From Acidobacteriota bacterium (GTDB taxonomy: Bacteria; Acidobacteriota; Holophagae; Acanthopleuribacterales; Acanthopleuribacteraceae), in NCBI GenBank assembly GCA_020439745.1, contig JAGQSC010000009.1:62001-126000 (forward strand): 64,000 nt of DNA. Reading direction: 5' to 3'. Both the position numbers and the translations under genes were made by a program. Shown here piece after piece: positions 1-64,000 of this stretch. How positions within the stretch are numbered: the stretch's first letter is position 1; every line of letters begins with the position of its first letter. The notes beneath the pieces were generated by a model that saw nothing but the letters and a program-made list of their open reading frames with translations, was not told the DNA's origin and made no database searches.

Positions 1-908
1 CCATTCGATCCAAACAGCGCATGCTCGCTGTTCTGCTGATCGGAGAAAAGCGCTCGGAGGCGTCCATCGAGCAAGAAGACCTCAGGTTCCTCAGTTCAAC
101 GTCAAAGCAAATTGCTGTATGTCTGGAAAATGCGTTTCTCCACGAACAACTGGCGGATCAAGAACGGTGGCGACATGAGCTGGAGATCGCGAGACAGATT
201 CAGTTGTCGTCGCTGCCTCAAGAGACACCAAACCTGCCCGGACTCGACATAAGTGCCGTCTCTGAACCCGCACTTGAAGTGGGCGGTGATTTTTACGATT
301 ATCTGCCCCGTTCAGAGCGGTTAATGGTGATCGTGGGCGATGTGAGTGGGAAAGGGACCTCTGCAGCCTTGCACATGAGTCGGCTCCAAGGTGTGTTACG
401 GTCATTGGACGGCCCAGATGTGGGTCCCAAGGAACTGTTGACACGAGCCAACCCGATCCTGTGTGACAACCTAGGTCTACAGTCCTTTGTGACGGCACTA
501 GCCGTTGAATTTGATCCACAACGTCAGACATGTAAAATGGCTCGAGCCGGTCATCTTCCGCTGTTTCAGTATCGCTGTGATACTGATGATGTCGTTTTCC
601 ACGCCCCGAGTGGCATGGCCCTCGCCCTCACGAAAAACGGTCAGTTCGAACGCGTCACCGAAGAGATCGAGTTGACCTACCAAAAAGGCGACGTCTTTCT
701 GTTGGCATCAGATGGCATCACCGAGTCATTCAATGCCACGGGTGCGGTTTACGGGGAGAAGCGATTAGGTACCGTTTTGCGATCGTTTGCTGAATTGCGG
801 CCCGTTGAAATACAGCAGCGCATTATGGTTGATGTCTCCGAATTCAGTGCCGGATACACCATCCAAAACGACGACAAAACAGCCGTAGTCGTGAAGGCTA
901 CCCATTGA
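1..908 (+). CDS. SpoIIE/PP2C-type serine phosphatase, 5' partial
   Basis: The reading frame is already open at the window edge, so the N-terminus is missing. What remains begins with the end of a GAF-like sensory domain (helix ending in LENAFLHEQL), then a short charged helical linker, then a complete SpoIIE/PP2C phosphatase domain of about 220 residues. Its metal and catalytic motifs are all visible: VGGDFYDY, GDVSGKGTSAAL, ASDGITES and the terminal NDDKTAVVV. Such proteins dephosphorylate anti-anti-sigma (STAS) partners or work in RsbU-like stress switches in the cytoplasm. No STAS or anti-sigma gene is visible nearby. The stop overlaps the convergent rfaE1-like gene by 11 bases. Family assignment is firm; target unknown. 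Confidence 0.9.
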   Translation, partial: IRSKQRMLAVLLIGEKRSEASIEQEDLRFLSSTSKQIAVCLENAFLHEQLADQERWRHELEIARQIQLSSLPQETPNLPGLDISAVSEPALEVGGDFYDYLPRSERLMVIVGDVSGKGTSAALHMSRLQGVLRSLDGPDVGPKELLTRANPILCDNLGLQSFVTALAVEFDPQRQTCKMARAGHLPLFQYRCDTDDVVFHAPSGMALALTKNGQFERVTEEIELTYQKGDVFLLASDGITESFNATGAVYGEKRLGTVLRSFAELRPVEIQQRIMVDVSEFSAGYTIQNDDKTAVVVKATH

Positions 909-1884
909 ACTGGGCGCGTATTGCCTGAACCAGCTCAGACTGGTCGGTGCTGGCAGTTCCAAGTTTACCAACCACGATACCTGCTGCCATGTTTGCCAGA
1001 ATGGCGGCTTCGTATCCCGTTGCGCCTGCTTGCCTGGCACAGGCAAATGTGGCAATCACGGTATCCCCCGCTCCACTCACGTCGTAAACCTCTCGCGCCT
1101 GAGTGGGAATGTCCAGGCGCACGCCTGGACCATCAAACAGCGTCATGCCGTTTTCGCCTCTGGTAATCAAGAGTAATTTGGGTGCCTGGTTTTCGAAGAT
1201 TTTAGCGGCCGCCCTGTTCACGGCATCTTCGTCATCAAAGGTGATACCCGACATGCGTTCGGCCTCACCTTGGTTGGGTGTCATGGCGGTGAACCCATAA
1301 TAGTGATTGAAATTGCGGTCTTTGGGATCGATCAAAACTTCATGATCCGTGGATGATTGCCTCAGTACCCCCAACAAATCGGCGTCAATCACGCCCTTTC
1401 CATAATCAGAGACCACGAGTAGATCCACCTCTTGAAGGAAAGGCTCTATGCGTTGGAGCAAAGACTCACGATCCCTCTGTGTTAAGGTGGCAACACCTTC
1501 TCGATCGACACGGCACACCTGTTGATGATGAGCGATAATGCGCGTCTTTTGAATAGAGATGAAGTCCTCACCGGACACCACAAATTTCGAATCAGCGCCC
1601 TGCGCCTTAATCAACTGGGTCAGGGATCGGCCCACTTCATCGGATCCGACCAGTCCAATAGGAACCGCTGTCCCACCCATTGCAGTGATGTTGGCAACAA
1701 CATTTGCCGCGCCACCTAAATGCACCGTCTCATGAGTAACCTGTACTACGGGAACAGGGGCCTCCGGAGATATTCTGCTCACTTTGCCCCAAATGAAACG
1801 ATCAAGCATCAAGTCGCCAATCACGCCGATCTTTGAGTCGCCAAATCGGCTGACGATGGTTTCGAGTTTGCCGGGGTCAATCAT
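898..1884 (-). CDS. rfaE1: D-glycero-beta-D-manno-heptose-7-phosphate kinase (RfaE1/HldE N-domain type)
   Basis: A PfkB/ribokinase-family kinase of 328 residues that would phosphorylate heptose 7-phosphate at C1 for ADP-heptose (LPS core) synthesis. Seen in the sequence: N-terminal GDLMLDRF and RISPEAPVPV, which are typical of the RfaE1 branch; the LGGAANVV substrate loop; and the C-terminal VSGAGDTV motif carrying the catalytic Asp. It ends after the kinase domain, so the nucleotidyltransferase half found in fused HldE is absent and must be encoded elsewhere. I chose the ATG at 1884 because it overlaps the stop of the upstream Trm112-like gene by 8 bases and gives the family's usual N-terminus. 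An in-frame extension to 1929 would run through that gene. Confidence 0.88.
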   Translation of the reverse strand: MIDPGKLETIVSRFGDSKIGVIGDLMLDRFIWGKVSRISPEAPVPVVQVTHETVHLGGAANVVANITAMGGTAVPIGLVGSDEVGRSLTQLIKAQGADSKFVVSGEDFISIQKTRIIAHHQQVCRVDREGVATLTQRDRESLLQRIEPFLQEVDLLVVSDYGKGVIDADLLGVLRQSSTDHEVLIDPKDRNFNHYYGFTAMTPNQGEAERMSGITFDDEDAVNRAAAKIFENQAPKLLLITRGENGMTLFDGPGVRLDIPTQAREVYDVSGAGDTVIATFACARQAGATGYEAAILANMAAGIVVGKLGTASTDQSELVQAIRAQFNG

Positions 1885-2050
1885 CACGACGCCCTTGTTG
1901 GTCTCGTCTTGCACCGATTTGCGCATCATCGGGAGTCAAACGAGGTATTCCGTCAGTACGTGGAAACCATGCACCACAGTTTGAGCAAGTCAGTTCGAAT
2001 TCGCTCTGTTTGAGATCACCGTGGCATAGTGGACAGCAAACAACACTCAT
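1877..2050 (-). CDS. Trm112-like zinc-ribbon small protein
   Basis: A 57-residue protein between tatC and rfaE1. It has two CxxC knuckles (C6/C9 and C22/C25) and the signature of Trm112/YcaR (UPF0434) proteins: a first CPLCHGDL block, then CSNCGAWFP, then a 'DGIPRL' turn. The ATG abuts the tatC stop directly, and the stop overlaps the kinase start (ATGATTGA), so translation is probably coupled on both sides. Family members are small zinc proteins; the eukaryotic and archaeal ones activate methyltransferases, and the bacterial role is poorly known. In several bacteria YcaR-type genes sit beside LPS genes (lpxK, kdsB), which fits the heptose kinase here. The tail after residue 45 is not conserved in my recollection. 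Confidence 0.8.
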   Translation of the reverse strand: MSVVCCPLCHGDLKQSEFELTCSNCGAWFPRTDGIPRLTPDDAQIGARRDQQGRRDD

Positions 2051-2827
2051 TCAATCGTCCTCTAATGGAGCAAGCTCTTCCTTTTTCTTCTTACGGACCA
2101 CAAGCGCAGCAGCGCCTACGCCAGCCAGATAAAGCAGCAACATAGGTACCGCCAACACAGTTTGTGTGTAGAAATCTGGGGTAGGTGTAATGATAGCCGC
2201 TACGATAAAGATAATGAGCACCGCGTAGCGAAACTTGGCTATGAGAAAACGCGGCGTCACAAGCCCAATCCTCGCCAAAAAGAAGATAACCATGGGCATT
2301 TGAAAGCTGGCACCCATGCCGAGTACAAACGCGAACAGCAATGATAGGTAGCTGGAGCGCGTGTAGGCAGGTAGTCCGTTGTCGTTCCACGAGAGTAAAT
2401 ACTCCAAGGCCATTGGGAACACGACCGTGAAACTGAAGTAGCAACCCACCATAAAGAATGCCGTCATAAAGACCATGAACGGGATTGCAAAGAATTTCTC
2501 ACTACGCGTGAGGCCGGGTGCCACAAAGGCCCAGACATGATAGAAAATCAGCCCACTCGAAAAAATAATGCTCACCCAAAAGGAAGCCCGTAAGTTTGCC
2601 AGAAAAGGTTCTTTGGGGTCGGTAGCGGCAAATACGTATGGCGTTTCTGACAATTCAATCAATGGGGCAGCCAGGAACTTCATCAAGTACCCGGTTTGTG
2701 CAAGCACAAAAAAGACAACAAAAAACACGATCGCAAACAAGATTAAGCTCTTCAAGATGCGTCCGCGCAGCTCCTCAAGATGCTCGAAGAACGTCATCTG
2801 GTTGGGATCGCGCTTCCCTGATGCCAT
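2051..2827 (-). CDS. tatC: Twin-arginine translocase subunit TatC
   Basis: Polytopic inner-membrane core of the Tat pathway that binds the twin-arginine signal. The 258 residues show the family N-terminus (MTFFEHLEELRGRI), six hydrophobic segments, the conserved loop WAFVAPGLTRSEK and the late segments with FRYAVLIIFIVAAIITPTPD. The charged Lys/Glu-rich tail is cytoplasmic. It follows the tatA-like gene by 5 bases and is immediately followed by the Trm112-like gene, so it is the middle of a tight operon. Length and motifs are normal. Confidence 0.97.
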   Translation of the reverse strand: MASGKRDPNQMTFFEHLEELRGRILKSLILFAIVFFVVFFVLAQTGYLMKFLAAPLIELSETPYVFAATDPKEPFLANLRASFWVSIIFSSGLIFYHVWAFVAPGLTRSEKFFAIPFMVFMTAFFMVGCYFSFTVVFPMALEYLLSWNDNGLPAYTRSSYLSLLFAFVLGMGASFQMPMVIFFLARIGLVTPRFLIAKFRYAVLIIFIVAAIITPTPDFYTQTVLAVPMLLLYLAGVGAAALVVRKKKKEELAPLEDD

Positions 2828-2832
2828 GTCAA

Positions 2833-3132
2833 TCAGTGAGTCGGTTCTTCAACTTTGATGACAACTTCTTCAACATCTTCTTCCTGGGAAACAGGTGATG
2901 CTGTCACTTTGGCATCGGGACGAGGTAGCGCTTCCGGGACAACCTCCGGTTCGCTGCTCTCCTTGTCTAAGCTTTCCATGAATCCCGTGGTCCCCTTTTT
3001 GAATTCACGAAAGCTTTTGCCCAAGGACTTACCAATTTCGGGGAGCTTGCTCGGGCCAAAAACCAATAGAGCCACGACTAGGATCAACGCGATCTCTTGA
3101 AATCCCAAACTGGGTAGAAATAACGGTGTCAA
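2833..3132 (-). CDS. tatA: Sec-independent translocase protein TatA/TatB
   Basis: A 99-residue single-span protein: N-terminal transmembrane helix (about residues 8-24) ending in VFGPSKLPEIGKSLGKS, then an amphipathic helix with the FREFKKG pattern, then an acidic, proline-rich tail. The F-G-P hinge and helix length are those of TatA/TatB; the F-[RK]-x-G pattern favours TatA. The start is TTG, preceded by GAGGTGA at five bases; no ATG in frame would keep the helix. It is first in the tat operon, directly before tatC. A separate TatB is not in this window, so one protein may do both jobs. Confidence 0.92.
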   Translation of the reverse strand: MTPLFLPSLGFQEIALILVVALLVFGPSKLPEIGKSLGKSFREFKKGTTGFMESLDKESSEPEVVPEALPRPDAKVTASPVSQEEDVEEVVIKVEEPTH

Positions 3133-3309
3133 CGGATCACCTCAACTAATCTACAAAACACTTTAGCATAGCACAAACAATGGCTATTAATTGACAGAGT
3201 CCTAGGCAACATATCGAGTCTCAAAAACGAGAAAACGTATTTGACACACTGAACCAAGACTTCCGAATCGTGTCTTGAGAGCTGGTTGCCGGACCACTGC
3301 CTGCGTATA

Positions 3310-3723
3310 ATGACCCACATGGCATTCATGTTCTTGTGGGTCAGTGGATTGATGCTGCTTGAGGGTCCCTTAGATCAGGTTCAGGCCAGTTTTCTGAACG
3401 CTGACAAAGCCGCATTTCGGGCACTCTTGAACAGCAACCAGCGCGTGGTTGTTGACCTTCAGCCGCTCATGCCATTCAAAGGGGAAGTGGCCGCAAGTCA
3501 AACGGCATTAATTTTCAGCGCGTTTGAGGATCGATTCCGAGTGGTTGGCACACGTTGGTTAAGCATTTCAGGAGATACCAATTACTCTCGTCTGGAATGC
3601 GTGTTGTTGCTTGAGTTGTTGGATGCTCATAAGACACCTTTCCGGGCAGTATTCGACTTGAGATTTCATATCTACGACGAGCAATTGGGGTTGAACCATT
3701 GGACATGCCTACGCGTGGAATAA
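3310..3723 (+). CDS. Hypothetical exported protein
   Basis: I do not recognise this family. The protein (about 137 residues from the ATG at 3310, or 134 from 3319) starts with a hydrophobic, Met-rich stretch that looks like a signal peptide, followed by a small mixed alpha/beta domain. The order of secondary structure (helix, then several strands such as RVVVDLQPL, RFRVVGTRWLSI and FRAVFDLRFHIY) resembles small NTF2-like or DUF4783-type secreted domains, but no motif is decisive. Its last 19 bases overlap the start of the giant sensor kinase, so the two are probably co-translated; a periplasmic accessory to that kinase is a reasonable guess. A TATAAT box overlaps the first ATG (see findings). 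Confidence 0.6.
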   Translation: MTHMAFMFLWVSGLMLLEGPLDQVQASFLNADKAAFRALLNSNQRVVVDLQPLMPFKGEVAASQTALIFSAFEDRFRVVGTRWLSISGDTNYSRLECVLLLELLDAHKTPFRAVFDLRFHIYDEQLGLNHWTCLRVE

Positions 3724-6700
3724 ATTGGGTCTTCGCCACGTCCGTGGTTATGGCTATCGTAGGCACCTCTATTCCCGCGGGTCTCGCTGCAGCCATAACG
3801 GTGACAAGTTTGCTTTTTGCGATATGGGTGCGCGCCAAAACCAGTCAGATCGGATTGATCACAGCTCTTTGGCTCTCGTTCTGGCTAGCACATCCCATTT
3901 CACCCAAACCCATTCCCTTCAACCTGGATCAAGACAAGGCAGATGCCGAACGCGCAGCACAGGTGGGGCCCCTGTTGACGGACGACGACACGCAGGAGCT
4001 GATCCAATGGTTGGAAGACCCATTACAAAACGATGTTGGGCCTGAGTTTGGCGCAAAACTGTCGTTATTGCCTGATTACTCAAGTGTGACTGTGTTCGAC
4101 CTCAACATGGAGCCCGTTTATTGGACTGGCAGGCCTAGTTCTTCAAGGGGCCGTCACAGTGAATGGGTCATCACGAGCACTGACGCCATTTACCGCTACC
4201 TCCACCCGATCCCCAATCTCGAACAAGCGCGAGGCTATCTTGCGCACGAGATACACTTTGCCAGCCAGAATTCACAGCGATTAGCTGCATCATTTCTCGG
4301 TTCACGGTATCCCGATCTCAAGGGCATGATCATCAATATCAACCCCACGCGCTTCGATGGACAGCACCTGCCAATCCATGGGATCAGCCTGCCACGAACC
4401 ACTTACGTGCAAGAGTTGGCGGCCGTGTGCTTCCTGGTTCTGGTGATGACGTTGATCATTTCCCTCCACCGAAATGCGCCTCAAGGGTCGCGTCAACTCA
4501 CCCTGATTTTGGTCGTTCTTGCATTGAGTCATGCACGCGAACTGGCGACAACCACCGTATTTTCGCCGGCCATCTTTGGTCTACAACAGCCGTTAAACCT
4601 CCTGGTTACGCCCTTCCACCTGGTGATGACACCTTTCCTGTTGTTTTTGTTATTGCGCCGTATGTCCATGATGTGGACGCACCATTGGGCTAAAGCCTCA
4701 ATTGCATCATTATCGTTGATTATCGCGATGGCATGGCTCAGCCCATACCTGGGAACTGGTCTCTCACCTTCTCCGGTTCATCCACTGGAAGGCCTGGATA
4801 GTTGGGGATCTTTTTGCGCCCTTATCGGCTATTACCTGGTGCATGGCTATAGCGTATGGATGATTCGTGTTTGGTCCAATCACACGAAACTGTGGCAGCG
4901 TTTGGCACAGGTCGTAACCCTTTTGATGGTCGTATGGGCCATAAGTGGGACCTTGCCACTGGCCATGTGTGCTTTGAGTGTTGCATGGGTCGTTGCGGGT
5001 CTTAGGCACGCCCGTACCTTGCGTCAATTTACCTTGGCTGCCATGGCTTGTTCGACTTTCTACGTCGATATTTATCTCAACGAACAGGAGAGCGAGCTTC
5101 GCCGAATCCAGCACGAAATGGTGGACGACATCACCATGTTGTCGGACAGGAATCACGCGCGAATGGCTCAATTCAAGGTTGCCGTCGATAAACTGGATAC
5201 CCAATACCTGCCAGCAGCTGCCGAATGGCTTGCCCATGAGGCAGGATTCAACAGAGCCAATGTCAGCTATGGTATCCGCCTCGTTAGCCAGGATGGCGAA
5301 ATTGTCAGCGAGTCTGCAGACCGACTCTTGATGGACCAAATACCTGCCTTCCTGGCACCATCTGACCGCATCGAAATTTACCGTGAAAACGAACAAGCCC
5401 CACTGTGGATGATCTTTCGGACGAGTCTTCAATTGGAGGATCGTGAACTGGATGCGATTGCCATTTTGGGTAATGACATCCACAACCTCGATTTGGTGAG
5501 CGATTTTGCCGGCACAGAACAACAGCGCTACTTTGCCTTTCAATTAGAAACATACACCACCTCTGGCATACCCTACGACACACACAACATGGTTCCCGTT
5601 CAACCAGATGAACTAGAAGCACTTGACCAACAAGGCATTGTATGGCGCGAATCGGGCAGAAAATCTTGGTTGCTTACTCGTGACGAGCACTACATTTACC
5701 GCATTACGCACACCAAGACACCGATCCGGATGGTACTTGCAAGATGGTTGCTCGTCACCTTATTGCTATGGATCGCGCTGCAGATCTTGCGTTTCTTGGC
5801 GATGGCTCGGTATCCCTTACGGATTGCCTGGCAGAGGTCGTTTGCCTTGAAATTTGCCTACCTCGTGTTTATGGGCAGCATCATCCCTACAGCAGCGTTG
5901 GGTGGGTTTCTTTTTTCGTCCATCAACATCAATCAAACCAAAGACTTGAGGAGTCAACTCGAGTCACGTATGTCAGAACTTCTCGACTTGATGGATGCGT
6001 TCCCATTTCGCGAATCGGGTCAAACCGATGCTCGATGGACGGCCGTGTCCCAATTTGCAGGTCAACTTGCCGACAACCGAATCTCTTTTTATCGAAAAGG
6101 CCACTTGATTCAAACGACGCAACCCGAGCTGTTTCAGTCCGGTCGATTTGACGCTCGACTCCCATTCGAAATTCATAGAGACCTGATCAAGCACAAGACT
6201 AGCCTGGCCTTCCGGTCGTCAAATGACGGTTCAATTACAGAGGTTCTGGCTGTCTTTGGATCCGAATTGCACAATGCATTCGTGGTGGGTCTTTCTCAGA
6301 GCCAAAGTAGCCATCGATCGATATTGCGCTGGCAGGAACAGGGTGAGTTTACTGCGGCTGTTATTCTTGCACTGCTCTATATCATGGCCAATTTAGCGCT
6401 TGCAATGGCACGTCAAAGTCTGCGTCCGGTTAAAGCCATTACTCGGGGAGCAAGTCGAATCGCACGCGGCATGAGCCAGAAACCCATCAAAGTGGATCGG
6501 TTTGACGAGTTCAGTCGCATGGTCGATGCGTTCAATACCATGCAACAGCAGATTAACTGGAGCCAACGAGAGTTGTCCCGACAATTGGGATTGTTTGACG
6601 TGACGATTCAGTCTATGAGTAGTGGCATTATTGGATGCGACGATCAACAACGGATTGTCCTGAGCAACACCCGTGTCGCTGAAATGTTGAACACGACACC

Positions 6701-7571
6701 ACTACCCTCGACCATGACGGACCTCATGGAGGCGCAACCCGGTGCAAGACCGCTCGAAGTGATCCTGGGCCATAAAGATACCCGAGAAGCGCGACTGTCC
6801 ATTGATCAACGGGACTTGTTGGTGATGGCACGCTGGCGTCGTCCCGCTTTCGAAGGCGATGTGTCGCAGATTCTGGTATTCGACGATATTACACATGTAC
6901 TGGCCTCCAGCAGACTTCAGGCATGGTCAGAAATGGCGCGCCGCGTGGCGCATGAAATTAAGAACCCCCTCACACCGATTCAATTGGAAATGGACCATAT
7001 CCTGCACTTGCAAAGGATCAAGCATGAGCATTTTGAAGAAGAGCTTCGTGCCAGTTCGCAAATCATTCGTGAACAAATTGAACACTTGCGACGCATTGCT
7101 ATCGAGTTTGGGGACTATGCCCGCCCCATGGTACTTGAAATCAAACCCACAGACTTGGCGGCCATCATCAAGCGGGTAATTGGACCCTACCAGCGCAGCG
7201 TACCCAACCTTGAGGTGATCATGACGCTAGCGCAAGGGATCATATGCCCGTTAGACGAACGTTTGGTGCGGCGATCCATACACAACCTCATTGAAAATGC
7301 GGTTCAAGCGATGGAACAGAACGGCAAGCTTATCCTTGATTTGTCACGTGAGGATTCCTTTGCCCTATTGACAATTCAGGATAATGGGCCGGGCATTGCG
7401 CCTGAGGACAATCAACGCATTTTTGAGGCCTACTTTTCTACCAAAGATCAGGGGACGGGCCTGGGTTTGGCCATTGCCAAAAAGACCATTGAGGAGCACG
7501 GCGGTAGCCTCATGATCGACACCAACTACACCACAGGTGCCCGTGTTGTTGTTCGCCTCCCTCTGATGTAA
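3705..7571 (+). CDS. Large membrane sensor histidine kinase, NtrY-like, HAMP-PAS-HisKA-HATPase
   Basis: A 1288-residue membrane kinase. Order of parts: a hydrophobic N-terminal half with many transmembrane segments (roughly residues 8-40, 225-245, 265-440), an extracytoplasmic sensor region, another membrane pair flanking a second periplasmic domain (about 665-880), then HAMP (LRPVKAITRGASRIARG...), a PAS-like domain and the transmitter. The H box is VAHEIKNPLTPIQ with the phosphorylated His at about 1083; the N box is NLIENAVQAM; G boxes are DNGPGI and GTGLGLAI. The H-box sequence is the NtrY type. No response regulator lies next to it, so its partner is elsewhere. I prefer the ATG at 3705 over the TTG two codons earlier. 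Kinase assignment is firm, signal unknown. Confidence 0.9.
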   Translation: MPTRGINWVFATSVVMAIVGTSIPAGLAAAITVTSLLFAIWVRAKTSQIGLITALWLSFWLAHPISPKPIPFNLDQDKADAERAAQVGPLLTDDDTQELIQWLEDPLQNDVGPEFGAKLSLLPDYSSVTVFDLNMEPVYWTGRPSSSRGRHSEWVITSTDAIYRYLHPIPNLEQARGYLAHEIHFASQNSQRLAASFLGSRYPDLKGMIININPTRFDGQHLPIHGISLPRTTYVQELAAVCFLVLVMTLIISLHRNAPQGSRQLTLILVVLALSHARELATTTVFSPAIFGLQQPLNLLVTPFHLVMTPFLLFLLLRRMSMMWTHHWAKASIASLSLIIAMAWLSPYLGTGLSPSPVHPLEGLDSWGSFCALIGYYLVHGYSVWMIRVWSNHTKLWQRLAQVVTLLMVVWAISGTLPLAMCALSVAWVVAGLRHARTLRQFTLAAMACSTFYVDIYLNEQESELRRIQHEMVDDITMLSDRNHARMAQFKVAVDKLDTQYLPAAAEWLAHEAGFNRANVSYGIRLVSQDGEIVSESADRLLMDQIPAFLAPSDRIEIYRENEQAPLWMIFRTSLQLEDRELDAIAILGNDIHNLDLVSDFAGTEQQRYFAFQLETYTTSGIPYDTHNMVPVQPDELEALDQQGIVWRESGRKSWLLTRDEHYIYRITHTKTPIRMVLARWLLVTLLLWIALQILRFLAMARYPLRIAWQRSFALKFAYLVFMGSIIPTAALGGFLFSSININQTKDLRSQLESRMSELLDLMDAFPFRESGQTDARWTAVSQFAGQLADNRISFYRKGHLIQTTQPELFQSGRFDARLPFEIHRDLIKHKTSLAFRSSNDGSITEVLAVFGSELHNAFVVGLSQSQSSHRSILRWQEQGEFTAAVILALLYIMANLALAMARQSLRPVKAITRGASRIARGMSQKPIKVDRFDEFSRMVDAFNTMQQQINWSQRELSRQLGLFDVTIQSMSSGIIGCDDQQRIVLSNTRVAEMLNTTPLPSTMTDLMEAQPGARPLEVILGHKDTREARLSIDQRDLLVMARWRRPAFEGDVSQILVFDDITHVLASSRLQAWSEMARRVAHEIKNPLTPIQLEMDHILHLQRIKHEHFEEELRASSQIIREQIEHLRRIAIEFGDYARPMVLEIKPTDLAAIIKRVIGPYQRSVPNLEVIMTLAQGIICPLDERLVRRSIHNLIENAVQAMEQNGKLILDLSREDSFALLTIQDNGPGIAPEDNQRIFEAYFSTKDQGTGLGLAIAKKTIEEHGGSLMIDTNYTTGARVVVRLPLM

Positions 7572-7768
7572 AGGCGGCGAACCCATGGTGAAGCAGGGTC
7601 CCCCAGGATCCTATTCCTTGGTGATGATTGCTCGAGTCGAGACGGGCGCGCGATCCGTCATGTTTCAGGAATTTGTTAAGTCAAGTGACGAGTGCGTGTT
7701 CTCTAATTGCAACCCCACCAACTCTCACTAACGCAACATTGCCCGGCCGGCTCTTTGAGTTTAGCTGC

Positions 7769-7799
7769 TTGCAGATCTAGTTAAATTAAGTGCTAGAAT
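7769..7799 (+). promoter_or_regulatory. Candidate promoter for the CBS-domain gene
   Basis: An extended -10 element (TGC then TAGAAT, 7791-7799) lies about 40 bases before the start codon, with a TTGCAG box at 7769-7774 (19-base spacer, longer than ideal). It sits in the 266-base non-coding stretch after the sensor kinase, in which I see nothing else. The good ribosome site GAGGTG follows just before the ATG at 7838. Predicted from pattern only. Confidence 0.4.
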
Positions 7800-7837
7800 G
7801 AAGCTCACCCATTCATAATCCATCCGCGAGGTGTCCT

Positions 7838-8308
7838 ATGGTCAAAAGCTATCAGGCAAAATTGAGAGACCCAGCTCAGGACAAATATCCGGATGCTGCC
7901 GACATAATGTCCCGATCGTTTACGGTACTTTCCCAAGACACCGATATTTTTACGGCCATGGACGTGTTGTTGACACACCAGATATCCGGAGCTTGCGTGG
8001 TGGATGAAGATGGAAAGCTGATTGGCTTCATCTCCGAAAAGGATTGTTTGAAAATCATTACTGAAGCGGCTTATCACGAGAATCGGGCTGGGGGTGCGGT
8101 CTCCAACTATATGTCCACTAATGTAGTGACCATCGATGTTTCGGATGGACTGAACCAGATCGCAGGCTTGTTTATCGCCAATCCATTTCGCAAGATTCCT
8201 GTCCTCAACCAGGGCAGGCTTGTAGGCGTCGTCCGCCGACGTGATGCCCTACGCGCTATTCTTGACCACGAGAAAAAGCAGAACCATTCCTACGAAAAAC
8301 ACTACTAG
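7838..8308 (+). CDS. CBS-domain pair protein
   Basis: A 156-residue soluble protein made almost entirely of two CBS motifs (about residues 22-80 and 90-148), with the usual GACVVDEDGKLIGFISEKD and FRKIPVLNQGRLVGVVRRRD repeats. CBS pairs bind adenosine nucleotides (AMP, ATP, SAM, c-di-AMP) and act as sensors. No catalytic domain is attached. It appears to be its own transcription unit, with a promoter-like sequence upstream and a four-base overlap with the convergent rhodanese gene at its end. A diadenylate cyclase gene lies 4 kb away, so c-di-AMP binding is possible, but the sequence does not show it. Confidence 0.9.
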   Translation: MVKSYQAKLRDPAQDKYPDAADIMSRSFTVLSQDTDIFTAMDVLLTHQISGACVVDEDGKLIGFISEKDCLKIITEAAYHENRAGGAVSNYMSTNVVTIDVSDGLNQIAGLFIANPFRKIPVLNQGRLVGVVRRRDALRAILDHEKKQNHSYEKHY

Positions 8309-8661
8309 GGTTGTGTGACGGGTCGACCCGAAGCCTTCCAAGCTTTGATGCCACCTGCCAAATCAAGCACATGTTTAAAACCTAGCTCTTTGAACACATC
8401 GAGGCTCCTGCCACTGCGGCCCCCACTGGCGCAGTAGATCAAATAGGTCTTGTCACGATCCAGTGCTTCGACCTTTTGTTTGAATTGGTCGTCACGGAAA
8501 TCGATCATCTGGGCATGCTCAATGTGACCCGACTGGTATTCGCCAGGAGTTCTTACATCGATAATGACCACGTCTTCGCCGATATGTTGCGCGAACTCCT
8601 CAGGCGAGATCGTTACTATTGTTACGTCCTGCACCAAAAACATCAGCATCAAACACATCAT
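8305..8661 (-). CDS. Rhodanese-like domain protein
   Basis: A single rhodanese domain of 118 residues. The substrate loop YCASGGRSG carries the catalytic Cys, so thiosulfate or persulfide sulfurtransferase activity is expected. Other family marks are IDVRTPGEYQSGHIEHA near residues 34-50 and the end motif LAGGIKAWKASG. The first 12 residues (MMCLMLMFLVQD) are hydrophobic but too short to be a clear signal peptide. The start overlaps the maf stop (ATGA) and has a strong GGAGGTGA ribosome site, so it is the last gene of the long minus-strand operon. Substrate unknown. Confidence 0.9.
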   Translation of the reverse strand: MMCLMLMFLVQDVTIVTISPEEFAQHIGEDVVIIDVRTPGEYQSGHIEHAQMIDFRDDQFKQKVEALDRDKTYLIYCASGGRSGRSLDVFKELGFKHVLDLAGGIKAWKASGRPVTQP

Positions 8662-9275
8662 CCGTCACCTCCCAAGCGCCAAAGTTTACTACATTGCGAT
8701 AACTCCTGGCGCAATTGCGTCATGGGCAGTCCCATCACATTTGTCTGCGACCCTTCAAGGCTGGCGACAATTTCAGGCGCGTCCTGGTAACCATAGCCGG
8801 CCGCCTTGTCCAGGGGATCCACGCGTTGGAACAGGTCACTGATCTCATCATCTGTCATGGTTCGCAGCACCACCGTCGTGGTGGAAACGAAATCGTGTTT
8901 TTGTGTTGTGGCCGGATGAAATAGCGCCACGCCGGTCAACACCTGATGTGGGTGTCCTCCTAACTCGCGCATGAACCTGGCTGCTTCGCTTAGATCCCGA
9001 GGCTTACCATACACCCGGGCATCCATCACCACCATGGTATCGGCAGCTAAGACCACAATTTCTGGGTCACTGAGATCGGCCTGACCTAATTTCGAAGTCA
9101 CATCGTTGCATTTTGCCCATGCATTGATCAGAACGACATCTCGAATGTCTGTTGCTGTGCCAGTCACTTCTTCAGCATCGCTGACGACGGTTCGAAAGGA
9201 GTAACCGTTCTGACGCATCAAGTCGCGTCGACGGGGCGATTGAGATGCCAATATGAACCTAAACGAGGACGCCAT
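8658..9275 (-). CDS. maf: Maf-like nucleoside triphosphate pyrophosphatase
   Basis: A 205-residue house-cleaning enzyme that hydrolyses non-canonical nucleotides (dTTP/UTP/m7GTP-type substrates) to monophosphates. Visible motifs: LASQSPRRRDLM at the N-terminus, the catalytic Asp in LAADTMVV, GKPRDLSEAARF, and the late DKAAGYGYQ...SLEGSQTNVMGLP block that marks the Maf fold. Length is normal. It starts three bases after the PdxJ-like gene and overlaps the rhodanese gene, so it is translationally coupled in the glmM operon. The exact subfamily (YhdE or YceF) is not resolved. Confidence 0.93.
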   Translation of the reverse strand: MASSFRFILASQSPRRRDLMRQNGYSFRTVVSDAEEVTGTATDIRDVVLINAWAKCNDVTSKLGQADLSDPEIVVLAADTMVVMDARVYGKPRDLSEAARFMRELGGHPHQVLTGVALFHPATTQKHDFVSTTTVVLRTMTDDEISDLFQRVDPLDKAAGYGYQDAPEIVASLEGSQTNVMGLPMTQLRQELSQCSKLWRLGGDG

Positions 9276-9278
9276 GGT

Positions 9279-10040
9279 TCAGTTTAATGGTTCGGGTATG
9301 TGGGGAGGGAACTGGCTGAGGAACGATGTCACTGTATGTCGAGTTCCCGTCATCAATGCTCGTGAAACCAAATCGTGACCAACCTGAATCCCCGCAACCC
9401 CATCCAAACGCGATAAGGCAGGGACCATATCAAAGCGAATAGCGTTCACCAAATGGGTTTCCAGTCCATATTTACTACTCAACTTGACTGCATCTCGCAC
9501 TTCTCGAAATAGCTTCTCGGAAAACCCCGAGACGGACGCGAGTGCATAGTCGCGAAGATTGATCATGAGGCCGTGAACTTCAAGTTTGGCAGCTGCACGG
9601 ATGTGGTCAAAAACAGGATCCACTAACAAGAAAACCCTCGTCGTCTTCTGGTCGATGCCACGAATGAGAGGCAACAATTGTCCAGCCAATAGAGACACAT
9701 CCAGTCCGTTTTCAGTAGCTATTTCGTCGCGTCTTTCTGCAGCCAACACGAGGTTTTGGGGCCTGAGCTCGTTGACGATGTGACTGATATCTTGATTGGG
9801 TGAGAGTTGCAAAAAAAACCGCGATTTGACCAATCTGGCAAGCAGGTGCACGTCGTAGTCCTGAATATGCCGCCGGTCCAATCGCAAATGAGCTTTGATC
9901 CCATTGGCTCCTGCCTGTTCGGCTTCCAGAGCGAAATGAACCGGGTCTGGCAAACGCGCTTTTCGCGTCTCTCGCAACATCGCCACCTGATCTACGGATA
10001 CAACCAACTGGGGGCGTTGATGCCCCGCTTGATCAACCAT
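9279..10040 (-). CDS. PdxJ-like TIM-barrel protein with substituted active site
   Basis: The 253 residues align along their whole length to pyridoxine 5'-phosphate synthase (PdxJ): LPDPVHFALEAEQAGANGI, HLRLDRRHI, LAAERRDEIATENGLDV, a late VGHDLVSRALMTG. From memory of the E. coli enzyme, key residues have changed: NIDH is SVDQ here (S15, D17, Q18), the Glu of NLEM is Gln (Q78), the Glu of IEIHTG is Asn with the TG lost (N161), and the His of NAGHG is replaced (N199). His51 and Arg53 remain. It therefore keeps the fold but probably not PNP synthesis; it could be a pseudoenzyme or a new enzyme. Start overlaps the glmM stop by 8 bases. Fold assignment is firm, function unknown. Confidence 0.8.
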   Translation of the reverse strand: MVDQAGHQRPQLVVSVDQVAMLRETRKARLPDPVHFALEAEQAGANGIKAHLRLDRRHIQDYDVHLLARLVKSRFFLQLSPNQDISHIVNELRPQNLVLAAERRDEIATENGLDVSLLAGQLLPLIRGIDQKTTRVFLLVDPVFDHIRAAAKLEVHGLMINLRDYALASVSGFSEKLFREVRDAVKLSSKYGLETHLVNAIRFDMVPALSRLDGVAGIQVGHDLVSRALMTGTRHTVTSFLSQFPPHIPEPLN

Positions 10041-11337
10041 TCAACACCTCCTTGGCAATCCGACAAAACGAATCCAACATGGGTTTGACCGTATCCATGT
10101 TTTTTGTTTCCGCAAAAACACGCAAAAGGGGTTCAGTACCTGAGTATCTCAATACCCATCGACCGGTTCCATCGAGAGCACGCTCTATGGTCATGGCCAG
10201 ATCTCGAAGTGCAGGTACATCATGGATGTCAGGTTTGTGGTTTACCTGGATATTTGATTCGTAGGTGGGATAGCTGGGGACCGCTTGTCGTGCCTTGACG
10301 ATCAGGTCGCTGTCCTGGGTCAGATGCCGTAGGATTCGAAGTGCCGCCAACAGTCCATCGCCGGCCGGCAGTAAATCCATCTGAATCAAATGTCCGCTGG
10401 GCTCCCCGCCAAACAGGGCACCCGTGGACCGCAAACCATCCAAGATATGTTGATCACCTACGGGTGTTCGCTCCAATGCGATATTCATCCCCCTCAAGGC
10501 ATCTTCCAATCCCTGTCCACTTAGCACGGTGCCGAACAAGCGATCCAGGTTCTTTCCTTCGCGTACATAGCATTGGGCCAGAATATACATCACGACATCT
10601 CCCGGCACACAGTTGCCATGGCGGTCCACAACCACAAGCCGATCAGCGTCGCCGTCAAAGGCAAACCCAACATCGGCCCGTTGCGATAGAACCTGTTCTG
10701 CTAGCTTGTGTGGATGAAGCGCACCCACGCCTGCGTTAATTCGTTCTCCGTCACGACTGCCCGCAAGATACTGGGCGTCTAACCCTATGGAGCGACAGAC
10801 CCGAGGTACCATATTCACGGCTGCGCCATGGGCTAGATCGAAAATCACCTTGAGACCGCCCCAATCCTGCTGAAAATGAGACCTGACAAGATCTTCGTAA
10901 TGCGTCGCTGAAACGGTCTGACAAGAAAGAGATGTTCGAGACGATATCTCTGGGGTCTGTGCGACTCTTTGCTCCCATTGCTTTGCTCGTTCTCGGGAAA
11001 TCTTGAAACCATCCGATCCGAAAAACTTTAACCCGTTATCCTTTGCCGGATTATGTGAAGCCGTAATCATGATACCTAAATCGGCATGGCGACTCTTTGT
11101 TTCGCAAGCAACTGCAGGTGTCGGTACGATTCCCAGATCCAACACATCGGCATCCTTTAACATGCCCAGGACCTGTTCACAGATTTGACGTCCACTTGGT
11201 CTGGTATCTCTGCCAACAACAACGACGCCAGCGCCCAAGTCCTCGTGTATGACTTGGCCAATACGGGTCAATGTGGATGCATCCAAAGGATACGTACCTG
11301 CAACGCCACGAATTCCATCAGTTCCAAATAGGCGCAT
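10033..11337 (-). CDS. glmM: Phosphoglucosamine mutase
   Basis: Interconverts glucosamine 6-phosphate and glucosamine 1-phosphate on the way to UDP-GlcNAc. All four family sites are present: N-terminal LFGTDGIRG, the phosphoserine loop ITASHNP (Ser about 94), the metal loop DGDADR, the sugar loop GEPSGH and the phosphate-binding RYSGTEPLLR. About 434 residues, as usual. The ATG at 11337 overlaps the ybbR stop as TGATG. The cdaA-ybbR-glmM order is the classical one in many bacteria, in which c-di-AMP synthesis and cell-wall precursor supply are linked; CdaA and GlmM are known to interact in Firmicutes. Confidence 0.97.
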   Translation of the reverse strand: MRLFGTDGIRGVAGTYPLDASTLTRIGQVIHEDLGAGVVVVGRDTRPSGRQICEQVLGMLKDADVLDLGIVPTPAVACETKSRHADLGIMITASHNPAKDNGLKFFGSDGFKISRERAKQWEQRVAQTPEISSRTSLSCQTVSATHYEDLVRSHFQQDWGGLKVIFDLAHGAAVNMVPRVCRSIGLDAQYLAGSRDGERINAGVGALHPHKLAEQVLSQRADVGFAFDGDADRLVVVDRHGNCVPGDVVMYILAQCYVREGKNLDRLFGTVLSGQGLEDALRGMNIALERTPVGDQHILDGLRSTGALFGGEPSGHLIQMDLLPAGDGLLAALRILRHLTQDSDLIVKARQAVPSYPTYESNIQVNHKPDIHDVPALRDLAMTIERALDGTGRWVLRYSGTEPLLRVFAETKNMDTVKPMLDSFCRIAKEVLNG

Positions 11338-12332
11338 CAATCCACAACCACGCCATCCGGTTCGAATTCGATTTGGAGCTGCTCCAAAACTGACCGCATC
11401 AAATTGAGATGATTCTCATCATCCCCTAACCCGATTTCCCATTTCACAGGCAGTTGGTCACCTTTCTTGAGTTCGCTGGTCATTTCAACAAACGGAACGA
11501 TCCAATTCTGCTCGAACAAAGCCAGCTGAGTCACAGGACCCGTAATCTTGGCCCTCACTTTGGCGGGCTTGATCTTAGTTTTGCTAAGGTCACCCTCTCC
11601 CCGAAGATCAAGCGCATAGCGATCCGGAATCGTTCGCGTTTCCACGATTTCTCGGATCTCAGCCACAAACGTGAGCTCGTTTAGGTTCAGAATGGCCGCA
11701 TCTGGTGGCACTTGCTTGGCGTAGTCAAAACGTACACGGCCCTTTAGATCACCCCGGGCTCCGTCAATATCAATGGGTTCTGCAACCAACATGCTCAGTT
11801 CATCCACCTGGGTCATCGGCCCTTCAATAACCGCCGTCTCAGGAATGGCTGCCAATGAAACCAATTCAAAGTCCAGATCCGGGTGACCTCGAGTACTCAA
11901 AACAATCTGCACGTTCTTTCTGATCTTGCGTTCCAATGTCAATCTTACAATTCTCGGCTGAATCTCTTCGACGTGAATGGAATCATGATCTTCCAAGATT
12001 GTCACGTTTTCAGGGCCCAACGGAATGTTGTAAGTCCCAGGGTCGTATTCCGCGAGATTCAATCGAACATCAATCTCATTTGCAGACAGTTCGCGCATCT
12101 CCGACTCACGTCCAGATAACGTCACAGATATCTGATAGAACTCAGAAGAGAGTTTCATGTTTTCTGGCACCCCCTGTTGTACCAAGGGCACATTGGAAAA
12201 GATGCGCACGACCCGGTTATCTTCTCCACCGACACGTCCAGAAAGGTTCACCCACATTAACAAGGCCATGAATAGCGAAGCCAAACGAAGCGTGTTCTTG
12301 GGAATTTTTCTGCCCGATCTCAAATGATCCAT
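11337..12332 (-). CDS. ybbR: YbbR-domain protein (CdaR-like)
   Basis: A 331-residue protein with one N-terminal membrane anchor (around residues 12-28, SLFMALLMWVNL), followed by a series of YbbR beta domains, recognisable by the repeated pattern of a strand pair ending in VTLSG, VTGP or IEGP turns (ISVTLSG, AVIEGPMTQV, AKITGPVTQL). In bacteria with CdaA, this protein binds and regulates the cyclase. It lies between cdaA (TAATG overlap) and glmM (TGATG overlap), so stoichiometric expression is likely. The symbol is used for the family; regulatory function here is inferred from gene order. Confidence 0.9.
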   Translation of the reverse strand: MDHLRSGRKIPKNTLRLASLFMALLMWVNLSGRVGGEDNRVVRIFSNVPLVQQGVPENMKLSSEFYQISVTLSGRESEMRELSANEIDVRLNLAEYDPGTYNIPLGPENVTILEDHDSIHVEEIQPRIVRLTLERKIRKNVQIVLSTRGHPDLDFELVSLAAIPETAVIEGPMTQVDELSMLVAEPIDIDGARGDLKGRVRFDYAKQVPPDAAILNLNELTFVAEIREIVETRTIPDRYALDLRGEGDLSKTKIKPAKVRAKITGPVTQLALFEQNWIVPFVEMTSELKKGDQLPVKWEIGLGDDENHLNLMRSVLEQLQIEFEPDGVVVD

Positions 12333-13264
12333 TACCCACCCGACCCAGACGCAGTCTTTGGATGCTCGACTTTTTCTGACTTGGGTTGGAGAGACTCACG
12401 CTTTCTGACTCGTTTGAACAGTGCCGTGCGCCATGGTTTTTTGGGTTCTTTCTGATCGACGTCTGGGTCTATGAGCTCGCGGTACATATTCTTCAGCTGT
12501 GCTATGGAATAGTCCTCCGGCACATAGGGCTCCCCTTCTTTCACAAACGTGATTCTACCGGTTTCCTCAGAGATGACGACTACAAGGCAGTCCGTTTCTT
12601 CTGCAATACCTAAGGCAGCCCTATGACGGGTGCCGAAATGTCGCGGCAAGTCCACGCGATTACTCAATGGCAGTACTGATCCGGCACTCGCAATCCTGCT
12701 GTGCGCCACTATAACGGCACCATCATGCAGGTTACTCTTGGTGTCAAATATGTTGAGCAAAAGATCAGAGGTGGGTAGTGCATCCAACTCCGTTCCTACC
12801 TCAATGTAGTTTTTGAGCCCCTCTGACTGCTCGAACACGATCAACCCGCCAATATTACGTTCGGCCATATACCGAACCGCAAAGAAAATCTGATCGAGAT
12901 CCGGATCGTTGGAGGTCTGGCTTAGACCAAAAAAGGGTCCTCGACCCAATGAAGATAAGACTTTTCTAATTTCATTCTCAAATAGCACAATGATGGCAAT
13001 GGGGATAATGGTAAAAAGCGAGCTGACGATGCTGCTCAAAACCGTCATTTTCAAAAAATCAGCCACCACTTGAATGACGAAAAGAGCCACGATTCCCATG
13101 GCCATTTGCATGGCCCGCGTGCCATGAATCAATTTCAACAGGTTGTAAATCAGCAACCACATGATGGCGATATCTAAAATATCCCAAAATTGGATCGATC
13201 GAAGTTGCAGACTGGCCTGCAAATATTCGAAAGACTCCCTGAAAAATTGCTGGATGGCATCCAT
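12332..13264 (-). CDS. cdaA: Diadenylate cyclase CdaA
   Basis: Membrane-bound DisA-N-type cyclase that makes c-di-AMP from two ATP. Three N-terminal transmembrane helices (about residues 27-45, 53-70, 75-95) precede the cyclase domain, which carries the DGA motif at 181-183 (SNLHDGA) and RHR at 213-215 (GTRHRAA), both needed for activity. A Lys/Arg-rich tail of some 40 residues follows. It heads the tight cdaA-ybbR-glmM group and lies 89 bases after folP, an arrangement shared with many Firmicutes and Acidobacteria. No c-di-AMP phosphodiesterase is in this window. Confidence 0.96.
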   Translation of the reverse strand: MDAIQQFFRESFEYLQASLQLRSIQFWDILDIAIMWLLIYNLLKLIHGTRAMQMAMGIVALFVIQVVADFLKMTVLSSIVSSLFTIIPIAIIVLFENEIRKVLSSLGRGPFFGLSQTSNDPDLDQIFFAVRYMAERNIGGLIVFEQSEGLKNYIEVGTELDALPTSDLLLNIFDTKSNLHDGAVIVAHSRIASAGSVLPLSNRVDLPRHFGTRHRAALGIAEETDCLVVVISEETGRITFVKEGEPYVPEDYSIAQLKNMYRELIDPDVDQKEPKKPWRTALFKRVRKRESLQPKSEKVEHPKTASGSGG

Positions 13265-13353
13265 GAAAAACTCGAATCAAGCACCTAGTAAAGATCAACT
13301 CATTGTAACACTCGTTGATAGACTCGTGGCGGAGACTTCCGAGCGCAAAAAAG

Positions 13354-14178
13354 CTATAACAATGCGCGTTTCAGCTTAACAGAGCGTTGCAAGAGCAATA
13401 CATTGTGAACCCGATGAACGCCAATCGTATTTTCATTGAGCAATATGCTTGCCATCGCACTAAAGCAGTCTCGTTCAGCGAGGGGCGCATCCAGCAGATG
13501 TCCCAGCCATGACTTGCGGCTCAATCCAATCAAGAGCGGACGGCCCAGTAATTCGAAAAGCACCTGGCAATTTCGCAGTAAGGTCAAATTTTGGTCGAGG
13601 GTCTTGCCAAACCCGATACCCGGATCGTACACAACGCGTTGCTCGTTTATTCCCGCATCAGCCAGCTTTGCTCGCACCCCAATCAAGCTGTCACACACGG
13701 CACTCAGAACGCCATCCGGGTAATCTGTGTGTTGTTGCATGGTTTTGGGCGGCGCCGGCATGTGCATGGCCACGTAGCCAACATCAGTCGCTTGCAAAAG
13801 CGGAATCATCTCATCACAGTTAAGCGTTGCGCTTACGTGGTTGATCACCGAGGCACCCAAACTGTGTGCTTCACGAGCCACATTGACACGTCGTGTGTCC
13901 ACGGAGATGGGCACAGCGCATCGCGATCTGAGCGCTTCAATCACGGGCAACACTCGATCTAACTCCTCAGATTCAGTCACCTCATCGGAACCAGGCCGGG
14001 TACTTTCACCACCCACATCGATCAGGTCGGCACCCTGTTCTGCCATTTCGAGACCGCGCCGCACAGCCGACTCCACCCCTTCATAACCATCCGAGAAGGA
14101 GTCTGGTGATGTATTGAGAATCCCCATGATCAGCGGGCTGTCAAAGACCCATTTTTCATCACCGCAATGCCAAATCAC
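13354..14178 (-). CDS. folP: Dihydropteroate synthase
   Basis: Condenses 6-hydroxymethyl-dihydropterin pyrophosphate with p-aminobenzoate in folate synthesis. The TIM-barrel signatures are clear: MGILNTSPDSFSDG and the second pterin-site motif DVGGESTRPG, plus ISVDTRR and VYDPGIGFGK further on, and the terminal GLSRKSW loop. 274 residues is standard. The only usable start is GTG at 14178. It lies between ftsH and cdaA, an order known from other phyla, with a decarboxylase gene wedged in on the other strand. folC in the same gene series provides the later step. Confidence 0.96.
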   Translation of the reverse strand: MIWHCGDEKWVFDSPLIMGILNTSPDSFSDGYEGVESAVRRGLEMAEQGADLIDVGGESTRPGSDEVTESEELDRVLPVIEALRSRCAVPISVDTRRVNVAREAHSLGASVINHVSATLNCDEMIPLLQATDVGYVAMHMPAPPKTMQQHTDYPDGVLSAVCDSLIGVRAKLADAGINEQRVVYDPGIGFGKTLDQNLTLLRNCQVLFELLGRPLLIGLSRKSWLGHLLDAPLAERDCFSAMASILLNENTIGVHRVHNVLLLQRSVKLKRALL

Positions 14179-14231
14179 TTAAGGCCCCCAGCTATGCTAC
14201 CATGATCGCCGCCAACTAAAAGGCAGGTAAC

Positions 14232-15701
14232 ATGCAACCCAATCATGATCCAGAAACCATTGAGATTATCGGTTCGACGCTCACGCAGATATTGACTCAA
14301 TACTACCAAGAAAAGGTCGATGAACCTGTGCTGGCGTATCGGACAAAGAGCCAGATCATGGCGCAGTTTCATTGCGATGAGCCGCCCTACGAAGGACGTC
14401 CGCTTCAAGAAGTGATTGAAACCTTTCGAAGCGAGATCCTGCCATTGAGTGTCAAGACCTGGCATCCTGGATTCCTGAACCAGATGTTTGCCGGTGCCTC
14501 ATATCCATCGATCATAGGCGATCTCCTGGCCTCGATGATGAATCCCACCATGGCCACCTGGGAAATGTCGCCTGTCGCCACGCTTATCGAGCAAAACATC
14601 GCTCAATGGATGGCACAACTCATCGGTATGCCCAAAGGAAGTGGCGGCATTTTTTTGCCGGGAGGGACCGTATCCAATCTCCTGGCCTTAACTGTCGCCC
14701 GTAATCGTTATCTGTCTCCCGAGGTAAGGGATCGCGGTTTATGTCACGTGCCTCCGGGCGCCATTATCTGTTCGGAAGCCAGCCACTACTCCATCGCAAG
14801 CGCCGCCAATTTGTTGGGCATTGGTTTGGATCAGGTATTCAGAGTGCCCGTCAATCGGCGCCAAGAAATGGACGCCGGCTGTTTGCGTCAAATGATTGAA
14901 CACGTCAGATCCAAGGGGCTGAATCCGTTTGCTGTGGTAGCCACAACCGGTGTTACCGTAACCGGAGGGTTCGACCCTTTGGCAGAGATCGCAGCAATCG
15001 TCAAAGACGCGCAAATCCACCTGCATGTGGATGCGGCGTTTGGTGGGGGTCTAGCGTTCAGCGACCGTCGGTCTCTTCATTTTTCTGGAATTGAACATGC
15101 CGACACTGTGTCTTGGGATGCACACAAATGGATGCATACCCCACTTACATGTTCGGTGTTGCTGGTCCCTGATCCCACCATCCTGGAACAGACGTTTTCG
15201 CTCAAAGCCGATTATCTGTTTCATCCCCAGCAGGAAGACCTGTTAGCCGATCTCGGAAAATCCACGATTTTGTGTGGCAAACGTTTTGATGCCCTGAAAA
15301 TCTGGCTCCTGTGGCACACGTACGGCACCCAGTATTTCGCCAACCTCGCCAACGAGCGATTAGCGGTCATGGAACGTCTGGACCACTGGATCGCAGCTGA
15401 CACCGAGTTTCACATGGACTACCGCATGGTCTCGCCGATTTGCTGTTTTACCTACACGCACGAAGCCATGAATCAACTAGACACGGAGGACCGCCTGAAC
15501 TTCAGCAACCAGATGCACCGCTCAGTTCGCGAAGATGTTAAGCATTCAGGTTCGGCACTTTTCAACATCACCAAACTAAACGGCAGAGACCAGTTCCGAA
15601 TGGTGTTCATCAATCCGTTGACGGACTATGAGTATCTCGTTGGATTGATGGAGAATATCAGAGCCAGGTGCCGACAATACGTCAATCGGCACCTGGGCTG
15701 A
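14232..15701 (+). CDS. PLP-dependent group II amino-acid decarboxylase
   Basis: A 489-residue fold-type I PLP enzyme of the glutamate/aromatic amino acid/cysteine sulfinate decarboxylase group. Marks: HPGFLNQMFAG near residue 78, PGGTVSNLLAL in the cofactor region, the Asp of HVDAAFGGG, and the Schiff-base Lys299 in WDAHKWMH. Which amino acid it uses cannot be read from the motifs; the overall look is closest to the glutamate/diaminobutyrate/sulfinoalanine branch. It is the only plus-strand gene in a 15-kb minus-strand series, convergent with ftsH with no gap at all (stop at 15701, ftsH stop at 15702), and a perfect hairpin covers its last codons. It may have been inserted between ftsH and folP. 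Confidence 0.9.
   Translation: MQPNHDPETIEIIGSTLTQILTQYYQEKVDEPVLAYRTKSQIMAQFHCDEPPYEGRPLQEVIETFRSEILPLSVKTWHPGFLNQMFAGASYPSIIGDLLASMMNPTMATWEMSPVATLIEQNIAQWMAQLIGMPKGSGGIFLPGGTVSNLLALTVARNRYLSPEVRDRGLCHVPPGAIICSEASHYSIASAANLLGIGLDQVFRVPVNRRQEMDAGCLRQMIEHVRSKGLNPFAVVATTGVTVTGGFDPLAEIAAIVKDAQIHLHVDAAFGGGLAFSDRRSLHFSGIEHADTVSWDAHKWMHTPLTCSVLLVPDPTILEQTFSLKADYLFHPQQEDLLADLGKSTILCGKRFDALKIWLLWHTYGTQYFANLANERLAVMERLDHWIAADTEFHMDYRMVSPICCFTYTHEAMNQLDTEDRLNFSNQMHRSVREDVKHSGSALFNITKLNGRDQFRMVFINPLTDYEYLVGLMENIRARCRQYVNRHLG
15664..15696. terminator. Perfect 11-bp hairpin at the decarboxylase/ftsH convergent junction
   Basis: An exact inverted repeat (CCAGGTGCCGA at 15664-15674, TCGGCACCTGG at 15686-15696) with an 11-base loop lies inside the last codons of the decarboxylase, a few bases from both stop codons. 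No U-tract follows on either strand, so it is not a textbook intrinsic terminator. It could still block read-through from both sides or protect 3' ends. Confidence 0.5.
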
Positions 15702-17642
15702 TTACGTTTGGGCCAAGGGGGTTGACGAGTCAGGCAGGATTCCGGAAATCGGTTTTTCCTTCTTCTCCTTCTCTTTCACTTCAACCTGAGGTTTTTCTGG
15801 TTCTAAGGTTCCAGGTCGGTGAGGTGTCAATTCCTCACCTCGAACGATTTGGTCAATATGCCATTCCTCGAGCGTTTCGATTTCCATCAGTTTTTCGGAC
15901 ATCCGCTGTAAGATCGCTCGGTGTTGCGTGATGATTTCACTGGCCCTGCGCTCAGCTTCATCGACTAATCTACGAACTTCCGTATCGATCAATTCAGCCG
16001 TCTTTTCCGAGATGTTCTGGCTACGATAGAAATCTCGGCCAATAAAAGGCATTTCGTTGGGGTGGCGCAACGAAATGGGCCCGATTTGTCTGCTCATCCC
16101 CATTTCGCAGACCATTTGACGTGCGATTTTTGTGGCCACTTCGATGTCGTTACTTGCTCCCGACGTCGTTTGGCTCAAAACGATGTCCTCAGCGACGCGA
16201 CCACCCATGAGAATGGCCAAGCGGCTCTCCAGGTATCGCGCACTGTAGCTGTGACGATCGTCGAGTGGAAGTTGCATGGTGACACCCAACGCGCGACCGC
16301 GGGGAATGATGGTGACCTTGTGCACGGGATCGGCATTGCCGACCATGGCCGCTACCAATGCGTGGCCGGACTCATGAACCGCAGTGGCCCATTTCTCTTC
16401 TTCGGACAAAATGAGACTACGCCGTTCGGCGCCCATCATCACTTTGTCTTTTGCGTCTTCAAAATCTTCGCGACTCACCATGCGTTTGCCGCGACGCGCG
16501 CCATACAATGCGGCCTCGTTCACCATGTTTGCCAGGTCGGCACCGGAAAACCCCGGTGTGCCGCGAGCAATGATACTCAAATTTACATCGGGAGCCACGG
16601 GCACTTTGCGCGTGTGCACCGCCAAGATCTCCTGACGGCCCTTTACATCTGGTAAGTCAACGACCACGCGACGGTCAAAACGGCCGGGCCGCATAATCGC
16701 CGGATCCAGCACGTCGGGACGGTTGGTGGCGGCAATAAGAATCACACCATCATTGCTTTCAAAACCGTCCATTTCGACTAAAAGCTGGTTGAGAGTTTGT
16801 TCGCGTTCGTCGTGTCCACCACCCATACCAGCGCCGCGATGACGCCCAACCGCATCAATCTCGTCGATAAAGATGATGCACGGTGCCTGCTTCTTGCCTT
16901 GATCGAACAAATCACGCACGCGTGAGGCACCCACACCCACGAACATCTCTACGAAATCGGAACCTGAAATTGAGAAAAAGGGAACATTGGCTTCGCCCGC
17001 GGTGGCCCGAGCTAACAGTGTTTTGCCGGTACCCGGAGGTCCCATAAGCAATACCCCTTTAGGAATTTTCCCACCCAGACGCTGGAATTTTTGGGGTTCC
17101 TTGAGAAACTCAATGATTTCGTGAAGCTCCTCTTTCGCTTCATCACATCCGGCCACGTCCTTAAACGTGATCTTCTTTTGGGAGGCATTGAGCAATTTGG
17201 CTCTACTTTTTCCAAACATCATGGCCTTGTTGCCGCCGGCCTGCATTTGACGCAGGAAAAATACCCATAAGACGACAATCAATCCAATCGGTAAGACCCA
17301 ACCCAACATGCTCAAAATCACCTTGGCTGAAGTGTTGTTGTCCACCTTAAAGGGCGTGTTCCATTTCAACACCTGCGGAATGAACCCCTCGTAAAAGATA
17401 TACTCGGACTTGAATTTCTCTACCTTGGTGCCATCAATCATTTGAGGTTCATGGAAGACGCCTTCCACTGATTCTGCCGAGATCTTCAGTTCTTTGATCA
17501 GGTTTTGTTCACCAAATCTGAATACGTCGTTGAATCCCACCTCTGCGGTTGTGCTGCTTGTTCCCTTGATGGTGATCAATAAAGTCACCAATGCGGCAAA
17601 CACAAACAGCCAAATCATTAGTGGTCGAAACGTGTTATTCAA
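15702..17642 (-). CDS. ftsH: ATP-dependent zinc metalloprotease FtsH
   Basis: Membrane-anchored AAA+ protease that removes misassembled membrane proteins and regulatory proteins. It shows two N-terminal transmembrane segments (about 5-24 and 107-130), Walker A GPPGTGKT at 201-208, Walker B FIDEID near 257-263, the arginine-finger region RPGRFDRR, and the zinc site HESGH at 423-427. A Lys/Glu-rich C-terminal tail is normal. The start is TTG at 17642, preceded by GGAGGG at six bases. It lies downstream of tilS, as in many bacteria, and was probably followed by folP before the decarboxylase gene came between. Confidence 0.98.
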
Positions 17643-17698
17643 AGAGACCCTCCAGAATCCGTCAAAGCGCTTATTTTAACTTATCAAGCCAATGCTGG

Positions 17699-18967
17699 CT
17701 ACGTTTGTACATGTCGGCGGATGAGCTGGATAACCTGAGTTACGCGTTCATCCTTACCACTCAGTTTTACGGAGCAAATTCCATTCCGTTTAGCTTCCAA
17801 CAGTTCGAGGATGTGGATGGACGTCTTTCCGTCCCAAATTTCCGGCAATCGTTCTCTGATTCGCATCGGTACGTTGGCGGCTCGCATCCGGTCTCGCCAC
17901 CGCCTGGGACATTGCCTAGCAACACGCATGACTTGGTGTTCCGATTTCGATGTTTTTCCTAGTACAGCAGACCATTCCGGCGAAATGGTTAAGCCATCCC
18001 AGTGGATGGGTTGATTAACTACACACACCGTGTCGGGTCCCGTGTTGGGCAGTAAGGTGACTTGATCGTGATCGACGTAAACGCGCCCCCCTTTGGTGTC
18101 TAGCGCGCCCACCTCGTTGTTCACGAGCCAATCGTTAATCTGGTCCGCTTGGACGCTGTTGGGCCGAAATGACGCGTTGTGTCGCCACAAGATCTGCAAC
18201 ATGAACGGCCAGAGATAGCAGGGTTTTTCAGAAAACACGGTGCGGGGGATTGCATGGCTGGGCATGGTGAGACACTGTTCTGCCTCCGACATCAAAGCCA
18301 GCTGCAAACGAGACCATGCTTCACACCAGTGCGCAATACGCCGTTCACTGTGCTCATGGAACTGATTGAGCACGGGTAGCACCCCATGCCGGATGGCATT
18401 GCGCAGACGATCGCCATCTTGATTGGTCGGATCGAGTACATGAGGCACACCGGCCACGCGTGCGTGGTCCAAGATCTGCCTTCGACTCATTTGAATCAAC
18501 GGGCGAACCGTAGTGCCTCGAAGACCTTCCATGTTCACAGGGCTGGCAATCCCTGCCCCTCGAGCCAACGCCATAATGAATGTCTCCGCCTGGTCACATT
18601 GGTGATGACCCAACAGAACCAATTCGTGTCCAAAACGGCATTCACTCAATACCCGACGTCTAAATATCGCACTTTCATACTCAAAGTTTCCGCTTTTGTG
18701 GGTGTAATGGAAAACCTTGAGTTCAAGTTCTTGGGACGCGACATACTGTTCCACTAAAGCCAACGAAAGATCCGCGAACTTGCCGGTTCCGTGGTGAATA
18801 TGGACCACTCGCATGGGTTTTCCATGTACGTGTTGCAGACGAAACATGGCATCCAGCATCACCATCGAATCGACGCCGCCGCTCACACTCAACACAAACC
18901 CACTCGCATCGCGGTAGATTGGTGTTTTGACGAGGGGCACCAGATGTTCCATCAATGCTGTTTTCAA
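17699..18967 (-). CDS. tilS: tRNA(Ile)-lysidine synthase
   Basis: Converts C34 of the CAU-anticodon isoleucine tRNA to lysidine with ATP and lysine. The PP-loop SGGVDSM is near residue 29, and the family motif HHQCDQAETFIMALARGAG follows at about 120-140 with the usual RPL/I motif (VRPLIQMSR). The C-terminal third contains the TilS substrate domain. Length (422) is typical. Start TTG at 18967 overlaps the folC stop as TTGA; an ATG five codons later (18952) is an alternative. tilS next to ftsH is a widely conserved order. Confidence 0.94.
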   Translation of the reverse strand: MKTALMEHLVPLVKTPIYRDASGFVLSVSGGVDSMVMLDAMFRLQHVHGKPMRVVHIHHGTGKFADLSLALVEQYVASQELELKVFHYTHKSGNFEYESAIFRRRVLSECRFGHELVLLGHHQCDQAETFIMALARGAGIASPVNMEGLRGTTVRPLIQMSRRQILDHARVAGVPHVLDPTNQDGDRLRNAIRHGVLPVLNQFHEHSERRIAHWCEAWSRLQLALMSEAEQCLTMPSHAIPRTVFSEKPCYLWPFMLQILWRHNASFRPNSVQADQINDWLVNNEVGALDTKGGRVYVDHDQVTLLPNTGPDTVCVVNQPIHWDGLTISPEWSAVLGKTSKSEHQVMRVARQCPRRWRDRMRAANVPMRIRERLPEIWDGKTSIHILELLEAKRNGICSVKLSGKDERVTQVIQLIRRHVQT

Positions 18968-20247
18968 AGCCGCCTACCAAAACTCGCATTGCTTTCTTTG
19001 ACAAACAGATTAGGGTTCATAGCCTGATCGATCAGGTAAGCCGAGCCCGTGACCAAGATCATATGGTCGTGTGGAAGCTCTGCCGTCAGGTCCGCCAGGG
19101 CGCGTTCAGGATCCGGTTGAACTTGCACCTTAGGGAACAGGTCGGAAATCTGCATGGCAAGATCGTCAGGAGGTACCCCTGCATAAGATGCTGATGTGAC
19201 CACGATTCGCTGCAAGTCGAGCTGAAAGAGGGGTTCGAACACTTGTCGTGGGTCACGGTCGCGAGACAGGCCGATCAATGCGTGAACCTTGCAATCTGGG
19301 CGTTGCATTTGCAATCGAGCCACCAGAGCGGATATTTTGTCCCGGTTATGGGCCATATCCAGCAGGATCTGGGGGGTATGCCATTGATATCTGGCAGGTG
19401 GCTCTTCCCACTTCACGGCGGGGCTGTCGGTTAAGGTCACGCCCATCCACTGGGCTAGGGTAGCGGCCAGTGCCAGTGTTTCCACGCGATGTTCCGTCGC
19501 ATCACATTGTCTGGCCCATTGGATGCACCTGTCATTGGCCTGATAGACTTGGGTACACGCTGCAATCTTGCGGACAAAAGGCAGTTGTAGATCGGGTGCT
19601 CCAGTGAAAAGGGGTACCGATTGACGTGCGATACCTACCTTTTCCAGGGCTCTTTGCCACCAGTATCGACCAAGGGTCTTCGGATGATCGTTGCCAATGT
19701 TGGTCACAACCATGGCGGCAAAATCGAGGGCGTTCAAGGGTGCATAACGCCCTCCAGCCCCAACCTCCATCACGGCCCACTGAACTCTGTGCCGGTCAAA
19801 CATCATCAAGGCCATCAAGATGCCCATCTCAGCAAAAGTGAGCGGTAGCTCTCGATGGTTGATGCGTCGTTCCTGTACCGGTCGGATGTGTGTCCAGTAC
19901 ATATCCGCGATTTCATCATGGCTCACATTGACCCCATTAACTCGGATACGCTCGGCATAATCGAACACATGGGGGCCAATCCAGAGTCCCATCTTGAACC
20001 GGCTGCGACACATCTGTTCTAGCGCAAATGCGAAGGATCCTTTTCCGTTGGTACCCGTCAACATGATCAACTTAGCAGGATGACCATTGGGCCAAAACGT
20101 CTGTATCTCTTGACGAAGGTTGTTGATGTGGACCAACTTTCGGGCTACCCAATCTGAGTGAAAGATTTCGTCGAGTGCCGCGAGGTATTCGGGCTCAAAA
20201 TACGAAAGGGACTGAGCTTCAACTGGGCGAAATGATCGACACTCCAT
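18964..20247 (-). CDS. folC: Folylpolyglutamate synthase / dihydrofolate synthase
   Basis: Mur-ligase-type enzyme adding glutamate to dihydropteroate and folates. It carries the P-loop TGTNGKGSFAFALEQ near residue 65, the MEVGAGGRYAPLNA block with the metal and substrate residues, TNIGNDHPKTLG, and the MAHNRDKI loop of the C-terminal domain (the usual form is DGAHN). 427 residues is normal. The stop overlaps tilS and the start overlaps the ClC stop (TGATG), so it is within the operon and complements folP 5 kb downstream in the same strand. Confidence 0.93.
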   Translation of the reverse strand: MECRSFRPVEAQSLSYFEPEYLAALDEIFHSDWVARKLVHINNLRQEIQTFWPNGHPAKLIMLTGTNGKGSFAFALEQMCRSRFKMGLWIGPHVFDYAERIRVNGVNVSHDEIADMYWTHIRPVQERRINHRELPLTFAEMGILMALMMFDRHRVQWAVMEVGAGGRYAPLNALDFAAMVVTNIGNDHPKTLGRYWWQRALEKVGIARQSVPLFTGAPDLQLPFVRKIAACTQVYQANDRCIQWARQCDATEHRVETLALAATLAQWMGVTLTDSPAVKWEEPPARYQWHTPQILLDMAHNRDKISALVARLQMQRPDCKVHALIGLSRDRDPRQVFEPLFQLDLQRIVVTSASYAGVPPDDLAMQISDLFPKVQVQPDPERALADLTAELPHDHMILVTGSAYLIDQAMNPNLFVKESNASFGRRL

Positions 20248-21908
20248 CAGGACTCCTCGTGGACTGCCATTTCCCGACGTGCCGTATCGAACAACTTAAT
20301 CTTGTTTACCACGCCTAACAGTTCACCTCGGCTGTTAAGGACCGGAACAGCCTCCTCCGAGCCGAGCAGGTTCCACGCATCCACGGGCGACTGGTCGCTA
20401 GTGAGGCTAACGCCTTGATGCACCAATGAAGACATGGTGATGAGTGGATACATGTCCCGATCCCAAAAATAGGGTCTGATATCGCGACTGAACAATAGCC
20501 CTGTGAACTTACCCTGAGAATCGTTCACGCCGTACAGATCGTCCTGACTGGTGCCATATTGATCGACAAATTCGCCCAAAGTCATCGTTTCTGGAATCAA
20601 CCTAACTTCCTGAACCAGTTCGCTCCATTCCATGTCGGCAAAAAGTTGCGCCTCACTTCCCCGTTTCAAGTAGGCGCCTTTCACAATCATGTCGTTGGTG
20701 TAAATGGACCCCTGTTTCATAAAACGCCATGTCAACATTGATACAAGCGAGCACATCATCAATGGCAACACCAGATCATATCCACCACAGATTTCGAGCA
20801 CCAAGAAAACACCGGTCAGTGGTGCGTTCATGATCCCCGCTACGAATCCCGCCATACCCATCAACGCATAGGCGCCCGGACTGGCAAAAGGCAGTTGCAG
20901 CCACTGAAGAATCCTACCAAACATTAACCCAAGCGAACTTCCGAACACCAAGCTGGGCGCAAAAACACCGCCGGCACCGCCGCTGCCCAACGTCAACGAT
21001 GTCGTAACCAGTCGAAGTGCCAGGAGAAATCCAACCAGAAACAAACTGCCTGAGGGTGAATCCTCGATGTATGCCGCAATTAACTGGTACCCCTCCCCCA
21101 TGCTGTCAGGCCAAAACGCACCCACCAACCCCACACACAGCCCACCGATTCCCGCAACGATAAATCTGGGCAACCGAATGCCGCTAAAACGATGATGGCT
21201 GTAGCCCAACATATCCACAAACAGACGGCCACACAAGGCGCAGATCACGCCTAGGAGGGCGCAGGCGGGTATGTCGATGAACCCATGATCCAGGGCTTCT
21301 CTTGGAAAAGGGATTTTGTTTCCCATCAACATTCGACTTACTTGGGTCGCAACCACAGCTGCGGTGACACTAGGCACCAGATTACGGGCCTTCCACTCCC
21401 CTAAAATCACTTCCAATGAAAATACTAGCCCCGTGAGCGGCGCATTGAAAATACCCGCAATGGCGCCGCTTGTGCCGCATGCGATTAACAACATCCGACG
21501 ACGTTGTTTCACGTGCAGCATCCGCGAAACGATCGATCCAATAGCAGCCCCGGATACAACGATCGGACCTTCAAGGCCCGCTGCCCCCCCGGATCCAACT
21601 GTCAAAAAGCTGGAAATGAGACGAGAACCCAACAAACGCCTGGGCAGGAACCCGCGCCCTGTGGTGACGCTCTCAATGACATCCGGAACGCCATGACCGG
21701 TCTGATCGCGAAACAGGTGGCGCTGAATGAGTATGCCCGCCCCTGCACCCAGCGCCGGTAATACAAGTAACATCATCATAGACTGGTGGTTGCGCCAAGA
21801 CTCCATCCAATGGACCGAGAGATTAAGCGCCACAGCAGCCAACCCCGAAAGTGCACCCACGGTGGCACCAGTCAACATGAGTGCGAGACTGTCTCGAGCC
21901 TCATACAT
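20247..21908 (-). CDS. ClC-family chloride channel/transporter with C-terminal CBS pair
   Basis: About 553 residues: a ClC membrane core of some 10-11 hydrophobic helices followed by two CBS domains (from about residue 420). The ion-path motifs are present: GSGGAAGLEGP, in which the gating Glu is kept but the usual Arg of GREGP is Leu; GSGGAGGVFAPSLVFG; and a late NAPLTG segment. It could be a Cl-/H+ antiporter or a channel. The start is uncertain: an ATG at 21908 gives a sensible N-terminus, but no clear ribosome site precedes it and the frame stays open further upstream into the EIIA-like gene. CBS domains suggest nucleotide control. Confidence 0.88.
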   Translation of the reverse strand: MYEARDSLALMLTGATVGALSGLAAVALNLSVHWMESWRNHQSMMMLLVLPALGAGAGILIQRHLFRDQTGHGVPDVIESVTTGRGFLPRRLLGSRLISSFLTVGSGGAAGLEGPIVVSGAAIGSIVSRMLHVKQRRRMLLIACGTSGAIAGIFNAPLTGLVFSLEVILGEWKARNLVPSVTAAVVATQVSRMLMGNKIPFPREALDHGFIDIPACALLGVICALCGRLFVDMLGYSHHRFSGIRLPRFIVAGIGGLCVGLVGAFWPDSMGEGYQLIAAYIEDSPSGSLFLVGFLLALRLVTTSLTLGSGGAGGVFAPSLVFGSSLGLMFGRILQWLQLPFASPGAYALMGMAGFVAGIMNAPLTGVFLVLEICGGYDLVLPLMMCSLVSMLTWRFMKQGSIYTNDMIVKGAYLKRGSEAQLFADMEWSELVQEVRLIPETMTLGEFVDQYGTSQDDLYGVNDSQGKFTGLLFSRDIRPYFWDRDMYPLITMSSLVHQGVSLTSDQSPVDAWNLLGSEEAVPVLNSRGELLGVVNKIKLFDTARREMAVHEES

Positions 21909-21951
21909 CCGAAGGCCTGTAGCCTGTTCCAGCTGGGAGAGCGGATTGAAC

Positions 21952-22596
21952 CTAGACCATGGTTTTTGCAAATGACACCAGATCTTCCATTGGGGGTCTC
22001 TCAACGAGTAACTGTCTGAATGGTTCCAGTTGCAGAGCATGTGCTACCTGGCTCATCAGTTTCAAATGTGTCTTGGTATCCGTGGCAAGCACCAAAAGCA
22101 GCGTATGAACCGGTTGGCGATCCAACGATTGAAAATCAATAGGCGCGGCAAGATACCCCACAGAAACCCGTGACACTTTGAATTCAAATATCGTCGAATT
22201 CTGAGGATGAGGAATGGCAACACCGTGTCCCACGCCGGTTGACACGATAAGTTCTCGCTCCAAAACCTGCTCAATGAGCTTCTGGCGATTGACATGTTCA
22301 TCAAGTGCAGATTGATGGATCAGCTGGCTGAGTGCATCTCGCTGGTTTTCGGCATCGATGTCTACGACACTGCCGTTGGAAAACGCCCTACTCAGCCATG
22401 TCCTTGTGATATCAGCGGATTCCCCGGTTGACAAACTGAGTTGGTGCTCCCGGGCCCATTGTCTTAATTCCACGATCGAAAACCAATAGGCGCTCTTATG
22501 TTCGTGAGCAGGTACGACACCTTGCAGGCACCATCGCCGAAGCGTGGCCAAGGGAACGCCCAACAACCTAGCCGCTTGATCTTCGCCAATCTTCAT
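21952..22596 (-). CDS. HTH (excisionase/MerR-like) plus PTS EIIA-Ntr-like protein
   Basis: A 214-residue two-domain protein. The N-terminus (about 1-52, IGEDQAARLLGVPLATLRRWCLQG) is a winged helix of the MerR/excisionase type. The rest (about 65-214) is a PTS EIIA type-2 domain like PtsN, with the phospho-accepting His in GHGVAIPHPQ and the family pattern LVLATD...HLKLMSQVAHAL. It probably senses phosphotransfer and acts on DNA or a protein. I start it at the ATG at 22596, one base after the upstream stop (TGATATG). It is followed by the ClC gene at 43 bases. No sugar permease is nearby, which favours a regulatory (nitrogen-PTS) role. Confidence 0.87.
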   Translation of the reverse strand: MKIGEDQAARLLGVPLATLRRWCLQGVVPAHEHKSAYWFSIVELRQWAREHQLSLSTGESADITRTWLSRAFSNGSVVDIDAENQRDALSQLIHQSALDEHVNRQKLIEQVLERELIVSTGVGHGVAIPHPQNSTIFEFKVSRVSVGYLAAPIDFQSLDRQPVHTLLLVLATDTKTHLKLMSQVAHALQLEPFRQLLVERPPMEDLVSFAKTMV

Positions 22597-22597
22597 A

Positions 22598-23773
22598 TCA
22601 GTTCCGATGATTGAGTTGTTCGTCGCATGCTTGAATGCCTTGCTCGACAACCTGAAGTAACGCCTCGGGGGATTGCTTATCGGACTGCAAGATCTCCCGG
22701 GCATGGACAAACTGGGTGCGTGCCTGGGCAGGTTTCTTCAGCCGCAGCCATAAGGTCGCAACGCCCACATAGCGATCAAGCGATGTGGGCACGGAGTCAA
22801 AACTCATCGTTTCCAACGCGGATGCAACCTCCTCGTCTAAGGGGTGAGTGCCATGTTTGACCAAAAACGCAAAATAGGTTTCAAACGCTGGAACCATAAA
22901 GTGATGATGGTTCAAATAGTCCGCTATGAGCTGTTTGTAACTTTCGTTGTCGTTCTGTTCCCGCGCTGCCACCAGACCAATCGTGAGCAAGACGTAGTGG
23001 TCAGGCGCTAACTTCAGACCCGTTTTGATTGCTTTCATGGCATTTTGATATTGATTCAGCTGTAAGTAGGCCCGAGCCGTACCGTGCAGTGCCATCAAAC
23101 GCTGCTGCAAGAAATCATGCGCTTTGTACATGGCTTCAGCCACTCGCAACGCGGACTGAGGTTTTTCATGCATCAGGAGCTGTTCAAGCAATGCGCCACT
23201 GATTTCTGGATCCAGCTGGTCCAGCGAATAGGCTTCGATCAATAAGTCCAAATCCTCTTGTTTGAGTGCCTTTCCGTGACTGGCTTCTTCCTCCACCAAC
23301 GAAAAGACAGCCCGCCCATTGGCAAAGCCCGCTGTTCTTGCCTTTTCAATCGCCAACACTTGAGCTTCTTTGGTGAATGTAATCAGTGGTTTGGCTTCAC
23401 AACATGAGCCCAAATAGTGATAGTAAGCCTGTGCGTATGTAACTTCTGGGTCATCGGGAAATTTCTTGCCTGCTGCGATGAGGAGTTCTTCGAGATTATC
23501 TTCGATCAATATGTCATGGGGTGAGCCTTCTTTGTGTGCTCTCAGCTCAAGCACCGTTTCGCCGGGTTTCAAATCGCGCAGAAAAAACGATCGCCACAAT
23601 GCCTGTTTGACGTAGTTTTCGATCAATAACACCGTGTATTGACGCACTGCCGTTGGCGTCAATTCATGTTCTAAGGCGCTTTTCAGCTCAAGCGCCTGCT
23701 CGACAAGAGGCTTTTGGTCGTGCGGTTCATCCGCATTCAGGGTCAAACAACAGACGACAAGACACAACACCAT
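22598..23773 (-). CDS. Secreted TPR-repeat protein
   Basis: A 391-residue, mostly helical protein with a hydrophobic N-terminal signal (VLCLVVCCLTLNA) and then degenerate TPR units, clearest at about residues 215-330 (ALHGTARAYLQLNQYQNAMKAI, then ALETM...VGVATLWLRLKKPAQARTQF). It is the first gene of the long minus-strand series and has a GAGAGG ribosome site. TPR proteins of this sort are scaffolds in the periplasm or at the membrane; nothing here points to a partner. Cys residues in GSCCEAKP and the signal core are the only unusual residues. Confidence 0.75.
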   Translation of the reverse strand: MVLCLVVCCLTLNADEPHDQKPLVEQALELKSALEHELTPTAVRQYTVLLIENYVKQALWRSFFLRDLKPGETVLELRAHKEGSPHDILIEDNLEELLIAAGKKFPDDPEVTYAQAYYHYLGSCCEAKPLITFTKEAQVLAIEKARTAGFANGRAVFSLVEEEASHGKALKQEDLDLLIEAYSLDQLDPEISGALLEQLLMHEKPQSALRVAEAMYKAHDFLQQRLMALHGTARAYLQLNQYQNAMKAIKTGLKLAPDHYVLLTIGLVAAREQNDNESYKQLIADYLNHHHFMVPAFETYFAFLVKHGTHPLDEEVASALETMSFDSVPTSLDRYVGVATLWLRLKKPAQARTQFVHAREILQSDKQSPEALLQVVEQGIQACDEQLNHRN

Positions 23774-23864
23774 ATCAACCTCTCCATCCTACAGTCTCTT
23801 ATATTAGAACAAATTATGTGCCAGGCCGTGGACGTGATTTTTGTTACGCTGACAAAGCGAATGC

Positions 23865-23894
23865 TTGACGTACGGTAACAGCCGAAAGTAGATT
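23865..23894 (+). promoter_or_regulatory. Candidate sigma70-type promoter for the pilin gene
   Basis: TTGACG at 23865-23870 and TAGATT at 23889-23894 with an 18-base spacer, placing the start of transcription near 23901 and 20 bases before the pilin ATG, with a GGTAGG ribosome site in between. It lies in the 147-base divergent region between the TPR gene and the pilin gene. Confidence 0.5.
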
Positions 23895-23920
23895 GAAGGC
23901 AACACCGAAAGGTAGGTTAT

Positions 23921-24346
23921 ATGAAAAAACGTGGCTTCAGTCTTATTGAATTGATGGTGGTGATTGGCATCATATCGATTGTCGCAGTATTTGCGGTACC
24001 TGCAATGATCCGTAACCGATGTAAAGCAGATTGGTCGGAAGTACAAAGCTGCATGGCAGATGCATCTATTCGCCTGGAAAACTTTCGCACCAATCATGGT
24101 AGGTACCCGGACAATGCGGATGTGTTGAACCTTTTAGGTCTTCCTGATCCTTATAATTGTGCGGCACATTATCAGGGTGCTATCAGAACGACGAACACAA
24201 CCTATGTCATCACTTTTTCTGATACGCAAAACAAACTCTCCTGCAGTGACGATGCGGGTGACGACGAATGGGTGATGATTAACACCTCGCCCAAGATCTA
24301 CCATACCAAGAACTCTGTGGACGGTAGGGTCGACGTCCTTCCTTGA
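23921..24346 (+). CDS. Type IV pilin-like protein
   Basis: A 141-residue prepilin. The leader is very short (MKKRG), the cleavage site G/FSLIELMVV with Glu5 is perfect, and the hydrophobic helix ends near residue 29. The globular part has a GRYPDNADVLNLLGLPDPYNC segment like PilE/PilA and GspG proteins, with Cys at 54 near the helix and two more pairs that could form disulfides. The small size and the sequence after the helix suit a minor pilin or a GspG/PilA-type major subunit; which one cannot be told. Its stop overlaps the prepilin-peptidase-like start as TTGA. Confidence 0.9.
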   Translation: MKKRGFSLIELMVVIGIISIVAVFAVPAMIRNRCKADWSEVQSCMADASIRLENFRTNHGRYPDNADVLNLLGLPDPYNCAAHYQGAIRTTNTTYVITFSDTQNKLSCSDDAGDDEWVMINTSPKIYHTKNSVDGRVDVLP

Positions 24347-24819
24347 CCGGGAGTTATTGGGAACTGGTCTTCCAGTTCGCATATCATCCGGTGTTCTTAT
24401 TCATGTGGGGTGCCTGTTTAGGATCGTTCTTGAACGTGGTCTTTTACAGGTACCCGCTTGGTCTTTCAGTGGTCAGGCCGGGCTCTGCATGCCCTAACTG
24501 CAAAACACCGATTGCGGCATACGATAACGTGCCCGTTCTGGCTTGGCTGTGGTTGCGAGGCTCTTGCCGACACTGTAAGGCACCCATATCCATTCGATAC
24601 CCCATTTACGAGGCCTGCTTTGGTCTCCTGTTTGCCTTGCCCTATTTCGTCCACAAAGAGCCCATAACCGGTCTCTCGCTTGCACTCTGGTCACTTTGCG
24701 CTGTAGCTATTCTTGTTTTACTTCTCAGATGTGCTCGTGCACCGATATACCTGTGGATTGGGCTAGTTGGGGGCCTGGCCGTATATCTCTTCAAGTTGAT
24801 CCATGGAATAGACATGTGA
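24343..24819 (+). CDS. Prepilin peptidase-like protein, N-terminal domain only
   Basis: A 158-residue membrane protein matching only the first part of PilD/GspO. It has GSFLNVVFYRYP in the first helix, two zinc-binding CxxC pairs (C50/C53 and C75/C78), the segments NVPVLAWLWLRGSCRHC and ISIRYPIYE, then three hydrophobic stretches. The two aspartates of the A24 peptidase site are absent: the helix that usually carries the first reads VAILVLLLRC, and the protein ends before the second (GxGD). The N-terminal region has been linked to the methylation function of the bifunctional enzyme. TTG start overlaps the pilin stop; the 3' end overlaps ymdB by 57 bases. Truncated gene or stand-alone domain is open. 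Confidence 0.75.
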   Translation: MTGSYWELVFQFAYHPVFLFMWGACLGSFLNVVFYRYPLGLSVVRPGSACPNCKTPIAAYDNVPVLAWLWLRGSCRHCKAPISIRYPIYEACFGLLFALPYFVHKEPITGLSLALWSLCAVAILVLLLRCARAPIYLWIGLVGGLAVYLFKLIHGIDM

Positions 24820-25593
24820 CTGGATGTGGATGCAACGTCCGTTCACAGGAGTCACGTCAAAAATACAGAAACTGATGCGTGGATCATTTTTCGCCACTTC
24901 AAAGGGTCTTCGTTTCAAGTCAAAAAAGCCCGCAATGACGGATTCTTTTTCCATTCCGATCACGCTGTCGTAGGCCCCTGTCATACCCAAATCTGTAACA
25001 TAACCGGTAGTCCCCAATAAACGAGCATCGGCAGTGGGCACATGCGTGTGTGTACCCCATACTGCCGAAACCTGGCCGGCCAGATATTGTCCCATCGCCA
25101 TTTTTTCTGAAGTAGCTTCTGCATGCATGTCAACGAGTACCAAATCCGCTTGGTTTCGAAACTCATTGAGCCAGTTTTCCATAGCTCGGAACGGACAATC
25201 ATATGTTTTCATGAACACACGGCCGATGGGATTGACGATGGCAATCCTGTGACCAGACGTCATGGTATCCAGAATAAATGGGTGACCGTGAGACCCAGGT
25301 GGGAAGTTGATCGGGCGAACGAGTCGGTCCGCTTGATCAAGCCAATTCTCGGTACCCTTCTTGTCGTAAACATGGTTACCCGAAGTCATGTAATCGACCC
25401 CAGCTTTGATCAGTTCTTTGTAGGCGTCCTGGGTGACACCAAATCCGCCAGCGCAATTCTCAGCATTGGCAACCACGACATCCACTTCCAGTTGCTCCCG
25501 CAATTGATGAAGCCTGCGTTTTAGCAGTTGACGCCCTGTTCTTCCGATCACATCTCCTATCGCCATGATGCGCAATCGTTCTTGTTCTTGCAT
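24763..25593 (-). CDS. ymdB: YmdB-type metallophosphoesterase (TIGR00282 family)
   Basis: A phosphodiesterase of about 276 residues. It shows all the metal-binding signatures of the YmdB family: IGDVIGRTGR at the N-terminus, NAENCAGGFGV, SGNHVYDK, then DMHAEATSEK and the final GTHTHVPTADAR. In Bacillus the enzyme acts on cyclic nucleotides (cAMP) and influences biofilm and motility. I start it at the ATG at 25593; a TTG closer to the GDV motif is possible. It follows the 6S RNA gene and its 3' end overlaps the convergent prepilin-peptidase-like gene. Confidence 0.9.
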   Translation of the reverse strand: MQEQERLRIMAIGDVIGRTGRQLLKRRLHQLREQLEVDVVVANAENCAGGFGVTQDAYKELIKAGVDYMTSGNHVYDKKGTENWLDQADRLVRPINFPPGSHGHPFILDTMTSGHRIAIVNPIGRVFMKTYDCPFRAMENWLNEFRNQADLVLVDMHAEATSEKMAMGQYLAGQVSAVWGTHTHVPTADARLLGTTGYVTDLGMTGAYDSVIGMEKESVIAGFFDLKRRPFEVAKNDPRISFCIFDVTPVNGRCIHIQSHVYSMDQLEEIYGQAPN

Positions 25594-25627
25594 GAATAGC
25601 TGCAAATTGGTGTCCTATCAAATAAAT

Positions 25628-25802
25628 TGCCCCCCGCCTAACCGTGTGGTTTCGACAATTGAACCTGGTCTATCCAGGTGGGCACCTTACGACAACTTTA
25701 GGCTTCCCTGTACATAAGGGTTTGCTCACCATTGTCTTTACGGTTCCCAGAGTGAGTATGTTGGTTCCACATTGTTTACGCCATCACGCGTCAGGCAGGG
25801 GA
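25628..25802 (-). ncRNA. ssrS: 6S RNA
   Basis: The stretch after zapA on the minus strand folds and reads like 6S RNA, the RNA that binds sigma70 RNA polymerase. The two ends pair (CCCTGCCTGA at the 5' end with TTAGGCGGGG at the 3' end). The interior has the familiar GGAAGCC-TAAA sequence and the CACCTGG...CCAGGTTCAA arm near the 3' side, in the same order as the E. coli RNA, with a central bubble between. zapA-6S is a conserved neighbourhood. The 5' end overlaps the last codons of zapA. The end points are estimated from the pairing, to within about ten bases. Confidence 0.85.
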
Positions 25803-26102
25803 TTCGGAGGACTTACCCGCCAGTCCGGCATCCACCAATTCGTCCAAGCGAGCCAGTGCCTTACGGGTCGTCATTCGTTCGTGTTCTAAGGTTTGTTGGA
25901 GTTGCGCCAATTCATCGGCCAAGTTTAATGCAGCAAGAATAGCCAACCGAGTGGTATCGACGGTCCCACTGGTTTGTTCCAGGGCCACCATCTTGTCATG
26001 GACAATTTGTGCGATCTTTTTTAGATGATCACTGGACCCATCAGCTCTGAGCGCATAATTGCGCCCATAGATTTCTACATTCAGGGTCCGGTCGCCATTC
26101 AT
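25791..26102 (-). CDS. zapA: Cell division protein ZapA
   Basis: A 103-residue FtsZ-ring-associated protein. The N-terminal head has VEIYGRNYALRADGSSDHLKKIAQIVHDKM and the C-terminal half is a coiled coil (about 50-95), as in ZapA. It is translated directly after the ZapB-like gene (overlap by one base) and before 6S RNA. In the cell it tethers and bundles FtsZ protofilaments. Confidence 0.92.
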   Translation of the reverse strand: MNGDRTLNVEIYGRNYALRADGSSDHLKKIAQIVHDKMVALEQTSGTVDTTRLAILAALNLADELAQLQQTLEHERMTTRKALARLDELVDAGLAGKSSESPA

Positions 26103-26377
26103 CAGATACGATCCTCAAGTTTCGTGAGTCGGTTCAGGGCCTGATCAACAAGTTTACGCAATTGCTTGCGTTCCTCTTGATAGTGTTTAAGTTTAAAACG
26201 ATCCGTTCCTTCTTGGTCAAGTTGCTTCTTTAGGGCTTGAAGCTGTTGTTCCAGGTCAGATGTCCTACCCGTTTGAGCCACAATGAGTTGTTCCAGTCTT
26301 CTATTTTCACTCTGTAACGCTTCCACATGCAGCACTAGTTGATGTAGCTTGCCCTCCAGATCTGACCACTCGCTCAT
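26102..26377 (-). CDS. Coiled-coil protein, ZapB-like
   Basis: A 91-residue, highly charged protein that is a coiled coil over most of its length (heptads from about 8 to 88, LHQLVLHVEALQSENRRLEQL). It has no Cys, membrane segment or enzymatic motif. Position between pheT and zapA, with the stop one base into the zapA start, suggests a ZapB-type partner of ZapA. Sequence alone cannot prove this because coiled coils are low in information. The ATG at 26377 begins two bases after the pheT stop. Confidence 0.65.
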   Translation of the reverse strand: MSEWSDLEGKLHQLVLHVEALQSENRRLEQLIVAQTGRTSDLEQQLQALKKQLDQEGTDRFKLKHYQEERKQLRKLVDQALNRLTKLEDRI

Positions 26378-26378
26378 T

Positions 26379-28385
26379 TCAACTCCTGAGACTTGCGCCA
26401 AACTGATCAGCCAGCTGGGAAACCAGACGATCTATGGACTGCATCACCTCATCGTTCGTAAGCGTGCGTTCGCTGGAACGAAAACGGAAACGGAAGCCAA
26501 GACTCTTTTTTCCGGAGCCCAACGCCTTGCCGACGTATTGGTCAAACAGCTGCACGTCCTCCAGATTCGGCAAATTAGCCGTTGCAATGGCTCCAGCCAG
26601 ATCCGCATAACTGGTCGCCAAATCGACTACGAACGCAAGGTCTATTTGAATCCCTGGAAATAATGCCAGCGCCTTGAACGGGCGCTTCTTCTTTGGCTGT
26701 GCACGCACCATTGACAGGTCCATTTCACACACTGCCACAGGCTGGTCGAGATCAAAATGACCAAGGATGCGGTTTGACAGCATGCCCATAAAGCCAATCG
26801 AAGCACCGCCCATATTCAGACCCAGTGAAATTTCCTCTTCAAGATAGCTGCAGGGCCGGGAAACCACTTCGATTTCTGGCCAACCCATTTCATCAAACAG
26901 TTGCATGACGTAACCCTTGAGAACCAGAAACGGATGATGATTCGATGGTTCCCACCAGCCTTCCGTCTCATTTCCAGCGGTAATGGTGATTGCCAAGAAA
27001 TGGGGTTCAATCTGTCCGTGATAGACGTGTCCCATTTCAAAAAGGCGCAAATTCTTGTTTCCGTGGCGCACGTTCCGCGACAGGACCTCTATGAGGTTGG
27101 GCAATATGTTTCGACGCATCACCGCCTGCGACTCACTCATAGGGTTCCGCAGAAATACCGGGTCGGCATCTCCCCCGAAGAGCTTCTCTGTGGCCGGGTT
27201 TAGGAAACTGTACGTGCGCGCCTCCTGCAGGCCCATTTCCTTGATGATCTTGAGCAGATGATCCTCAAAGGCCGCTATGGATTGGGCGTCATAGTCGCTT
27301 CCGGCCATGGCAGGGAGCGACGTGTCCAAACGATCCAAGCCAGCGAAACGAATGACCTCCTCGATCACGTCAATTTCCCGAACAACGTCCACCTTGTAAC
27401 CAGGACAGGATACCCACCATCCTCCATCGCGTTCCTGTGGCGCAAACCCCATGGACACAAGCAGATCTGTCACTTCTTTGTGGGACAGTTCAATGCCCAG
27501 AATGCGCGCGAGCCTTTTTGAACGAAGCAAAAGTTCAGTCCGTTTGAATGGCTTGAGGTCCATGTTCATCCAACCAACCACGCGTGCCTGTGGTTGTTCG
27601 GCCAGCAAGAGCTGCACAAAACGACGAACAATTTGCTCCATGCGTTCGGGGTCGACGCCCCTCTCGAATCGATGACGCGCATCGGAGTGAATGTTGCACC
27701 GCCTCCCTGTCGCACGAACAGACGAAGGATCAAAACGAGCCAACTCCAATAACAATCTGGTCGTGCCGCTGTGAACTTCACTATTCTCGCCGCCCATGAC
27801 ACCCGCAAACGCGATGGGTCGCGTATCATCAGCAATACATAGGAGACCTTCGGCGTCGTGGTCCCTTCCATCCAAAGTCGTCAAGCGTTCTCCGGATTCG
27901 CCTTTTCTTACAATGATCTGCTGACCGCCTACGCGATCTGCATCGAACGCATGGCAGGGATGGCCAAACTCCCAAAGCAAAAAATTGGAGAGATCTACGA
28001 GGAGGTTATGAGATGTCTGTTCAATAGCCTCCAAGTGCCTTACCAGCCATGAGGGGGAAGGTGTTGCGGCCACATGCTCAATGAGAAGCCCCATATATTG
28101 GGGACACCCGACGGCATCCGTGGAGTCGATACGCCAACCATCCAAATGCTTAAACGGCTCTTCATATATTTCAGGCTCGTGCAAAGGCAAACCAGTTTTC
28201 ACGCTCAATTCACGGGCGATGCCAAAGTGGCACATCGCATCGGGACGGTTCACTGTATGTTCCACCTCGACACCACCCTTGAGAACCTCAGTTTCCAAGC
28301 CTGTCTCGTTCAGGAGCCTGGCAACCTCAGCTAACTCAGGGGCCCCTGGCAGGTATTTCTTAATCCAATCATAGGAAAAAAACAT
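26379..28385 (-). CDS. pheT: Phenylalanine-tRNA ligase beta subunit lacking the OB tRNA-binding domain
   Basis: Beta subunit of PheRS, 668 residues instead of the usual 790-800. The N-terminus (FFSYDWIKKYLPG...LNETGLETEV) runs straight into EHTVNRPDAMCHFGIARE, with the roughly 110-residue EMAP-II/OB-type tRNA-binding domain that should lie between them missing. The later domains are there: B3/B4 (GHPCHAFDAD, RKGESGERLTTLDG), B5, the catalytic-like core and the C-terminal anticodon-binding FDX-ACB domain (SLGFRFRFRSSERTLTNDEV). It follows pheS by one base. Reading frames are clean, so this is a shortened protein rather than a broken gene. Confidence 0.95.
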   Translation of the reverse strand: MFFSYDWIKKYLPGAPELAEVARLLNETGLETEVLKGGVEVEHTVNRPDAMCHFGIARELSVKTGLPLHEPEIYEEPFKHLDGWRIDSTDAVGCPQYMGLLIEHVAATPSPSWLVRHLEAIEQTSHNLLVDLSNFLLWEFGHPCHAFDADRVGGQQIIVRKGESGERLTTLDGRDHDAEGLLCIADDTRPIAFAGVMGGENSEVHSGTTRLLLELARFDPSSVRATGRRCNIHSDARHRFERGVDPERMEQIVRRFVQLLLAEQPQARVVGWMNMDLKPFKRTELLLRSKRLARILGIELSHKEVTDLLVSMGFAPQERDGGWWVSCPGYKVDVVREIDVIEEVIRFAGLDRLDTSLPAMAGSDYDAQSIAAFEDHLLKIIKEMGLQEARTYSFLNPATEKLFGGDADPVFLRNPMSESQAVMRRNILPNLIEVLSRNVRHGNKNLRLFEMGHVYHGQIEPHFLAITITAGNETEGWWEPSNHHPFLVLKGYVMQLFDEMGWPEIEVVSRPCSYLEEEISLGLNMGGASIGFMGMLSNRILGHFDLDQPVAVCEMDLSMVRAQPKKKRPFKALALFPGIQIDLAFVVDLATSYADLAGAIATANLPNLEDVQLFDQYVGKALGSGKKSLGFRFRFRSSERTLTNDEVMQSIDRLVSQLADQFGASLRS

Positions 28386-29405
28386 TTAGGCCCCCCTGAA
28401 TTGGTCGAGGAAACGCCGGTCGTTTTGATAGAAAAGGCGGATGTCAGGTATGCCCAGCGAAAGCATGGCAATACGCTCTATGCCCATACCAAACGCAAAT
28501 CCGCTCACTGCCTCTGGATCGTAGCCCACATGTTCGAACACATTAGGATCGACCATACCGCAGCCCAAGATTTCAATCCACCGCGTTTGCTTGCACACGC
28601 GACAGCCGGACTCACAGAATGGACAGGACACATCCATCTCTGCGCTGGGTTCCGTAAACGGGAAAAAGCTCGGACGCAATCTAATCACGGTGTTGGGACC
28701 AAACAGATGGCGCGCAAAAGCCTGAAGCATGCCTTTCAGGTGTCCAAAGGTGATGTCGGGCCCCACCACCAATCCCTCCAACTGATGGAACATCGGGGAA
28801 TGAGTGATGTCGTCATCCCGGCGAAACACCTTTCCTGGCGCAATCATTCGCAAGGGAGGTTGATGGCTTTCCATGTAGCGAATTTGGACCCCGGAGGTTT
28901 GGGTGCGCAGCAAACGATCATCATCGATGTAGAACGTATCTGCTTCTTCTCTGGCAGGATGAGATTCAGGGGTATTCAGTGCTTCGAAATTGTAATAGGT
29001 CGTCTCTATTTCCGGACCCTCTCCTACGTCATAGCCATAGCTGCGAAAGAAATCGATTAGACGATGACGGGTGATCGTGAGCGGATGAAGCGTGCCACAT
29101 TTGGGTCGTATTCCGGGAAGCGTCACGTCGAGGGACGACTTACGTAGAGATCTCGCTTCAGCGTGGGGACTATCTTTGAGGGCCTGCTCGACGGCCTGTT
29201 TGAGCTGATTGACCTGCTTACCCACGAGTGGCTTCCGTTCCTTGGGCAAGTCGCGCATGGCCAGCAACATGCCCGTAATGAGTCCTTGCTTTTTGCCCAA
29301 GTAGGAAAGGCGCAAAGCCTGCCACGACTCATGGTCGTCGCAGGCCGCTAGCTTCTGTTGAAAGCTATCCAATGCCTGTTCTAAATTCCAATTTGTGAAG
29401 TCCAT
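28386..29405 (-). CDS. pheS: Phenylalanine-tRNA ligase alpha subunit
   Basis: Catalytic subunit of PheRS, about 339 residues. An N-terminal coiled-coil arm is followed by the class II core: motif 2 near GKVFRRDDDITHSPMFHQLEG, the FFPFTEPSAEMDV segment and motif 3 FGMGIERIAML. A four-cysteine insert (CPFCESGCRVC) suits a zinc site and is common in one branch of the family. I use the ATG at 29405; the frame also has a TTG four codons earlier. A terminator-like hairpin sits only 20 bases before this start (see terminator entry), so expression may be attenuated. Confidence 0.96.
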   Translation of the reverse strand: MDFTNWNLEQALDSFQQKLAACDDHESWQALRLSYLGKKQGLITGMLLAMRDLPKERKPLVGKQVNQLKQAVEQALKDSPHAEARSLRKSSLDVTLPGIRPKCGTLHPLTITRHRLIDFFRSYGYDVGEGPEIETTYYNFEALNTPESHPAREEADTFYIDDDRLLRTQTSGVQIRYMESHQPPLRMIAPGKVFRRDDDITHSPMFHQLEGLVVGPDITFGHLKGMLQAFARHLFGPNTVIRLRPSFFPFTEPSAEMDVSCPFCESGCRVCKQTRWIEILGCGMVDPNVFEHVGYDPEAVSGFAFGMGIERIAMLSLGIPDIRLFYQNDRRFLDQFRGA

Positions 29406-29424
29406 AGTGAGCCCCAAAAAGCAG

Positions 29425-29450
29425 AAAAACCGGCACTATCACCGGTTTTT
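29425..29450 (-). terminator. Intrinsic terminator/attenuator between rplT and pheS
   Basis: On the minus strand AAAAACCGG and CCGGTTTTT (nine pairs) enclose an eight-base loop, followed by T-rich sequence (TTTTTCTGCTTTTT) that ends at the pheS ribosome site. It is the only strong intrinsic terminator inside the infC-pheT series and lies in the 79-base gap between rplT and pheS, the place where E. coli has the pheM attenuator. Confidence 0.7.
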
Positions 29451-29484
29451 CCATCAAAAGTTTCCGAAATGGTGCAGATGCGTT

Positions 29485-29835
29485 CTAGACGTTACGCGCC
29501 TTGTCAACCAAGCCTTTAAAGGCCTGGGGATCATGAACGGCAATCTCAGCGAGCATCTTGCGATTGAGATCGACTCCGGCCTTCTTCATGCCACCAATAA
29601 ATGCAGCGTAGTTCATGCCGTGTAAACGGGCTGCGGCGTTGATACGCGCAATCCACAGTTTGCGGAAATCGCGCTTGCGACGGCGTCGATCGCGATAACT
29701 GAATACCAGCGCTCGGTCCATGGCTTCCCGAGCATAGCGATAGAGGTTCTTCTTGAAACCGAAGTACCCTTTGGTAACTGACAAATACTTTTTACGCTTG
29801 ATTCTGCGCTTATTACTTCTCTTAACTCGTGACAT
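29485..29835 (-). CDS. rplT: 50S ribosomal protein L20
   Basis: Early-assembly 23S rRNA-binding protein of 116 residues, very basic at the N-terminus ([18 protein letters not shown]), with [18 protein letters not shown] and [24 protein letters not shown] as in all L20 proteins. It is the third gene of the infC-rpmI-rplT unit; in many bacteria L20 represses its own messenger. Normal length. Confidence 0.98.
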
Positions 29836-29902
29836 CTAACTATTTCTCCCGTCTGGATGATAGTGGGCCCGCAGGCCGCTTCATCTTTTTTTCTTATGTT
29901 TT

Positions 29903-30100
29903 CTAATCGTATGGCAGTAGTTTTTCAACGCGGGCCTGGTCTGATACATCTACCAAACCGCTAAGTGCCAGATTGTGCTTTCGCTTGGCACTTTTCTTAG
30001 TCAGGATATGATTTTTGAACGCTTTGGCGCGCTTAATCTTACCTGTGCCCGTTTTCTTGAAGCGCTTTGCCGCGCCGCGATGTGTTTTTAACTTCGGCAC
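29903..30100 (-). CDS. rpmI: 50S ribosomal protein L35
   Basis: A 65-residue basic protein with the standard signature ([23 protein letters not shown]). The start is GTG at 30100, preceded by GGAGGAAG. It lies 11 bases after infC and before rplT, the universal order. Confidence 0.97.
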
Positions 30101-30111
30101 GTCTTCCTCCG

Positions 30112-30645
30112 TTACTTTTTGCTGCTGTTTGCACTAAGGATCACAGCCATCTGATTCCCTTCCATGGAAGGCGCCTTTTCCACCACGACCAATTCACCCA
30201 TTTCGCTGATAATGCGTTCCAAGATCTTCAGTCCGATGTCTTTATGCGCCATTTCCCGTCCACGGAAGTGAACGAAGGCTCTCACCTTATTGCCCTGTTC
30301 GATAAATCGATTGATATGTTTCAGTTTGAATTGATAGTCGTGTTCGTCAATACGCGGTCTGAACTTGACCTCTTTGACTTGGATGGTTTTTTGTTTCTTT
30401 CGTGCGTCTTGAAGCTTTTTTGACAACTGGAACTTGTATTTGCCGTAGTTCATAACCCGACAAACAGGCGGTTCAGAGTTGGCAGCGACCTCCACCAAAT
30501 CAAGGCCATCATTTCTGGCAATATCCAACGCTTCGTGGATGGTAACGATACCAGCCTGCGATCCATCGCTGCGGATCAAGCGTACATGAGACGCCTCAAT
30601 TCGGTCGTTGATTCGGGTCGAATCCTTCTCTTTTCGTTTGTTCAA
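30112..30645 (-). CDS. infC: Translation initiation factor IF-3
   Basis: Binds the 30S subunit, prevents early 50S joining and checks the initiator codon. About 177 residues with N-domain ([14 protein letters not shown]...), linker and C-domain ([32 protein letters not shown]). I start it at the TTG at 30645, four bases after GGAGG; no ATG lies near in frame. A non-AUG start is usual for infC, since IF3 discriminates against it and so limits its own synthesis (AUU in E. coli). The gene follows a tRNA-Val, with no thrS before it. Confidence 0.95.
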
Positions 30646-30696
30646 GACACCTCCACCGGGTTTCGAGTTGACAATTGCTTTGCACGTCATTGAGGA

Positions 30697-30771
30697 TGGT
30701 AGGCGCGGGCGGTCTCGAACCGCCGACCTCTACCGTGTCAAGGTAGCGCTCTACCCCTGAGCTACGCGCCT
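30697..30771 (-). tRNA. tRNA-Val (anticodon GAC)
   Basis: Full cloverleaf: 7-bp acceptor AGGCGCG/CGCGCCT, D arm GCTC...GAGC, anticodon arm CTACC/GGTAG around TTGACAC (anticodon GAC, reading GUC and GUU), five-base variable loop, T arm GGCGG TTCGAGA CCGCC, discriminator A and an encoded CCA. It is the first gene of the infC series, 50 bases before the infC start. Confidence 0.98.
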
Positions 30772-30829
30772 AGGGCCGCAATGAACAACGAAAGGTAGCA
30801 AAGCGGACGTCCAAAGTCAAGCTAGAAAC

Positions 30830-31207
30830 ATGATCATATCCATTGGGACCGATGTGGTCCAAATTCAACGAATAGAGCGCATTTGGGACAATTCGAGAGG
30901 CCCGTTTCAAAGGCGTATCTTCCACCCTGACGAACGGGCGGATCATCCAGAACATATCACGCCTTCGTTTGTCGCTGGTCGCTTTGCTGCAAAAGAGGCA
31001 TTGGCCAAGGCGTTGGGAACCGGAATCGCTGAAGGAGTCAGTTGGCGTCATTTGCAAATCTTTCGACAGCCCAAAGGCGCTCCCAGAGTGGTGCTGATCG
31101 ACAAAGCACAGGACCGGGCACGAGCCATGGGATGTGAAAGGGTCCACCTTTCCATTTCCCATGAAAAGGACTATGCTATTGCGTTTGTCGTTCTGGAAGG
31201 TGATTAG
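30830..31207 (+). CDS. acpS: Holo-[acyl-carrier-protein] synthase
   Basis: Transfers 4'-phosphopantetheine from CoA to apo-ACP. The 125-residue protein has the metal-binding GTDVVQIQRIE near residue 6-14 and FAAKEALAKALGTGI, with the catalytic Asp and Glu in place, and LSISHEKDYAIAFVV near the end. Its stop is directly followed by the prfB start with no gap. It lies divergently from tRNA-Val. Normal length and start (ATG). Confidence 0.95.
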   Translation: MIISIGTDVVQIQRIERIWDNSRGPFQRRIFHPDERADHPEHITPSFVAGRFAAKEALAKALGTGIAEGVSWRHLQIFRQPKGAPRVVLIDKAQDRARAMGCERVHLSISHEKDYAIAFVVLEGD

Positions 31208-32318
31208 ATGGAAGAGTTATTGAGAATTTGGGATAGTCAGGTAGAGCGCGCTGAGCGCATTCGGAGGTATCTTTGACCGACCCGAGATCCGCAAAAAGTT
31301 AATCGGTCTGGAGCAACAGAGCGCAAATCCCGAGTTTTGGGCAGATGGCGAAAAGGCGCAGGTCGTTATGCGCGAACGAAATACCCTTCAGGAGCAAATC
31401 GAGCTCGCGGAGGACCTCAGTCGTCTGAAAGAAGACGTGCTGGTGCTTAGGGAACTCATGGCTGAGGGCGAAGATGCCACGGATGACTTGACCGATGCCA
31501 TCAAGAAATACTACGAGCTCATTGACGAGACGGAAATGCGGATGATGCTGTCTGGCGACCACGACCAATGTAACGCCATCCTCACCATTCATCCGGGCGC
31601 CGGAGGCACGGAAAGCCAGGATTGGGCATCGATGCTCTTCCGCATGTACATGCGATACGCTGAACGCGAAGGATTCAAGACCGAAGTCATCGACTACCAG
31701 GATGGTGAAGAAGCCGGTCTCAAATCGGCCACCGTCGAAATATCTGGTCCGTTTGCCTACGGTTATCTGAAAGCCGAAAGCGGCGTCCACCGATTGGTAC
31801 GGATATCTCCGTTTGATGCGGCAAAACGCCGACACACCTCCTTCTGCAGCATTCACAGCACGCCAGTCATTGAGGATGATAATGAGTTGGTCATCGACGA
31901 ATCCGACTTGCGAATCGATACTTTTCGCGCCTCGGGTGCGGGTGGGCAGCACATCAATACCACCGATTCAGCGATTCGCATCACACATATTCCAACGGGA
32001 ATCGTCGTACAGTGCCAAAACGAGCGGTCACAACACAAAAACAAGGCCACGGCCATGAAAGTGTTGCGATCGCGCCTCGCAGAGCTCGAAGAACAACGTA
32101 AGCTGGAGGCCATTGAGTCTAGCGCAGCCGACAAGAAAGACATCGCTTGGGGCAGTCAGATCAGGAGCTATGTGTTACATCCTTACAAGATGGTGAAAGA
32201 CCACCGGACCAGTGAAGAGTCTGGGATTCCCGACCGTGTATTAGATGGTGATCTACGTGAGTTCATACGCGCTTACCTGCTTCGACAAAGTGTTCAGGAT
32301 GAATCACAAACCAATTGA
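31208..32318 (+). CDS. prfB: Peptide chain release factor 2 with programmed +1 frameshift
   Basis: RF2 terminates at UGA/UAA. The gene is in two frames: ATG at 31208, 22 codons ending CTT, then an in-frame TGA at 31274-31276; reading resumes one base on, at GAC 31275, to give 369 residues. The frameshift signal CGG AGG TAT CTT TGA C, with the internal Shine-Dalgarno, matches the classical RF2 autoregulation site. Later motifs are ISPFDAAKRR (SPF, the UGA-recognition tripeptide) and GAGGQHINTTDS (GGQ, peptidyl hydrolysis). Without the shift the product would start at 31368 and lack its first domain. Confidence 0.97.
31262..31277 (+). promoter_or_regulatory. Programmed +1 frameshift site of prfB
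   Basis: CGG AGG TAT CTT TGA CC: an SD-like GGAGG stands three bases before the slippery CTT, whose tRNA can slip to TTT, and the in-frame UGA is followed by C, a poor stop context. Low RF2 favours the shift, so RF2 regulates itself. Confidence 0.95.
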
Positions 32319-32423
32319 CAATTGGTGATCTAAATCCTTGGTTTTTCATGTGAAAAGAGCGAGAATGTGGTTTGTATCACTTTTCGGTCGCAAAGCATTG
32401 TCGATGATAGGTTTGGGGAGCAT

Positions 32424-32443
32424 ACCGATCAGTACCGATCAGT
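32424..32443. repeat. Tandem 10-bp repeat upstream of the choice-of-anchor B gene
   Basis: ACCGATCAGT occurs twice without a gap, 50 bases before the start of the next gene, and two more GATC sites flank a T7 run at 32460-32474. It lies in the 174-base region after prfB, where a promoter must lie; it could be a regulator-binding site, but no regulator is suggested. Confidence 0.45.
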
Positions 32444-32492
32444 GGCGTGGCTTTTCATTGATCTTTTTTTGATCGCGACTTCGGAGGTATTC

Positions 32493-34976
32493 ATGTTCCG
32501 AGCTTTTATCATCTGCGTTTTTGGCTGTATCGCCTGGGGCCAGAACGTCACCTTCCGCAGCCAAGTTCCCTTGAACCAATTCTCACTGAACCCAAGTTCT
32601 GGCAACGATATTTGGGGTATCACCGATCCCGCAGGTAGAGACTATGCCATTATGGGATCGCGCAACGGAACGGCTGTTTTCGACATCAGTAATCCGGATG
32701 TTCCTGTGGAAGTAGGCACGATTTCTGGTCCCTCCAGTACATGGCGAGACGTGAAGACCTTCATTTACAACACGTCACCCTTCAGCGCTTATGCATTCGT
32801 TACGACCGAGGCCTCAGGAGGCGGGTTGCAGATTATCGACCTGTCGAACTTGCCCACGAGCATCAGTCTGGCAGCGACTTATTCAGGATTCTCGTCCGCA
32901 CATAATATCTATATTGATCCAAACGGTACCGAGCCCTATGCCTACATCCTCGGGGCAAATATCAGTAGCGGCGGGGTCGTGGTCTTAGACATTTCCAACC
33001 CTACTAGTCCTGTTCAGGTGGGCGCCTGGTCTAGCCTTTATACCCATGACTTCTATTTGGGTCGCAATTGGGCGGATCCAACCTACGACGGACAGGACAT
33101 AGGCATTGCGTTTTGCGGTTCCTCAAATTTCTCGATCATCAATTTTAGCGACAAAACAAACCCAACCCTTTTAGATGGTTACACCTACCCTAACCTCAAC
33201 TACTGCCATTCTGGTTGGGTTTCTGAAGATGGACGCTACTTGTTTGCTTGTGACGAGCTGGACGAGCAGAACGCGACCTTGAACACGACGATTCGGGTAT
33301 TCGATTTGATCGACCTCACCTCCCCCCAATTGATCTTTACTTGGACCGGTCCCACTCGTGCGATTGATCACAATGCCTTCGTGAAAGGCAGCTTCCTGTA
33401 CCTATCCAACTACACGCGTGGACTTACGGTCTTGGACATCTCAAACCCTGGCATGACTCAGGAATATGGAAATTACGACACATTCCCCAGTAACAACAAC
33501 GCCGTTTTCAGTGGCGCATGGGGTACTTATCCCTACTTCGATTCCGGCCTGGTGGTTGTTTCTGACATTGAGGGGGGCCTATTTGTATTGGAACCCGAAA
33601 TTCAGGCAGGTTTCAGCCTTTCACTATCAGGATCCAGTTTTTCAGGTTGTGTCGACGCAACCACAATTGAAAACACGATTAATACCACGTCGATCTTATC
33701 CTTCAGTGGTGCCATCAGCTTGTCCGTTTCAGGTATGCCCACAGGTGTCACGGCCTTGTTTTCAACAAATCCCGTCACGCCGGGCAATGCAACGACCCTT
33801 TCGTTTGAACTTGATGCCGGGGTCGTTCCCGGAGATTACCCCCTCACCCTACATGGCACCGCTGTGGGTGCAGATCCCAAACAAGCCAGTCTCATGTTAT
33901 CTGTGTTTGGCGGATCGGAAAGCGCCCCAACGGGTCTGAGTCCAGCACATGAGTCCAGTTGTGTTGGCTCTCAGTCTGTCACCATTGGCTTTGACGAACT
34001 TGGGCCAGGTCGGCAGTACCGACTTCTCCTGGCCGATAACCCATCCATGACATCTCCCCTACTTAACGCCTTGTTTGACAGTAGCCCTATAGCGCTTCCG
34101 CCCTTGGCTGTGGATCAGTGGTACTACTGGCAATTGGCGACTGCGAACCCGTGTGGCGAAGGATCTTTCTCACCCATCCAGTCGTTTTTTACCTCCAGAC
34201 CACCCGTACTTTTGGTGGACGATGATGACAACAGTCCCAATGTTCGTCCCTATTATGAGGGTTTGCTGCAAGGTCTGGGTGTGCCTTATAACGTCTTTGA
34301 TGTGGGCAATTCAAGTGCGAACGGTCCCAGCTTAAGTCAAATGATGGATTACCAGTGGATTATCTGGTTCTCTGGCGATCAGTATGGGGGAACATCCACA
34401 CCACAAGCAGGACCCACTGATACAGATGAAGCCAATCTCATCGATTATCTCAATGCCGGCGGTTACTTGTTCATGACGTCCCAGGACTACGCATATGACC
34501 AAGGTGGGATCACACCGTTCATGACCAACCAACTGGGGATTGGCTCTGTGGGCAGCGACAGCGGCGACTATAGTTCAGTCACCGGCGAAGGTTCCTTCGT
34601 CGGATACGGTACACTCTCATTGACTCCCACAGTTGGCAGTGAATTTTTCGACCGTGTCACTCCTGGCACCGGAACATCCATTTTCGTCGGAAACAACGGT
34701 AATGGCGCCGGAGTGGAGACATCAAACACGATCACTTTGGGGTTTCCTTTTGAGACAGTCATTCAAAACGACAACCCCAAAGCCATATCCATCGTCATGG
34801 ACCTTATGAATCTGTATGGCGTAGGGTGTGACACGCTTTCGGCACAATGTATGCTATACGATCTCAATGCCAATGGGCTCGATCTGGGTGATCTGCAGGC
34901 GCGCTACGTGGATTGGCCTGACAGCGGCATGATGCAAACATTAACTGACATCGTCACCTGTCTCAATTTGCCGTAA
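32493..34976 (+). CDS. Secreted choice-of-anchor B family protein with dockerin-like tail
   Basis: An 827-residue exported protein. The start at 32493 has GGAGGT before it and gives a clean signal peptide (MFRAFIICVFGCIAWGQ). About residues 25-380 are a propeller of LVIVD-type blades, each with a variant of FDISNP, LDISNPTSPVQVG or IDLTSPQLIF, as in choice-of-anchor B proteins. Then come Ig-like and Fn3-like stretches (SAPTGLSPAHES...), a 'PPVLLVDDDDNSPN' block that introduces a DJ-1/GATase-like domain found in some bacterial secreted proteins (about 590-790), and a short C-terminal dockerin-like segment (LNANGLDLGDLQARY). It is followed at 9 bases by the multicopper oxidase. Function unknown; likely an extracellular or surface protein. 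Confidence 0.8.
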   Translation: MFRAFIICVFGCIAWGQNVTFRSQVPLNQFSLNPSSGNDIWGITDPAGRDYAIMGSRNGTAVFDISNPDVPVEVGTISGPSSTWRDVKTFIYNTSPFSAYAFVTTEASGGGLQIIDLSNLPTSISLAATYSGFSSAHNIYIDPNGTEPYAYILGANISSGGVVVLDISNPTSPVQVGAWSSLYTHDFYLGRNWADPTYDGQDIGIAFCGSSNFSIINFSDKTNPTLLDGYTYPNLNYCHSGWVSEDGRYLFACDELDEQNATLNTTIRVFDLIDLTSPQLIFTWTGPTRAIDHNAFVKGSFLYLSNYTRGLTVLDISNPGMTQEYGNYDTFPSNNNAVFSGAWGTYPYFDSGLVVVSDIEGGLFVLEPEIQAGFSLSLSGSSFSGCVDATTIENTINTTSILSFSGAISLSVSGMPTGVTALFSTNPVTPGNATTLSFELDAGVVPGDYPLTLHGTAVGADPKQASLMLSVFGGSESAPTGLSPAHESSCVGSQSVTIGFDELGPGRQYRLLLADNPSMTSPLLNALFDSSPIALPPLAVDQWYYWQLATANPCGEGSFSPIQSFFTSRPPVLLVDDDDNSPNVRPYYEGLLQGLGVPYNVFDVGNSSANGPSLSQMMDYQWIIWFSGDQYGGTSTPQAGPTDTDEANLIDYLNAGGYLFMTSQDYAYDQGGITPFMTNQLGIGSVGSDSGDYSSVTGEGSFVGYGTLSLTPTVGSEFFDRVTPGTGTSIFVGNNGNGAGVETSNTITLGFPFETVIQNDNPKAISIVMDLMNLYGVGCDTLSAQCMLYDLNANGLDLGDLQARYVDWPDSGMMQTLTDIVTCLNLP

Positions 34977-34985
34977 GGAATTACT

Positions 34986-36251
34986 ATGTATTTGTTATTG
35001 CTGAATTTGTTGATGGGAACTCCCATCGACATCACTCAGTTACCCATTCAGAACGAAGTTTACATTGTGGCCATTGACGTCAAGGTGAATCCCACCAACA
35101 TGCCTTCGGCCATGCTGTGGGATGATCCCATTCTGCTCTTATATCGCCAAGTGTCGACCTTTGAGAATATCCGCGCGGACGTGGTACGTGAAGAACTCAC
35201 CCAGAGTTACCAGAGCGGTATGTACCAACCCGTTGTTTTACGAACGCGTCAAACTGAAAGCTTAACGATTCATTTTATGAACCTGATCGGTGAAGGCGAA
35301 GCACCGGTACGCATCGTCCAGGGTCCTGTGTGTAAGAGCTGTCCAGATGCACCTGAGACAAAAGCGTATACGTTTTCATACGGCCCCCAAGCCGATCAAA
35401 GCCAGTTCCCTTTTCTTGCGTCCATCCACACCCACGGCATCAAGTACACAATCGATCAAGATGGCACAAGGGCTGGAAACAATATGCTCAATGGTCCCGA
35501 TCACGATGGTTTGGTGCCACCAGGTCAACAACGCACCTACTTTTATGAACAACTCGATTTTGCAGGTGTATGGCCCATGCATGACCATGCACTTCCCGCT
35601 CACACTGTGGGGCGGGGTTTGCATATGGCGTTGGTGGTGGAACCGGTGCGCCCCAAGGTAAATCCCGCTCATGATTTTCTGTTGATTTACTCCGATTATC
35701 CAGACTACGACCAGTATATTGACGACTTTTATTCGGGTCAGTTCATCCCACCGTTTATTCACATGCAGAACAGTAATGTGATGCATGCCCATGCCATCAA
35801 CGGCTACGCCGCAATGTTGGCGCCTCGCATGCGCATGTCTGTCAACATGGGTGCAACGCGCTTTGATGCCATGCGCACCGACTTGATCGGTGATCCCAAA
35901 ACGCCTGTTTTTGAAGTTAACTTAGGCGATTTGGTGCGGTTCCGGTTCCTCAGTTATGGATCTTCGGTCACACACTCTTTTCACCTGCACGGTCATGTTT
36001 GGTGGGACTCTGAAACAGAAAAATATTCCGATCTGGTGAACATTCCCGCGGGGGATTCAAGGGAAATCCTGTTTTATGCGGGCGGTCCCCCCTATCATTT
36101 GCGCAGCAATATGTTCCTGCCAGACGACAAGCCTGTTCGTTCGGGACCCGGCGACTGGTTGTACCACTGCCATATCATTCCCCACGTCAAACACGGCATG
36201 TGGGGCGTATTTCGAGTATTGGACCAGCGACCCGAAATGGTGCAGGAATAG
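34986..36251 (+). CDS. Multicopper oxidase
   Basis: A 421-residue cupredoxin protein with all four copper motifs: HTHG (near residue 148), HDH in WPMHDHALP, HSFHLHGH (about 330), and HCHIIPHVKHGM near the end, whose Met is the expected axial ligand of the type 1 site. So both type 1 and the trinuclear centre look complete. A short hydrophobic N-terminus (MYLLLLNLLMG) is a weak export signal. An extra HMQNSNVMHAHAING stretch in the middle could bind copper too. It follows the choice-of-anchor B gene by nine bases with an AAGGAA ribosome site, so they are probably expressed together. Substrate (Cu(I), phenol, manganese or other) is not readable. Confidence 0.9.
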   Translation: MYLLLLNLLMGTPIDITQLPIQNEVYIVAIDVKVNPTNMPSAMLWDDPILLLYRQVSTFENIRADVVREELTQSYQSGMYQPVVLRTRQTESLTIHFMNLIGEGEAPVRIVQGPVCKSCPDAPETKAYTFSYGPQADQSQFPFLASIHTHGIKYTIDQDGTRAGNNMLNGPDHDGLVPPGQQRTYFYEQLDFAGVWPMHDHALPAHTVGRGLHMALVVEPVRPKVNPAHDFLLIYSDYPDYDQYIDDFYSGQFIPPFIHMQNSNVMHAHAINGYAAMLAPRMRMSVNMGATRFDAMRTDLIGDPKTPVFEVNLGDLVRFRFLSYGSSVTHSFHLHGHVWWDSETEKYSDLVNIPAGDSREILFYAGGPPYHLRSNMFLPDDKPVRSGPGDWLYHCHIIPHVKHGMWGVFRVLDQRPEMVQE

Positions 36252-36252
36252 C

Positions 36253-38400
36253 TTACTTGAACCCCTGAAACAGCGGTGCCATCTTGCTTGGCTCAAGACC
36301 CGACAGACTACTTAAGGCACTTAAGAAGTCACCGGTAGAAGGGTTGCGGAAATTGGACCGCTGCATAAACCCGCTGAGCAGCAAGACAAATTTCTGATCA
36401 TCAGCGATTTGATTGCGTATTTCATGCATGGACTGTGCGGCTTTGTATTGCAACAAATCCGTCATGATATTGGCGTTCTTGTAGTCCACGATCAAGGCAG
36501 CGTGACTGATTGGGAATTGCTCCACGTATGCTGCCCTCGCCTGCCACCTTTTGACAAACTTGTCTTCGACGTCGTTTTTCTGGGCAGCGGCCATCATCAT
36601 GTAGGCTGAGTATTCAGACATGCCCCTTCCAAACCACCGATCGTAATCGGAGGCAGGTTGTACGACTGAATTCCACCAAAGACCTGCCAAACCTACAGCC
36701 AATGACTCGTTGATGCCACGAAACGTATTGGTGTCTGCTTTTTGGGACCCACGTAAACTGGGAGAAAAACGGTTAAAGGTTTGGTCGTCTACCACAATCA
36801 CGCCGGGAATGGGGTGCTGCACACCCTGAAGGCTGGCTAGTTCTATGATGCTGAATTCTTCAAATGGAACGACGCCAAACAGATTCCCATAAAACTCCAA
36901 GAATTGAACGGCCAACGTATCTATCTTCTTGATGGTGATCTTTTTTTCTTGTGCGTAGGCGTAGAAATGAATGGCATAGCCTTTGTGTTTTTGAGTGATT
37001 TGCTTGTAGTTACCTAGAATCACGTTGGGGTTCACCATCTTGTGGGAATCGACAAACGTGCCCCAGTTGCTCTTCTTGTCTGACCCGGTATCCTTTTGAG
37101 TTCCCGCTGCGATCATGATCCACGGGTCGGGTAGTTTGTAGGAGAGTTCGAGGCTTGGCCGTGCATTGTATCGATAGGGTCGTGGCCACCATGCATACTG
37201 ATCGAAATGAACAAGTTGGTTGCCAAAATCTTGGGCAATCGCCCCGCCGCCGCCGTATTTGAAATGAAGGGTGAATGTTTGGTTGGGTTGCGTTGCGGTG
37301 GGGAGTTCCACAATCAATCCATCGCAGGTGTGGACAAAGCGAAGATCCGCTCCGGAATCATCTTTCACAGACGTCAGCGTGACTTGATGTTTCTCCATGC
37401 CACGTTTGTAGTGAATGAGTTCTTTCAGCGTCACATGGCCGAACTCTTCGATCTCTGGGTTGCCTGACGGAGTTACGAGGGACCCAAACCCCAGTTCGTG
37501 CTGTTCCAGGTCCCGTGTCTTGTAACGCATGGCTGCTCGATCGGAAAACAGGTCGAAGTAAATGTAGCGTTCGCCGCCTTGGACGTCGGTGTATGTAACG
37601 TGCGCATCCAAATTCAACGTCTTCAAACTATCTGTTTCTAGATGTACCTTGAGATGGTCGGCTGTAAGCGTGTTGATGCGTGGCACCATAAGGTCTTGAA
37701 AAAGATCGATCACCAAATGAGATTCCAGTTTCTGTGTGCCGTCGAATGAATCAAACGACACGTAGCCCATCTTAAAGTTTCGGAATGCATCCACAAAAAA
37801 ACCAAATGGTTCGCCAAAAGGTGTGTAGTCCACATAGAGATAGCCCTTCCCGTTCAAACGAGCACACAAAGCTCCGAGCACGGGATCCAAAGAGTACTCA
37901 GTCGGGTAGTAGACTTCGTCGCGCTGTTTGATAAATTTGTCCAGGGTCTTTTGGGCCGTTTTTTGCAAATCCTCAGGCATAGGGGCCATGACGCCTTTGA
38001 ACTCAATAGCCGAGAAGATCACGCCATTGCCTATGATGCGCGCGTTCTTTATCTCATCATCGCTGGAGTCGACAATCAGCTTGTTCTTACGCAGCAACTC
38101 CATCCCATCAAGGTTGTGTTTGGCGACCCTGCTGTCTTGAGGTCTACTGAACGAGACTTCCGTTTCCATGGATCCAGCTACGGGTATGTAACCAATGACC
38201 AGATCGCTGCCGAAGTCCCAGGGTACAGCCACCTGAGCTAATACAGCATCGTGAAAAACAAGCCTCCCCGATGGAAGATTGATGGATTGCTCGCCAACCT
38301 TCAGTGAAAGCGGCATGATCTTGAATTCGTGGGACCGATCCAACTGCCCAAAAACGAAGCAACTTGAAAACGCCAGGCTAATAATTGACAAACGCTGCAT
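36253..38400 (-). CDS. M1-peptidase-like protein with a lost active site
   Basis: A 715-residue protein with a signal peptide (LSIISLAFSSCFVFG). Its last half has the layout of a gluzincin M1 peptidase: YLEFYGNLFG-VVPFEEFSIIEL, then the helix that should carry HExxH, then WW at 575-576 and RWFGRGMSEYSAYM, the place of the WLNEGFATY segment. The zinc ligands are gone: at 569-573 the sequence is VGLAG instead of HExxH, and Arg replaces the third-ligand Glu. The front half is a beta-rich part such as M1 proteins have. So fold homology without peptidase chemistry, possibly a binding protein. It is convergent with the oxidase gene one base away. Confidence 0.75.
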   Translation of the reverse strand: MQRLSIISLAFSSCFVFGQLDRSHEFKIMPLSLKVGEQSINLPSGRLVFHDAVLAQVAVPWDFGSDLVIGYIPVAGSMETEVSFSRPQDSRVAKHNLDGMELLRKNKLIVDSSDDEIKNARIIGNGVIFSAIEFKGVMAPMPEDLQKTAQKTLDKFIKQRDEVYYPTEYSLDPVLGALCARLNGKGYLYVDYTPFGEPFGFFVDAFRNFKMGYVSFDSFDGTQKLESHLVIDLFQDLMVPRINTLTADHLKVHLETDSLKTLNLDAHVTYTDVQGGERYIYFDLFSDRAAMRYKTRDLEQHELGFGSLVTPSGNPEIEEFGHVTLKELIHYKRGMEKHQVTLTSVKDDSGADLRFVHTCDGLIVELPTATQPNQTFTLHFKYGGGGAIAQDFGNQLVHFDQYAWWPRPYRYNARPSLELSYKLPDPWIMIAAGTQKDTGSDKKSNWGTFVDSHKMVNPNVILGNYKQITQKHKGYAIHFYAYAQEKKITIKKIDTLAVQFLEFYGNLFGVVPFEEFSIIELASLQGVQHPIPGVIVVDDQTFNRFSPSLRGSQKADTNTFRGINESLAVGLAGLWWNSVVQPASDYDRWFGRGMSEYSAYMMMAAAQKNDVEDKFVKRWQARAAYVEQFPISHAALIVDYKNANIMTDLLQYKAAQSMHEIRNQIADDQKFVLLLSGFMQRSNFRNPSTGDFLSALSSLSGLEPSKMAPLFQGFK

Positions 38401-38426
38401 GAGGCACCCCCAAGACCATTCTTAGC

Positions 38427-38456
38427 AAAAAAAAGGCACCCCCGAAAGGGTGCCTT
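38427..38456 (-). terminator. Intrinsic terminator after the TonB-dependent receptor gene
   Basis: On the minus strand AAGGCACCC and GGGTGCCTT pair (nine base pairs, loop of six), followed by eight T residues. It lies 20 bases after the receptor stop and before the M1-like gene, so it separates the two units. Confidence 0.9.
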
Positions 38457-38476
38457 CTTTGAAGTTATTCCTTCGA

Positions 38477-41437
38477 TTAGAAGGAGAACTTGACGCCGAA
38501 GCGGTAGTAACGAGGAGCCATCAGGTTCGTCGCCTTGCCGTAATCGCTGCGTACGCTGCGATCGGTTGAGGTGATGTAGTTGCTGAGCTCATCGACGCTA
38601 CCAAAGGTAGCAGAACCGTCGGAGTTAACGACTTCACTAATTTCGAGAACGTCCAGAGTGATCTGTTCATCCACGAACGTTGCTGCCTGCTTGTCGAAGA
38701 TGTTGAACATATCGAAGTAGAAGTTCATCGCATAACGATTTGCAAAGCGCCACTCGTAAGACAGTTTCATGTCGAACTGAGTTTGGCTGGGCAGACGACC
38801 CGCTGTACCACGCTGAATCAGGTGATACTCGCCGTAACCTTCATCAGGAGGTGTGCCGTACGCAGAGTAAGGCGTGCCGCTCCAGTAGCGCGCAACTGTA
38901 CCCACTGAGAGACCCCAATCGAAGCGGTAGAAACCGTCCAATTTGGCTTGGTGCTCTCGGTCGTTGGGCAGGAAGCCGTCGCCGTTGACGATGGTTGAAG
39001 TCAGGTCATAAGTAGCGGTGATGTTGGGATCAGTTTGACCGTAGAACGGCAGGTACAGACCAATGTAATCACCTTTGAGTTCGGAATTCAGGTAGTAGAA
39101 GTTGAATGCATAGTTATCCGAGAAGGACTTACGCAGTGACAATTCAATACCTTTATAGTCGCGCTTGGGATCTTTGAAGCCAGTTTGCTCGGCGGTCAAA
39201 GTCACGTGATCACCTGTGTTGTACAGATGTTCCCCACCCAATGCATCAGTGAATTCGAGTTCGTAGTTTGCGCGCCATGTGAATTCAATCGACTCACCGG
39301 GGTTAGCGATGATGTAGGTGTTGCCACCGTCGAAAGATACGTCTTCAATCACGCGGAATACAGATTTGTCGATGTACTTGATACCAGCCGACCAGTTGGG
39401 CATGAATTCATATTCAAAACCCGCGATGATCTCATCAAGGCCTTGACCTTTGAGATTATCGGATACCGGCTCGTTTTCACCACCGAAGAGACCTTCGAAG
39501 CGAACGTTGGCATCATCAACGCCGCGCAGCAAGCTGCCATCCGGATTGATCAACCACTCAGGATTGAAGCCTTCAACCGTACGTTGAGAGGGATCAAGAC
39601 CTACACCGTTTTCGTCCAGGTAGATTTGAGTGATGTTGAAGGTTTCTGCACCGAAGGCACGGTTGTTGATGTCCAGGGGAACGTTCTCATAGAAACGACC
39701 ATAAGAAGCGTACAACTTGGATTTGCCATTGCCGATTACGTCATAGGTCACGCCCAGACGCGGTGCGTAGTTTTCGTCGAGTTCAAAGGCAGCGTCGCCC
39801 GTTGCGTTCTCAACGCGTTGGATTTCATAACGCAGACCCGCTTTCACGTTCAAACGGCTGTTCACTTCCCAGGTGTCCTGGAGGAACAATGCAGTATTGA
39901 TCGTATGCGTGATAGCACGTGCGCCACCGGGACGGGGCGTTTGACCATCGGTGTTGCGATCTACAAATGCGCGAATTTGCGCATAGCTGTGCTCGCCGTT
40001 GGCATTGGCACCACGCAGACGGAAACGATAGCCGTCGCCGTAACCACGAAGAGAATCGAATTCATTGTCTTCGTAGTCCAAACCGATTTTGGCTTGGTGG
40101 CTACCGAAGAAGCCTTCCAACGAAACTTTCCACGATTCGCGGTTTGCGTCTTCCTCTTCCCAGAAGCCCAGGCCACCACGTTGAATGGTAGAGGGGCTGA
40201 TATCGAGCGAATACACCAAGTAACCGCGCTCGGTACCAAATGACGGGGTGTTCAGGATTTTGTTGTTGGAAGTTTCATTATGGATGCCATACTGAGCTTC
40301 CAGGATCAACGAATCAGTCAGCAACGAGGTGTACTTCAACTGGTAGTTGGTACCACCAGATTCGATCAACTGGTCGGTATCCGGTGCACCACCGCTGGAG
40401 CGGTTGGTGAAGTCACGCGGGTCGGCCAGTACGTTGAATACCAGGTCATTGTTTTCATTGATGTTGTAGGTCAACTTGAAAGACCAGCTCAGGTCTTCAA
40501 CCACATCGGTGAACTCGCCCTGACGGAACGGGTTATCGCGATGGTAGTTATAGAAGTCGGTACGTTCTGCAGGGTTGGCTGCGGCAAAGAACCACAGTTT
40601 ATCCTTGATGAAGTAACCACCCAGCGTGAAGCCGTAGTCTTCTTCATCAGAACCGTTGAAGGCAACGCCTGCTTCCGGCTCATCAGCATCAGCGTAGAAA
40701 TCCGCATCGCGGAAGTAGCCGAAGACCGTACCGGAAAACTCGTTACCACCAGACTTGGTCAGTACGTTGATCACAGCACCTGTGGAACGACCGAACTCAG
40801 CTTCGTAACCACCCGTTTTCACTTGAACTTCTTGAACGAAGTCGAAGTTCAGGCGCTTACCATTGAGACCGTATTCCATGTTGGTGGTGTTTTGACCGTC
40901 GATGATGTAGTTAGATTCAGGACCAGAAGATCCGTACACTACAAAACCACCGGAACCATCTTGACCAGATACGCCAGGAGCCAAGTTCACCAAAGAGTTG
41001 GTGGAACGACCCGTAGGCAATTCAGAGAAGTACTCTTCATCGTAGTTCTGACCAATGGTGGTCGAGGTCGTGTCCAGAAGAACTTCACCGGCAGTAACGG
41101 TCAATACTTCTTCCACACCACCGATTTCCATCCCCACGTCCATACGAGTCGTTTGGTCGAGGTTCACTTGGAAAGTCGCTTTTTGTGTTTTGAAACCCTC
41201 CAGGGTAGCTGTCATTTCGTAGTTGCCAGGAGGCAGCAGAGGAATACGGAACTGACCATCCGAGTCAGAAACCGCAGACTTGGTGCCGATAAGGTTGCTG
41301 GAACTAACCGTAACAACAACGCCCGGTAAGGCGGCGCCATTGCCGTCTTGCACATAACCAGCCAAGGTACCAGTGGTACCGGCGAAGGTCATTGTGCTGG
41401 CGACGAGCAACAGCCCCATGATGAGACGTTTAAGCAT
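38477..41437 (-). CDS. TonB-dependent outer-membrane receptor with carboxypeptidase-regulatory-like domain
   Basis: A 986-residue receptor of Oar/CarboxypepD_reg type. It has a signal peptide (LKRLIMGLLLVASTMTFA), then a Cna-B-like regulatory domain at about 25-105 (GTLAGYVQDGNGAALPGVVVTV...), a plug around 115-230 (ELPTGRSTNSLVNLAPGV, NYIIDGQ) and a beta barrel ending in the aromatic-terminated RFGVKFSF. The barrel ends with Phe, as BAM substrates do. Codon use looks strongly biased, which suggests high expression. A GGAGGAG ribosome site precedes ATG, and a terminator follows. The 271 bases up to tyrS must hold its promoter; I see no clear one. Ligand unknown. Confidence 0.93.
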   Translation of the reverse strand: MLKRLIMGLLLVASTMTFAGTTGTLAGYVQDGNGAALPGVVVTVSSSNLIGTKSAVSDSDGQFRIPLLPPGNYEMTATLEGFKTQKATFQVNLDQTTRMDVGMEIGGVEEVLTVTAGEVLLDTTSTTIGQNYDEEYFSELPTGRSTNSLVNLAPGVSGQDGSGGFVVYGSSGPESNYIIDGQNTTNMEYGLNGKRLNFDFVQEVQVKTGGYEAEFGRSTGAVINVLTKSGGNEFSGTVFGYFRDADFYADADEPEAGVAFNGSDEEDYGFTLGGYFIKDKLWFFAAANPAERTDFYNYHRDNPFRQGEFTDVVEDLSWSFKLTYNINENNDLVFNVLADPRDFTNRSSGGAPDTDQLIESGGTNYQLKYTSLLTDSLILEAQYGIHNETSNNKILNTPSFGTERGYLVYSLDISPSTIQRGGLGFWEEEDANRESWKVSLEGFFGSHQAKIGLDYEDNEFDSLRGYGDGYRFRLRGANANGEHSYAQIRAFVDRNTDGQTPRPGGARAITHTINTALFLQDTWEVNSRLNVKAGLRYEIQRVENATGDAAFELDENYAPRLGVTYDVIGNGKSKLYASYGRFYENVPLDINNRAFGAETFNITQIYLDENGVGLDPSQRTVEGFNPEWLINPDGSLLRGVDDANVRFEGLFGGENEPVSDNLKGQGLDEIIAGFEYEFMPNWSAGIKYIDKSVFRVIEDVSFDGGNTYIIANPGESIEFTWRANYELEFTDALGGEHLYNTGDHVTLTAEQTGFKDPKRDYKGIELSLRKSFSDNYAFNFYYLNSELKGDYIGLYLPFYGQTDPNITATYDLTSTIVNGDGFLPNDREHQAKLDGFYRFDWGLSVGTVARYWSGTPYSAYGTPPDEGYGEYHLIQRGTAGRLPSQTQFDMKLSYEWRFANRYAMNFYFDMFNIFDKQAATFVDEQITLDVLEISEVVNSDGSATFGSVDELSNYITSTDRSVRSDYGKATNLMAPRYYRFGVKFSF

Positions 41438-41708
41438 TATTACTCCTCCATCATGAGTAGTGAGATTATGATCAGGGACCAGGTGGCGGTCCCGATTTCA
41501 GTATGTCGCCATACTTTGATCGCTTCAAAAAGTGCAACTTCTGTACCAACAGTCTGATTACAAGGCAAACAAAGATTTACAAACCTTTTACGGCTTGTGC
41601 ACGTATGTGATTTCAGGTGAAGCAGGTGCAAAATCCAACATTTTGGATGGACCTAATCCAAGTCGTTGAACGATCGGGTTTTGCCCGGCTTGTGCTGTCA
41701 GCCAACCC

Positions 41709-42980
41709 TTAGCACTTTGCGATACGGATCGCCATGAATCGCTTTTTTCCGGCTCGCAAAATGAATCGATCTTCAGATGAGAAACGGCTCGAAACCAGCG
41801 ATTCCGAATCCTCGATGACGTGATCGTCCCAGCGTGCACCACCGCCCCGGACCAAGCGCCGAGCGTCACTATTGGAGCTAGCCAATTCGGCTTTCACCAG
41901 TAGTTGCGTCCAGGTTAATGATTGCGCGTCGGTCGACGAAATGGTCAGTTCGGGCATGGATACTGATTGTTTGACAGCTACAGATGTAATTTCGGAGGTG
42001 GTTGGGACCTCACCGTTGGGGTCGGCTGATCCGAATCGGGTTACCGCCGTTGCATAGGCTTCGTGAGCGAACGCAGAACCATGGGTGATGCGCGTGGCCT
42101 CAAATCCCAAGATCTCTTTACCTCGATTCACATTTCTGCGACAAATGTCATCAATTTCGTCTATGGGCAGAAAGGTAAAAAGCAACAGGAAACGGCGCAC
42201 GTCGCTATCTTCCACGTTGCGCCAAAACTGATAGAAATCAAGCGGAGATGTGCGGCTGGCGTCCAACCAAATATTGCCCTGCTCGCTTTTTCCGAATTTG
42301 GCGCCACTGCTGTTCGTGATCAGGGGAAAGGTGATCCCATATGCCTGTTCTTCCAAACCCATACGACGACATAGGTCGATACCTGCCACAATATTTCCCC
42401 ACTGGTCCTGACCGCCCATTTGTACCGTGCACCCTTCGTCGCGCAGAAGTACATAAAAATCATAGGCCTGCAGCAACATGTAATTGAATTCAATGAAACT
42501 CAAACCCGTTTCGAGCCGGCTGCGCACGGATTCAGCCGTCAGCATGCGGTTCACGCTAAAGTGCACACCCACATCGCGTAGGAACTGGATGTATCCCATG
42601 GGTACCAGCCAGTCTTTGTTGTTACGCACCAATCCGGCACTGCCGTCGATCTTCAAGTAGCGGCCCAACTGTTCGGCTATTCCCAACTCATTGGCATCGA
42701 TGGTCCCATCGTCGAGCATTTTCCGCATTTCCGTCTTTCCAGATGGGTCGCCTACCCTCGCTGTACCCCCACCAATGATGGCAATGGGGCGATGACCCGC
42801 GGCCTGTAAATGGGCCATCGCCATGATCGGGACCAACGAACCTACGTGTAAGCTATCGGCCGTCGGATCAAAACCCACATAGTAGGTGCGCGGTGTCGAA
42901 AAGTAGTGATCCAATTCCTGCTCGTCGTGGGTTGTCTGATAAATGAAACCTCGGTTCCGCAACGTCGACACAACGCCCAT
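41709..42980 (-). CDS. tyrS: Tyrosine-tRNA ligase
   Basis: Class I synthetase of 423 residues that charges tRNA-Tyr. The HIGH-equivalent is HVGS (45-48), the KMSKS-equivalent is KFGKS in SSGAKFGKSEQGN, and the tyrosine-binding region has YDFYVLLRDEGCTVQMGGQDQWGN. The C-terminal S4 domain is present (LLVKAELASSNSDARRLVRGGGA). ATG at 42980 has GGGAGG in front. It lies 70 bases after the kinase fusion gene on the same strand and could be read through from it. Normal length. Confidence 0.96.
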   Translation of the reverse strand: MGVVSTLRNRGFIYQTTHDEQELDHYFSTPRTYYVGFDPTADSLHVGSLVPIMAMAHLQAAGHRPIAIIGGGTARVGDPSGKTEMRKMLDDGTIDANELGIAEQLGRYLKIDGSAGLVRNNKDWLVPMGYIQFLRDVGVHFSVNRMLTAESVRSRLETGLSFIEFNYMLLQAYDFYVLLRDEGCTVQMGGQDQWGNIVAGIDLCRRMGLEEQAYGITFPLITNSSGAKFGKSEQGNIWLDASRTSPLDFYQFWRNVEDSDVRRFLLLFTFLPIDEIDDICRRNVNRGKEILGFEATRITHGSAFAHEAYATAVTRFGSADPNGEVPTTSEITSVAVKQSVSMPELTISSTDAQSLTWTQLLVKAELASSNSDARRLVRGGGARWDDHVIEDSESLVSSRFSSEDRFILRAGKKRFMAIRIAKC

Positions 42981-43050
42981 GGGTGGCCTCCCGAATACTT
43001 AAAGCGCCCAACCTAGCACAACCCACAAAAGCAACCAAGTATTTGGCGGC

Positions 43051-46000
43051 TTAGTAAGTTACTTGCGAGCGATTTTGGCCCAACATCGACACGTGATCCA
43101 CACCGCCCGGAGGACTGAGTATGCCGTTCATGGAAGGCGACAGTCCGCCAAAATCTGCATTAAACGCGTAAAAGGTCTTGGGCTGAAACAGCGGGAGCCA
43201 AGGTAAGTCCTCTTTGAACAACTCGTTGATCTTCAAGATGATCTGTTTGCGCGATTGACGCGGATGACATTCCAACTGCCATAAAAGTGCGTCCATCTTT
43301 TCCGATGAATAGCCAATGATATTTGCACTACTGCGAGAATGAAGCATATCAGCCAGTCCATCGTAGGAAGGGTCCACGAATGTCATATCCACCCAGCCAT
43401 TCACTTTGGGGTGACTTCGATACTTGGCATATTCTGACATGGGTTTCCATGCGATTTTCAATTTGAAACCGAGCCGCGACCAGTGCTGTGCCATGGCCTC
43501 TAAACACTTGCGCATTTCAGGTAAGTCCGGCATGAGGAACTGAAAGGTAAACGGTTCGTGGTCTTTCACCCAAAGATCGCCAATTAGCTGATAGCCACGT
43601 TTCAGCATCAGTTGAATCAACTTGTCATTCGCCTGACGGAGCGTTTTGGGTGCACCTGAACGGCTTTGGCTTTCCAGGGGCACGGCATTGACGGCCGTAT
43701 ATTCATTGCGCAACAGGGAGTTGACCCAATATTCCAGAAGCTGACACTCATAAAATGCCTGCCTAAACTCACGGTCAAAGGGACCGGAACGATCCATTTT
43801 GAAGCACAGACGAAATACCTTGTTGGCCACATAAAAGTCGCGGACGACCGAGTCTCTGACCTGAACAAGTGGTGTCAAATCACGCCAGCGTTTCAACGTC
43901 ATATATGCCAGATCCACCTGCCCACGGGTGAGGTCCTTGACCGTATCCCCGTCAGAAGCCACCAGATCTAACCGGGCAAGACCATTGGCGCGTTTGTTGA
44001 CGCGTTCTAGTCGCTTCCCTGTACCATCCATACTTGACACCACAAAGGGACCAGACCCATTCATCGCACTCTTGGGATCCAAATCCACGTGGTCCACGTT
44101 GTGGGCATATGCGTATGAAGGGACAATCATCAGTTGACACCAAAACATGAGATTCGGTGGGAGATCATCCGCATAAGTGACGACGACTTGATTTGAGTCT
44201 TCGGTCTCCACGGTTTTGATACGGCGAGCGGCATCGGACAACATGGCATTGAAATACGACTGTTGTTTCATCTGCCTCACTGCAAAGCAAATATCGTCGG
44301 CACGCAACAAGGCGCCATTGTGATATTTCACGCCCTTTTCCAGCTCAAAACGTAACTGTCGGCTATCGGCGTTCCAAGACCAGCGTTTAGCCAGTCTGCC
44401 TACATAGTCCCCGTGTTCATCGAGATCGAGCAGTGTGTCAAAAACCAATCGGGCGAACTGCGCTGCCTCACTGGTATCGACGTGGCTTGGTTGTTGAATA
44501 CCTGACCACGCTGCATCGTTGATGGCCAGCGACTGAGTGGGGCGACTGCGTGTCATGCCCGTCAGGGGCGTCATCAATTGATCGATCTCTTGCCACAGCC
44601 CCTGCGCATTGGCAAACCTGCGTTTGCGGATCTCGATCAACGCCAGTTTATGTAACACCGTGCGTCGCAGCAATGCTGTGTAGCGTTTGGGATCCTCGCC
44701 ATTGGGTACAGGTACATTGGTCAAAACATCAAGAGCTGCCTTGAAATCGACGCCTGCTTCTTGAAGCCGATAGAGACACAACTCCGCTTCGCCTTTCCAG
44801 AAGTATGCCTCAAATAGACTGAGTCGAGGCGGTCCCTGGTAATAGGCAATTGCATGCCCAAGATATTGTTGGGCCTCTTCATACATGTCTCGATCGAAAA
44901 AGAAGAGCGCGATTTCCTTGCTAAACCTAAATACATGAGCAAGTTCCCCAGAAACTGAGGCATGGCGAATGATGGAGAACAGGTAGCGAATATCGTCCTT
45001 GGACTCCACGTGCTCAATTAAGGCAACCATTGCTTGACGGTGGTATTCGACCCGCTGATCGTTGTCTAACGCATCATAGGCGTGACGCTGCAGCCGACTA
45101 TTCACGAACACCACGACGTCTTGATGAAGTGCCACAAAATCCTGCAGGATCAATTCGTTGAGGTGGGTGTCGAACTCACTCTCGACCATTTGAGATGCGC
45201 GAAGCAACACGGCCAACGAAGCCTTGAATCCGAAACAAGAAAGCAAACTCAGTAGCAGTCGCGCGCCCGGAGGCAACAATTCATATTGGCGCATGAGCAC
45301 GTGTGTGATGTTGACCTGAACCGTGGCCTCTTCATCTTCTCGCTGAAAGACCCAACGTCCACTGCGGAACACGAGCAATTCGCGCTCCAGCAGCACCGCC
45401 AAAAGGTTGGCAACCGAGTACGGAAGACCTGAACTCAATTCGGACAATTCTGATAGCAACCCTTGCTCTACTTCATGACCTTCCATGAGGTATTGGGCCA
45501 AATTAGAAACTTCAGGCGCAGCCAGTGGGTTGATCGAAATATGGGTCTTATGGGGAAGTAGATCCACAAAGCCCGCACCACTAATCGACATTGCCGACTC
45601 ATGGTCCCGATTCATGATCAACATCCAAATATAGTCGTTATTACCAGGAGTTGTATCGCCAGACGAGAAAAAGTCGAGAAGTTCCAGCACCTGATCTTGA
45701 CGGAGTTCATGCACATCGTCGATGATGATGACGCCGGGCGAACGCCAACGCTGCGAAAGCAGCTGAGTGACTTGCCGGGGCGTCAGGGTGGCCGATCGAT
45801 AGGCACTTTCAATCAGATCGCTGCGATCTGCGCCGATAAACCGAACCACAGCCGCAAGTAAGCTACCCTCCTCCTGGCTCAGTAACTGGCCCTGAATGAC
45901 GATGGCGCCCATATTGTCTTCCAGACACATGCGGGTGACCGCATCGGCAAAACGAGATTTTCCTGTGCCGGTGGTACCACTGACCAAAGCAGGTTGAGAT

Positions 46001-46980
46001 GAGCGTGAGACCATCCATTCTCGTGCTTGATCGAATTGTTGCTGCCTTCCCACCATGGGCGCATTGCGGATCGTGAGCAACGGCGAAGCACCCAGTTGCA
46101 TTTCTCGGGGTTCGAACTTGGGTTTTGTGTGCTGCAGGTCGAAGAATCCGAGGGCTTCACTGGCGGATCGGTACCGTTGAATGGGGTCACGAGCCACCAT
46201 CTTGTTGGTGGCTTCCACCAACCATTCACAGTCACTCAATTGATCCAGACTCACTTGCGGGCTTTCCCGAGTGGTCTTTTCCCTGAACAAGTCCACAAAG
46301 GAATAGACTTCAAACATCCGTTTACCCGTAATCACGCGATAAAGCATGACGCCCAGTGAATAGATATCAATGCGGTGATCGTAGTTCTTGCCCGTCAACA
46401 TCTCTGGAGCCATGTACTCCAGTGTGCCAATCACTTCTTGGTGCTGGGTTAAAGCCATTTTGCTTTCTTGAAAACGCGCGACGCCGAAGTCCAACAGCTT
46501 GACCTTGCCTTCCGGGGTGATCATGACGTTTTCTGGTTTGAGGTCCCTGTGGATTACCTTGTTCTGGTGCAGGTAATTCAAACCGTGAAGAATCTGTTGC
46601 GTCACGTCCACCAATTGCGTGACCCGGTCAGGATGAATAACTTCGCCCATGTTGCGCACATCAAACTCGTCGCGAAACGTCTTCCCTTCGATGTACTCCA
46701 TGGTGAAAAACGGCCTGGACGCATCGAAATAATCGTAGACTTGAGTCACGCTGGGATGATCCAGCTTTTTGAGTAAATCAAACTCCAAGCGAAACCGCTG
46801 GATCAGTAGGTGGTCTTGCGTGTCTTCTTTAAGTGATTTAACCGCTACGGCCTCGCCAGTATCTTGCCGATGGGCGACGAAAATCTCCCCAACGGCGCCC
46901 ACACCGAGCCTCTTATAGATCTCAAATGGCGCAATCCGTTCATTGACTTCGAAAACGAATGAATCTTGGTAACTAATCAT
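43051..46980 (-). CDS. Ser/Thr kinase - STAND ATPase - helical/TPR - family-5 solute-binding-protein fusion
   Basis: A 1309-residue protein with no signal peptide or membrane segment. Residues 19-275: protein kinase with glycine loop G26-G31 (GVGAVG), Lys48, HRD at 144-146, DFG at 164-166 and APE at 191-193, all intact. About 305-600: STAND/AAA-type ATPase, Walker A GTTGTGKS at 335-342 and Walker B VIIIDDVHE near 417-424, with winged-helix-like sequence after it. About 600-800: helical, TPR-like. About 815-1300: SBP_bac_5 solute-binding domain (VFDTLLDLDEHGDYVGRLAKRW, FELEKGVKYHNGALLRADDI, PWLPLFQPKTFYAF). Such SBPs normally bind oligopeptides in the periplasm. Here the domain is cytosolic, so I infer it senses an internal peptide or small molecule. 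A TATAAT box lies 25 bases upstream. Confidence 0.92.
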   Translation of the reverse strand: MISYQDSFVFEVNERIAPFEIYKRLGVGAVGEIFVAHRQDTGEAVAVKSLKEDTQDHLLIQRFRLEFDLLKKLDHPSVTQVYDYFDASRPFFTMEYIEGKTFRDEFDVRNMGEVIHPDRVTQLVDVTQQILHGLNYLHQNKVIHRDLKPENVMITPEGKVKLLDFGVARFQESKMALTQHQEVIGTLEYMAPEMLTGKNYDHRIDIYSLGVMLYRVITGKRMFEVYSFVDLFREKTTRESPQVSLDQLSDCEWLVEATNKMVARDPIQRYRSASEALGFFDLQHTKPKFEPREMQLGASPLLTIRNAPMVGRQQQFDQAREWMVSRSSQPALVSGTTGTGKSRFADAVTRMCLEDNMGAIVIQGQLLSQEEGSLLAAVVRFIGADRSDLIESAYRSATLTPRQVTQLLSQRWRSPGVIIIDDVHELRQDQVLELLDFFSSGDTTPGNNDYIWMLIMNRDHESAMSISGAGFVDLLPHKTHISINPLAAPEVSNLAQYLMEGHEVEQGLLSELSELSSGLPYSVANLLAVLLERELLVFRSGRWVFQREDEEATVQVNITHVLMRQYELLPPGARLLLSLLSCFGFKASLAVLLRASQMVESEFDTHLNELILQDFVALHQDVVVFVNSRLQRHAYDALDNDQRVEYHRQAMVALIEHVESKDDIRYLFSIIRHASVSGELAHVFRFSKEIALFFFDRDMYEEAQQYLGHAIAYYQGPPRLSLFEAYFWKGEAELCLYRLQEAGVDFKAALDVLTNVPVPNGEDPKRYTALLRRTVLHKLALIEIRKRRFANAQGLWQEIDQLMTPLTGMTRSRPTQSLAINDAAWSGIQQPSHVDTSEAAQFARLVFDTLLDLDEHGDYVGRLAKRWSWNADSRQLRFELEKGVKYHNGALLRADDICFAVRQMKQQSYFNAMLSDAARRIKTVETEDSNQVVVTYADDLPPNLMFWCQLMIVPSYAYAHNVDHVDLDPKSAMNGSGPFVVSSMDGTGKRLERVNKRANGLARLDLVASDGDTVKDLTRGQVDLAYMTLKRWRDLTPLVQVRDSVVRDFYVANKVFRLCFKMDRSGPFDREFRQAFYECQLLEYWVNSLLRNEYTAVNAVPLESQSRSGAPKTLRQANDKLIQLMLKRGYQLIGDLWVKDHEPFTFQFLMPDLPEMRKCLEAMAQHWSRLGFKLKIAWKPMSEYAKYRSHPKVNGWVDMTFVDPSYDGLADMLHSRSSANIIGYSSEKMDALLWQLECHPRQSRKQIILKINELFKEDLPWLPLFQPKTFYAFNADFGGLSPSMNGILSPPGGVDHVSMLGQNRSQVTY

Positions 46981-47005
46981 GTGGAAAGATCTTCAACCCA
47001 ATTGA

Positions 47006-47011
47006 ATTATA
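47006..47011 (-). promoter_or_regulatory. Candidate -10 box for the kinase-STAND-SBP gene
   Basis: TATAAT on the minus strand, 25 bases before the ATG at 46980, in an AT-rich 147-base region shared with the divergent membrane-protein gene. The -35 region (GGGTTA at 17 bases) is weak. The predicted leader is about 20 bases and has no evident ribosome site. Confidence 0.5.
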
Positions 47012-47127
47012 CTCATTTCTGGCGCAGATAACCCGCATAAATACATGAACATACCTTTCACAAAGTGCAGAATAAACATATTTAACCCATTTCAAGCTTT
47101 TTCCGCAAAACAAAAACACTCAAAACC

Positions 47128-47934
47128 ATGACATTCCCGTTTGTAATGATCTTTATAACAATGACAACCTGGGTTGCCTTGCTTCTCAGGATACGAACCT
47201 GGCGCAATCCACCAGAAAGGGTTTACCCCTTGAGCCAAATGCTCTGGCCGTTGCTGTGGGTGGCGCTTCACCGAGGCATGGAACCGATTCATGAACCGAC
47301 GCTGTTTGACGTGGCGCGGATCAGTTTGATGGTGATGGTGATCTGTGATTTGGTTCATTACTACGGCCTGCAATGGATCAACAAGCGATATCACAGGCTG
47401 GCCATGGTGGGATTGATCGTCTGGATTCTGCCAATGCGTTGGTATGTACTTCCCGGTGATAAGACGCCATTCACTTTGCCTTTCTCAGGTCACGCAATTG
47501 CTTTGTTTGAGGGGACGACACATCTGAGCCAGCTGCGATTCGTGCTTCTTCCCTCTTATCGGGCCAATAACCTCCAAACCATTAGCGATTGGAATTCAGG
47601 TCGGCCGGTTTTTTCGCCATGGAACGGCAAGGTCCTTCAAATCAAGGGTGCATGGGTGCAACTCATTCGCGAGGATCGCATCATTGAGATGGGTCCTTTG
47701 ATGCCCGAATCACTCCAGATCGAATCGGGCTCAGAGGTCTTTTCGGGGCAGCCGCTGGGCATATTGGAGGTAAATGATACTCCAGGCCTCACGATTCGAT
47801 TTATCAAATGGGGTTTTGGATGTCCCCGTTTTCAGGCCGGAATGTCAGGTCGCTTGCTTGCGCATGAACTCAGTGGTTCACGTATTTTCCCTTACGAGTA
47901 CGTGCACGCCACAACGGGGCAAGGATTCAAGTAA
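47128..47934 (+). CDS. Membrane protein with degenerate M23-like C-terminal domain
   Basis: A 268-residue protein. The first 110 residues hold three hydrophobic segments (about 3-20, 65-85, 92-108). The rest is soluble and beta-rich. It reads like a LytM/M23 fold: SGRPVFSPWNGKVLQIKG, a middle strand 'VQLIREDRIIEMG', LMPESLQIESGSEVFSGQPLGILEVND, then TIRFIKWG. In M23 peptidases the pattern carries HxxxD and HxH zinc ligands; none is here. So it may be a non-catalytic M23-like domain, like the activators of cell-wall amidases. No ribosome site is obvious. The 3' end overlaps the convergent oxidoreductase gene by 8 bases. Tentative. Confidence 0.55.
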   Translation: MTFPFVMIFITMTTWVALLLRIRTWRNPPERVYPLSQMLWPLLWVALHRGMEPIHEPTLFDVARISLMVMVICDLVHYYGLQWINKRYHRLAMVGLIVWILPMRWYVLPGDKTPFTLPFSGHAIALFEGTTHLSQLRFVLLPSYRANNLQTISDWNSGRPVFSPWNGKVLQIKGAWVQLIREDRIIEMGPLMPESLQIESGSEVFSGQPLGILEVNDTPGLTIRFIKWGFGCPRFQAGMSGRLLAHELSGSRIFPYEYVHATTGQGFK

Positions 47935-48889
47935 GACCGAGTTCGGGTATGTGTTTTCGAATGGCAACTGCGATCTCGAGGGCTCGCAGGCCACATTCCC
48001 CGCTCACCTTGGGCTTAATGACCGAGGCACATCCGTGGGAAGCTGAAACACATGACAAGAAATGTTCAAGTTCCTTTTGCAGTGCATTGTGATCGTGGAT
48101 GGGTACATCCTCCCGAACGATGGCACTCCCCTGTTTGAAAAAGACCTCGCCCGTCTTAGCCTGGTAGTCCAGACTAAGATATGCATCGCCCTGGAAGACT
48201 CTAATTTTTCTCATGGGCTCTGGTGTCACCCGACTGGCAGTGAGGTTGGCCACACACCCATTCTCGAACCGAATACGTGCATTGGCGATATCTTCGGTGG
48301 GACTAAGCACGGGGACGCCTACGGCATCGATTCGCTCCACAGGACTCTTTACGAGGGCTAAGACTAGATCAATGTCGTGAATCATGAGATCCAATACCAC
48401 GCCCACTTCCGTGCCTCGCGGCGGCAACCCGGGCCGTGGCGGCGGATAGGGCGCCAAACGATGGCACTCGATAAATCGCGGTTGATGGGCTTTTGCCTCA
48501 AGATAACTCATTACGGGATTGAATCGTTCGACGTGACCCACTTGCAACACCAATTGCGCCGCATCAGCTTGAGCGATCAACCTCTGTGCCTCTTCCACAC
48601 TTTCAGTGATCGGTTTCTCAATCAGCACGTGTTTGCCCCAATCTAGCCAGGTCGAACCGATTTCAAAATGGAGGTTGGTGGGTACTGCTATGCTCACAGC
48701 GTCCACGTTTTCCGCCATTTCTTCCATGGACTCAAAAACGCGTACACCCAACTTGTCCGCAACGTTTTGAGCCGTTTCAGCCACGGTGTCATACACGCCC
48801 ACCAAATGCGCATCCGTGCATGCTTGATACAAACGGGCGTGATGCCAACCGAGCGAACCGACGCCTACCACACCCACAGGAATAGCCAC
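47927..48889 (-). CDS. Gfo/Idh/MocA-family oxidoreductase (GnnA-like)
   Basis: A 320-residue NAD(P)-dependent sugar dehydrogenase: Rossmann fold with VGVVGVGSLGWHHARLY, then VPTNLHFEI, the EKPI catalytic motif (LIEKPITESVEEA), and QVGHVERFNP. The last two are the marks of the UDP-N-acetylglucosamine 3-dehydrogenase (GnnA) branch. With the aminotransferase immediately upstream it could oxidise UDP-GlcNAc at C3 before transamination, giving the diamino sugar for lipid A. GTG start at 48889 with GGGAGG. Alternatives are other UDP-sugar oxidases, so specificity is inferred from motif and neighbour. Confidence 0.88.
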   Translation of the reverse strand: MAIPVGVVGVGSLGWHHARLYQACTDAHLVGVYDTVAETAQNVADKLGVRVFESMEEMAENVDAVSIAVPTNLHFEIGSTWLDWGKHVLIEKPITESVEEAQRLIAQADAAQLVLQVGHVERFNPVMSYLEAKAHQPRFIECHRLAPYPPPRPGLPPRGTEVGVVLDLMIHDIDLVLALVKSPVERIDAVGVPVLSPTEDIANARIRFENGCVANLTASRVTPEPMRKIRVFQGDAYLSLDYQAKTGEVFFKQGSAIVREDVPIHDHNALQKELEHFLSCVSASHGCASVIKPKVSGECGLRALEIAVAIRKHIPELGLT

Positions 48890-48890
48890 G

Positions 48891-49985
48891 TTAAACCTCC
48901 CCTTTCAAAGCCGCGGCCACGTATTCAGCCTGATCGGTCAACACCGGAATGGCCAAGACTTCTTTTGCGGCCTGCTCGGAAACTGGGAATGCCCCTTCTG
49001 GATACCCCAGGTATGCGAAACAGCCTTGCTGATGGAGGCACAGAGGGTAGTAAATTGCGTAAGCGACTTGAGCCCGTTTTAGTCGATCTTCGAACTCGGA
49101 TCGTCGACCGTCCTTTATGCGCAATACATATTGGTTGTAGACATGATACGCGTTAGGCATCACGCGAGGCGTCACCACACCCGCCAAACCAGAAAGCGCT
49201 TGGTCGTAGAATGCGGCATTAGCTCGACGGGCCTCCTCCCATCGTCTCAAATGGGGTAGTTTTACGCTCAAAATGGCGGCCTGCAGAGCATCAAGCCGGA
49301 AGTTACCACCGACGCGGTCGTAAAAATAGCGGTCCCGCCCACCATGATTACGCATGATTCGCAGTTGCTCTGCAAACGCATCGTCATCCGTCATTACGGC
49401 CCCACCATCCCCGATCCCGCCAAGATTCTTCGCAGGAAAAAACGAATAGGTCCCGGCAAGGGGAAAGGTCCCGGACATCTTCCCACCATATCTTGCTCCA
49501 ATCGATTGAGCGGCATCTTCAATGACCCAGACCCCCTTTTCTTCAGCAAGGCGGAGGATGGGATCCAAATCAGCCGTTTGCCCAAACAGGGAAACTGGAA
49601 TGATGCCTTTAGTTTTTGGCGTTATTGCGCTGGCGATTAAGTTCGGGTCGATATTGAACGTATCGGCATCAATATCCACAAAGACAGGCGTCGCGCCCAC
49701 GCGCGAAATGGCTCCAGCCGTTGCAAAGAAGGTAAATGGTGTCGTGATTATCTCGTCACCGGGCGCAATGCCCAGCGCCATCAATGCGATGATCAGGGCA
49801 TCAGACCCGGAACTGACACCGACTGCGTGGGCCGAACCACAGGCTCGTGCCAACTCCGACTCAAACGACTCCACGAATGGACCGTTGATATAAGAGCCAG
49901 AATCGAGCACGCGCAGCAGTGTGTCCGCAAGTTCTTCCCTAATGGGCGCATGCATGGCAACGATATCTAGGAGCGGTACTTTCAT
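48891..49985 (-). CDS. DegT/DnrJ/EryC1 sugar aminotransferase (GnnB-like)
   Basis: A 364-residue PLP enzyme with the sugar-aminotransferase signatures: GSYINGPFVESFE at the front, GVSSGSDALIIAL, the Asp of IEDAAQSIGA, and the Schiff-base Lys in FFPAKNLGGIGDGG. It transfers an amino group to a keto-sugar nucleotide. It begins in an ATGA overlap with lspA and is followed by the Gfo/Idh gene at one base, a pair seen for GnnA/GnnB in lipid A 2,3-diaminoglucose synthesis. It could instead serve an O-antigen sugar. Confidence 0.92.
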   Translation of the reverse strand: MKVPLLDIVAMHAPIREELADTLLRVLDSGSYINGPFVESFESELARACGSAHAVGVSSGSDALIIALMALGIAPGDEIITTPFTFFATAGAISRVGATPVFVDIDADTFNIDPNLIASAITPKTKGIIPVSLFGQTADLDPILRLAEEKGVWVIEDAAQSIGARYGGKMSGTFPLAGTYSFFPAKNLGGIGDGGAVMTDDDAFAEQLRIMRNHGGRDRYFYDRVGGNFRLDALQAAILSVKLPHLRRWEEARRANAAFYDQALSGLAGVVTPRVMPNAYHVYNQYVLRIKDGRRSEFEDRLKRAQVAYAIYYPLCLHQQGCFAYLGYPEGAFPVSEQAAKEVLAIPVLTDQAEYVAAALKGEV

Positions 49986-50482
49986 GGCAACCCCACTTCT
50001 GAATTATTCGCAACGTCTTCCGTTCGACGCCTCGAGGCAATCAACCCATAGATTAATAAAGGCCAGATGCCTAAATGAATGAGCATGTCAGCAGTATTAA
50101 AAATGTAATTCCAGTGAGGGATCCCGTGGACATCGACAAAGTCCACCACCGACCCGTAGATCCAACGGTCCGTAATGTTGCTGGTGCCACCACCTACCAC
50201 AAGTCCAAAACATGCGTATTCAAGAACGTGTTGAAAATGTGTGCGATGGACCCAAAAAACTACGAGGCCGAGTATGACGCAAGAAACCAGAGCAAAAAGC
50301 CACCCGTGGCCTTGCAAAATACCGAATATTCCGCCGTGATTGCGCACATGAGTCAAGTGAATTGGGCCAAAAACCTGCACCGTGCGACCGATTTCTAAAG
50401 ACCTGTTTACCAGGAAACTACTTACCTGGGAAAGAACCAACGCTCCAGCGGCTAATCCGTAAAACAGGGTTCTTGGCTTCAT
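49982..50482 (-). CDS. lspA: Lipoprotein signal peptidase
   Basis: Inner-membrane aspartyl protease that cleaves prolipoproteins. The two catalytic Asp motifs are clear: GGGTSNITDRW and YIFNTADMLIHLG, with VVDFVDVHGIPHWNYIFN between them, in a four-helix 166-residue protein. The N-terminal helix has lost the usual Asp-Q-x-x-K pattern (SQVSSFLVN). It is coupled to the glutaminyl cyclase (ATGA at 50479-50482) and to the aminotransferase gene. Normal size. Confidence 0.94.
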   Translation of the reverse strand: MKPRTLFYGLAAGALVLSQVSSFLVNRSLEIGRTVQVFGPIHLTHVRNHGGIFGILQGHGWLFALVSCVILGLVVFWVHRTHFQHVLEYACFGLVVGGGTSNITDRWIYGSVVDFVDVHGIPHWNYIFNTADMLIHLGIWPLLIYGLIASRRRTEDVANNSEVGLP

Positions 50483-51255
50483 GGTGATTTCCTCTCGAGC
50501 TCAATTTGATAGATATAGGCCCAACGTTTGCCAGTTACAAAGATGCGCTTTTCGTCGGCATCATAGGCAATACCATTGAGAACATCTTCGCCGCCATAGG
50601 TGTCTTGTGTGCTGCGTAGGCCTTTCAACGATAAACGCCCTTCCACGCGACCATTTTGAGGGTTAATGATTACCAGATCATCGGTCTGCCAGATGTTTGC
50701 CCAGATTTTCCCTTCGATGTATTCCAACTCGTTTAGATTCTTGATGGGTCCTTTGCTGTCGTGAACTTCGAGATTTCGCCGATTGGTAAACGTCATCGGA
50801 TTAAGGACGTAGATTTTGTCTGAGCCGTCACTCATAAACAAATCGACCCCATTGGTGGTCAATCCCCATCCCTCCGAGTTGTAGGTAAACTCGCGGGCCA
50901 GTTTCAGTCCATCCAGGTCATAAACAAAACCCTTGCGGGAACGCCACGTGATTTGAACCAATTGGTTGTCCCAAAGCGTCAAGCCTTCACCGAACAACGA
51001 GGCATCCAGATCCCAGCGCAAACGAACGACACCACCTTCGAGCTGGACCTTTCTCACGCTCGACGTGCCATAGCCACCTGTGGATTCATAGAAAAAACCC
51101 TCGTGAAACAGCAACCCTTGCGTGAATGCTCCGCGATCGTGAGGGATCTTATTGACCACTTTATAACCATAGTTAACCAGTGGTTTGGGTGTTAACCACC
51201 AGGCAGCAAGGCCCCCTACAATCAATATCACCAAAAGAGAAATGATCTTTGTCAT
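50479..51255 (-). CDS. Glutaminyl-peptide cyclotransferase (plant/bacterial type)
   Basis: Forms N-terminal pyroglutamate from Gln. The 258-residue protein has an N-terminal membrane anchor or signal (IISLLVILIVGGLAAWW), then the five-bladed propeller of the bacterial QC family, marked by HDRGAFTQGLLFHEGFFYESTGGYG, GEGLTLWDNQLVQITWR, MSDGSDKIYVLNP, LNELEYIEGKIWANIW and VLNGIAYDADEKRIFVTGK. Thus the enzyme is probably outside the inner membrane. Start at 51255 (GGGGTGG before it). It leads the lspA-aminotransferase-oxidoreductase series. Confidence 0.93.
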   Translation of the reverse strand: MTKIISLLVILIVGGLAAWWLTPKPLVNYGYKVVNKIPHDRGAFTQGLLFHEGFFYESTGGYGTSSVRKVQLEGGVVRLRWDLDASLFGEGLTLWDNQLVQITWRSRKGFVYDLDGLKLAREFTYNSEGWGLTTNGVDLFMSDGSDKIYVLNPMTFTNRRNLEVHDSKGPIKNLNELEYIEGKIWANIWQTDDLVIINPQNGRVEGRLSLKGLRSTQDTYGGEDVLNGIAYDADEKRIFVTGKRWAYIYQIELERKSP

Positions 51256-51386
51256 GCCACCCCGCACCATCGCGACCGATTATACAAGCTTCGTTGGTGG
51301 ACTGCCCTGAAACCTTTTGAACTGCCCATCGAACATGACTGTGTTGAGACCGCTCAACAACAAATTCTAGTCATAAGGAAACCAAT

Positions 51387-51950
51387 TTGTTCATGAGACT
51401 AATGATCATCGGATTGTGGTTATCTGTGCCCGTCCTGGCCGGAGTTAAGGTGGGAGAGAAAGCTCCGGATTTCTCCCTGAACGACGAAAATGGTCAACCC
51501 GTGCAGCTGTCGGACTATGCCGACAAAATTGTGGTGCTCGAATGGACCAATCCAGAATGTCCTTTCGTCAAGCGTCACCTCAAAGCACAAACCATGAAGA
51601 AGCTATCGGACAAGTACAAGGGTAAGGTTGTCTGGCTCGCCATCAACAGTACCCACTTTGCCTCACAATCCGACAATCTCGCCTATAAACAGATTTCGGA
51701 TGCCAGCTACGCGGTGCTCCAAGATCAGGATGGCACTGTGGGCAGGGCCTATGCAGCCAGAACCACACCTCACATGTTTGTGGTCAACCAGGGTATCGTG
51801 GCCTATGCCGGTGCCATTGATGACAACCCAAATGGTGACAAAACCGAGGTTGTCAATTACGTAGACCAAGCCTTGGATGCATTACTAAAAGGTGAAGCAA
51901 TCAAAGTATCGTCGACCAAACCATACGGCTGCAGCGTCAAATATAAGTAA
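51387..51950 (+). CDS. Exported thioredoxin-like (redoxin) protein
   Basis: A 187-residue AhpC/TSA/redoxin-fold protein with a signal peptide (LMIIGLWLSVPVLA). It has KVGEKAPDFSLNDENGQPVQLSDY and EWTNPECPFVKRHL, giving one conserved Cys in the CPFV site and no CxxC, then TTPHMFVVNQG and a distal Cys in PYGCSVKY. Such proteins are found widely in Planctomycetes and Acidobacteria, and a peroxidase or thiol role is likely. Two starts compete: TTG at 51387, six bases after AAGGAA, and ATG at 51393. A hairpin follows. Confidence 0.88.
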   Translation: MFMRLMIIGLWLSVPVLAGVKVGEKAPDFSLNDENGQPVQLSDYADKIVVLEWTNPECPFVKRHLKAQTMKKLSDKYKGKVVWLAINSTHFASQSDNLAYKQISDASYAVLQDQDGTVGRAYAARTTPHMFVVNQGIVAYAGAIDDNPNGDKTEVVNYVDQALDALLKGEAIKVSSTKPYGCSVKYK

Positions 51951-51967
51951 CGCTTCTCCTCCTGGCT

Positions 51968-51997
51968 GAGTGGGTGGGAGCTTTGCTCCGCCCACTC
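51968..51997. terminator. GC-rich hairpin at the convergent redoxin/membrane-protein junction
   Basis: GAGTGGGTGGGAGC pairs with GCTCCGCCCACTC around a short loop, with one bulge. It touches the stop codon of the minus-strand gene and lies 18 bases after the redoxin stop. No U-tract follows on either strand, so its strength as a terminator is uncertain. Confidence 0.5.
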
Positions 51998-53300
51998 ACT
52001 TCCAGAAGTGGATGAAATGGGTTTGTGGTTTGCCCCAGGCGTCTTTGACATGCCGGGGAACGTCCACTTCAAGAAGGTGGGCACCCGGATCAAGGTCACG
52101 TACATTGATACGCGTGACCACACCCCACACAGAGGTAGACGCGTCTCGATGGAAGAGAAATGGCGTTTCCGAAGACGATCCATTCAGCCGTACCTGATAC
52201 AGTGCCACGATACATTGCAAATACGGCTCTAGTTGATTACGTTCATCTCGGCTGCCAATGGGAAGACCTATCCCATCCACTCTCAGAGGCCTTAAGTCTG
52301 GGCAGTTTTCCTTGATCAATTCGTTGAATCGACGAACATCAAAAGGAATAAAAAGTCGAACGTAGTCGCCTTGGACGACTTCACTTTCGATCTGAGGCAC
52401 TTTAGCCGAGCCTAGTCCCTGATCTGCATAGTATTCGGCACCTAAGCTCAACTGACTCGTCTGGTTGGGAAAATAGACATAGGAGTCGATTTTCAACACG
52501 CCTTTCTGGGCAAGAAAACCCAGAATGAACACCAAGACGAGCACCATCATGACCGCAAAAGGTAGGACTTGTACTTTCCAACCAGATACATTGGATTTAA
52601 ACGTAAAAGTAATTGGCATCACCACGTATTGTGGAATGAAGAAGTGATAGAAGGATAGGATGCGCTTCGCACGGCCGACTTTGCCCGGGTGAAGCGACAC
52701 ATATTCAGGATCGGCCTGTACCTTCTTTTCAATCTGCATGGCATAGGCTGCAGGTATGAAGTAAATGATCAACAACCCGACAAATGCGGTCCAAAAAATG
52801 GGGAACAACCCCATGTCACTGACCCAAGATCCAATCGCCGCGACCACAAATGAAGGAATCGCGAAGATCAAAATGCTGATGCCGATCATGATGACCATCG
52901 AAAAAAAGACCGAAAACAATGAAGAAGTAATTCGGTCGACCGCATCAGCCACGCTTGCCAGGTTCACTTTTCTTTCTTTGTACAACTGCTCTTGAAGCGG
53001 CAACTTGAGGGTCTCCCAATCGATACCTTTCGGAAACGCAGCTTCAAGCCCACGCAGTCCTATCCAGAAACTGCGTAGTAAAAACACAAGAATGAAGGTC
53101 AGAAGCACTGCGTAAAGCCCCAATTTCGTGCCGTAATAAAGCAAATAGGGCGCAATCCAAATCGTCTTCGAGAGATGCACTTCCAGGCTCATGAAAATCT
53201 GGTCCAAATACTGCGACAACTGAAAAAGAGCCAGGATCAATGCACCGGACACAATCAGTTCAAGATCCCATAACCTGGCTTCTTTCTCGTTGGTATGCAT
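51996..53300 (-). CDS. Multi-pass membrane protein of unknown function
   Basis: I do not recognise it. About 434 residues: six or so transmembrane segments in the first 270 residues (around 14-34, 48-70, 125-150, 160-185, 215-235, 243-263), then a soluble C-terminal region of about 170 residues that is extracytoplasmic or cytoplasmic, depending on orientation, and rich in beta. A conserved-looking DWETLKLPLQEQLYKERKVNLASVADAVDRI loop follows the second span. It begins with an ATG six bases after the aldehyde dehydrogenase stop, so the two are probably coupled. No enzymatic motif is visible. Confidence 0.75.
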   Translation of the reverse strand: MHTNEKEARLWDLELIVSGALILALFQLSQYLDQIFMSLEVHLSKTIWIAPYLLYYGTKLGLYAVLLTFILVFLLRSFWIGLRGLEAAFPKGIDWETLKLPLQEQLYKERKVNLASVADAVDRITSSLFSVFFSMVIMIGISILIFAIPSFVVAAIGSWVSDMGLFPIFWTAFVGLLIIYFIPAAYAMQIEKKVQADPEYVSLHPGKVGRAKRILSFYHFFIPQYVVMPITFTFKSNVSGWKVQVLPFAVMMVLVLVFILGFLAQKGVLKIDSYVYFPNQTSQLSLGAEYYADQGLGSAKVPQIESEVVQGDYVRLFIPFDVRRFNELIKENCPDLRPLRVDGIGLPIGSRDERNQLEPYLQCIVALYQVRLNGSSSETPFLFHRDASTSVWGVVTRINVRDLDPGAHLLEVDVPRHVKDAWGKPQTHFIHFWK

Positions 53301-53305
53301 GATGG

Positions 53306-55048
53306 TCAGAGCCACCGCGCAAACAAAGCACTGGCCAGCACTTTTGGGATTCCCCACCATTTGGGCCGCAACTGGAAGTAGGTAAGCGACCGTGCCAACG
53401 GCAAGGGGTTAGGATGGTTCACAAACCAGGGTGCAAGCGGCCAGATCTTAAAAGGTCCTCGAATTACTGTTTTCTGAGGGCGGTCCAACATCAAAGCATT
53501 GTGGACGACACCCTGACCCGATTGCACATCGTGTGACTCGTGCCCTGGAAATGCGCCCCAGGGTGTGGATCCCAAGGCGTAACCAAGTGCAGGCCATAGA
53601 TTAATGGAAATCGTTCCATAACGTAGCGATTGGATCGCGTGATCCAGCGCCTCCTTAACCGCTGGATTGCGAGCTGTCTTGGGATGGATGATCATACAGG
53701 CATTGAGGGAACCCCAAACGTGCTGATTAAGGAAATCGGTTGCCTTGTTCAGGTATTCCGCCGTGTCTGAAGCCTCAATAGTGGTTTCGGCCAGCACGCT
53801 GCAAAACGCCTCCGCTTTAAACACAATATCTTCGGTTGCACCGGAATCGACGCCCTCGATAAATGTCCATGGCAAAGCCCCCTCATCCGCGGAGCCTAAT
53901 TGGGTAGCTTCCGGATGGTCCGTTACAAAACGCCGGTAGCGGTCCTCTGCACCCGGATAATAGGCATGCCTGGTGGGCAACTTCGCGAATATGCTACGTA
54001 CTCGGTCCAACAGCTTACGTCTCAAAGGCCACGAACTTTGGTTGACAATCACTCGAGTCGCATTGCAATTGAATCCCGCATTATTGGCCAACATCGAAAC
54101 GATCTTGTGGGCCTGGTAATCGATGTCCGCTTCGCTCCAGGGACCAGGTACGATCACAAGGGGACTTACATTTCCCAGTTCGCTGGTGATCTTTTTTTCA
54201 AGACGCGGACGTCGCTCTAATTTTCGTGTTGCGCCCTCTTCGCCTACCCCGTAAACGATGGCGTCGTGGGTATGATTGCTTCCGGTGACGTGAATCTCGT
54301 GAATGTCAGGGTGGTAACACAGATGTTGCCCTTCAGCGACCCCGCCATACACCAGACGCAGAGCCCCCATGTCGATCAATTGCTTGAATCCCTTGGCGAA
54401 AATGGGTCCCAAGTAGTCGTTGACAGGATTCATTTTCAAAACGACCACTTGTTTTTCTACGAACATCTTGTAAAGCACGTCGAGAGGCGCAATAGAAGAG
54501 ACGTTACCGGCTCCTAGGACCAGACAAACACGACCTTCCACTTGTTCTCTGAAGGCAGCGCCTGCCACTTGATGAGAACTGACGCTCTGGCCGGGCTCTA
54601 GCCATGTACGTGCTTCGATTCCTGGAAAAAAGAATAGATCGAAGAGCTCGTGGGGCATGGCCCGAACGGATTCTTGCTGCTCGTTTTCGCGACGAACTCC
54701 TTTGAGTTCGGGCCTTCCTTTTTTGTGAATCTGAACCAGCGTTTGGCGCGTGAACCTCAAAGCGCGAAAAAAGATAAACGGACCCCCCAACCACTCTTCA
54801 GATTCTCGGGCGGAACCCGGTTCGATTCTCTTGGCTTTGAGACTTTTCTCGATCCACTCCTGAACCACGGGTTCAAAATCCACAAGTATTCGATCAATCA
54901 GTTGCGCCAGTTCCAATGGCGATTTTTCAGCCCACCCGGCTTTGGCCGCTACCAGATCGGCAATGGCTCGATCCAGAGTTGCAAGATCGTCATGGGGATG
55001 ATGAGACGAGACCTCAGGTAACGCAGCAGTTCCGTGAACAACTCCCAT
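53306..55048 (-). CDS. Aldehyde dehydrogenase family protein
   Basis: A 580-residue NAD(P)-dependent dehydrogenase, longer than the common 480-500. It has the cofactor-region LGNVSPLVIVPG with the general-base Glu in SELGNVSP, the nucleophile Cys in NNAGFNCNATR, and a late VWGSLNACMIIHP. The extra length is at both ends (a charged N-terminal helix bundle of some 130 residues, including an ELKGVRRENEQQES stretch, and a long basic C-terminal tail). This looks like an uncharacterised side branch, and the substrate is unknown. A strong AGGAGGCACC ribosome site precedes the ATG. It is coupled to the membrane protein behind it, possibly a lipid or fatty-aldehyde function. Confidence 0.85.
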   Translation of the reverse strand: MGVVHGTAALPEVSSHHPHDDLATLDRAIADLVAAKAGWAEKSPLELAQLIDRILVDFEPVVQEWIEKSLKAKRIEPGSARESEEWLGGPFIFFRALRFTRQTLVQIHKKGRPELKGVRRENEQQESVRAMPHELFDLFFFPGIEARTWLEPGQSVSSHQVAGAAFREQVEGRVCLVLGAGNVSSIAPLDVLYKMFVEKQVVVLKMNPVNDYLGPIFAKGFKQLIDMGALRLVYGGVAEGQHLCYHPDIHEIHVTGSNHTHDAIVYGVGEEGATRKLERRPRLEKKITSELGNVSPLVIVPGPWSEADIDYQAHKIVSMLANNAGFNCNATRVIVNQSSWPLRRKLLDRVRSIFAKLPTRHAYYPGAEDRYRRFVTDHPEATQLGSADEGALPWTFIEGVDSGATEDIVFKAEAFCSVLAETTIEASDTAEYLNKATDFLNQHVWGSLNACMIIHPKTARNPAVKEALDHAIQSLRYGTISINLWPALGYALGSTPWGAFPGHESHDVQSGQGVVHNALMLDRPQKTVIRGPFKIWPLAPWFVNHPNPLPLARSLTYFQLRPKWWGIPKVLASALFARWL

Positions 55049-55176
55049 TTGGTGCCTCCTTCCGTAACCTTAGCGCGAAACACCTCCCAAGAGTAGCAAA
55101 TTATGCCGCACCTCGTCATAGTCCATCTGCACTTAGGTTGCTATGATTACCGACCTGTTCGCTCGGGAGCATATTC

Positions 55177-57381
55177 GTGTTTCAAAAAAATCAGGACCAA
55201 CCCGTTTCGCCAGACAAACCAACAGGACTGGGAACCTTTGGCGGTGTTTTCACGCCATCCATCCTGACAATTCTTGGCGTCATCATGTATCTCAGATTTG
55301 GTTGGGTTCTGGGTAACGCAGGCCTCATTGGGACCTTGTTCATCGTCACGTTGTCTACTTCGATTACGTTCCTCACAGCGCTATCGGTTTCGGAAATTGC
55401 CACGGACCGAGTTGTTCGGGTAGGCGGCGCATACTACATGATCAGTCGGTCGCTTGGATTGGAATCCGGCGGGGCCGTAGGTATTCCACTCTACATTGCG
55501 CAGACCTTGTCGATTGCCCTGTACACCGTGGGATTTGCCGAAAGTCTCACGCTCACGTTTCCCGTGTTGAACCAAAAGATCATCGCATTGATTACCACTG
55601 TCGCCGTCGCAATTCTGGCCATTCGATCGGCTCGCGCCGCCATCAAAGCTCAGTACTACATCATGGCCGCTATTGCCTTATCGCTGATCAGCCTCCTACT
55701 AGGAGAACCCTTGGGTGGCGAAGAATTGCCTATTTCCTGGTGGCCGAGCATCGAAAATCGCGCTGGATTCTGGACGGTCTTCGCCGTGTTCTTCCCCGCG
55801 GTCACAGGGATCATGTCGGGTGTAAACATGTCGGGCGACCTGGCCAGTCCGTCCCGGTCGATCCCTAGGGGAACGATCGCCGCCGTTCTGGTGGGGTACG
55901 TCATTTACATGGGTATTCCGCTACTCTTGTCGACGCACGTACCCGATCAACAGCTGGTAGACGAACCTCTAGTCATGATGAAGATCGCAGCCTGGGCCCC
56001 TGCGATTTTGGTGGGTGTGTGGGGTGCTACGCTATCCAGTGCCATAGGCAGTATCCTAGGGGCACCTCGGGTATTGCAAGCTCTGGCGTTGGATGGGGTT
56101 TTACCCAAATGGCTGAGATTTCTTGGCAAGGGCAGCGGACCCGATGCCGAGCCCAGAATTGGGACCATTCTGACCTTGTTCATTGCGTTGGCGGCCGTGT
56201 CTCTGGGAGACCTGGACGCCATCGCGCCGGTATTGACCATGTTCTTTCTCACCACGTATTTGGTCCTGAACCTGGCCGCCGGTATTGAGAGCTTCCTCAG
56301 AAGCCCCTCGTTTCGACCTTCATTCAAGGTGCACTGGACGTTATCCATGCTGGGAGCCTTAGGGTGTTTGGGCGTGATGTTCCTGATTAACTCCATGGCA
56401 ACTATGGTGGCGGCTGCGGTCATCTTCGCCATCTTTTTCTGGCTCGAACGTAGGCAACTGGAGTCCACATGGGGTGATGTGAGACAAGGCATTTGGATGG
56501 CTATGGTCAGGGCAGGTGTCATGCGTTTTGGCAAATCTCGTGATTACCGCAACTGGCGTCCGCATATGTTAGTTCTATCAGGAGCGCCCACGAGACGGTG
56601 GTCGCTGGTTGAATTGGCGATGTCACTCACGCACAATCGTGGGTTTCTTACCGTATCAAGCGTACTTCCAGCAGGTTCTCGTGATGCAGCCCAGCAAACG
56701 CAGTTGGAAAAGACAGTCGCCGAACATTTGGACAAACGAGGCGTAGAAGGCATGGTGCGGTTCGTGACCGCAAACGATGTCTATGAAGGCGCCGAGAAGC
56801 TAGTGGAAGCTTACGGGCTTGGCCCACTTGTCCCCGATACGGTCCTGTTGGGTGCCAGTGAACGAGAAGCATATCGGCCCAAATACTGTGCCATGATCGA
56901 CCACATTCATCGTGCCAATCGCAATGTACTGATCCTACGTGAGAATGGCAATGAGTTTGGCAAGAGAGCCTACATTGATGTTTGGTGGGGCGGCTTGCAA
57001 GCCAATGGCGGTTTGATGTTGATTCTGTCGTACCTTATCAGCACGTCATCAGAATGGCGCCAATCCACGATTCGACTGAAACTTGTGGTTCCCAATGAAA
57101 CCGCCGCTGCTGCGGCACAAAAGAACTTGACCGAACTGCTCGCAGAATTGAGGGTTGCCGCCCAGACCCATGTGATTGTCTCGGATGGACGCCCATTTCC
57201 CGAGATACTGAAGCAATCGTCAAGCGACGCGGATTTGGTGTTTATGGGATTGGCGCGACCTACCGATGATTTCGAGCCCTACTACAAACGTCTACAAGAC
57301 ATGACCGCCGAATTACCGGCTTGTGTGTTTGTATTGGCATCTGCAGACTTCAGTTACAAAGAAATCTTGGAGTCGGCGTAA
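55177..57381 (+). CDS. SLC12-like cation-chloride cotransporter
   Basis: A 734-residue amino acid-polyamine-cation (APC) transporter of the cation-chloride cotransporter type. The front motif GTFGGVFTPSILTILGVIMYLRFGWVLG is the NKCC/KCC first-helix signature; about 12 spans follow to residue 420. The C-terminal region (from about 440, LVLSGAPTRRWSLVELAMSLTHNRGFLTV) resembles the SLC12 cytoplasmic domain. Start is GTG at 55177, seven bases after GGGAG. It probably moves K+ and/or Na+ with Cl-, or amino acids; the substrate cannot be assigned. Divergent from the aldehyde dehydrogenase gene. Confidence 0.85.
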   Translation: MFQKNQDQPVSPDKPTGLGTFGGVFTPSILTILGVIMYLRFGWVLGNAGLIGTLFIVTLSTSITFLTALSVSEIATDRVVRVGGAYYMISRSLGLESGGAVGIPLYIAQTLSIALYTVGFAESLTLTFPVLNQKIIALITTVAVAILAIRSARAAIKAQYYIMAAIALSLISLLLGEPLGGEELPISWWPSIENRAGFWTVFAVFFPAVTGIMSGVNMSGDLASPSRSIPRGTIAAVLVGYVIYMGIPLLLSTHVPDQQLVDEPLVMMKIAAWAPAILVGVWGATLSSAIGSILGAPRVLQALALDGVLPKWLRFLGKGSGPDAEPRIGTILTLFIALAAVSLGDLDAIAPVLTMFFLTTYLVLNLAAGIESFLRSPSFRPSFKVHWTLSMLGALGCLGVMFLINSMATMVAAAVIFAIFFWLERRQLESTWGDVRQGIWMAMVRAGVMRFGKSRDYRNWRPHMLVLSGAPTRRWSLVELAMSLTHNRGFLTVSSVLPAGSRDAAQQTQLEKTVAEHLDKRGVEGMVRFVTANDVYEGAEKLVEAYGLGPLVPDTVLLGASEREAYRPKYCAMIDHIHRANRNVLILRENGNEFGKRAYIDVWWGGLQANGGLMLILSYLISTSSEWRQSTIRLKLVVPNETAAAAAQKNLTELLAELRVAAQTHVIVSDGRPFPEILKQSSSDADLVFMGLARPTDDFEPYYKRLQDMTAELPACVFVLASADFSYKEILESA

Positions 57382-57414
57382 CCTGGTTTAGTATTGTTCC
57401 CTTGGGGGTGCCTT

Positions 57415-58041
57415 TTGGATCTACAAGTCGTTCTACTTTGGCTCTTTGCCTGGTTGTTTTCAACCACCGTGCACGAAGCGGCTCACGCTTTTATTGCCCT
57501 TCGAGGCGGTGATCCCACTGCTTACGTGGGCGGCCAGGTGACACTGAATCCCATCCCCCACATCCAACGGGAACCATTAGGTATGCTCATCTTACCCTTG
57601 ATTTCATTAATCTTCATGGGCGGCATGTTTGGTTGGGCATCAGCTCCTGTGGATCCCTACTGGGCCGCACGGCATCCTCATCGCGCCGCTAAGATGGCTC
57701 TGGCGGGCCCGGCTTCAAACTTGGGACTCATGTTGCTGTTTCTTGCGGGTCTCAAAATGATGGCGACGTCAGGGATGGGCGAGTCGGAGCTTGGATATGT
57801 TATTTTGAACTTCGTCTTTATTATGGTTCGCTTGAATCTGATGCTCTTTCTATTCAACCTTTTGCCTATCCCCCCTTTGGATGGCCATGAAGGTATCTTA
57901 TTGGCCTTTCCTGAACATCGAGCGCCGGAAATTCGTCAAAAAATGACACAGCTGGGCAACTTCGGCATCATTATTGCCCTTTTGATCATGTGGAAAATCT
58001 TGCCGATCGCTGAAAACCTCGTATTTCGAGTGGTCCAGTAA
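57415..58041 (+). CDS. Site-2 protease-type metallopeptidase (M50 family)
   Basis: An integral-membrane zinc peptidase of 208 residues. It has HEAAHAF for the two His and Glu, and LFNLLPIPPLDGHEG for the Asp ligand, within a four- to six-helix core. No PDZ or CBS domain is attached, so it belongs to the small M50 (Rip/YwhC-like) class. I start at the TTG at 57415 with GGGGGTG at five bases. It follows the transporter by 33 bases. The substrate is unknown. Confidence 0.92.
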   Translation: MDLQVVLLWLFAWLFSTTVHEAAHAFIALRGGDPTAYVGGQVTLNPIPHIQREPLGMLILPLISLIFMGGMFGWASAPVDPYWAARHPHRAAKMALAGPASNLGLMLLFLAGLKMMATSGMGESELGYVILNFVFIMVRLNLMLFLFNLLPIPPLDGHEGILLAFPEHRAPEIRQKMTQLGNFGIIIALLIMWKILPIAENLVFRVVQ

Positions 58042-58044
58042 ATG

Positions 58045-61000
58045 TCACTGCATAACGGTTGGTGCGTGTGTGGCCATCCATTGTTCACGCTTGCCGTTTC
58101 GAATGACCAATCCCGTTAAGTCCAACGAACTTTCTGCGACGATTGTATGAATATCCGCATATTGGAGGGGTGAAACGTTTGGGAACAGGTTCGCAATGGA
58201 AAGGACTTCCCTGGCCTTTGGACCCACAGCGATTGACACCTTTGCCAGTCGTCGGCCAGCCGAGTTCACCGCAGACACATCTACCGTCCCGCTAACGCTA
58301 TCGCGATTGGTGATGACGATGCGGGTACCTTCGCGTTCGGTTTCTCGCACACCAGTGAACAACAACCGCTGACCCGATTGTGCGCTGAGCACGGTACCTG
58401 CAAGTTCTTGCTTGTCATGGGAGCCGAATATTTCGATACCCGCAATTGGTAACTCCGAGACCACGGTTAACCATCGCACATTGAGTTGGTTTTCCTGCGC
58501 CAACCACTCTTCCAATTGCACCACGAACTGGCCTTGACCCTCGATGACCAAATCCCTGTCGGCTGCAATGGAACCGGCATCATCGTAACCAATCACCCGT
58601 ACGCGTACATCTCGGTCGTTGGGATTGGTCAGCGCCAGTCCCGTCCAATAGCGATCTGCCTCCCCAATCACATGGGGAATAACTAAAAACTCACTTGTTT
58701 CATGAACGAGAGGGACAGCTGCAATGTCGTCAATATCCACGCGACGATAGCGAGCAAATCCATCCAGATCCGTTCCCAATTGTTGATGCATCACCCAGGC
58801 CCAACGGGTTGTACTGGGAAACAGTGCATTAATTTCCAGGATCCTCGTGCCACCCGGCGTTAAGAACAACTGAAGTGGATCGTCTTTGGGAGGTACCAGA
58901 ATCGCGTCTGCCGTCGTTTCTACGGTGTTGTTTCGCAAATGGAGTTCGCTGGTCCAGCCCTGATTCCTGTTTGCGACATGGGGAAACAACAGATCGGGTC
59001 CACTATTGGGAATGACCGTGTAGGCAAACCTGCCATTGACACCGCCAACGGTACCCGACACCACTGCCGCCAAGGGTTCCGAACTTATCAAGACAAACGT
59101 GTCTGGTGTTTGCAACGCATTGACATCCACAAACCAATCGGCGAACCGACGCCGATTGAGCTTGCCGATGACATCGCGATCCATCAGCTGCCGGCCAATC
59201 ACCTGATTGGCTGTATTGTAAGCCACCAGGAGCGCCACCACATTCTCGCTGGCGTCCGTACTCAAATCCAATTCATAGGTATCTCGATAGGGTATCAAGT
59301 ACCTGTAAGACAAAGGAGGACAGCTCAGTTCAAATTCGTCCACCGATGTATCGTCAGCGGCGAGGAAGCGGTCCGAAAATGACAAGTATTTTGGGGCGCT
59401 ACTAGAGCTCAAATCCAATAGCGCATAGTGCTGACCGTTTTCGTCTCGATCAAGCACAAAATACTGTCCCGGCACTTGGTATTCACGGTTTTGGACCAGA
59501 ACGTGATTGCTCTTGCTTAGGTTCAAGTCGTGCCAATTGGGGTATTCAGAAATCAGTTGTCCGCCAGACCAACTCAATTCCACCAAACCCGTGCTCAACT
59601 CAAACAACACGCTGTTGCCCAGATGAACCATGTTCTTGACACTGGGAGGATCCAGGCCCAACTCAATCATGCGTGCATTTTCGATACGGTCAATGTCGTG
59701 GGAAACAAGATTCTGACCATCGTAGTAGGCTATTTGCTGATCCCGAACCTGAAAAAACTGAAATGGATTGGGAGAGCCAATGGGGAGGTCTCGATTCAAC
59801 GTGATGATTGATTTGTTTAGGTCCGCATCGATGACATGGGCAATGTAGTGATCGGCCTCAGCGTCTCGAAATGACTGCACAAAGCTCGTGTGATTATCTT
59901 TGTGCCGGAGATCGGCTAACGACCCTACAAATATGTCGTTGGAGCGTTCTACCAACTGGCCTTGGCTAAATTCAAAAACGCGAACCGCCGTCGCATTGGC
60001 GCCGTCTTGAATGGTTGTAAGTACAAGTTGTGACGGGCTGCTCACCATATCGAGAACGGTCTCACCCACGCTGAACTCGATCATGGACTCCACAGGTCCC
60101 AGTCCAGTGTTTTCCGTCAACGATTGATAGAATACATATCGGTCCGCAGCTACAAAAACCGTGTCACCGATCGTGGCCACACCTGTAATCTCGTCAAGCC
60201 TGGACGCTACAAGTGCGGTTGGTTCCAAGGTACTTCCACGAACACGAAACCAGGAAAGGCTCCATGGCCTACTCTTCGACTGGTTTAGTAGCATCAGATC
60301 CTGTCCAAAAGCGAACATCTTTGGGATCCTGATTTCTGACAAGTCTATTTCTCGGCTTGCGATCAGTGATGCCGACCTTCCACTGAGCCGATAAACCGAA
60401 AACTCAGATGCAAAGCGTACGTAAAGCAAGTCCTCAGATTGAGCCATGCCAAGCACGATCTTAGCGCCTCGGTTTTCTACCAGAATGCCCGAATTGACCG
60501 CTTCACCTTCCGGACTCAGATCAACCCAACGCACCCCATCAGAAGCGTCCAAAATCAATTGCGGGCCGGAGAAGGCCATATTGTAAAAGGCATTGAAATT
60601 AGCCACTTGTAGTGACATTAACGATCCAAACTGGCCATCAAATGATGCAATTTGAATGCGACCATCTTCAAACTGAAGCGCGACATGACCTTCAGACGCA
60701 CTCAATTTTCGCACGGCACCCGTGATAGGCGCGGCATCGATAAAGCGGTATGGCAAGCCCTGGCTCACATCAAATGCCTCCAGGCGCTCGTTGCGAGCCA
60801 CAAACAAGGTCTCGTCGATCGCCGTTGCGGTGACAATGGCATCGACGGCCGTAAAACCCTCCCTTACAGGTGGTAGTTCGGGCGACTCAAATTGATAAGT
60901 AAAAATGCCCGTACCCTTGGATGTTACAAACAATGTGGATCCAGCCAGGAACACATTTTGCGTTTGCCCAGGAATGCTTTCCAGTGCCATGAAGTTCGCA

Positions 61001-61182
61001 TTTGGCGCATCCAACTGATTGAAAACCAAGCCATGGGCATTGGCGAGCACTAAGATGGAACCATATAGCTGAGCGTCCACATAGCGGTCAGAGACAAGCG
61101 CACGACCTGCCTGTCTTGCATCGCATTGAGCGAACACAGCAAGGGTGCACCACATCATGTAAAGCCAGGCCAGATACTTCAA
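58045..61182 (-). CDS. Large secreted protein of unknown function
   Basis: About 1045 residues. The TTG at 61182 gives a good signal peptide (MKYLAWLYMMWCTLAVFAQC); an ATG at 61224 is an alternative. Residues up to about 620 show repeated four-stranded motifs (SEDLLYVRFASEFSVYRL, TLFVARNERLEAFDV) as in beta-propellers. The last 350 residues contain three or so related modules, each starting with a hydrophobic-Pro-His-Val block (LLFPHVANRNQGWTSELHLRN, FLVIPHVIGEADRYWTGLALTN) and ending in a 'glutamine/leucine-rich strand', typical of Ig-like DUF5719-type repeats in acidobacterial surface proteins. I cannot assign a function. Convergent with the M50 gene and divergent from the barrel gene. Confidence 0.7.
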   Translation of the reverse strand: MKYLAWLYMMWCTLAVFAQCDARQAGRALVSDRYVDAQLYGSILVLANAHGLVFNQLDAPNANFMALESIPGQTQNVFLAGSTLFVTSKGTGIFTYQFESPELPPVREGFTAVDAIVTATAIDETLFVARNERLEAFDVSQGLPYRFIDAAPITGAVRKLSASEGHVALQFEDGRIQIASFDGQFGSLMSLQVANFNAFYNMAFSGPQLILDASDGVRWVDLSPEGEAVNSGILVENRGAKIVLGMAQSEDLLYVRFASEFSVYRLSGRSASLIASREIDLSEIRIPKMFAFGQDLMLLNQSKSRPWSLSWFRVRGSTLEPTALVASRLDEITGVATIGDTVFVAADRYVFYQSLTENTGLGPVESMIEFSVGETVLDMVSSPSQLVLTTIQDGANATAVRVFEFSQGQLVERSNDIFVGSLADLRHKDNHTSFVQSFRDAEADHYIAHVIDADLNKSIITLNRDLPIGSPNPFQFFQVRDQQIAYYDGQNLVSHDIDRIENARMIELGLDPPSVKNMVHLGNSVLFELSTGLVELSWSGGQLISEYPNWHDLNLSKSNHVLVQNREYQVPGQYFVLDRDENGQHYALLDLSSSSAPKYLSFSDRFLAADDTSVDEFELSCPPLSYRYLIPYRDTYELDLSTDASENVVALLVAYNTANQVIGRQLMDRDVIGKLNRRRFADWFVDVNALQTPDTFVLISSEPLAAVVSGTVGGVNGRFAYTVIPNSGPDLLFPHVANRNQGWTSELHLRNNTVETTADAILVPPKDDPLQLFLTPGGTRILEINALFPSTTRWAWVMHQQLGTDLDGFARYRRVDIDDIAAVPLVHETSEFLVIPHVIGEADRYWTGLALTNPNDRDVRVRVIGYDDAGSIAADRDLVIEGQGQFVVQLEEWLAQENQLNVRWLTVVSELPIAGIEIFGSHDKQELAGTVLSAQSGQRLLFTGVRETEREGTRIVITNRDSVSGTVDVSAVNSAGRRLAKVSIAVGPKAREVLSIANLFPNVSPLQYADIHTIVAESSLDLTGLVIRNGKREQWMATHAPTVMQ

Positions 61183-61284
61183 TCCGGGTTCTACTCCACG
61201 CGCCCTTTCAGGCTTATTTCCCATCAGTTTAGCAAAGCGCGGGCCAATTCGGATCCTATTGTGGAGACAGGCTGTAGTTCGTGT

Positions 61285-62559
61285 ATGATCCTCTTCATGC
61301 AGTGGCCACGATCCACCTCGATCAGAACCGCCTTCTTGTTGTGCTTGCACGCCGTTTTTGGCCTGGCCCAAACCAACGAGGAAGTGTTTCGCGAATACCA
61401 ATTCAACTTCTCCTTGCCGGGCGCGCGTGCCAACGCCTTGGGCGGTGCGTTTATTGGACTTTCGGACGACGCCACGTCTTCATTCTCCAACCCGGCAGGC
61501 CTGGCTTTTCTACGTGACCCCGCCGTTACTGTTGAATATCGCGATCGGCATTTACAGGCTCGAACCGGTGAATTGTCGGGAAATATCAACTTCTCATTTG
61601 AACAGGGCGAGCAGCGCGCTAGCACGATCTCATTTTTGAGCCTCAATTATCGTTTTGGGGAGTGGTACCTCGCGCTTTTTGGCTACGAATATATCAACGC
61701 ATCACAGGACCGCGACTTTGTGGCGCGATCATTAGTGGACGGCATTGAGACCATTTCAGCAATAGATGTGCAGCTCAATCTCGATGGCGAGACTTTTGGA
61801 GCAGGATTGGCGCGGCGTTACCGTGCCTTCAAGTTTGGCATTACGGTGAACTATTTCAATCTGAGTGCCGACACGCGGTACACCCGGGAGCAGATCATCA
61901 TTACGCCCGACATATCTGAAAACTTCTACACATCTCGAATGGATAGCCGTGGTGATGATGTCTCATGGACCGCTGGCGTCCTGTATGAATGGAATGAGAA
62001 CTATTCGCTTGGAGCGGTATTCCGCAAAAGTCCCAGGTTTCGACTCAGTGAAGATGTGGAGGAATTTACGGCGGGTCAACCACCTCGTGTGACGACATTG
62101 ACGGTTCCATTCGTGGTGCCTGATGTCGTGGGTTTGGGCACCCGGATTCGACCGCGAAACGCGATCAACATCCTCTTCGATTGGCAGCATGTGTTTTATG
62201 GCCAGATCATCGAATCGGGTTTTACGATAGTGGAGACACCCCAAAGTGACCAGCGGCAGAACTACACGATTGATGACATCGACGAGTTCCATATGGGATT
62301 TGAATGGCTGTTCCCCACCGAGCACTATGTGTTTGCGGCCCGAGCGGGTTATTACAATATCCCCAATCACCAAGTGCGCTACGTAGGCGAGGATCCTGTA
62401 AAGCAAAGCCTATTCTCAAGAGGCATACTGGCCGACGAAGACCATTTCACATTTGGATTCGGTGCAAACCGCGACAACCGGCTTCAGTTCGATGTGTCCG
62501 TCAACATTTGGCAGCAGGGCAGAGAGTTTACGACTTCGTTTATTTGGAGGAAGAAATGA
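61285..62559 (+). CDS. Outer-membrane beta-barrel protein, OmpP1/FadL/PorV-like
   Basis: A protein of about 424 residues with a signal peptide (STSIRTAFLLCLHAVFGLAQ) and then the FadL/PorV beginning (FSLPGARANALGGAFIGLSDDATSSFSNPAGLAFL), followed by alternating strands (GITVNYFNLSA, YSLGAVFRKSPRFRLSE, INILFDWQHVFYG, VFAARAGYYNIP) to a terminal strand FTTSFIWRKK. The N-terminal hatch pattern (S-R-G-x-G-G-A) is typical of hydrophobic-substrate porins; no substrate can be assigned. Starts possible at 61285 and 61297. Its stop overlaps the next ATG (ATGA), so it is coupled with the TPR-STAND gene. Confidence 0.82.
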   Translation: MILFMQWPRSTSIRTAFLLCLHAVFGLAQTNEEVFREYQFNFSLPGARANALGGAFIGLSDDATSSFSNPAGLAFLRDPAVTVEYRDRHLQARTGELSGNINFSFEQGEQRASTISFLSLNYRFGEWYLALFGYEYINASQDRDFVARSLVDGIETISAIDVQLNLDGETFGAGLARRYRAFKFGITVNYFNLSADTRYTREQIIITPDISENFYTSRMDSRGDDVSWTAGVLYEWNENYSLGAVFRKSPRFRLSEDVEEFTAGQPPRVTTLTVPFVVPDVVGLGTRIRPRNAINILFDWQHVFYGQIIESGFTIVETPQSDQRQNYTIDDIDEFHMGFEWLFPTEHYVFAARAGYYNIPNHQVRYVGEDPVKQSLFSRGILADEDHFTFGFGANRDNRLQFDVSVNIWQQGREFTTSFIWRKK

Positions 62560-64000
62560 TCGCCTTGTTGATCCTCCTTGTAACACAAGATCTCTATTGG
62601 TACGAACATTACGAAGAAGCTGAGAAGGCTTTCAAAAGGGCCGACTACACGCTGTGTCTCAGTCATCTGGACGCGGCTATCGCCGTAAAACCCACCTCAA
62701 AAAAGGCAGAGATTATCCGCGCCGGACAGAAGCTTGAATACAAGCCTCACTACTACAAGGCTCTGGCACTCTTCAAATTGGGCCATATCGACGAAGCGGT
62801 TGTAGCAGCGGGCATTGCGGCTCAGGGTGAGGTGGTCAAGAATTCATTTGCGCTGCAAAACGAGCTTTTCCCAATTCTGCGCGAATACTCCAGGCGAATC
62901 CAGACGTATAGGCAGGAAATACACAAGGAGCAACAAATCATCAATGCCAGAAGAGAGGTGCTCGAGCTGATTGGTGCTGGCGATCTGGAAGGTGCACGAC
63001 AGGCAATCGGCGCTGCGCGCGCGGACGACCAAGAACGATTCAACGACATTGTCTACCTGCTCAACATGATCGATACCGTTGACCAGCAATCATCCAATAC
63101 CCGCAATCAAGCGCTTTCCCGAATCGAGAGATATCTCTTTGACAAGCAGCCTGAATCAGCACAAGCCTTGTTTCTTGCTCTTCAAGAGACACTCCCTGCA
63201 GACCAGGCCAATGAGCTCAATAAGCGCATCAATCTGGCGATCGAAGCGAAACAAGCATCGCAACTGACCACACAAGAGGACCCACAAGAACAAGCGAGAC
63301 TGCAAGATCAGTTAGACCAGGGTCTAGACGAAATTCGAGGATTGATGGAGCAGAGGGAACTGATGCGCGCCAGTTTGGATGCATTGGCTAATCAGAATGA
63401 ACGGTTACAGCGCGAGCTCACCAGTCAGATCAACGAGGGTAATCCCCTGCCCGGTCCACCTACAGCAGTGTTGCAGGTGATCAAGACAGGACTGCGTGCG
63501 ATTCGGGTCGAAGCTCGATTTGCGGTTCCTTCTGGACTGGCGGATTGGTCCGTAGCGAGCGATAGTTTGATCCTCGAAAACAAAAACCCTGAAGTTGTCT
63601 CTCCGTCCCCAGACAACTTTGTCTACGTGAAGGAGTTCTTGGATGTACCGTTTGGCGATCACTTGGTCACATTATCGGTAAGAGACCAATTGGGACGCAC
63701 GGAGTCCACTCAAACAACAGTCAGCTTGCCCAAGCCCATCTACTTGAAACCCCCGTTTTGGATCATATCTGCAATCTTGGCCTTAGCGGGCACCCTGTCT
63801 CGTTGGTTGAAAACACAGCGAGCTCGGCGTCATGCATTGATGAAACACTTCAACCCCTACATCGCCGGAAGTCCGGTTCGAAAAAGCGACATGTTTTATG
63901 GTCGGGACGCGCTGGTGGAACGGATTGTCGGTCTTGTCCACAAAAACAGCCTCATGATCTATGGCGAACGGCGCATCGGTAAGACAAGCTTACTCTTTCA
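62556..64000 (+). CDS. TPR/coiled-coil - transmembrane - STAND ATPase protein, 3' partial
   Basis: Open from ATG at 62556 (GGAGG before it) to the window end without a stop, 481 codons so far. A hydrophobic start (MIALLILLVTQ) is followed by TPR-like helices to about residue 165, a long coiled coil at about 235-295, then a beta-sandwich-like segment (about 300-390), a transmembrane helix near 397-412 (PPFWIISAILALAGTLS), and a cytosolic region opening with FYGRDALVERIVGLV and a Walker A loop GERRIGKTSLLF, cut off there. The last part is typical of STAND/Orc-type ATPases. Coupled to the barrel gene, it may carry outside signals in. Not in any list of closed frames because it has no stop. Confidence 0.85.
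   Translation, partial: MIALLILLVTQDLYWYEHYEEAEKAFKRADYTLCLSHLDAAIAVKPTSKKAEIIRAGQKLEYKPHYYKALALFKLGHIDEAVVAAGIAAQGEVVKNSFALQNELFPILREYSRRIQTYRQEIHKEQQIINARREVLELIGAGDLEGARQAIGAARADDQERFNDIVYLLNMIDTVDQQSSNTRNQALSRIERYLFDKQPESAQALFLALQETLPADQANELNKRINLAIEAKQASQLTTQEDPQEQARLQDQLDQGLDEIRGLMEQRELMRASLDALANQNERLQRELTSQINEGNPLPGPPTAVLQVIKTGLRAIRVEARFAVPSGLADWSVASDSLILENKNPEVVSPSPDNFVYVKEFLDVPFGDHLVTLSVRDQLGRTESTQTTVSLPKPIYLKPPFWIISAILALAGTLSRWLKTQRARRHALMKHFNPYIAGSPVRKSDMFYGRDALVERIVGLVHKNSLMIYGERRIGKTSLLF

Follow-up and report, generated by a model that had tools for sequence, protein, structure and literature searches.

The 64,000-nucleotide stretch of acidobacterial DNA considered here, referred to below as the window, encodes a member of the pyridoxine phosphate (PNP) synthase family, PdxJ, in which most of the catalytic residues have been replaced and which is held under strong purifying selection. 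It belongs to the Acanthopleuribacteraceae, a family of marine, animal-associated bacteria in which the DXP-dependent PdxA and PdxJ route to vitamin B6 has been replaced by PdxST, a PLP synthase that works in one step, with PdxJ alone remaining from the older pathway. The interpretation that we favour, with moderate confidence, is that the protein is a conserved PdxJ pseudoenzyme that was left in place after the takeover by PdxST and that most likely acts as a non-catalytic binder of a phosphorylated metabolite. It would thus represent a natural case in which an unrelated enzyme has taken over a job and the old enzyme is still both kept and constrained.

The gene, an altered PdxJ homologue or pseudo-PNP synthase, lies at 9279..10040 on the minus strand, with an ATG start at 10040 and a stop at 9279, and encodes 253 amino acids. 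Its product matches PF03740 over its full length (residues 11-241) with 178.9 bits against a curated cut-off of 24.5, and solved PdxJ structures align with it at E values of 2e-37 to 6e-17, both of which agree with the original prediction that the whole chain aligns with PdxJ. An AlphaFold2 model, generated from a 26-sequence alignment of the window protein and proteins from the related loci, has a mean pLDDT of 92.5, and its top rows in Foldseek and VIA-align are all PdxJ (Z 31-34), the next fold scoring 19.5. After PdxJ itself, the next structural neighbours are TIM barrels that act on phospho-substrates. The likeness to E. coli PdxJ (PF03740; 1HO1 and 1M5W) encompasses the whole chain and the (beta/alpha)8 fold, with a VIA-align Z of 33.6 and an rmsd of 1.5 Å to 1ho1_A, as well as the shared residues D11, R20, H45, R47, H52, G215 and H216 and the location of the gene after glmM. 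The two proteins differ in that the window protein, which is 29% identical over the aligned region, lacks E72, H193, E153, N9, H12 and T102, has no PdxA partner in its genome, and scores under the cut-off of all six NCBIfam PdxJ equivalog models (for example 175 against 190, and 151 against 192.75). Judged by profile, fold and gene position, the open reading frame is a member of the PdxJ family by descent. Among named genomes its best match is found in a Holophagae metagenome-assembled genome (80% identity in the best segment), and a search of the genome contigs with the window protein alone returned a same-genus relative as the sole match.

The active site was compared with those of 58 other Acidobacteriota PdxJ proteins and of the E. 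coli enzyme. Of the catalytic residues annotated for PNP synthase (UniProt/HAMAP MF_00279), which are His45, Glu72, Glu153 and His193, only His45 is present in the window protein, the other three positions being occupied by Q78, M159 and N199. In this annotation H45, E72 and H193 serve as acid/base groups and E153 as the transition-state stabiliser, and the remaining compared residues are binding groups for either DXP or 3-amino-2-oxopropyl phosphate. In full, with the E. coli residue given first, the replacements are N9 to S15, H12 to Q18, E72 to Q78, T102 to A108, E153 to M159, H193 to N199 and G194 to A200; those kept are D11 (D17), R20 (R26), H45 (H51), R47 (R53), R50/R51, H52 (H58), G215 (G221) and H216 (H222). 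Most of the putative phosphate-binding set is found among the latter. Neither the 58 canonical Acidobacteriota proteins nor the E. coli enzyme show any variation at ten of the positions compared (N9, D11, H12, R20, H45, R47, E72, T102, E153 and H193). The replacements are not alignment shifts, because the flanking blocks align without gaps, and the possibility that the catalytic residues are present but displaced is thereby ruled out. The simultaneous changes reported in the original prediction are confirmed for N9S/H12Q, E72Q and H193N, but the glutamate of the IEIHTG block has become Met159 and not asparagine. That asparagine, Asn161, had been misread by two columns; it sits in the column of E. 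coli His155, where 58/58 canonical Acidobacteriota proteins also carry asparagine, making it the usual residue of the phylum.

Some of the conserved structural blocks do remain, as had also been claimed, but around half of the near-invariant PdxJ columns are changed. These changes affect 6/12 active-site columns and 22/47 of the others (Fisher p = 1), and this similarity indicates that the active site has not been singled out relative to the rest of the chain. A loss specific to the active site, beyond general divergence, is consequently unsupported for the Acanthopleuribacteraceae and is significant only for another family, f8 (p = 0.002). There are 19 residues that are invariant in Acanthopleuribacteraceae PdxJ and rare in the canonical protein, and no clustering of these on the pocket side was found (5/19 at strand ends, p = 0.78). 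Conservation alone does not point to a working pocket, since a scaffold role would be expected to look similar.

The changes are common to the whole family. A set of 61 related genomes was compared, made up of 7 from the Acanthopleuribacteraceae, in five genera, and 54 from two sister families. Every one of the seven Acanthopleuribacteraceae genomes encodes a single low-scoring PdxJ (147-183 bits) together with PdxS and without PdxA, whereas the sister families have a PdxJ of 249-339 bits in all cases except for one fragment (G016), with PdxA in 52/54 and PdxS in 0/54. Within the seven, glutamine at E72 is invariant, N9, H12, E153 and H193 are always lost, and H45 is retained in six and is glutamine in the other (G001); one member (G004) additionally lacks R20 and G215. 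The disappearance of E72, H193, N9 and H12 from all seven members exceeds chance. A separate family with the same substitutions in the same operon position, which the original prediction had proposed to look for, therefore exists in 7/7 genomes, and with no intact second pdxJ alongside it the suggestion that the barrel was kept while its chemistry was lost or renewed is borne out.

In the window's genome the altered gene is the only PdxJ, a second intact copy having been sought and not found, and neither this genome nor the others of the family (0/7) contains PdxA. It does contain an intact pair of PdxS directly followed by PdxT, and PdxST is predicted to supply its B6. As one of the family's genomes (G003) is a single 11.8-Mb contig, the genes missing there are unlikely to reflect an assembly gap. 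The absence of PdxA, the presence of PdxS and PdxT and the alteration of PdxJ together mean that the old B6 route has been replaced, and the pathway partner that would accompany a functional PNP synthase (EC 2.6.99.2) is absent. The original prediction had named, as evidence that would count against it, a genome that has no other PdxJ and makes B6 de novo; this is found in the letter, but not in the sense, because PdxST needs no PdxJ.

The altered gene stands in a series of minus-strand genes that includes folP (dihydropteroate synthase, 13354..14178, PF00809), the first gene of a conserved folP-cdaA-ybbR-glmM-pdxJ string, and continues with cdaA (diadenylate cyclase, 12332..13264, PF02457 and PF19293), ybbR (CdaA regulator-like, 11337..12332, PF07949) and glmM (phosphoglucosamine mutase, 10033..11340, Pfam PGM_PMM I-IV), which lies directly upstream. 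A maf-like gene (8658..9275, PF02545) lies directly downstream, as it does 3' of the altered gene in 7/7 Acanthopleuribacteraceae genomes. The coordinates reproduce the 8-base overlap with glmM and the adjacent maf noted in the original prediction. The idea that the position is in itself unusual, or hints at a link with c-di-AMP, is not supported. The glmM-pdxJ order is seen in most of the canonical relatives examined, the whole folP-cdaA-ybbR-glmM-pdxJ order is identical at seven loci (L083, L084, L085, L087, L089, L091 and L094), and canonical pdxJ directly follows glmM in the sister families and in other classes across the phylum, from which it follows that the altered gene is the orthologue left in place. 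Its location behind glmM, as in its relatives, is that of a PdxJ by descent. The operon position is ancestral and is in itself no evidence of a new c-di-AMP link, and nothing beyond this ancestral gene order ties the altered protein to the GlmM/CdaA system.

Evidence that the protein is still of use comes from its rate of evolution. All seven genomes, across the five genera, carry an open reading frame of full length. The closest testable pair (G005/G006) gives a dN/dS of 0.051 for the altered pdxJ, below each of the four other operon genes measured, whose values are 0.079 for CdaA, 0.121 for Maf, 0.136 for GlmM and 0.161 for YbbR. A more distant pair (G003/G005) gives 0.18, which is within the range of the neighbours. 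In the same-genus pair the synonymous sites are saturated and dN/dS does not apply, but protein identity is 76% for the altered PdxJ, 76% for CdaA, 62% for Maf and 53% for GlmM. On the evidence of the closest testable pair, the altered PdxJ is under strong purifying selection and is not a decaying relic, and continued selection of this kind implies that it very probably has another job now.

We infer the loss of activity, the binding of a ligand, the identity of that ligand and the role of the protein from sequence and predicted structure. The acquisition of PdxST would have freed PdxJ from catalytic duty, after which PdxA would have been lost and the PdxJ orthologue would have stayed behind glmM. 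The residues for condensation and proton transfer, N9, H12, E72, E153 and H193, have been lost, and with these gone the protein very probably cannot make pyridoxine phosphate. The barrel is retained, together with most of the groups by which the two former substrates were held at their phosphates (R20, R47, H52, G215 and H216, with D11 and H45), and since the kept residues are those of two former phosphate sites, they point towards a role in binding a phospho-ligand, although they are only suggestive of a non-catalytic one. Binding of a phosphorylated ligand would accordingly be the best-supported function, with a B6 phosphate vitamer plausibly the first candidate, and the protein might be used as a sensor, a buffer or a partner-binding subunit. 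Phosphate binding cannot be a property of every altered PdxJ protein, given that G004 has lost R20 and G215 and that f8 has lost nearly the whole pocket. With its catalytic motif lost, its fold conserved and its sequence under purifying selection, the window protein has the features of pseudoenzymes in general (PMC10211241), from which it differs in that the parent enzyme, and not a duplicate, has been converted in place.

The strong constraint on the altered PdxJ might also be explained by a new enzyme, in which the barrel and its phosphate clamps are kept and the pocket is rebuilt, from Q78, S80, R163, D164 and H196 together with H51 and D17, for some other reaction of a phospho-substrate. 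Replacement of E by Q and of H by N might leave room for a different reaction, H45 is kept in all but one member, Q78, S80, R163 and D164 are invariant in 7/7 but seldom or never seen in the canonical protein, H196 is likewise invariant in 7/7, and the nearest structural neighbours outside the family are themselves enzymes of phosphorylated compounds. The new invariant residues are not gathered at the pocket side, however, H45 is glutamine in G001, no new acid/base pair stands out as conserved, and the altered proteins of other families (f41, f54, f79 and f8) each differ at the former catalytic positions, so that we consider this explanation unlikely, though deserving of attention. Constraint that is spread over the whole chain and not confined to the pocket would also fit with a scaffold, namely a structural or regulatory partner of GlmM, CdaA or YbbR for which the pocket does not matter. 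In both B. subtilis and S. aureus, CdaA is inhibited through direct contact with GlmM (PMC8573169, PMC6368335), and the altered pdxJ comes immediately after glmM in 12/12 altered loci. That adjacency is nonetheless ancestral and shared with canonical PdxJ, such a partner would be dispensable in many families, as 90/104 genomes with PdxS have no PdxJ of any kind, and GlmM is less conserved than the altered PdxJ between the two same-genus genomes; a scaffold consequently strikes us as rather improbable.

Far less credible is a protein that is still a PNP synthase with a rearranged active site. The same fold and the largely kept residue sets of both phosphate sites would be compatible with it, but PdxA, which supplies the substrate, is absent in 7/7 genomes, PdxST makes the pathway unnecessary, and residues that are invariant in 58 canonical relatives have been lost together. 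We give just as little credence to a functionless relic whose reading frame has survived by chance or because its translation is coupled to that of glmM and maf. Loss of the pathway would explain relaxed selection on the catalytic residues, and many invariant columns have indeed gone, but such a relic would not be expected to stay full-length across five genera, to show a dN/dS of 0.05 in the close pair when decay would bring it near 1, to be conserved in the same-genus pair at the level of CdaA and above GlmM or Maf, or to retain a confidently predicted fold. A conserved pseudoenzyme that binds a phosphorylated metabolite remains the explanation that we prefer.

Similar proteins are found elsewhere in the phylum. 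In a survey of 396 Acidobacteriota genomes, PdxS scored over its cut-off in 104, of which 14 also have PdxJ; the genomes with PdxS and without PdxJ belong to many families. Inspection of the residues added four families with an altered PdxJ, namely f41 (G126), f54 (G161), f79 (G309) and f8 (G065 and G080), in each case encoded directly behind glmM. All five altered families lack N9, H12, E72 and H193. Families f41, f54 and f79 and the majority of the Acanthopleuribacteraceae retain D11, R20, H45, R47 and G215, most of which f8 does not; the residues at the former catalytic positions differ among f41, f54, f79 and f8. PdxS accompanies the altered protein in 12/12 genomes and PdxA is missing from 11/12, the exception being G080 of f8, whose PdxA-type protein may be either PdxA itself or a PdxA2-type protein. 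By contrast, PdxA is kept in 7/7 of the PdxS genomes whose PdxJ scores in the ordinary range. The shared losses give p = 4e-5 if the five families are taken as independent, and the shared pattern gives p ~0.001 for two class-level units (the Acanthopleuribacteraceae, and f41/f54/f79) if these are independent. Families f41, f54 and f79 belong to one class, alongside families with canonical PdxJ and others with PdxS and no PdxJ. In trees the altered PdxJ proteins group together, but on long branches. The GlmM tree does not place the Acanthopleuribacteraceae with f41/f54/f79; a PdxJ tree constrained to unite the Acanthopleuribacteraceae with their sister families is weakly rejected under these long-branch conditions (p-AU 0.013-0.034). 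It is conceivable, though we would not expect it, that PdxJ was converted several times independently in Acidobacteriota to a ligand-sensing pseudoenzyme, an earlier second role in B6-phosphate sensing or GlmM/CdaA control having outlived the pathway.

A comparative study of B6 pathways, which recognised the DXP-dependent route by pdxJ as its signature gene, reported ten genomes with both routes among 21,105, none named Acidobacteria, in which the DXP-dependent route was possibly incomplete (PMC9997740). The Acanthopleuribacteraceae resemble these dual-route genomes in that PdxJ is detected alongside PdxST; the survey, however, read PdxJ as an active route, whereas here it is altered and PdxA is missing. 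The signature gene is therefore present in genomes that use the other route, with its DXP chemistry apparently removed. The altered proteins of f41 and f79 (L072, L073) and, for one model, f54 (L075) pass the NCBIfam PdxJ equivalog cut-offs despite having no E72 or H193, and annotation pipelines would thus call a DXP-dependent pathway that is absent. No non-catalytic or pseudoenzyme PdxJ was found in the literature searched, most subscription journals lying outside it. A second function of PdxJ is a question that can be put directly to cultured species.

Three other arrangements were observed in the phylum. The altered PdxJ of f8 (L078, L079 and L083, L084) is of a different kind, with a pocket that has become basic, lysine replacing E72 and R47 and arginine replacing H193 and H216. 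It is encoded behind glmM in a class represented by two genomes, one of which still has the PdxA-type protein. Seven genomes combine PdxS and PdxA with an ordinary-scoring PdxJ (G121; G258 and G363 of f39; G292 and G362 of f12; G243 of f28; and G166 of f46; loci L088, L089, L094 and L097), and both B6 routes may be intact in these; the PdxJ residues are canonical in G258 and G363, the two that were inspected. Finally, a very divergent PdxJ of 209 bits in G068 (L076; L090, 8659-9387) retains H45, E72, E153 and H193, while D11 is replaced by N, H12 by K, R50 by E and H216 by Q. It has no glmM beside it, PdxA is present and PdxS was not found in that genome, and it may be an active PdxJ of a different type that was acquired by transfer.

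Follow-up and report, generated by a model that had tools for sequence, protein, structure and literature searches.

The window analyzed here, a 64,000-nucleotide stretch of an Acidobacteriota genome, carries on its minus strand a complete gene (43051..46980, ATG at 46980) for a 1309-residue protein in which a Ser/Thr kinase domain, a putative STAND-type ATPase, a winged-helix-like region, TPR-like helices and a family-5 solute-binding protein (SBP) domain, SBP_bac_5, follow one another in a single chain. The best explanation for this protein, in our judgment, is a soluble, one-chain, ligand-gated cytosolic sensor kinase, a reading to which we give an even chance. The evidence for it consists of intact motifs, the same domain order in three genomes, similar constraint on SBP and ATPase and retention of core SBP residues.

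Gene and domain architecture

The gene is a single uninterrupted frame of 1309 codons running on the minus strand from 46980 down to 43051, exactly where the earlier note had placed a fused gene, and stops occur throughout the plus strand of 43051-46980. That note had also raised the concern that an assembly frameshift might have joined two genes. An assembly chimera or frameshift that fused a kinase gene with a gene for an importer-type SBP is excluded because two independent orthologues, each with one full-length open frame, are present in other genomes, leaving this explanation vanishingly improbable. One orthologue (1307 aa, 65% identity over the whole length) is from the same genus (genome G001) and the other (1334 aa, 33% identity over the whole length) is from a second genus of the family (G002); both have the same Pfam order as the protein from the genome under study (G000), which confirmed the proposal that homologues would share this order.

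The kinase domain spans residues 14-275 (46156..46941, minus strand), with a Pfam Pkinase match at residues 19-269 (E 6.5e-53) and every catalytic motif of a bacterial Ser/Thr kinase in place, namely the Gly-loop, the VAIK Lys, HRD, DFG and APE. Residues G26/G28/G31, K48, E66, N151, D164/G166 and P192-E193 are invariant in the three orthologues, as are the catalytic-loop H144-R145-D146 (46543..46551, minus strand) and the activation-loop T178 and T186, while the DFG motif (D164-F165-G166; 46483..46491, minus strand) reads DLG in the G002 orthologue. The protein does not belong with the PASTA-type PknB/Stk1 kinases, for which a transmembrane segment, PASTA repeats and a score above 450 were expected; the match gave 207.5 bits and covered the kinase domain alone. 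Membership in the kinase defense systems PD-T4-6 and MAD6, defined by a whole-protein match together with system neighbours, was likewise rejected, as the similarity was confined to the kinase domain and the neighbouring genes are mostly housekeeping genes. The G000 genome (5.1 Mb) contains about 70 Ser/Thr kinase matches.

Downstream of the kinase lies an NTPase core at residues 306-545 (45346..46065, minus strand). Pfam AAA_22 matched residues 329-439 above the cut-off (E 1.7e-9), AAA_16 rose above the cut-off once the NTPase region was scanned by itself, and nSTAND6 was found below the cut-off in the G002 orthologue (E 7.6e-5). We evaluated this region against the features of STAND proteins, which comprise an hhGR motif, Walker A, Walker B, GxP, a winged helix and C-terminal sensor repeats. 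The GR motif (G311-R312) and G518-L519-P520 are invariant in the three orthologues, as are D421-D422 of the Walker B motif VIIIDD (residues 417-422; 45715..45732, minus strand); Walker A (GTTGTGKS, residues 335-342; 45955..45978, minus strand) has the form GTxGTGKS across the orthologues, with most of G335-S342 invariant. From these motifs, together with generic AAA profiles, we infer that the ATPase is of the STAND type. Residues 546-660 (45001..45345, minus strand), among the least conserved parts of the protein, are tentatively assigned as winged-helix-like on the basis of their position and conservation, and are followed by a TPR-like helical region at residues 661-805 (44566..45000, minus strand), in which the Pfam matches to TPR_2 (9.8e-4) and TPR_12 (2.2e-3) both fell below the cut-off. 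The kinase, ATPase and SBP assignments made in the earlier note were therefore borne out by Pfam and invariant motifs, and the TPR-like part by sub-threshold matches only.

Importer-type solute-binding domains are normally located outside the cell, and a Streptomyces protein with a membrane segment between kinase and SBP_bac_5 does exist (see below), so that a membrane-exposed or exported sensor, with its SBP outside the cytoplasm, had to be considered. However, no signal peptide precedes the kinase in any of the three orthologues, and hydropathy analysis revealed no conserved segment of transmembrane strength in any of them; a single peak of 2.08 in the winged-helix region has no counterpart in the orthologues. 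Moreover, the P-loop ATPase lies ahead of the SBP in the same chain. We regard an exported sensor as very improbable, and the cytosolic topology proposed earlier was upheld. The protein also lacks the attributes of an ABC-importer binding protein, as neither a signal peptide nor a lipobox was detected, and no permease or ATPase genes neighbour the fusion loci. Since no membrane segment separates kinase and SBP, the kinase may be switched on or off by the binding of an intracellular small molecule.

Conservation, distribution and gene neighbourhood

Between the G000 and G001 orthologues, identity amounts to 75% in the kinase, 63% in the ATPase, 61% in the winged-helix-like region, 72% in the TPR-like region and 57-63% in the SBP, and most neighbouring proteins of the two genomes share 59-85%. 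The pN/pS ratio was 0.33 for the SBP part and likewise 0.33 for the STAND part, with synonymous sites saturated in this comparison, so that SBP and ATPase are both constrained; the SBP is not decaying. The domain order is kept by selection in two genera. In a phylogeny of the phylum's SBPs, the three fused domains grouped together with full support (100/100) on a long stem, a topology that fits one fusion followed by specialisation.

The expectation of many homologues in one clade did not hold, as just three proteins from two genera of one family were found. The fusion was absent from four other sampled genomes of the family (10-12 Mb). In the larger bulk searches, which scored no more than the two or three top candidates of each genome, it was absent from 396 sampled genomes of the phylum except G000 and G001, and from 331 and 343 genomes of the phyla to which the named Myxococcales and Planctomycetota loci belong; it was also absent from 40 genomes of the Calditrichota phylum. 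Overall, this amounts to absence from about 1,100 genomes in four phyla, with a known positive in the own-phylum sample only, where the G001 orthologue was recovered at E = 0 by the same kind of bulk search. Long SBP frames in other genomes (e.g. G109, G158, G224, G131, G369 and G749) were rejected as fusions because those that were read proved to be importer-type SBPs behind spurious open frames in GC-rich DNA.

A tyrosyl-tRNA synthetase gene (tyrS; 41709..42980, minus strand) lies on the same strand 70 bp downstream of the kinase gene, an adjacency that recurs in G001 only. The neighbours of the G000 and G001 genes further agree in a Gfo/Idh oxidoreductase, a DegT aminotransferase, signal peptidase II and a glutamine cyclotransferase, and the G002 gene adjoins chemotaxis genes. 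No neighbour is conserved across genera, and the neighbourhoods in G000, G001 and G002 point to no pathway. Because the surroundings in G002 differ from those in G000 and G001, the fusion is kept independently of its neighbourhood. The kinase gene's divergent neighbour in the window (47128-47934, plus strand) encodes 268 residues with a hydrophobic N-terminus and no Pfam family, and its product has just 33% identity to the G001 counterpart, in comparison to 59-85% for the flanking genes.

The solute-binding domain and its candidate ligands

The C-terminal region of the protein had been proposed to match an SBP profile, and did so over the full length of the domain. Pfam SBP_bac_5 matched residues 859-1181 (E 1e-24), in a profile match across both lobes, and the Opp4A model matched residues 819-1284. 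Because the latter extends beyond SBP_bac_5 at both ends, we place the domain at about residues 815-1290 (43111..44538, minus strand). A profile built from the three fused SBP regions matched solved family-5 SBPs over nearly its whole length, including AppA (1xoc) over profile positions 21-466 and DppE (8ay0) over positions 23-454 of 494, and the fused domain aligns end to end and collinearly with the phylum's free SBPs. A single-sequence structure model of the SBP region was of low confidence (mean pLDDT 39.7, pTM 0.27). The G000 genome has two SBP_bac_5 matches, the fused gene and a free protein of the importer type with a permease-like gene adjacent; in the G002 genome (3.5 Mb, 94% complete), the fused SBP is the sole match.

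The earlier note had further anticipated a ligand-binding cleft lined by conserved residues; to look for a peptide-type cleft, we used E. coli OppA and DppA as yardsticks. We take W416 and D419 of OppA and D408 of DppA to be the Trp and Asp residues that anchor the peptide N-terminus. The two Asp residues share one alignment column, which corresponds to D1203 (43372..43374, minus strand) and is occupied by D, E or N in the three fused proteins; the W416 position is T, Y or I. The alignment of this loop may be off by one or two positions. R1057 (43810..43812, minus strand) is invariant in the fused SBPs at a position held by Tyr in OppA (mature Y274), DppA, SgrR and most free SBPs. Judged from these three sequences, the OppA/DppA-type peptide site is not conserved. 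This bears on the alternative of a cytosolic oligopeptide sensor, whose SBP would capture peptides released by proteolysis or taken up by the cell. Peptide binders are numerous in family 5, and AppA, DppE and OppA are among the nearest solved relatives; however, nickel, opine and sugar binders are matched by these profiles as well, and a peptide ligand is not supported, given the loss of the anchoring Trp, the loose conservation of the Asp (D/E/N) and the gain of an invariant Arg. We therefore consider an oligopeptide sensor improbable, and binding of a peptide in the manner of OppA or DppA is unlikely.

The main rival to the ligand-gated sensor kinase is that the SBP domain has lost small-molecule binding and now provides a surface for protein-protein contacts or dimerisation in what is otherwise a usual kinase-STAND-TPR protein. 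We found 131 positions to be invariant in all three fused SBP domains, 39 of which are common to most free SBPs and 44 of which are almost confined to the fused domains. Many of these 44 are bulky residues (W, Y, R, H) that could form an interaction surface, and the long stem branch after fusion, the loss of the W416-type Trp and the variable D419-type Asp point in the same direction. Against such a scaffold, the full length of the domain and core SBP residues, including G975, G977, N1220 and Y1224, have been kept, and the cytosolic regulator SgrR of E. coli, which joins an HTH to SBP_bac_5 and binds glutamate in vitro (PMC6775132), shows that ligand binding is possible without the peptide-anchoring residues. 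On balance, we consider a scaffold unlikely but still a serious contender. Weighing against ligand gating are the pocket residues of peptide binders, which have not been kept, and the assessment of cleft conservation on three homologues only.

Proposed mechanism and related systems

The ligand-gated sensor kinase would operate as follows, in a model that leans on the precedents of SgrR, DsvR and PknG. The cleft between the lobes of the C-terminal SBP domain may take up a small solute from the cytosol, and the resulting closure of the lobes would be relayed by the TPR-like helices to the STAND ATPase. The nucleotide switch of the latter would then alter the oligomeric state and move the kinase domains together or apart, and their proximity would set trans-autophosphorylation of the activation loop at T178 and T186, and hence output to substrates. 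The protein may accordingly represent a new class of one-component sensors in the cytosol, whose Ser/Thr kinase is gated, via a STAND nucleotide switch, by a binding domain captured from an importer; we hold this proposal tentatively and with somewhat less than even confidence. Few bacterial Ser/Thr kinases have a known stimulus and few STAND proteins a known ligand, and members of SBP family 5 bind soluble small ligands. With all parts in one soluble polypeptide, a single purified protein could suffice for measuring signal, switch and output, and, if the model is true, the activating metabolite of a kinase could be found by a direct binding assay.

The earlier note had regarded the combination as undescribed. 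In the literature on SBP_bac_5 and Pkinase, we did not find the cytosolic kinase-STAND-TPR-SBP_bac_5 order described, and this soluble combination appears to be new, though each part has precedent; a fusion of kinase and SBP_bac_5 as such does exist in transmembrane form. Pkinase-STAND(AAA_16)-TPR proteins (e.g. L148 in genome G753 of the Myxococcales sample) share the order of kinase, P-loop ATPase and helical repeats, with alignment to the profile running from kinase to TPR, but have no SBP domain, their C-terminus being occupied by a long array of TPRs instead. SgrR and its Vibrio homologue DsvR, which pairs an HTH with SBP_bac_5 at its C-terminus (PMC13060122), likewise carry a C-terminal SBP_bac_5 in a cytosolic regulator; their output, however, is an HTH DNA-binding domain rather than a kinase, and the SBP of SgrR is shorter and very divergent. 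With a kinase in place of the N-terminal HTH by Pfam, the fused protein falls outside the SgrR family. In the GlnH-GlnX-PknG system of actinobacteria, there is evidence for the proposal that an SBP drives a TPR-containing Ser/Thr kinase in amino-acid sensing (PMC8546545). This system comprises three separate proteins across the membrane and has no STAND ATPase, whereas the fused protein is one chain. GlnH also belongs to another SBP family than family 5. Pkinase combined with SBP_bac_3 has been tabulated for actinomycetes (PMC13293324), in the sole paper that came up in the literature searched for SBP_bac_5 and Pkinase together.

MCP-SBP_bac_5 fusions from the same class (family f3) are signalling proteins whose C-terminal SBP_bac_5 is also predicted on the cytosolic side; they differ in their chemoreceptor output, their N-terminal membrane helices and the separate clade formed by their SBPs. 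Such fusions were seen at L128 2500-5643 (G008) and L076 2615-5809 (G022), and in G010 the counterpart appears split into two frames. Taken with SgrR and these chemoreceptor fusions, the present protein points to repeated recruitment of family-5 binding domains for sensing inside the cell.

The transmembrane precedent is Streptomyces WP_329468636.1 (plasmid NZ_CP109497.1), which joins kinase and SBP_bac_5 in one chain of the order Pkinase-TM-SBP_bac_5, but without STAND or TPR regions. Its SBP, distant from the fused SBPs on a long branch, is predicted to be extracellular because a hydrophobic segment at about residues 312-333 separates it from the kinase. The Streptomyces sp. NBC_01431 plasmid locus with this order (L130 3486-6140) is annotated solely as an ABC transporter substrate-binding protein, a product name that misses the kinase.
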